Of a stretch of 20,168 nt of DNA, positions 1-20,168 are shown one piece after another (position 1 is the first letter of the stretch; each line of letters starts with the position of its first letter). The stretch comes from a virus, in the IMG/VR virus record IMGVR_UViG_3300043435_000705, positions 1-20,168 of that record, one strand, 5' to 3'. Below the pieces are notes generated by a model. The model did no database searches, had not been told where the DNA came from, and worked only from the letters and a program-made list of their open reading frames with translations. The position numbers and the translations under genes are program-made.

Positions 1-54
1 GTGGATACGAGTAGAAACAATAATGACTCAAAAGGTTCTCAAAAACAGGTGTAA
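1..54 (+). CDS. C-terminal tail of an upstream gene (partial, uncertain)
   Basis: Frame 1 is open from the window edge to a TAA at 52-54, giving 17 residues ending S-K-G-S-Q-K-Q-V. A terminator hairpin follows about 50 bases later, which fits the end of a transcription unit. The frame starting at base 2 is also open, to a TAG at 116-118, but it would run through the terminator and is lysine-rich, so I prefer frame 1. Nothing can be said about function. Confidence 0.3.
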   Translation: MDTSRNNNDSKGSQKQV

Positions 55-105
55 TCTCAGCCTTATATTTAAAAACAAAAAATCTTATAAGAAAAAAAAA
101 TTAAT

Positions 106-133
106 GGATAACGGATAGTTATCCTTTTTTTTT
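106..133 (+). terminator. Rho-independent terminator
   Basis: A perfect 7-bp stem GGATAAC (106-112) and GTTATCC (118-124) encloses a 5-base loop and is followed by a run of T. It closes the unit upstream of the gene at 178. Confidence 0.85.
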
Positions 134-145
134 ATAGCTATGTTA

Positions 146-153
146 TATTTATA
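146..153 (+). promoter_or_regulatory. TATTTATA motif, candidate phage late promoter
   Basis: TATTTATA lies 24 bases before the ATG at 178 and just after the terminator at 106-133. The same oriented motif recurs before most structural genes here. It overlaps a small inverted repeat ATAGTTT/AAACTAT (151-167), which would sit in the leader. Confidence 0.45.
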
Positions 154-177
154 GTTTATAAAACTATATATATATAT

Positions 178-1755
178 ATGGAAAAATCACTAATTATAGA
201 AGAAATCAATAGGATTAACTTTCTAATGAACTTTGATACAAACAAAAGTTTTGAAGATCAAAATGTAACACAAATATCTGAAGAATATCTTTTTGAAGAT
301 CCAAAAACTCAACCACAACAAAAACAAGGTCAGCAGCAACTAACACCAGAACAAATCCAAGCTGCGAAACAAAAAATTCAAGCAAGTGCCAATAAAACAG
401 CATATGCAATTTTTGGTGAATTAATGAAAGCTTTCGATATGGATGGTGATAAAGATTTAAAAGATAATGATGGAACTAATGAAGGTGCAGCATTAGTGGC
501 AATCAAAAAAATTCAGAATAAAGAAACTCTTGACGCTTTAAATAAGTATATTGCAAACTGGAAACAATATCCTAATCTTAAAACTTGGTTGAATGCCGAG
601 ATGAGTGATTTTGATGGTGAGTATGGTGATATCTGGAATAAATTAGAAAAGATGGGTTATGCCGGTGCTAACAGAAATGTATTATTAAAAGTTGCTGGTG
701 CAACACCAGTTGGTGCTATAATCAAAGGTGCTGATAAAGCAATAGATTCTTTAAGGAGTTTATCATTGGAACAAATAATGGAAGGGTTTAGAGAAATTGT
801 AAATGGTATTGGTGGAACTGTAGCAACATTAATTTTAAGTGCGATTCCAGGTGGACAGGTTGCAAATATGTTAATTTATGGTACGTTGACTGCTTGGGAT
901 TTCGTTCAAATGGATAAAGGTAAGGGTAATTTTTTTGATACAATTTTAGATACATTTTCATTATTACTTTCAGGAATTGGATTACAGAGTTCATTAAAAC
1001 CATTACAAGGGACTAAAGCGGTTCTTGGTGCTGAAAAAACGGCGGTTGGGTTTTTTGGAAAAATGGCTCAGAAATTCCCAAAATTAAGTCAATTTTTCAA
1101 TAGCATTGTTAGTAAAATTGCCGGTGGTGCGAAGTGGGTTATTGATGGTATTAAAAAAGGTGTTACCTGGTTAATTACAAAATTATCCTTTTTAAAGAAT
1201 TTCGGTAATATGTTATTAGGTGCGCTAAATAAGGTTACAACTTTTTTAGGTGATATTGTGAACGCAATAAAAGGAACCGCTGGAAAAGTAGTCGCGAAGG
1301 TCGCACCAAAAACAACAGCATTATTACAAAAAGGGACAGCGTATTTTACGGCATACGCAAAAACAAAATTAGGTCCAATATTTCAATCAATTGAGAATAC
1401 TTTGGGTAAAGATGTAATGGGTGAATTAAATGAAAAAGTTGTTGATTGGATTAAAGATAAAATATTTGAGATGGGTTCTGAAGCAACAACAGAAAAAGTA
1501 AGACCTGTCATTTGTCAAGCAGGTAAAACATATTGTAATACTTTTGATACTATTATGAATGGTGTTGTTACCGCACATTCAACAAAAGGAGTTAAAAAAG
1601 CTGGAACTGAAACAGTGCATTTAGTAAAAGGAGTTAAAAAAGCTGAAACCGGAATTGAAAAAGCTGAAAAAATAGCTGGAGCAACTAAAGCTGGAACTGA
1701 AACAATACATAAAGGTCTTGAAGCCACTGGTGAAGAAGAAGGTGGTGAAGCTTAA
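178..1755 (+). CDS. Virion-type protein with hydrophobic core and Lys/Ala repeats
   Basis: I do not recognise a named family for this 525-residue protein. The N-terminus (MEKSLIIEEINRINFLM) resembles short leader peptides on virion proteins of Bacteroidota myophages. Residues 42-65 are Gln/Pro-rich. Residues 73-145 look helical; they include a D-rich turn (DMDGDKDLKDND, 87-98) followed by AIKKIQNKETLDALNKYI, which resembles a segment of the next gene's product. Residues 205-300 and 305-400 are Gly/Ala-rich and hydrophobic, possibly membrane-active or tightly packed helices. The C-terminus has degenerate 14-residue repeats (KGVKKAGTETVH, KGVKKAETGIEK) backed by identical 20-base copies at 1584-1603 and 1626-1645. 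The ATG emerges directly from a (TA)7 run; no Shine-Dalgarno is visible. A virion or tail-associated role is inferred from context only. Confidence 0.8.
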   Translation: MEKSLIIEEINRINFLMNFDTNKSFEDQNVTQISEEYLFEDPKTQPQQKQGQQQLTPEQIQAAKQKIQASANKTAYAIFGELMKAFDMDGDKDLKDNDGTNEGAALVAIKKIQNKETLDALNKYIANWKQYPNLKTWLNAEMSDFDGEYGDIWNKLEKMGYAGANRNVLLKVAGATPVGAIIKGADKAIDSLRSLSLEQIMEGFREIVNGIGGTVATLILSAIPGGQVANMLIYGTLTAWDFVQMDKGKGNFFDTILDTFSLLLSGIGLQSSLKPLQGTKAVLGAEKTAVGFFGKMAQKFPKLSQFFNSIVSKIAGGAKWVIDGIKKGVTWLITKLSFLKNFGNMLLGALNKVTTFLGDIVNAIKGTAGKVVAKVAPKTTALLQKGTAYFTAYAKTKLGPIFQSIENTLGKDVMGELNEKVVDWIKDKIFEMGSEATTEKVRPVICQAGKTYCNTFDTIMNGVVTAHSTKGVKKAGTETVHLVKGVKKAETGIEKAEKIAGATKAGTETIHKGLEATGEEEGGEA

Positions 1756-1782
1756 AAAAAAGTAGTTTTTAACAAACTATAG

Positions 1783-1790
1783 TATTTATA
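1783..1790 (+). promoter_or_regulatory. TATTTATA motif, candidate phage late promoter
   Basis: TATTTATA sits 29 bases upstream of the ATG at 1820, the same spacing as on the minus strand before the Clp gene. A weak inverted repeat TAGTTT/AAACTA (1763-1779) precedes it. Confidence 0.45.
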
Positions 1791-1819
1791 TATAAAATAA
1801 TAAAAACAAAAAAATAATT

Positions 1820-2287
1820 ATGAAAAAAGTTATTAGATTAACAGAATCAGATTTAGTTAGAATCGTAAAAAGAGTTATTAATGAATCTGAAACTGCTGCA
1901 ACAGGTGGTGCAAAACCAGTATCTACTGAAAATGGAAAAAACGCATTTAAATTAATAAAGGCGGGAGTTGACGGTAATAATAAAGATACTATGGCAAAAG
2001 GGATTTATACTATTAAAACAAAAGAAGATTACGATACTGTCATGAGACATATTCATAAATATATTGGTAAGTACCCAACTATTTTGGGTTATTTAGCTAG
2101 TGTTTGGGAAAAAGTTAGTCAAGGTTCAAATTTGTTTGGTATATGGTCTAGCTCCAATAATTGGTTAAGTGATTTGGAGAGACATTTATACCAATTCAAC
2201 ACTAATGAATCTGCCGCAACTACAAGTGCTATGGGTAATTCACCAGGTAGAACTTTTAATGATGGTACTTTTAAGCCGAGAAATTAA
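1820..2287 (+). CDS. Virion-type protein with conserved N-terminal leader peptide
   Basis: A 155-residue protein of unknown function. Its N-terminus contains LTESDLVRIVKRVINE, with the core IVKRV(I/L)NE shared with the protein at 12160; the DNA is identical over 15 bases (1862-1876 and 12193-12207). The segment ends in I-N-E followed by S, which fits the (L/I)-x-E cleavage rule of T4-type prohead proteases, so it may be a removable capsid-targeting peptide (inference). Residues about 60-85 (IKTKEDYDTVMRHIHKYIGKY) resemble residues 111-131 of the preceding gene's product. The last part is Ser/Asn-rich. The gene ends just before a bidirectional terminator, and its own TATTTATA motif suggests independent transcription. 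Confidence 0.8.
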   Translation: MKKVIRLTESDLVRIVKRVINESETAATGGAKPVSTENGKNAFKLIKAGVDGNNKDTMAKGIYTIKTKEDYDTVMRHIHKYIGKYPTILGYLASVWEKVSQGSNLFGIWSSSNNWLSDLERHLYQFNTNESAATTSAMGNSPGRTFNDGTFKPRN

Positions 2288-2301
2288 AATTTTATATATA
2301 A

Positions 2302-2329
2302 AAAAAAGGAGGATTATACCTCCTTTTTT
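2302..2329. terminator. Bidirectional terminator between convergent genes
   Basis: AAAAAAGGAGG (2302-2312) pairs with CCTCCTTTTTT (2319-2329) around a 6-base loop. It has U-tracts in both directions and serves the plus-strand gene at 1820 and the minus-strand rhomboid. The rhomboid stop codon (2314-2316) lies in the loop. Confidence 0.9.
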
Positions 2330-3042
2330 AATTTAATATAGGTTAAAAATATTACCCCCCCAACCATTCCACCAATGTGACCAACTGACGAACCCAAGTA
2401 GTCGTAATCCAGAGGAAAAAAATTCATTATATTTAAATATATTTCATATAAACCAATACCAATCAACACAAACACCCCAATTTTTTTAATCTGTCTTATG
2501 TTAAAAATTATAAACGCGGTGATAAAACCAAAAACAGATCCAGACGCACCAATACCGGAATAGTTTGATTTTATATATCGTTCTATAATTTTACGAGTTT
2601 CTTTTGGATAGAAATAGGAATTAAATTCGTTGAGTTTTTTATAATCAATACCTATATTTGTTAGTTTTTTTGATGTATATTCAAATTCTGAATTCTGTGA
2701 CAAATTATAAAATAACCCACAACTTATACCAGATAATAGATACATCAGAATGTATTTTTTAAACCCAAACATCCTTTCAAACGAAACTGAAAATAACACT
2801 AAAAAAATTAAGTTTAATATTATATGGATTGGATAATAATAACTATGAACAAACATAGATGTTAATAGTTGATAAATTCTAAAATTATCTGAATGTGTTG
2901 AATAAACACCCAAATAACTATTAATATCGAATGAAAAACAAAATAAAGAAATTAAACTAACTAAATAAACACCAAGGTTTATCCCAACGATTAATTTCAC
3001 CCCCTTTGGTAAATTAACAAAATATGATTTGATTTTTTTCAT
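2314..3042 (-). CDS. Rhomboid-family intramembrane serine protease
   Basis: Rhomboids cut transmembrane helices of membrane proteins within the lipid bilayer. This 242-residue protein has about six hydrophobic segments and the expected motifs: H73-x3-N77 in the second segment, G-A-S-G (165-168) with catalytic Ser167, and G-H-I-G-G with catalytic His222. The length is usual for a bacterial GlpG-type core without cytoplasmic domain. A hydrophilic insert of about 45 residues (113-160) lies before the serine helix. The C-terminal K-K-E-V is encoded by the terminator stem. Transcription probably starts from a host-type promoter (3047-3077) whose -7 element lies 4 bases before the ATG, so the mRNA may be nearly leaderless. 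The gene lies directly downstream of the tmRNA. Rhomboids are uncommon in phages; the substrate is unknown. Confidence 0.9.
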   Translation of the reverse strand: MKKIKSYFVNLPKGVKLIVGINLGVYLVSLISLFCFSFDINSYLGVYSTHSDNFRIYQLLTSMFVHSYYYPIHIILNLIFLVLFSVSFERMFGFKKYILMYLLSGISCGLFYNLSQNSEFEYTSKKLTNIGIDYKKLNEFNSYFYPKETRKIIERYIKSNYSGIGASGSVFGFITAFIIFNIRQIKKIGVFVLIGIGLYEIYLNIMNFFPLDYDYLGSSVGHIGGMVGGVIFLTYIKLKKEV

Positions 3043-3046
3043 ACAA

Positions 3047-3077
3047 CAAAGGTAATATTATTTTTTAAATAAACAAA
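3047..3077 (-). promoter_or_regulatory. Bacteroidota-type promoter for the rhomboid gene
   Basis: On the minus strand TTTG (3077-3074), exactly 19 bases, then TACCTTTG (3054-3047) match the Bacteroidota housekeeping consensus TTTG-N19-TAnnTTTG. Four bases (TTGT) separate the -7 element from the ATG. The -33 element overlaps the U-tract of the tmRNA terminator. Confidence 0.7.
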
Positions 3078-3105
3078 AAAAACCCCACCATAATTAAATG
3101 ATGGG
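3075..3105 (-). terminator. Rho-independent terminator of the tmRNA gene
   Basis: On the minus strand CCCATCAT (3105-3098) pairs with ATGGTGGG (3091-3084), with one U-G wobble, around a 6-base loop; a run of T follows (3082-3075). It lies 9 bases after the tmRNA 3' end. Confidence 0.85.
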
Positions 3106-3113
3106 ATTTAAAG

Positions 3114-3521
3114 TGGATCCGGAGGGATTCGAACCCTCGTCCGGTTCGTCTTGTCTAAAAGACAACTACATGCTTAGGTTGGTATTTTCTAACACCCCAA
3201 ACTATCTAATTTTAATTTGATTAGAAACAAAGTTGATTTGTTCTTCACCATCGTAAATCAACAACCAATAGACGATTCGATTTCGGGTTCAATCGTAATT
3301 CACCTTAAAGGACTTCTGTTGCTAGGTTATATATCCACCGACCCCCGTTTCCGTAAACTTCTTAAGCTACAGTAACTTCAGAACCTCTTACTAATCCAAG
3401 AGTTTCCATTTTGTTTAGCACATTGCCAGTTGTTTTTGTAAATCAGTTTTTAACGAGATTAATTCAGTCTCGACATGCTTCCTTTATTCAACCAACGCCC
3501 GTCAAATCCAAAAACGGACCC
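3114..3521 (-). ncRNA. ssrA: Transfer-messenger RNA (tmRNA)
   Basis: tmRNA rescues stalled ribosomes and appends a degradation tag. The 5' end GGGUCCG (3521-3515) and 3' CGGAUCC (3121-3115) form a 7-bp acceptor stem with the G3-U70 wobble that alanyl-tRNA synthetase needs. The T-arm GAGGG-TTCGAAT-CCCTC is intact and the discriminator base is A (3114). CCA is not encoded. The 5' part carries the conserved GGATTTGACGGGCG and the GCATGTCGAG helix. In Bacteroidota tmRNAs the tag starts at the GGC after AACU/UAUCU; here ACT-GGC (3427-3425) opens a frame of 21 codons to TAA (3364-3362). The tag starts G-N-V-L-N-K and ends G-S-E-V-T-V-A, much longer than the usual 9-10-residue ALAA-ending tags. The resume codon is inferred by alignment from memory. 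Confidence 0.95.
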
Positions 3522-3540
3522 ATATTATCAAAGAACTTTA

Positions 3541-3548
3541 TATAAATA
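3541..3548 (-). promoter_or_regulatory. TATTTATA motif upstream of tmRNA
   Basis: On the minus strand TATTTATA ends 19 bases before the mature 5' end of the tmRNA. Its context (GTATTTATATA) matches that upstream of the gene at 1820. The 51-base gap to the divergent gene at 3573 must hold signals for both. Confidence 0.4.
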
Positions 3549-3560
3549 CAAATATAAATA

Positions 3561-3568
3561 TATTTATT
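3561..3568 (+). promoter_or_regulatory. TATTTATT motif upstream of the gene at 3573
   Basis: ATATATTTATT ends 4 bases before the ATG, the same short spacing as at 8379-8386. If it is a promoter -10 element the transcript would be almost leaderless; it could instead be an A/T-rich translation-start context. Confidence 0.3.
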
Positions 3569-3572
3569 TAAT

Positions 3573-4619
3573 ATGGCAAGTGAAACATACGAATTTTTAA
3601 AAAAAATCGCTCAAGGTGAAGAAATTAGTAGATGGGAATATCCAGATAAACTAATTTCATATGTTGATTATAGAAGTAAGATACCAAAAATCACAATAAC
3701 ATTTGATGATGATGATGACTTTTTAGATATTTTTGATATTGATCGTGATAGTGATGATAGATACGCTTGGGCTAAATTTATGGGTAATTATTATAGTGAT
3801 GATTACGATAGATATCGATATGAGGATGATTGGGATGAAGGTTATATTATTCAAAACTTCAATCATACAAATATTGAAAAACTTGAAACTATTTTAAGAC
3901 TAACCAACCCAACTTTAAAACTTGGGGATGACAATAGATCGGAAGTTGCGAAATTCCTTGATAAAATGTTTTCAAGTCAGATTGATGAATTGGTCTATGA
4001 TTATGGGTTAGCACACAGTGAATGTGTTACAAGAGCTGTTAAAGAAACAATATTAAAAGATGTTAAGAATCCATTTTATAAATTTGGCATTATTGAAATG
4101 ACAACTGCGTATAAGTTTCAAACATCTGTTAAAATACTTCTCAAATTATATAATTTGTTAGAAGCCGAAGATGAAGATTTAAAAGGTTTATTAAAATTAA
4201 TATATGAAAAATATGGTGATAAAAGTGTTGGTGGTTGGAATGAATTAGAATATAATGCTTGGTGTGATGATTATGATAAAGAAAGCGAACAAGAAAATAT
4301 TGGTAAAGTTTTAGATAGTATAATAGAGTCCGTTGAAGATGATTTGAGTGATGAAATTGTTGATTTTGATGAATATAATAAATTATATGCTATGGTTCTT
4401 AAGCTCGGTGGTTTTAATAAATTAATTAAATTTCCAGAAAAAAATATTGAAGTTGTTTTTGAAGATATAAATATAAATACAGGTAAACTAATCTTTAAGG
4501 TTTGGAAAAATAGTAAGGTTGAAAGAAGGTCTGTTGATAATATTGATGATTTAAATTTAACTCTGTATCATCCAGAATTATTTGAAAGTGTTAGAAGAAT
4601 ATTAAAAAAACTTTTATAA
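3573..4619 (+). CDS. Acidic protein of unknown function
   Basis: A 348-residue protein that I cannot assign to a family. It has a strongly acidic N-terminal third: a D-rich stretch at residues 45-62 (FDDDDDFLDIFDIDRDSDD) and a D/Y/R-rich stretch at 72-90. The middle (about 105-220) looks helical. A further acidic stretch covers about 228-270, and the basic end (VRRILKKLL) is also probably helical. There are no catalytic motifs, signal peptide or membrane segment. It is divergent from the tmRNA and is followed after 27 bases by the metallopeptidase gene, which has its own host-type -7 element. Its composition could suit nucleic-acid mimicry or a protein-binding role, but that is only a guess. 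Confidence 0.75.
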   Translation: MASETYEFLKKIAQGEEISRWEYPDKLISYVDYRSKIPKITITFDDDDDFLDIFDIDRDSDDRYAWAKFMGNYYSDDYDRYRYEDDWDEGYIIQNFNHTNIEKLETILRLTNPTLKLGDDNRSEVAKFLDKMFSSQIDELVYDYGLAHSECVTRAVKETILKDVKNPFYKFGIIEMTTAYKFQTSVKILLKLYNLLEAEDEDLKGLLKLIYEKYGDKSVGGWNELEYNAWCDDYDKESEQENIGKVLDSIIESVEDDLSDEIVDFDEYNKLYAMVLKLGGFNKLIKFPEKNIEVVFEDININTGKLIFKVWKNSKVERRSVDNIDDLNLTLYHPELFESVRRILKKLL

Positions 4620-4634
4620 ATCAAATATTATTTC

Positions 4635-4642
4635 TATATTTG
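4635..4642 (+). promoter_or_regulatory. Bacteroidota-type -7 element (TATATTTG)
   Basis: TATATTTG fits TAnnTTTG and lies 4 bases before the ATG at 4647, the same spacing as for the rhomboid gene. At the expected -33 position (4612-4615, 19 bases upstream) the sequence is TTTT, only a partial match to TTTG. Confidence 0.45.
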
Positions 4643-4646
4643 TGGT

Positions 4647-5432
4647 ATGGAAAGAAATTTTGGATTATTAAAAGAAATATTATCAATTCCCACAAAAACT
4701 TATCAAGAAGGTTTAATGGTTGAGTTTATTTGTAATTGGTTGGAAGAGAATAAAATTCCATTCTATGTGGATCAATTCAATAATATTTACGCGACAAAAC
4801 AAACTGAAGATTATGTTCCCCATTTTCCTTGTGTTGTTGCTCATACGGATACGGTTCATAATTTAGACTCAATAAATGTTGTCGAAGAAATGCTTCCGAA
4901 TGCACAAGGGGAAATAAAATTAGCACTCAAGGCTTATAATAATAACGAAAATCCAACTGGTATTGGTGGGGACGATAAATGTGGTGTGTTTGCTTGTCTT
5001 GAGTTATTAAAAGAATTACCAAATTTAAAAGCCGCATTTTTTGTCGCTGAAGAAACTGGGTGTAAAGGTTCTTTTAATTCGGATCCGGTGTTTTTTGAAA
5101 GTGTTGGTTATGCAATTCAGTTTGATGCCCCGGAAAATAATATGATTTCTGAATATCTGATGAGCAAACCTATGTTTGATAGGGATTCTGAATTTTTTAA
5201 TGTTGGTGGTCGTTTAATTACAGAACACTTTCCAGGTGATACACAATATCACAAACACCCATATACAGACATATATCCAATAAATCAGATGTATAATATT
5301 TCTTGTTTTAATATATCAATTGGTTATTACAATTATCACACACGAAACGAATATGTTGTTGTTGAAGACACATACAATGGTATTAAAGTCGGTAAGTTAA
5401 TGATTGAAGAACTTGGTTATACCAAACACTAA
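4647..5432 (+). CDS. M20/M28-like zinc metallopeptidase, compact form
   Basis: Probably a cytoplasmic di-zinc exopeptidase (aminopeptidase or tripeptidase type). The 261 residues show the family signatures in order: V-A-H-T-D-T (H66 and D68), G-I-G-G-D-D (bridging Asp at 109/110), E-E-T-G (E135 and E136), Q-F-D-A-P (D160) and Y-N-Y-H-T (H231). It is much shorter than typical M20 peptidases (about 370-410 residues): the inserted dimerisation or lid domain is missing or reduced to about 50 residues after D160, so it may resemble M28 enzymes in fold. No signal peptide is present. A host-type -7 element precedes the start. The neighbouring tmRNA and Clp genes suggest a role in peptide recycling during infection, but the substrate is unknown. 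Confidence 0.85.
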   Translation: MERNFGLLKEILSIPTKTYQEGLMVEFICNWLEENKIPFYVDQFNNIYATKQTEDYVPHFPCVVAHTDTVHNLDSINVVEEMLPNAQGEIKLALKAYNNNENPTGIGGDDKCGVFACLELLKELPNLKAAFFVAEETGCKGSFNSDPVFFESVGYAIQFDAPENNMISEYLMSKPMFDRDSEFFNVGGRLITEHFPGDTQYHKHPYTDIYPINQMYNISCFNISIGYYNYHTRNEYVVVEDTYNGIKVGKLMIEELGYTKH

Positions 5433-5434
5433 TA

Positions 5435-5463
5435 AAAAAGGAGGGTTTTTAATCCTCCTTTTT
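5435..5463. terminator. Bidirectional terminator between peptidase and Clp genes
   Basis: AAAAAGGAGG (5435-5444) pairs with CCTCCTTTTT (5454-5463) around a 9-base loop. It shares the GGAGG/CCTCC stem with the terminator at 2302-2329, and again the minus-strand stop codon (5449-5451) lies in the loop. Confidence 0.9.
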
Positions 5464-7512
5464 CTTTCTACCTTTTTTCTTTGGTTCTGGTTTTGCACCA
5501 TCCCCAATTTCTATTGTCTGGTCATCACCTTCCCCTTTGACAAATAATATATATTCTTTGTCTTCCTGAACATTACCCAATAATATTTTTTCAGAAATTA
5601 AATCTTCTATTTTATCTTGGATTGCCCGTTTAATTGGTCTGGCACCATATTGTTCGTCAAAACCAACTTTAGCGATTAAATCTATTACCGAATTTTCATA
5701 CGATACTTTGTATTTCATTGATGTTAATCTACCAATTAGTTTGTCAATTTCAAGTTTAACAATTTTATCAATGTGTTCTTTTTTCAAAGAGTTAAAGATT
5801 ACAACATCATCAATCCTATTTAAAAATTCTGGAGCAAAAAACTTACTTAATTCTTTCTTCAGAATATCTCTCTTATATTCTTCTTGAACAACATCACTAT
5901 TACTTGTTGACTTAAACCCAACACCGGTTCCAAATTCTTGTAATTTTTTAACACCAATATTTGATGTCATAATAATTAAACAATTTTTAAAGTTAATTTT
6001 TCTACCAAGACCATCAGTTAAATGTCCATCATCTAACATTTGAAGAAGTGTTGCAAAAATATCTTTATTCGCTTTTTCAATTTCATCAAATAAGATTACA
6101 GAATACGGTTTGTTTTTAACTTGTTCTGTTAGTTGTCCACCTTCTTCGTGACCAACATATCCTGGAGGAGATCCGATTAAACGAGATATCGTGTGTTTTT
6201 CTTGATATTCAGACATATCAACTCTAATTAGATTATCTTCATTACCAAAAATTTCTTTTGCCAATTTTTTCGCTAAGAATGTTTTACCAACACCAGTTGA
6301 ACCAAGGAAAATGAATGAACCTATCGGTCTATTTGGATCCTTAATCCCTACTCTATTTCTTCTAATTGCCTTTGAAATCTTTTTAACTGCTTCTTCTTGA
6401 CCTATTACCGAACTACCTAAAGAACTTTCCAAATTCACCAATGAATTTTTTTCATCAATATTGATTTTACTCACCGGTATTTTTGTCATATTAGATACAA
6501 CTTCATAAATTAATTCTTCAGGAATACCTCGTTTACTATTTTTTAGTTCTTCTTCGAATTTTTTCTTTTCATCATCAAGTTTTGATAAGATATTTTTTTC
6601 ACGATCACGAAGTTCTGCTGCTAATTCGTATTTTTGTTTTTTAATAACATCAACCTTTTCTAATTTAATATCCGCCGCTTCTTGTTTTAATTTTTCTATA
6701 TGTTCCGGAAGTTTTATATCAATTTGCATTCTTGAACCAACCTCATCTAAAATATCAAAGGCTTTATCTGGAAATTCACGATCAGTAATATATCTATCGG
6801 CTAATTCAACACATAGTAGTAATGATTCATCTGTATAATTTACTTTATGATGTTCTTCATATTTTTCTTTACTTTGTTTTAAAATTTCAAATGTTTCTTG
6901 TTTTGTTGATGGGTCAACAATAATTTTTTGAAATCTTCTTTCTAACGCACCATCTTTTTCAAAATGTTTTCTATACTCATCAAGAGTTGTTGCACCAATA
7001 CATTGGATTTCACCCCTTGATAAGGCCGGTTTAAAGATGTTTGATGCATCCAAAGACCCAGAACTATTTCCGGCTCCAACCATTGTATGAATTTCGTCAA
7101 TAAAGATTATAATGTTTGGGTTTTGTTGAAGTTCTTCAATTATTACCTTCATTCTTTCTTCAAACTGACCACGATATTTTGTCCCAGCAACAATTGAATT
7201 AATATCTAACGATACAATTCTCTTATCTGATAAATTTTTAGGACATTCACCATCGTGAATCATCATAGCTAAACCTTCAACAATGGCAGTTTTACCCGCA
7301 CCAGGTTCACCAATAATAATTGGATTATTCTTTTTCCTTCTGGATAACACTTGTGCTATTCTTAAAATTTCTTTTTTTCTACCTATTACCGGATCTAATT
7401 TACCTTGTTCGGCTAATTTAATTAAATCTTTACTGAAGTTATCCAACACTGGTGTTCCACCATCACCTTTTTTTTTGTTTTTGTCTCCGTCATCTACAAA
7501 TTCTATTGCCAT
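5449..7512 (-). CDS. clpC: ClpC-like AAA+ unfoldase lacking the N-domain
   Basis: A two-ring Clp/Hsp100 ATPase that would unfold proteins and feed them to a ClpP peptidase. Of 687 residues, D1 has Walker A GEPGAGKT (68-75) and Walker B IIFIDE (135-140). A short middle coiled coil (about 268-325) carries a UVR-like motif (YELAAELRD, 295-303). D2 has GSTGVGKT (404-411), VILFDE (472-477), arginine-finger segment FLNRID (563-568) and sensor-2 GARPIKRA (623-630). The V-G-F tripeptide at 531-533 is in the position of the ClpP-docking loop of ClpC; ClpB disaggregases lack it. The protein begins at the segment TPVLDNF, which in ClpC follows the N-domain, so the usual adaptor-binding N-domain of about 140 residues is absent and replaced by a short charged tail. 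No clpP is in the window, so it presumably uses the host's. A Lys-rich C-terminal tail is encoded across the terminator. Confidence 0.95.
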   Translation of the reverse strand: MAIEFVDDGDKNKKKGDGGTPVLDNFSKDLIKLAEQGKLDPVIGRKKEILRIAQVLSRRKKNNPIIIGEPGAGKTAIVEGLAMMIHDGECPKNLSDKRIVSLDINSIVAGTKYRGQFEERMKVIIEELQQNPNIIIFIDEIHTMVGAGNSSGSLDASNIFKPALSRGEIQCIGATTLDEYRKHFEKDGALERRFQKIIVDPSTKQETFEILKQSKEKYEEHHKVNYTDESLLLCVELADRYITDREFPDKAFDILDEVGSRMQIDIKLPEHIEKLKQEAADIKLEKVDVIKKQKYELAAELRDREKNILSKLDDEKKKFEEELKNSKRGIPEELIYEVVSNMTKIPVSKINIDEKNSLVNLESSLGSSVIGQEEAVKKISKAIRRNRVGIKDPNRPIGSFIFLGSTGVGKTFLAKKLAKEIFGNEDNLIRVDMSEYQEKHTISRLIGSPPGYVGHEEGGQLTEQVKNKPYSVILFDEIEKANKDIFATLLQMLDDGHLTDGLGRKINFKNCLIIMTSNIGVKKLQEFGTGVGFKSTSNSDVVQEEYKRDILKKELSKFFAPEFLNRIDDVVIFNSLKKEHIDKIVKLEIDKLIGRLTSMKYKVSYENSVIDLIAKVGFDEQYGARPIKRAIQDKIEDLISEKILLGNVQEDKEYILFVKGEGDDQTIEIGDGAKPEPKKKGRKKKED

Positions 7513-7541
7513 AATTAAAAGTTTTTTTATTCAAGTTTAAT

Positions 7542-7549
7542 TATAAATA
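7542..7549 (-). promoter_or_regulatory. TATTTATA motif upstream of the Clp gene
   Basis: On the minus strand TATTTATA lies 29 bases before the ATG at 7512, the same gap as at the gene at 1820. A second minus-strand copy occurs at 7592-7599 between the two palindromes. Confidence 0.4.
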
Positions 7550-7576
7550 GGTTTTTAGTCAATATTTTTAATTAAT

Positions 7577-7589
7577 TGACAAATTGTCA
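7577..7589. promoter_or_regulatory. Palindrome TGACAA-A-TTGTCA, candidate operator
   Basis: A perfect 6-bp inverted repeat around one central base in the 174-base divergent region between the Clp and UVR genes. It shares its TGACA/TGTCA arms with the palindrome at 7608-7624, whose centre is 33 bases away, about three helical turns. Confidence 0.5.
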
Positions 7590-7607
7590 GTTATAAATAA
7601 TTATACT

Positions 7608-7624
7608 TATGACATTTTGTCATA
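7608..7624. promoter_or_regulatory. Palindrome TATGACA-TTT-TGTCATA, candidate operator
   Basis: A perfect 7-bp inverted repeat around TTT, with the same TGACA/TGTCA arms as the site at 7577-7589. Lack of a U-tract and position between divergent genes make a regulator-binding site more likely than a terminator. The regulator is unknown. Confidence 0.5.
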
Positions 7625-7686
7625 TTTTATTTTTGGTATAGTTTTAGTAAAATTGATGTCAAAATAAACCTATAAAAAATAAAAAA

Positions 7687-8055
7687 ATGTTTAGTAGAAA
7701 TTTTGAAAGATTATTTAACGAGTTCTTTAACTCTGATCCATTCTTTGGTAATGGAAATAACTGGGATAAGAAATCCTTCCAATCACCAGATGGGTCAATT
7801 TCATTTACCTATATCACAAATAAAAAAAGTGATAATAAAAAATCAGATGAATTAATATCACTAAAAGAAGAATTAAACTTAGCTGTTGAAGAACAAAATT
7901 TTGAAATGGCGGTAGAGTTGAGGGATAAAATTAAAAATCTTGAAGAAAATAACGAAAAAATAAGTGAACTTAACAAAGAACTTGAGGATTGTATTAAAAC
8001 ACAAGACTTTGAACGAGCGATAGAAGTTAGAGACAAGATTAACTCCCTAAAATAA
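7687..8055 (+). CDS. Double-UVR-motif protein, candidate Clp adaptor
   Basis: This 122-residue protein has an N-terminal hydrophobic/aromatic segment (FERLFNEFFNSDPFFG, 6-21), a linker, and two tandem UVR motifs forming helical hairpins: about 57-86 (core FEMAVELRDKIKNLE) and 93-122 (core FERAIEVRDKINSL). UVR motifs occur in UvrB, UvrC, McsA and the middle domain of ClpC, where they mediate protein-protein contact. There is no nuclease or helicase domain and no CxxC zinc site as in McsA. It is transcribed divergently from the Clp gene, whose own coiled coil carries a related motif. I infer an adaptor or regulator of that unfoldase. The N-terminal segment loosely recalls small heat-shock proteins but no alpha-crystallin domain follows. 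An alternative is interaction with UvrB or UvrC. Confidence 0.85.
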   Translation: MFSRNFERLFNEFFNSDPFFGNGNNWDKKSFQSPDGSISFTYITNKKSDNKKSDELISLKEELNLAVEEQNFEMAVELRDKIKNLEENNEKISELNKELEDCIKTQDFERAIEVRDKINSLK

Positions 8056-8057
8056 AC

Positions 8058-8085
8058 AAGATCCACCTCAAAAGGGTGGATTTTT
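8058..8085 (+). terminator. Rho-independent terminator after the UVR gene
   Basis: ATCCACC (8061-8067) pairs with GGTGGAT (8075-8081) around a 7-base loop and is followed by TTTT-G-TTTT. It lies 5 bases after the stop codon. Confidence 0.8.
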
Positions 8086-8119
8086 GTTTTGTATAAAATA
8101 TATTTAAATAAAAAAAGTT

Positions 8120-8365
8120 ATGGCAATCACAAGAGAAGAAATTAGTGGAACAAAGATTCTAAACGAAGTTGAGTCTTCAAATATAGTTAGAACAGAATAC
8201 GATACTACAACTAAAAAAATGATAGCTGAATTTAAGAATGGTATGAAATACGAATATGATGATGTCCCACATCAAACTTATACATCATTTAGAACCGCAA
8301 AATCACAAGGTTCATTCTTTAATCTTAATATTTCGAAAGTTTTTAAATATAAGAAATTAAGTTAA
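8120..8365 (+). CDS. KTSC-domain protein
   Basis: An 81-residue protein matching the KTSC domain almost end to end: V-x-S-S-N-I near residue 20, YDTTTKKMIAEFKNGMKYEYDDVP in the middle, then the sequence TYTSFRTAKSQGSFFN with I-S-K-V-F near the end. KTSC domains occur at the C-terminus of some lysyl-tRNA synthetases and as stand-alone small proteins in bacteria and phages; the biochemical role is not established, with RNA or tRNA binding often suggested. Upstream is an A-rich leader with a degenerate TATTTAAA (8101-8108). No terminator separates it from the nucleotidyltransferase gene 25 bases downstream, which however has its own TATTTATA motif. Confidence 0.85.
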   Translation: MAITREEISGTKILNEVESSNIVRTEYDTTTKKMIAEFKNGMKYEYDDVPHQTYTSFRTAKSQGSFFNLNISKVFKYKKLS

Positions 8366-8378
8366 TTCATTTCCAGTA

Positions 8379-8386
8379 TATTTATA
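8379..8386 (+). promoter_or_regulatory. TATTTATA motif 4 bases before the gene at 8391
   Basis: GTATATTTATATATA ends directly at the ATG. The spacing is short compared with 13-32 bases at most other genes with this motif, implying a very short leader if this is a promoter. Confidence 0.3.
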
Positions 8387-8390
8387 TATA

Positions 8391-9122
8391 ATGGATAAAG
8401 ATTTAATTAAAAGTTTTGAACCCCAAAAAGAATTAAACCCAAGTATTTGGGATACAAATGGTGGTGAACCAAAAATTAAGAAAGAAATTAGAAAAAAGTT
8501 ATTAGAAATTTCTTATGAGTTTATTGATTTTTTAGATATTAATATTGTTATTACAGATATAATATTAACCGGTTCGTTATCCAACTATAATTGGTCGAAA
8601 TATTCTGATTTTGACTTACATATCGTTGCGAATTTCCAACAATATCCAGAGAATCAAATTGAGTTATACGAAAAACTATTTAACCTAAAAAAAATGTTAT
8701 TTAATCAAAAACACGATATAACAATTAAAGGTTATGAAGTTGAGCTTTATGTTCAAAACGAAACTGAATCACATTTTTCAAGTGGTGTATATTCTGTGTT
8801 ATTTGACGAATGGTCTAATATACCAAAAAAAGAAGATATAACAATTGATAAAGAACTTCTCAAAGATAAAGCTAAACAATGGATGAAAATGATTGATGAG
8901 TTAATTGATAGTGTAAAAGACGAAGACATTGATTCAGCAAAAGATTTAATAAAGAAATACAAAGATAAGTTGAAGAAATTTAGAACTTGTGGTTTGGAAA
9001 AAGGTGGTGAGTATTCAATTGAGAATTTAGTCTTTAAGATATTACGTAGAAATGGTTATATTGAAAAACTACACAATTTAACAAACGATATTGTTGATAA
9101 AAATTTATCAATGAATCAATAA
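8391..9122 (+). CDS. Nucleotidyltransferase-superfamily protein
   Basis: The 243-residue protein carries the polymerase-beta-like nucleotidyltransferase signature: G-S (61-62) followed after ten residues by S-D-F-D-L-H (72-77), with D73 and D75 as the metal ligands, and V-E-L-Y (117-120) placing E118 where the third carboxylate is expected. Residues 150-243 are helical and Lys/Asp-rich. Similar stand-alone proteins occur in T4-like phages of marine bacteria. The activity (nucleotidyl transfer to RNA, protein or a small molecule) cannot be told from sequence; the MntA-type antitoxin fold is related, but no HEPN toxin partner is next to it. It ends 75 bases before the next gene. Confidence 0.8.
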   Translation: MDKDLIKSFEPQKELNPSIWDTNGGEPKIKKEIRKKLLEISYEFIDFLDINIVITDIILTGSLSNYNWSKYSDFDLHIVANFQQYPENQIELYEKLFNLKKMLFNQKHDITIKGYEVELYVQNETESHFSSGVYSVLFDEWSNIPKKEDITIDKELLKDKAKQWMKMIDELIDSVKDEDIDSAKDLIKKYKDKLKKFRTCGLEKGGEYSIENLVFKILRRNGYIEKLHNLTNDIVDKNLSMNQ

Positions 9123-9157
9123 TTTATTAAAAAACAAAATAAACTTAAATATTGATA

Positions 9158-9165
9158 TATTTATT
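9158..9165 (+). promoter_or_regulatory. TATTTATT motif, candidate late promoter of the 9198-13431 operon
   Basis: GATATATTTATT lies 32 bases before the ATG at 9198. The three following genes overlap or nearly touch and have no such motif, so this may drive all four. Confidence 0.4.
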
Positions 9166-9197
9166 AAGAAAAAATAATTTATTTAAAAAATTATATT

Positions 9198-10715
9198 ATG
9201 GGAGGACTAAAACCTATCGGAAGTGAAAAACTACAAGGAATGGATAAAATTCGTAGAATTATGGAAATTGCAACATATAACGAAAACAAACCAAATCCGA
9301 TAAATGAAAACAGAAATACTGAATACACACTATCTTTAGCTGATGGTAATGTTTATGCTATTGTTAAAGAAAAACAAGGTTATATTATTAAAACAGCAAT
9401 TAATGAAAGTGAATCTGAATATATTGAACCGATTAGAGAAAGAAAGTATTATAGATCATATTCTGAAGCATTAAAAAGATTAAATTTAATGGCCAAAGAA
9501 TTAAATTCTCTACACGGAAATAAAAAAGGTATCTCTCTCTTCGAAGAAGACGAAAAAAAAAAAGATAAACAATATTTCTTAAAGACCAATACCGGTCAAA
9601 AAAATCAAGAAACACCAACTCCGTCAACACCGGATATGGCTGCCGTACCTGCAACTGGTGCGACAACACCTCCTACACCAGTTCCAGCTACAACTGGTAC
9701 AACAACACCGCCAGCAACAGGTGGTGAATTGGGAGAACAAGCTGTTGACCCAACACAACTTCCAGTTGACCCTGCAGCAACAGCAACACCCGTAGACCCA
9801 ACACAAGTTCCAGCGGATCCTATGGCAGTACCAGTAGATCCTATGGCAGTACCAACTGGTGAAGAAATACCAATGGAAGAACCAGAAATGGATATGGAAG
9901 AACCGGAAGATGATACTGAAGGTGAAAAAGATAAAAAAGAAGAAGTTAGTTTTAAAACAATTCAAAAACTTACTGGTAGATTATCACAAAAAATTAGAAA
10001 ATATACTGATGAAGAAGATATGACTTCTGATGATACAAAATACATTATAAATTCTATTTTATCATCACTTGATTTAGAAGTTTTAGACGATGAAGATGTT
10101 GATGAAATTATTGATAGATTAGAAGGTGAAGAAAGTGAAGATGAAGGTGATGAAGAAGGTATGAATCCAGAAGATATGGCTGGTGAAGAAATGGGTGGTG
10201 AAATTGAAGGGATGCCAGAACCAGGATTAGAAGGAGCACCTGAAGCACCTGAAACAACACCACAACCAGAATTAGGAGAAGGTTATGATAATTTATCAGA
10301 TGCTTTTACTGAAAAATTTAAAGGAGCTTTTACTGCTGGTGTTGCCAATGAAATGATGGAAGATTCTGACAATTACCCAAAACACGGTGCTGCCGGAAAA
10401 AGACATAGACATTTAGAACACGGGACATTTGGTGAATCAAAAGTAGATAAGATAATTTCAAAATATTTTAAAATTGATGAAAATGAAATTTTAATAAAAG
10501 AAGAAGAAAATAGAAAAAGAATTGAAAAAAATATCGAAAATAATTCAAAAAGAATTAAAGTTCTATCAGAAAGTGTTTCACAAGAAAGAACATCTTTAAA
10601 ATTTGTTGAAAAATTCCCAAAATCACAACTAATTGGTAAAACCAAGACTGGAAATTTAATTTTCAAAAATAAAGAAAAACATTACAGAATTTCAACTAAC
10701 GGAAAATTATTATGA
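9198..10715 (+). CDS. Large acidic virion-type protein with Pro/Thr/Ala-rich linker
   Basis: A 505-residue protein without a recognisable enzyme domain. Residues about 1-115 are globular, with aromatic-rich YYRSYSEALKRLNLMAKEL near 93. About 135-225 is a low-complexity Pro/Thr/Ala linker with DPxxxP repeats (VDPMAVP twice, from near-identical 18-base copies at 9816-9833 and 9837-9854). About 226-245 and 300-350 are very acidic. Between them a helical segment (IQKLTGRLSQKIRKY and later YIINSILSSLDLEVL) looks like a conserved domain. After a second linker comes the segment GKRHRHLEHGTFGESKVDKIISKYF, then a basic end. This modular architecture resembles scaffold or virion proteins of T4-like phages. 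The stop codon overlaps the next start (ATGA), indicating translational coupling. Confidence 0.8.
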   Translation: MGGLKPIGSEKLQGMDKIRRIMEIATYNENKPNPINENRNTEYTLSLADGNVYAIVKEKQGYIIKTAINESESEYIEPIRERKYYRSYSEALKRLNLMAKELNSLHGNKKGISLFEEDEKKKDKQYFLKTNTGQKNQETPTPSTPDMAAVPATGATTPPTPVPATTGTTTPPATGGELGEQAVDPTQLPVDPAATATPVDPTQVPADPMAVPVDPMAVPTGEEIPMEEPEMDMEEPEDDTEGEKDKKEEVSFKTIQKLTGRLSQKIRKYTDEEDMTSDDTKYIINSILSSLDLEVLDDEDVDEIIDRLEGEESEDEGDEEGMNPEDMAGEEMGGEIEGMPEPGLEGAPEAPETTPQPELGEGYDNLSDAFTEKFKGAFTAGVANEMMEDSDNYPKHGAAGKRHRHLEHGTFGESKVDKIISKYFKIDENEILIKEEENRKRIEKNIENNSKRIKVLSESVSQERTSLKFVEKFPKSQLIGKTKTGNLIFKNKEKHYRISTNGKLL

Positions 10716-11119
10716 ATTATCTGATCTATATAAATGGTTTAGGTCCAAATTATAAAGGTGAAAATATATATGAATTTATATTTTCAGACACTTTGGAAGT
10801 TTGGGGTGAAAATTGGGAAACAAAACCAGCTAATGGTTATCCATCACCACCGGATATGGAATACATCAAAAAAGTTGGAATACTACATAAGGGGAATATG
10901 ACATTAGATTTGGTTCAAGAGTCTGATGTTTTTTCTGTTTTAGATTCTATGGATGGTGTGTTATGTTTAGGTTGGGAAAAAGAAAGTAATGAAGTTGATT
11001 TTTCTGTTATCAAAAGGTTGGTTTTCAAATTCGGAGAAACAGAACAAGAAATAAAAGATAAATTGTACGAAAGAGACATAATTTTAGAATTTGAAAAAAA
11101 AATGGTTTATGAAAACTAA
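10712..11119 (+). CDS. Conserved phage protein of unknown function
   Basis: A 135-residue, probably globular alpha/beta protein rich in Trp and Tyr (for example EVWGENWETKPANGYPSPPD at about 29-48). It has no motif that I can link to an activity, and no signal peptide. Its start overlaps the preceding stop as ATGA and its last codons overlap the next gene's start, so it is co-translated with flanking virion-type genes. A role in virion assembly is inferred from position only. Confidence 0.8.
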   Translation: MNYLIYINGLGPNYKGENIYEFIFSDTLEVWGENWETKPANGYPSPPDMEYIKKVGILHKGNMTLDLVQESDVFSVLDSMDGVLCLGWEKESNEVDFSVIKRLVFKFGETEQEIKDKLYERDIILEFEKKMVYEN

Positions 11120-12152
11120 AAAATACATACAAATATTATTAGAAAATGGTATTAAGCCTAATACTATTTCAGAATTAAATTTAACACAGATTGAAGTTTT
11201 AGCTAAAAGATTTTTAAAACAAAATTTGAATGAAGAAGTAAAACAAACTGTTACAAATGTTACTTATGACCCTAACAACGCAACAGACCAAAAAAACTTA
11301 GCATCTAAAGGAATTCATATAGATCCCGCAACCAAAAAAATATCTATGACTTTAGGTTCTACAGGAGAAATGAGTGAAGATGAAAATATAAATGTTGTTA
11401 ACGACCCAGACGCTACAAGTGATGGTATGCCAACAACTGAAGGTGAAATGACTGAAAGATTTGAATCAAAAGCTCAACAAGGTTTGTTCTGGGCTAGATG
11501 TAATAATTCATCAGGCAAAACAAAAGAAAAGTGGTGTAAAATGGCAAAAGAATTTTCAGATAGCACATCTAAAAAAGAATATAAAGATATGCCAGAAAAA
11601 AAACATCCAGAAAAAACTGTAAAAAAGAAAACAACCAAAGAAAATTACGAACAATTCTTGGAAGATAGAATCGTTGAAATGATGGATGATTATATCAATC
11701 CAGCTATGACAAAAGGTAATTTAGTTCAATCTGTTAATGAAAGAAAAAATTCTGAACCTTTTATGTTGAAACAACCGAAAAAAAATACTATGTTTTCGAA
11801 AGATGAAGGAAAAGAAATGAAAAGACCAATTGGAAGAATGTTTTCAGCAGGTGGTGAAATGGCTGAAGAAACAAAAGAAAAAGAACGAACAAAAGAAAGA
11901 ACAAAAGAAAAGGATAAGGATAGAAAAAACCCATTCCAACCAAAGCACAAACCGGCACCAAAAGCTAAAAAAGAATTTAAAGAACAAACAATAGCACCAG
12001 TAAGACCGGGAACAAAAGAACGAACAAAAGAAAAAGATCCAGGTAAGAAGAATCCATTCCAACCAAAACACAAACCAGCACCAAAAGCAACTGGTGACAA
12101 AGAAATACCAACTTGGCTTAGTTGGAATAAACTTGGTGTGAAATTAAAATAA
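11109..12152 (+). CDS. Repeat-containing virion-type protein with KAQQ motif
   Basis: I place the start at ATG 11109, overlapping the previous gene by 11 bases, giving 347 residues; an in-frame ATG at 11091 would add MKKKWF and overlap more. The N-terminus (ELNLTQIEVLAKRFLKQNLNEE) ends in L-N-E, similar to leader peptides on neighbouring proteins. Around residues 115-160 is a compact module SKAQQGLFWARCNN with a later KWCKMAKEF, containing two cysteines. The C-terminal third is basic and repetitive: two 78-base copies (11888-11965 and 12011-12088) encode KERTKEKD with KNPFQPKHKPAPKA. The protein ends IPTWLSWNKLGVKLK. Lys/Pro-rich repeats could bind DNA or other virion components. The function is unknown. 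Confidence 0.75.
   Translation: MKTKKYIQILLENGIKPNTISELNLTQIEVLAKRFLKQNLNEEVKQTVTNVTYDPNNATDQKNLASKGIHIDPATKKISMTLGSTGEMSEDENINVVNDPDATSDGMPTTEGEMTERFESKAQQGLFWARCNNSSGKTKEKWCKMAKEFSDSTSKKEYKDMPEKKHPEKTVKKKTTKENYEQFLEDRIVEMMDDYINPAMTKGNLVQSVNERKNSEPFMLKQPKKNTMFSKDEGKEMKRPIGRMFSAGGEMAEETKEKERTKERTKEKDKDRKNPFQPKHKPAPKAKKEFKEQTIAPVRPGTKERTKEKDPGKKNPFQPKHKPAPKATGDKEIPTWLSWNKLGVKLK
11888..12088 (+). repeat. Two 78-base direct repeats, 123 bases apart
   Basis: Copies at 11888-11965 and 12011-12088 are in the same reading frame (offset 41 codons) and encode near-identical Lys/Pro-rich segments ending NPFQPKHKPAPKA. They differ at scattered, partly synonymous positions, so the duplication is not brand new. 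Confidence 0.85.
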
Positions 12153-12159
12153 TTTAAAA

Positions 12160-13431
12160 ATGGGAAATTTAACAAATAGAGAAATTGATAATATCGTAAA
12201 AAGAGTTTTAAACGAAGCTCCAATTGATTATGAAGGACCGGATAGAATGGATCCGAGTATAGAAAGAAAAATTTTGGGTAAGGAAACACCATATTCAAAA
12301 CACCCAGCTATGCCAAAAATGAGTAGGGATTTTGTTGAACTTGTTTCTTCAAAAAGATTTAATGATACTGTTAGTAAGTTAAGAACTGTTCTCCAAAGAA
12401 CAACTGGTTCTACAGCACAACTAAGTAGTAGAAATCCTTTAATGAGTTTAATGATGTTGGTTTCACAAGCGATTCAACAAACATCAAGAATTGAAAGTAG
12501 ATACAAAGATGACCTTGAAAATATGGCCGTTGAATTAGTTAAAAAAGAACTTGGAATACCAGCCGGACAATTACAATTTGACGCAAAACTTATTGGTACG
12601 GGTCAAAGTGAATCAACTCAAAGGATGCGAAGACAAGCTGAAGAACCATCAAGAGAAGAAATGACACAAGCTTTTAAGAGTGCTCAAGAACACGAAAATG
12701 ACGTTGAAGCATTTTTAGATGCTATGGATAATTTTGATATGGAAAGAGCAAAAAGAAGAATGATAAATGCTCTTATTGGTGGTGCAGCAAAAAAAGGACA
12801 ATATATGTATCATTTGGTTTCGGAAAAATTAAATGATATTAATCCAGATTTAATTGAATACTATAGTTTATCAACAGCAATTGTAGATCACCTATACTGG
12901 TTATACCCAGAAGAAACTTTGGCGGCAATGTCAGGACAAGGTGGTGGTGAAATTGGTACATCAGAAGTTGATGACACAACAGACCCACCAACAGTAATTG
13001 CAAGAGGTGTTAATTTTCCAACTCTGGTTCACGAACTTGTTAAAGGTGTTCACGAAGTTCTTGGAACTCAAGGACTACCTGATGACCCAAGACAAGCTGA
13101 AATGGTAATGGCGGCAGAAGATACGGTTCCAGCTGAAGCTTGGGATTTAAAATTAGGCCCAGTATTTTGGGAATTATTACAAAAATCATACCCACTTGAT
13201 ATTTTAAGTGAAGATGATAAAAAACACATTCAGTTGTATCTTTTTAGTAAGATAAGTGCAATGCCGGCAAAAGAATTCTTTGATTTATTTAAAGATGTGT
13301 TAGAAGAAAAACCATCTGGAAAACAAAAAATACAAAGAATGGTTGACGAACTTGTTAACGAACTAAAAGAAGATGATGAAAATGAAGAAGATGAGGAAGA
13401 TGATGATATTTTATCACAATTAGGATTATAA
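12160..13431 (+). CDS. Virion-type protein with conserved leader peptide
   Basis: A 423-residue protein of unknown function, the last gene of the operon and directly upstream of the terminase. The N-terminus LTNREIDNIVKRVLNEAP shares IVKRV(I/L)NE with the protein at 1820 and has L-N-E followed by A, an excellent match to the T4 gp21 cleavage rule. The body is mostly helical (VSSKRFNDTVSKLRTVLQRT; MLVSQAIQQTSRIESRY). Residues about 290-350 hold a well-ordered segment, ARGVNFPTLVHELVKGVHEVL followed by EAWDLKLGPVFWELL. The HELVKGVHE stretch is not a HExxH zinc site. The C-terminus is a highly acidic tail. It probably makes a head or neck structural component; this rests on position and the leader peptide. 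Confidence 0.8.
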   Translation: MGNLTNREIDNIVKRVLNEAPIDYEGPDRMDPSIERKILGKETPYSKHPAMPKMSRDFVELVSSKRFNDTVSKLRTVLQRTTGSTAQLSSRNPLMSLMMLVSQAIQQTSRIESRYKDDLENMAVELVKKELGIPAGQLQFDAKLIGTGQSESTQRMRRQAEEPSREEMTQAFKSAQEHENDVEAFLDAMDNFDMERAKRRMINALIGGAAKKGQYMYHLVSEKLNDINPDLIEYYSLSTAIVDHLYWLYPEETLAAMSGQGGGEIGTSEVDDTTDPPTVIARGVNFPTLVHELVKGVHEVLGTQGLPDDPRQAEMVMAAEDTVPAEAWDLKLGPVFWELLQKSYPLDILSEDDKKHIQLYLFSKISAMPAKEFFDLFKDVLEEKPSGKQKIQRMVDELVNELKEDDENEEDEEDDDILSQLGL

Positions 13432-13450
13432 ATAAAACATAACATTCAAT

Positions 13451-13483
13451 AAACCCCCTTTTATGAAAATAACTGGGGGTTTT
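13451..13483 (+). terminator. Rho-independent terminator before the terminase gene
   Basis: AAACCCCC (13451-13458) pairs perfectly with GGGGGTTT (13475-13482) around a 16-base loop. It is followed by few T residues. It ends the operon, and the terminase's TATTTATA motif starts 3 bases later. Confidence 0.75.
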
Positions 13484-13485
13484 GA

Positions 13486-13493
13486 TATTTATA
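13486..13493 (+). promoter_or_regulatory. TATTTATA motif, candidate late promoter of the terminase gene
   Basis: GATATTTATATAG sits directly after the terminator and 13 bases before the ATG at 13507. The same 13-base gap is seen before the genes at 17419 and 18880. Confidence 0.5.
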
Positions 13494-13506
13494 TAGAAAA
13501 ATCTTT

Positions 13507-15279
13507 ATGAGTTTATCAAAAGAACAATTAATGTTAGAATATGTTAGATGTATGAAGGATACCCCATACGCATTAAGAACATATTTACAAACATATGATA
13601 ATACAGTATCAAAATATGTCCCATTAGAATTATTTCCAGATCAAATATCACTCCTCAAAGATTATGAAGAATATGAGGAAAATATAGCATTAAAATATCG
13701 ACAAGCCGGTGTATCAACAGTAACCGCCGCTTGGGTATCAAAAAAACTTGTATTTGCAAAAAAAGAAAGACCAGAAAAAATATTGATTATTGCAAACAAA
13801 CTCGACACCTCAATGGAGATGGCAAATAAAATTAGAGCTTTTGTTGATCAGTGGCCAAGTTGGGTTGGAACTGGATTTTCAGCTGATAAGAACTCACAAA
13901 GACACTATAAATTAACAAATGGTTGTGAAGTGAAAGCTGTTGCAACATCACGAGATGCGTTAAGGGGTTATACACCAACAGTTCTCGTTTTTGATGAGGC
14001 CGCGTTTATCGAAGCCGATGGTGATTTCTGGGCAGCTTGTATGGCATCACTATCTACCGGTGGTAAAGTAATTGTTGTCTCAACACCAAACGGATATGAC
14101 CCAATTTATTATGAAATTTACAATCAAGCAACAAAAGGAATTAATAACTTTAAAATTTCTGAAATGTTTTGGTGGAAGGATCCGAGATATTCGAAAGATT
14201 TATATTTGGTTCCAACTGATGATATGGTTGATTACCTTTTGAATAAAGAAGAAAAAGACCATAGTAAAAACATATCGTTTGGAGATAGTGACCCTTATGG
14301 TAGAGATTATGAAAAAATAAAAGAACTTTTTAACCAAGGATACAAACCATGCTCAACTTGGTATGAAAAAATGGTTAAAAAACTAAAATATGATAAAAGG
14401 AAGATAAACCAAGAGCTTAATTGTGAGTTTCTTGGGTCTGGTGATAATGTATTTGACTCAAAACAATTGGATTATATTAAAACAAATACAATACAAGACG
14501 CACCAAATAAAATGATGGGTAACGCTCTTTTAATGTGGAAAGAACCAATACAAGGTCATAAATACATTATGGGTGTTGATGTTTCTCGTGGTGATAGTGA
14601 AGATTTTTCATCAATCCAGATAATTGATTTTGATGAAAGAGAACAAGTTCTGGAATATGTTGGAAAAATCCCACCTGATGCACTTGCTGAAATAGCATAT
14701 AAATGGGGAATGATGTATAATGCATTTTGTGTTGTGGATATTACTGGTGGTATGGGAATTACAACCGTAAGAAAGATGCAGGAATTAGGTTATAAAAATT
14801 TATACATTGATGGTGTTGATTCTATGAATATTTGGGCTGTAAATAAAAGTACTGTAGATAAAATACCAGGAATAAACTTTAACAATAAACGAGTTCAGAT
14901 AATTGCCGCATTTGAAGAATATGTTAGACACAAATTTAAGATAAGGAGTGTTAGATTATATAACGAAATGAACACATTTGTTTATGTAAATGGAAGACCA
15001 GATCACCAAAAAGGACAACACGATGACCTTATTATGGGTATATCAATGGCAATTTATGTTGGGGAATCATCATTTCAAAAATTAGAAAAAGTAACAGAAA
15101 AGACAAAAATTATGATTGAATCTTGGACTGTTGCAAATAACGATTCAGTTGGAAAACAAATTCATTTTGACCCTATGGTTCCAAATATGAACGCACAAAA
15201 CGATAGATTTAGTAGGGATAATTCTGGACCATCCAGACGAGATTATATGGAATATGGTTGGTTATTTGGTAAAAGATAA
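13507..15279 (+). CDS. Terminase large subunit (T4 gp17-like)
   Basis: The ATP-driven motor and nuclease that packages phage DNA through the portal. In 590 residues the ATPase domain shows the adenine-binding region near LFPDQISLL (42-50), a Walker A-like Y-R-Q-A-G-V-S-T (64-71), Walker B VLVFDEAAF (159-167) and coupling motif VSTPNG (191-196). The C-terminal RNase H-like nuclease has G-V-D-V-S-R-G-D (D358), V-V-D-I-T-G-G (D411) and Q-H-D-D-L-I-M-G (D506/D507). The Walker A lysine is replaced by Val70; K63 just upstream could substitute, as in lambda-type terminases (inference). Length is close to T4 gp17 (610). No small terminase gene is in the window. A TATTTATA motif and terminator separate it from the upstream operon. 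Confidence 0.97.
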   Translation: MSLSKEQLMLEYVRCMKDTPYALRTYLQTYDNTVSKYVPLELFPDQISLLKDYEEYEENIALKYRQAGVSTVTAAWVSKKLVFAKKERPEKILIIANKLDTSMEMANKIRAFVDQWPSWVGTGFSADKNSQRHYKLTNGCEVKAVATSRDALRGYTPTVLVFDEAAFIEADGDFWAACMASLSTGGKVIVVSTPNGYDPIYYEIYNQATKGINNFKISEMFWWKDPRYSKDLYLVPTDDMVDYLLNKEEKDHSKNISFGDSDPYGRDYEKIKELFNQGYKPCSTWYEKMVKKLKYDKRKINQELNCEFLGSGDNVFDSKQLDYIKTNTIQDAPNKMMGNALLMWKEPIQGHKYIMGVDVSRGDSEDFSSIQIIDFDEREQVLEYVGKIPPDALAEIAYKWGMMYNAFCVVDITGGMGITTVRKMQELGYKNLYIDGVDSMNIWAVNKSTVDKIPGINFNNKRVQIIAAFEEYVRHKFKIRSVRLYNEMNTFVYVNGRPDHQKGQHDDLIMGISMAIYVGESSFQKLEKVTEKTKIMIESWTVANNDSVGKQIHFDPMVPNMNAQNDRFSRDNSGPSRRDYMEYGWLFGKR

Positions 15280-15287
15280 TATTTATT
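15280..15287 (+). promoter_or_regulatory. TATTTATT motif 3 bases before the gene at 15291
   Basis: AATATTTATTG overlaps the terminase stop region and ends 3 bases before the next ATG. It may be a promoter giving a near-leaderless transcript or only a start-site context. Confidence 0.25.
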
Positions 15288-15290
15288 GTT

Positions 15291-15554
15291 ATGGGTTTAG
15301 CAAGAAGAAAAGTATCTGGTAGAATAATAGGTGGTTCAAGATTGGTGGTTGACGGACAACCAATATTCTCAACAATTAAATATGTTCCGGACATTCGAAA
15401 AACAAGGAAACGAGAAGACTTTGTTGAAGGTGCGGAACCACCAGTCCCAACAACAACCACGACAACAACTCAATTTGTCGAAACTTGTAATATTGAGACT
15501 CAACAATTTGAAATATTAACAACACAAGATAATTCAAGACTAATTTGGTGTTAA
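15291..15554 (+). CDS. Small Thr-rich protein of unknown function
   Basis: An 87-residue protein between terminase and portal. The N-terminal half is basic (MGLARRKVSGRIIGGSRL, later IRKTRKREDF), then comes a Pro/Thr run (seven consecutive Thr, about 54-60) and a short C-terminal part with two cysteines (ETCNIETQ; final LIWC). Homopolymeric Thr linkers are common in structural proteins of Bacteroidota phages. In T4 this position holds tail sheath and tube genes, but this protein is far too small and unlike them. The other frame in the same stretch (15331-15519) looks like a shadow. Function unknown. Confidence 0.65.
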   Translation: MGLARRKVSGRIIGGSRLVVDGQPIFSTIKYVPDIRKTRKREDFVEGAEPPVPTTTTTTTQFVETCNIETQQFEILTTQDNSRLIWC

Positions 15555-15591
15555 ACATTTAGTATTGGAGAAATATAGGTAAATTTTAAAT

Positions 15592-17397
15592 ATGGAAAAA
15601 AATAATCTAACTATTTGGCAGAAACTATCAAAAACATTTGGTCCAAACTCACTTTTAAATATGGATCAATCAAGTGTGAAATTAGATAAAACTGTTTTAT
15701 TAAAAACACCAAATAAACAAGAATACGAAAAAGAAAAACTTGAATATCAACAAACTTTATTTTTAAGTAATCAATGGCAAAAAATTGAAAATAATTTATA
15801 CGCTCAAGCGGTGTATTACGAACCAAATAGGATTTCAGCGTTTTATGATTATGAATCAATGGAATATACTCCAGAAATTTCAACAGCACTTGACATATAT
15901 TCAGAAGAATCAACAACACCAAATCAAGATGGTTATGTATTGCAAATTTATTCTGAATCAAAAAGAATTAAATCAATATTAACGGATTTATTTAATAATG
16001 TATTAGATATCGCAATTAACTTACCAATGTGGGTTAGAAATACTTGTAAATATGGTGATAATTTTGTTTATCTAAAATTAGACCCTGAAAAAGGTATTGT
16101 TGGATGTTTACAACTTCCAAACATTGAAATTGAAAGATTGGAGAGAGGTATGGAAGCAAGAACAATGAATTCAGTTTTAGGTCCAGAAGTCCAATTTAAA
16201 AACAAAAATTTAAAGTTTGTTTGGAAAAACAAAGATATGGAGTTCAACACTTGGGAAATGGCTCATTTCAGATTACTCGGTGATGATCGAAAACTTCCAT
16301 ATGGAACATCAATGCTTGAGAAAGCTCGTAGAATTTGGAAACAATTAGTTTTAGCTGAAGATGCGATGTTAATATATCGAACATCAAGAGCACCAGAAAG
16401 AAGGGTATTTAAAGTATTTGTTGGTAATATGGATGATAAGGATGTTGAGGCATATGTGCAGCGTGTTGCAAACAAATTTAAAAGAGACCAAGTTGTTGAT
16501 TCTAAAACTGGTAATGTTGATTTACGATTTAATCAAATGGCTGTCGATCAAGATTATTTTATTCCAGTTAGAGACCCTGCGGCAACAATGCCAATTGAAA
16601 CATTACCGGGTGCTCAAAACTTATCTGAAATAGCTGATATTGAATATATTCAGAAAAAACTTGTAACAGCTTTAAGAATACCAAAAGCATTTTTAGGTTT
16701 TGAAGAACCGGTTGGTAATGGTGATAATTTATCACTTCTTGATATTCGTTTTGCTAGAACAATCAATAAAATACAAAAAAGTATGATTGCCGAATTAAAT
16801 AAAATTGCAATCATTCATTTATTTTTATTGGGTTTTGAAGACGAATTACATAACTTCACATTAGGATTGACAAATCCATCTAAACAAGCTGATTTACTTA
16901 TGGTTTCAGTTTGGAAAGAAAAAATATTACTATATAAGGATATGGTAACTGAAATTCCAAACACATTACAACCAACTTCTGCAACTTGGGCTAAAAAACA
17001 TATATTCGGATTTTCGGATGATGAAATTAAACTTGAAATCCAACAAGTTAGAATGGAAAGAGCTGTGGCTGCAGAGTTGGCTAATACAGCAACCGTTATT
17101 ACACATACTGGTATGTTTGATAATATCGACAAGTTATATAAAACTGTGTCTGGTGAAACTGTAACCGCTGGTGGAGCAGCATCAGGTGGAGCACCACCAC
17201 CAGCACCAGGTGGAGAAGCTGGTGGACCACCACCACCTCCGGGAGGAGAACCTATGATGGATAGTGTTGAAAAAAGAAATTACAACATACTTTTAGAAAG
17301 TGATAATTTGACGGAAGATGATTATATTGATTTATCAAAAGGTAGGAATTCATTAGGTGATATTGAAAAAGAATTGGATAAATTACTAAATGGGTAA
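15592..17397 (+). CDS. Portal protein (T4 gp20-like)
   Basis: Forms the dodecameric ring at the head vertex through which DNA is packaged and to which the neck attaches. The 601-residue protein shows a gp20-type N-terminal region (ISAFYDYESMEYTPEISTAL, 81-100), the central WVRNTCKYGDNFVYLKL, and the diagnostic stretch PYGTSMLEKARRIWKQL followed by YRTSRAPERRVFKVFVGN (about 262-279), nearly as in T4. It also has the helical LRIPKAFLGFEEP near the tunnel region. It is longer than T4 gp20 (524): residues about 523-555 are a Gly/Pro/Ala linker leading to an acidic 45-residue tail (ESDNLTEDDYIDLSKG) not found in T4. No strong promoter motif precedes it. The next gene starts 21 bases after its stop. 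Confidence 0.96.
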   Translation: MEKNNLTIWQKLSKTFGPNSLLNMDQSSVKLDKTVLLKTPNKQEYEKEKLEYQQTLFLSNQWQKIENNLYAQAVYYEPNRISAFYDYESMEYTPEISTALDIYSEESTTPNQDGYVLQIYSESKRIKSILTDLFNNVLDIAINLPMWVRNTCKYGDNFVYLKLDPEKGIVGCLQLPNIEIERLERGMEARTMNSVLGPEVQFKNKNLKFVWKNKDMEFNTWEMAHFRLLGDDRKLPYGTSMLEKARRIWKQLVLAEDAMLIYRTSRAPERRVFKVFVGNMDDKDVEAYVQRVANKFKRDQVVDSKTGNVDLRFNQMAVDQDYFIPVRDPAATMPIETLPGAQNLSEIADIEYIQKKLVTALRIPKAFLGFEEPVGNGDNLSLLDIRFARTINKIQKSMIAELNKIAIIHLFLLGFEDELHNFTLGLTNPSKQADLLMVSVWKEKILLYKDMVTEIPNTLQPTSATWAKKHIFGFSDDEIKLEIQQVRMERAVAAELANTATVITHTGMFDNIDKLYKTVSGETVTAGGAASGGAPPPAPGGEAGGPPPPPGGEPMMDSVEKRNYNILLESDNLTEDDYIDLSKGRNSLGDIEKELDKLLNG

Positions 17398-17405
17398 TAT
17401 TTATT
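17398..17405 (+). promoter_or_regulatory. TATTTATT motif, candidate late promoter
   Basis: TAATATTTATTAAAA lies 13 bases before the ATG at 17419. It overlaps the portal stop codon. Confidence 0.4.
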
Positions 17406-17418
17406 AAAAAAAATTAAA

Positions 17419-18132
17419 ATGAAATTTGGTATTATAAAAAGTAAAATAGAAAATATTTTAACTGAAAGTTTTGTTAAAAACTCATTCAAGGATCAAATCT
17501 TTGTTTTTGAAGAATTAGTATTAAAAAACAAAAACATCAAAAAATTATATTTTCTATATGATGAACTATCATCAAATAAAGGATTGGATAAAAATTTAGC
17601 TGAAAGTTTTATTAACGAATGTATTACTATATTCGAAAATACTACTAACAAAATTTCACCAAATGAAATTAAAGAATTGGAACTTTGGGTTAGTGAAGTA
17701 AAAAGTGAAAATAATTATGAAAATATTGATAATCTATTTTCATCAAATTTAGCATTACTTGAAAATAAACTAAAAAGTAGAAATCTAATCTCTGAAAACT
17801 TACAGAAATCAATCGAAACACCAGTTGAAATTAACGCAACTTTAGATGAGATTGTTGAAACTGCGAATAAAACAATTAATGATTATATCTTAACTTTAAG
17901 TGAATCTGAAAGATTAAAAGTTAAAAACATATTAAAAGAATCAGATGAAAAACTACAAGTTAAGTTTGATTTACTTAAAGAAAGTGTTGTTGAAAAACTT
18001 ACAGAACTTAAAGAAAACGAAGACAATAAAGAAGTATTAACAAAAATAGATGAAACAATTCAAAAAGTTCAGGTCGAAAATTTTGATAGGTTAAACTATT
18101 TGAAACTAAAAGAACTGGAAAGGGATTTATAG
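17419..18132 (+). CDS. Helical, possibly prohead-core protein
   Basis: A 237-residue, highly charged, almost fully helical protein rich in Lys, Glu, Asn and Leu, with coiled-coil character from about 120 to 237 (SESERLKVKNILKESDEKL; LKESVVEKLTELKENEDNK). No catalytic motif is visible. It lies between portal and protease, where T4 keeps the prohead core genes 67 and 68. The N-terminus IKSKIENILTES has L-T-E followed by S, a possible gp21-type cleavage site. I infer a scaffold or core component that is cleaved during head maturation. Its last 6 bases overlap the end of the convergent bS21 gene, and its transcript probably ends in the hairpin inside that gene. Confidence 0.75.
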   Translation: MKFGIIKSKIENILTESFVKNSFKDQIFVFEELVLKNKNIKKLYFLYDELSSNKGLDKNLAESFINECITIFENTTNKISPNEIKELELWVSEVKSENNYENIDNLFSSNLALLENKLKSRNLISENLQKSIETPVEINATLDEIVETANKTINDYILTLSESERLKVKNILKESDEKLQVKFDLLKESVVEKLTELKENEDNKEVLTKIDETIQKVQVENFDRLNYLKLKELERDL

Positions 18133-18309
18133 ATTTGTAAAATTTTCTTTAAATTTTGCCTTATTTAAAATCTGTCTATTTTTGACAGATTTTTTTTTAT
18201 ATTCTTTTTTTTCGTTTAATTGGTTATTTTGTCTGGTTTTAATAACCTTACTTTTTAACTCCTTGAGTGCTCTTTCAATCCCACCCTTATTTACTTTAAC
18301 TATTAGCAT
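18127..18309 (-). CDS. rpsU: Ribosomal protein bS21 (phage-encoded)
   Basis: bS21 is a small basic protein of the 30S platform near the 3' end of 16S rRNA. The 60-residue product fits the family end to end: M-L-I-V-K-V at the start, I-E-R-A-L-K-E-L-K (11-19), and LNEKKEYKKKSVKNR (31-45), matching the bacterial pattern of a basic helix with E-x3-Y-x-K-x-S-x-x-R. Bacteroidota bS21 helps hide the anti-Shine-Dalgarno, and phage copies are known from metagenomes. Upstream of this start on the minus strand (AATAAAAAATTT) there is no Shine-Dalgarno. It is the only minus-strand gene in the head module, overlaps the 17419 gene by 6 bases tail to tail, and contains that unit's plus-strand terminator within its coding sequence. 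No TATTTATA motif precedes it. Confidence 0.85.
   Translation of the reverse strand: MLIVKVNKGGIERALKELKSKVIKTRQNNQLNEKKEYKKKSVKNRQILNKAKFKENFTNL
18167..18198 (+). terminator. Rho-independent terminator inside the antisense bS21 gene
   Basis: AAAATCTGTC (18167-18176) pairs perfectly with GACAGATTTT (18184-18193) around a 7-base loop, followed by more T. It is 35 bases past the stop of the 17419 gene. On the minus strand no U-tract follows, so it should act only in the plus direction. Confidence 0.85.
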
Positions 18310-18390
18310 AAATTTTTTATTATATTTGATATATATAACAATAATATGTAAATTTTCATTAAATAAACCACAAACGCATGAAAAATATTT

Positions 18391-18858
18391 ATGAAAAAAG
18401 GAAAAACAATAAAACTAACTGGTTTTAGAACATCAAAGGTTCATTTTGGAACTGTTGATTCAAAAGAATTTAAATCACTATACTTAAACATTCAAACTTG
18501 GGTTGAACCAAAACAAGATACCGAAAATTGGAGTCGTGTTGTGTTAAACTTAAACCGAGCTGTGAAACATTCTGTATATGAACATATTGATAAAACAATG
18601 TTTGATGATAAATTTATCGTCGATTTAGATTTAAGAACATCTGGGTTACAATTAAAAAAGAAATCATTTATGAATTTAGAAATTAATTTATTCCTAAATG
18701 ATGAGGTCGATTTTAAATCGTTGATTCTAAAAAGAAATTTAAAAAAATTAACAAAAGACATATTTTCAGATGTATTCACAAATAACGAATATTTTAAATT
18801 TTATTTAACAAAAAATGGAAATTCCAAGGTTGCCGTAGTAAAAACCGAAAAGGTTTAA
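18391..18858 (+). CDS. Conserved phage protein of unknown function in the head module
   Basis: A 155-residue basic protein with alternating hydrophobic residues suggesting beta structure (IKLTGFRTSKVHFGTV; LYLNIQTWVEP; KFIVDLDLRTSGLQL; FMNLEINLFLND), ending in a Lys-rich part. It has no recognisable domain, signal peptide or membrane segment. It sits directly upstream of the prohead protease with a 21-base gap. The ATG overlaps a TATTTAT motif (18386-18392). An ATG at 18378 is in another frame. A structural or assembly role is suggested by position only. Confidence 0.75.
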   Translation: MKKGKTIKLTGFRTSKVHFGTVDSKEFKSLYLNIQTWVEPKQDTENWSRVVLNLNRAVKHSVYEHIDKTMFDDKFIVDLDLRTSGLQLKKKSFMNLEINLFLNDEVDFKSLILKRNLKKLTKDIFSDVFTNNEYFKFYLTKNGNSKVAVVKTEKV

Positions 18859-18866
18859 TATTTATA
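18859..18866 (+). promoter_or_regulatory. TATTTATA motif, candidate late promoter of the protease gene
   Basis: TTAATATTTATAATA lies 13 bases before the ATG at 18880 and overlaps the preceding stop codon. Confidence 0.45.
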
Positions 18867-18879
18867 ATAAAATTTAATT

Positions 18880-19605
18880 ATGAAAATTTTAGCACCAAAC
18901 GAAATAGGTAGGGGAATTCTTATTGAATACGATGCCGGTTATATTAACCCAAAGAGTGAGAATAACCATTTCATAATGGAATCCAAGTCTTTTTTAGACC
19001 ATTCAAAACCATTTGAATTCTATGCTGTTTTACAAAAATATAATACACCAAATAGAAACGGAAGAGTATATCCGGAAAAAATTCTAAAAAGAGAAGCTGA
19101 TAATTATAAAAAAATGATTGAAAAAGGGACTTCACTTTCAGAACTTAATCACCCAGAATCTTCACTAATTGATTTAGATCGAGTATCACATATGATTACT
19201 GATATTTGGTGGGATGGTCCAGTATTATTAGGGAAGTTAAAATTATTAACATCACCAGGTTTTCACGAAAGAGGTATTGTATCTACAAAGGGTGATATGG
19301 CTGCCAATTATTTAAGACAAGGGGTTACACTTGGAATTTCTTCTCGTGGTGTTGGATCCTTAAAGAAAGTTGGGGAACAAAATGAAGTTCAAGATGATTT
19401 TGAATTAATCTGTTTTGACCTTGTGTCTTCACCATCAACACCTGGAGCTTATTTATTTTTGGATAAAGATGATCGTCATAAATTTGATGAAAATTTGGAT
19501 GAAGAAAATAAATTGAGAGACCAAAGAATTTCTGGTATGGGTGAAGATAGTTTAGATAAAACAAAAAATTTAATGAATAGATTGTCATCTTTTCTTGATA
19601 AATAA
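18880..19605 (+). CDS. Prohead core protease (T4 gp21-like)
   Basis: The serine protease that cleaves scaffold and capsid proteins after (L/I)-x-E during T4-type head maturation. The 241 residues share gp21 landmarks in order: N-R-N-G-R-V-Y-P (58-65), S-E-L-N-H-P (87-92) with catalytic H91, DIWWDGPVLLGKLKLL (108-123), and G-I-S-S-R-G-V-G-S-L (152-161) with the nucleophile at S154 or S155. The sequence CFDLVSSPSTPGAYL (179-193) may supply the acidic residue D180. Length is near T4 gp21 (212). The Asp/Lys-rich C-terminal helix may be the autoinhibitory or core-binding tail. It follows the order portal, core protein, protease as in T4. Possible substrates with matching N-terminal sites are encoded elsewhere in this window. 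Confidence 0.95.
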   Translation: MKILAPNEIGRGILIEYDAGYINPKSENNHFIMESKSFLDHSKPFEFYAVLQKYNTPNRNGRVYPEKILKREADNYKKMIEKGTSLSELNHPESSLIDLDRVSHMITDIWWDGPVLLGKLKLLTSPGFHERGIVSTKGDMAANYLRQGVTLGISSRGVGSLKKVGEQNEVQDDFELICFDLVSSPSTPGAYLFLDKDDRHKFDENLDEENKLRDQRISGMGEDSLDKTKNLMNRLSSFLDK

Positions 19606-19644
19606 AAAAAATGTTTCTATTATTTGAATAAATAAATAATAATT

Positions 19645-19860
19645 ATGGAACAAGGAGAAAAGTATTTTGTAGCAAAAATTTCATCAGATCTTTTGGATAA
19701 TGAATCTGGTCGTGTAAAAAAAGTAAAAGAAGAAAAATTGGTATTAGGTTATACACCAACGGATGTTGAGGCTAAAGTCACTAAAGTTTATGAAAACTAT
19801 ACGATGGACTGGAGAATTACTTCAATAACTGAAAGTAAAATTGATGAAGTTATAGATTAA
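19645..19860 (+). CDS. Small protein, possibly DUF4494-like
   Basis: A 71-residue protein with the layout K-Y-F-V-A-K-I, a short Lys-rich turn (GRVKKVKEEKLVLGYTPTD), then VEAKVTKVYENY and the strand WRITSITESKIDEVI. This resembles DUF4494, a small Bacteroidota protein family of unknown function with pattern W-x-x-x-K-V, K-K-V, V-D-A-x-S-F-T-E-A-E. The match is from memory and weak. It lies 39 bases after the protease gene, and a strong terminator follows. A TATTTGAA (19621-19628) upstream is a degenerate form of the recurring motif. Confidence 0.7.
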   Translation: MEQGEKYFVAKISSDLLDNESGRVKKVKEEKLVLGYTPTDVEAKVTKVYENYTMDWRITSITESKIDEVID

Positions 19861-19881
19861 TCTTAAAACTAATATTTAATT

Positions 19882-19912
19882 AAAAGACGGACATTTGTTC
19901 GTCTTTTTTTTT
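19882..19912 (+). terminator. Rho-independent terminator
   Basis: AAAAGACG (19882-19889) pairs with CGTCTTTT (19900-19907), extended inside by GAC/GTT with one wobble, around a 4-base loop. A long T run follows. It ends the unit carrying the protease. Confidence 0.9.
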
Positions 19913-19920
19913 ATTCAATA

Positions 19921-19928
19921 TATTTATA
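19921..19928 (+). promoter_or_regulatory. TATTTATA motif, candidate late promoter
   Basis: ATATATTTATAATT lies just after the terminator and 15 bases before the ATG at 19944, the arrangement also seen upstream of the terminase. Confidence 0.5.
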
Positions 19929-19943
19929 ATTAAAAATATTATT

Positions 19944-20168
19944 ATGAATAGAAGTTTTAGTAAAATTAGACACATTCAAGAATCTAATTCAAGATTAGAA
20001 AAAAGATTACTTGGAGAACAAACAGAGGACTTAAAAGATGATAAGTTACAACAAATCATCGATATGGATACTGAACTTGACAATGATCCGACCTATAAAA
20101 AATACGAAAAAATTTATGGTAGAAATAAAATAAAAAAAATGGTTTCGGATCAGATGGGAATGGATTTA
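19944..20168 (+). CDS. Virion-type protein with leader peptide (partial, cut by window end)
   Basis: Seventy-five codons are visible and the frame is open at the edge. The N-terminus FSKIRHIQESNSRLEKRLLG is a charged helix ending L-L-G-E followed by Q, of the leader type seen on other proteins here and with a possible (L/I)-x-E site. The remainder (QQIIDMDTELDNDPTYKKYE) is charged and probably helical. T4 places the scaffold (gene 22) and major capsid protein (gene 23) after the protease; the visible part neither proves nor excludes a scaffold role. Confidence 0.7.
   Translation, partial: MNRSFSKIRHIQESNSRLEKRLLGEQTEDLKDDKLQQIIDMDTELDNDPTYKKYEKIYGRNKIKKMVSDQMGMDL

Follow-up and report, generated by a model that had tools for sequence, protein, structure and literature searches.

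Why does a T4-like phage carry a tmRNA, an Hsp100 unfoldase, a metallopeptidase, a UVR protein and a rhomboid side by side, and do they act together? The question is raised by a viral record of 20,168 bases (IMG/VR, IMGVR_UViG_3300043435_000705; the window, here, is this whole stretch), whose phage is identified as T4-like by its portal (phrog_213), terminase and prohead protease genes. A first-pass annotation had proposed that the five elements form one coordinated module which redirects host proteolysis or recycles peptides during infection. Profile, covariance-model and motif evidence found each of the five where it had been placed, among the following features of the window.

1..63, plus strand: 3'-terminal part of a GOLLD RNA truncated where the contig begins (RF02032)
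2314..3042, minus strand: rhomboid-family protein, accessory and outside the conserved block (PF01694, 4.6e-16)
3111..3521, minus strand: one-piece tmRNA with G3:U70 and tag GNVLNKMETLGLVRGSEVTVA (RF00023, covariation, tag conservation)
3362..3427, minus strand: predicted tag reading frame, 21 codons and a stop, as read from the sequence with GGC as resume codon
3549..3579, minus strand: Bacteroidota-type promoter of the tmRNA, TTG-N20-TATATTTG
3573..4619, plus strand: acidic 348-aa protein of the block (104/114 relatives)
4647..5432, plus strand: compact M20-like (PepT-like) metallopeptidase (phrog_4191, 1.7e-33; active-site motifs; 111/114 relatives)
5449..7512, minus strand: ClpC-type Hsp100 unfoldase with no N-domain, a GVGF ClpP loop and a UVR-type M-domain
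7577..7589, no strand assigned: operator-like palindrome TGACAAATTGTCA (0.03 expected in the window)
7610..7638, plus strand: putative operator TGACATTTTGTCA, 10 nt, then TTGGTA, a likely copy of a host dnaK-type stress promoter directed towards the UVR gene
7687..8055, plus strand: double-UVR protein, one alternative occupant of the slot divergent from ClpC (PF02151, 1.9e-18; alignment; 42/114 relatives)

Extent and integrity of the block

Relatives were collected by scans seeded with ClpC, phage SmpB and the adjoining nucleotidyltransferase, which yielded about 200 viral loci, and presence was counted over the loci of 114 distinct ClpC proteins. A near-identical phage, contig L359, was recovered with a ClpC identical to that of the window. 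The gene order among relatives is near-invariant, running KTSC, slot gene, ClpC, M20 peptidase, 348-aa acidic protein and tmRNA. ClpC, the peptidase and the tmRNA keep this order in more than 90 distinct relatives, so their grouping is not due to chance. The tmRNA was found in 94 of the 114 distinct relatives, and in 94/94 of those with a long enough contig; at the other 20 loci the contig ends at most 844 bases past the last block gene, so that they demonstrate no absence. It lies on the ClpC strand in every case, at a median distance of 2.3 kb, and this strand is opposite to that of the head genes; the block adjoins the portal and terminase genes.

Related phages thus hold the tmRNA, peptidase and ClpC together in fixed order wherever enough sequence is available, rather than at scattered loci, and this part of the proposed cluster stands. 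The UVR protein is frequent but replaceable. The rhomboid was correctly recognised, with a GASG serine motif at residue 165 and a GHIGG histidine motif at residue 221 in addition to its profile match, but its presence in only 3/114 distinct relatives rules it out as a block member, and a five-gene module that includes it is not supported. The list is also corrected by an addition, as the 348-aa acidic protein belongs to the block. Its AlphaFold model has a pLDDT of 87.7, and a fold search with this model gave no match.

The peptidase had been read as a compact zinc exopeptidase, and this holds in the form of an M20-like metallopeptidase with intact metal and catalytic motifs (AHTD, GIGGDDK, AEETG, FDAP and YHTRNE). 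The Pfam M20 match (7e-5, 23.2 bits) is slightly below the curated cut-off of 24.6, and AHTD, GIGGDDK and AEETG are kept in 101-105 of 106 relatives' peptidases. In one sub-clade the gene has been swapped in place for a reversed, 46%-identical relative of 343 aa, which in contig L034 scores 26.9 bits, above the M20 cut-off.

Such a block could consist of unrelated accessory genes whose order was kept by vertical inheritance. All carriers belong to one clade, so the linkage is partly inheritance; the phage ClpC is itself a single clade, and the head genes NTase, KTSC, TerL and portal are as syntenic as the block. Linkage inside one clade cannot by itself prove a joint function. Inheritance alone fits poorly with the gain of differing protein-fate genes at this one place (SmpB, Hsp20 and DnaK in addition to UVR), with the in-place replacement of the peptidase by its reversed relative, and with separate huge phages in which a ClpC without N-domain lies near SmpB or a GOLLD RNA. 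It is from these repeated gains of related functions at one place, together with the less tight groupings seen in other huge phages, that a joint function is argued, and its absence is considered distinctly unlikely.

The tmRNA, its tag and the adjoining GOLLD RNA

The window tmRNA matches RF00023 over the full model (1-374) with 104.4 bits and an E value of 3e-40, including the tRNA-like domain, which bears out the original tmRNA call; the tmRNAs of relatives score 65-95 bits. Double changes were found in 30 of 42 consensus pairs of the fold among relatives, and G3:U70, the pair that sets alanine identity, is present in 81/85 distinct relatives and in 24/26 of the covariation alignment set. 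Despite the RF00023 match, ARAGORN reported no tmRNA in the window, and it recovered 8 of the 85 distinct relatives' tmRNAs, with the correct tag in 4. Surveys based on ARAGORN would mostly miss this family, since about nine in ten of its members go undetected. Scanning viral contigs with a generic tmRNA pattern was of little use as a linkage sample, as it returned mostly prophages in host ssrA genes.

Starting at the resume codon GGC, the tag of the window reads GNVLNKMETLGLVRGSEVTVA. An open tag frame of 21-22 aa is present in 85/85 distinct relatives, with the family pattern G[ND]V[LI]xK[ML]xxxGL[IVL]Rxx(E)...VA. The pN/pS ratio is 0.47 in frame, against 0.81 and 1.23 in the shifted frames, which are interrupted by stops in 61/62 and 55/62 sequences. 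Comparison thus shows selective conservation of the phage tag, in a translated frame that is predicted. No tag among the 85 distinct relatives ends in LAA or ALAA, so they fall outside the canonical ssrA tag, and a search of the phage proteomes for other occurrences of the tag motif gave no meaningful match. The tag may act as a degron for the phage ClpC, or else as a protective mark or an aggregation handle.

The phage tmRNA resembles that of bacterial trans-translation, in which the RF00023 RNA and SmpB lead to ClpXP or ClpAP, in its one-piece fold and G3:U70 pair. It also shares the resume codon GGC with Bacteroidota tmRNAs, and part of the phage clade encodes SmpB. The tags differ: those of Bacteroidota hosts have 9-10 aa and end in LAA (e.g. 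GENNYALAA), whereas those of the phages have 21-22 aa and end in VTVA, VVA, VAVA and the like. The phage tmRNA is also linked to a ClpC rather than a ClpX. SmpB is encoded near the tmRNA in 18/114 distinct loci of at least two sub-lineages, mostly 0.5-2 kb beyond it, and the phage proteins score above the NCBIfam curated cut-offs for SsrA-binding protein.

tmRNA or SmpB genes are on record in mycobacteriophages, Bacillus phage G, huge phages and the marine phage Melnitz (PMC4131195, PMC7162821, PMC9004378). The accessible parts of these reports describe tmRNA, and SmpB as well for huge phages, but no linked Clp/peptidase block or shared tag family, and they give ARAGORN as the basis of two of the tmRNA searches (PMC7162821, PMC9004378).

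A second structured RNA lies beyond the tmRNA. The fragment at the start of the window matches RF02032 with 61 bits (model 354-416, E 1e-15), below the gathering score set for the whole RNA. The near-identical phage L359 carries a complete GOLLD at 1342-1689 with 221 bits, and the scores of relatives far exceed the gathering score. In 66 distinct loci the sequence extends at least 3.5 kb beyond the tmRNA; 51 of these have GOLLD there, 50 of them on the opposite strand, at a median distance of 0.7 kb. GOLLD has been described as a 14-mer cage, reported near tRNA islands, which binds ribosomes in pull-downs (PMC12286853). Both there and here it is a phage RNA; that paper places it near tRNA islands and makes no mention of tmRNA, whereas here it stands beside one.

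The ClpC unfoldase and its divergent slot

The closest solved structure to the window ClpC is S. aureus ClpC (E 1e-217). The alignment begins at residue 156 of the latter, so the first 155 residues are missing and the phage protein has no N-domain; its length of 687 aa compares with 841-862 aa for the ClpCs of Bacteroidota hosts. It is assigned to the ClpC class by its two AAA+ domains with Walker motifs, the ClpP loop and a UVR-type M-domain, and the pore motifs are retained. The first reading of a ClpC-like unfoldase with a ClpP-docking V-G-F was accurate: the loop is GVGF in the window and [VIML]GF in 114/114 distinct relatives. The adaptor-binding Clp_N domain is missing from the window protein and from 10 long phage contigs scanned, and neither ClpS nor Clp_N was found elsewhere in the phages. 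D1, the UVR-type M-domain, D2 and the ClpP loop are thus common to the phage protein and to ClpC/MecB of Bacillota and Bacteroidota, and the N-domain sets them apart.

The sampled ClpCs of the clade form a single group with an SH-aLRT support of 100 and a long branch leading to it, as would fit an acquisition long ago. Of 30 long contigs examined, 9 encode a ClpP; it occurs in several jumbo genomes and outside the block. Most of the phages, having no ClpP of their own, would depend on that of the host, and a ClpC-ClpP partnership is predicted. Co-occurrence of SmpB and ClpP in jumbo contigs is suggestive; these contigs are related, and one of them, G052, has SmpB without ClpP. In separate huge phages, a ClpC without N-domain has SmpB at a distance of 3.7 kb (L467) or a GOLLD RNA at 2-5.5 kb (L464, L465). 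The ClpCs of L464 and L465 cluster with Bacteroidota ClpC, apart from the block clade.

The position next to portal and terminase genes also suggests a role in virion assembly, in which ClpC and its slot partner would dissolve aggregates of head proteins or chaperone their assembly, and ribosomes would be rescued independently by the tmRNA, with no link between tag and ClpC. ClpA/ClpX-like proteins of jumbo phages have been proposed as assembly aids (PMC7824862). A pure disaggregase such as ClpB is without the ClpP-docking loop that all 114 phage proteins retain, and ClpC and tmRNA always share a strand opposite to that of the head genes, which makes this role quite unlikely.

The gene divergent from ClpC varies. 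The window encodes the double-UVR protein already noted there, which carries two UVR motifs. Over the distinct loci the slot holds UVR in 42, Hsp20 in 10 and full-length DnaK in 8, nearly mutually exclusively; over half of the loci have none of the three beside ClpC, so no slot partner is required at these. The UVR protein may be a ClpC adaptor. It matches McsA weakly, through its UVR motifs, and like McsA of Bacillota and chloroplast ClpF (PMC8889267, PMC7966870) it is a small UVR protein adjoining a UVR-bearing ClpC. No match to zinc fingers or a YccV domain was found in it.

Promoters, a putative heat-shock-type operator and a probable joint function

The Bacteroidota promoter consensus is TTG-N17-21-TAnnTTTG. 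This pattern was found upstream of the tmRNA in 75/84 distinct sequences, against 1.0 expected, and is also enriched at the M20 gene (49/125 against 2.7) and at ClpC (27/136 against 3.2). A T4-like late element, TATAAATA, is enriched at the gene of the 348-aa protein (61/116 against 8.6) and at SmpB (8/38 against 1.1).

The slot gene has a different upstream region. The palindrome TGACA-N3-TGTCA occurs twice between ClpC and the slot gene of the window, where 0.03 are expected, and in 64/137 ClpC upstreams against 0.0 expected; of its 115 occurrences across 3.5 Mb, all but 2 are at ClpC. It accompanies UVR in 28/39 loci (and is missing in the other 11), Hsp20 in 7/10, DnaK in 3/8 and occurs in 5/37 of the other loci, and was found in 0/15 loci with SmpB and without UVR. 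An extended element, consisting of the palindrome, 10-12 nt and a TGGCA-like box, is present in 32 of 55 palindrome-bearing phage upstreams, oriented to the slot gene and never to ClpC.

A host counterpart was found in Flavobacteriaceae genomes, where 71 palindrome sites were read, 21 of them upstream of dnaK and 2 of htpG, and the palindrome-to-box spacing is mostly 11 nt in both hosts and phages. Another candidate regulon member, lon, was rejected, as its 18 sites lie within the coding start (LDSLS codons) and are an artefact. Among 118 genomes across Bacteroidota the extended element gave 4 hits, upstream of dnaK (3) and grpE-dnaJ (1), and a control pattern gave 0 in the same genomes; with 4/118, TGACA-N3-TGTCA-N10-12-TGGCA was discarded as a general Bacteroidota element and is mainly a Flavobacteriaceae trait. 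The comparison shows the slot promoter to be of a host heat-shock type, probably copied together with its putative operator, and the slot gene would be induced by host stress.

Taken together, the locus is probably a quality-control island of a clade of large T4-like Bacteroidota phages, with its own trans-translation/Clp system and a chaperone slot wired to the host heat shock. Comparison of sequences shows its parts, namely the block, the integrity of the tmRNA, the conservation of tag and loop, and the putative operator with its host counterpart. The tmRNA, driven by an ordinary host-type promoter, would receive alanine and, together with the SmpB of the host or of those phages that encode one, move into stalled ribosomes and add the phage-specific tag of 21-22 aa. 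ClpC, which retains the ClpP-docking loop and has lost the N-domain where host adaptors bind, would unfold tagged or aggregated proteins and hand them to host ClpP, or in some jumbo genomes to the phage's own ClpP. The slot protein (UVR, Hsp20 or DnaK) may prepare or deliver substrates, and the M20 enzyme may trim peptides. Proteotoxic stress of the host, infection included, would switch the slot gene on through the copied operator and promoter. A bolder version, in which the tag is read by phage ClpC and the slot partner instead of host ClpXP, the host heat-shock regulator controls the slot through the captured operator, and GOLLD belongs to the same circuit, is doubtful.

The redirection of host proteolysis or recycling of peptides originally envisaged would be an offensive use, similar to an idea put forward for phage Melnitz (PMC9004378). 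The tmRNA, ClpC and peptidase would divert host proteins and ClpP, and nascent host chains would be tagged once host mRNA is cut, with their amino acids recycled for virions. The peptidase in 111/114 relatives, the retained ClpP loop and a host-type tmRNA promoter that could act early are in keeping with this. The conserved, private non-host tag, Hsp20 or DnaK in the slot and the heat-shock-type promoter accord better with keeping proteins folded than with degrading them in bulk; such a use is rather unlikely, and these features favour quality control of the phage's own.

Jumbo phages are known to carry ClpP, ClpA, ClpX, ClpS and Hsp20 singly (PMC7824862). Compared with the Clp, Hsp20 and DnaJ proteins described there, the genes here form a fixed block with a tmRNA, some loci add DnaK, and there is a stress promoter of host type. 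Their combination appears new, and so do the tag family and the captured heat-shock operator, as no report of them was found in the literature searched, which comprised papers outside subscription. If the quality-control reading is true, this would be a phage island that carries ribosome rescue, tag, unfoldase and chaperones together with a host stress operator, and it would speak for viruses redirecting what trans-translation produces. It supplies a conserved phage tag family missed by the standard tmRNA finder, places GOLLD, an RNA long without function, genomically beside the rescue of stalled ribosomes, and offers a candidate Flavobacteriaceae heat-shock operator. The host htpG sites adjoin a divergent gene that by eye resembles a TetR-type regulator, and its product is a candidate for the factor acting on the operator.

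GOLLD RNA and other tmRNA neighbours

On the opposite strand and adjoining the phage tmRNA, GOLLD RNA (Rfam RF02032) was identified in 51 of 66 distinct loci. In two unrelated phages of 634-642 kb, GOLLD is also found close to an N-domain-less ClpC.

GOLLD RNA, 109 loci
Window 1-63
L359 (near-identical phage):1342-1689

In another, distinct large phage (L454, G038:147001-167000), which encodes both SmpB and ClpP, the tmRNA has a long tag of a different sequence, GKTNVWDAINAFGAPVAEVEYAVAA, and ClpC does not adjoin this tmRNA. In some loci, a SET-domain protein sits between SmpB and the tmRNA (e.g., L327:10464-10856). At L071:15084-18359, the tmRNA is followed by a host-type TonB-receptor-like gene; this contig may be chimeric, making its ClpP (L082) less certain.

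ClpC and the divergent slot

Both L361 and L378 contain two ClpC pieces separated by ∼3.5 kb, a split possibly caused by an intein or intron. Adjoining ClpC in ∼55 loci, in the region of the gene slot divergent from it, is an unknown protein of 95-130 aa with the motif RKFFQKEGWTEYDL (e.g., L319:11654-12052), for which a Pfam search gave no match.

Heat-shock genes of Flavobacteriaceae

In Flavobacteriaceae genomes (e.g., L471, L472, L481, L544-L547), the element TGACA-N3-TGTCA-N10-12-TGGCA marks dnaK and grpE-dnaJ, and also htpG, where the box reads TGGTA; it is likely a heat-shock operator. A TetR-like gene lies divergent from htpG.

A shared N-terminal motif

Several unrelated phage proteins have in common an N-terminal motif resembling RLTESDLxRIVKRVINE, which is perhaps a capsid-targeting sequence cut off by the prohead protease.

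Proteins with this N-terminus
Window 1820-2287
Window 12160-13431
L012:15191-15652
L031:14469-14738
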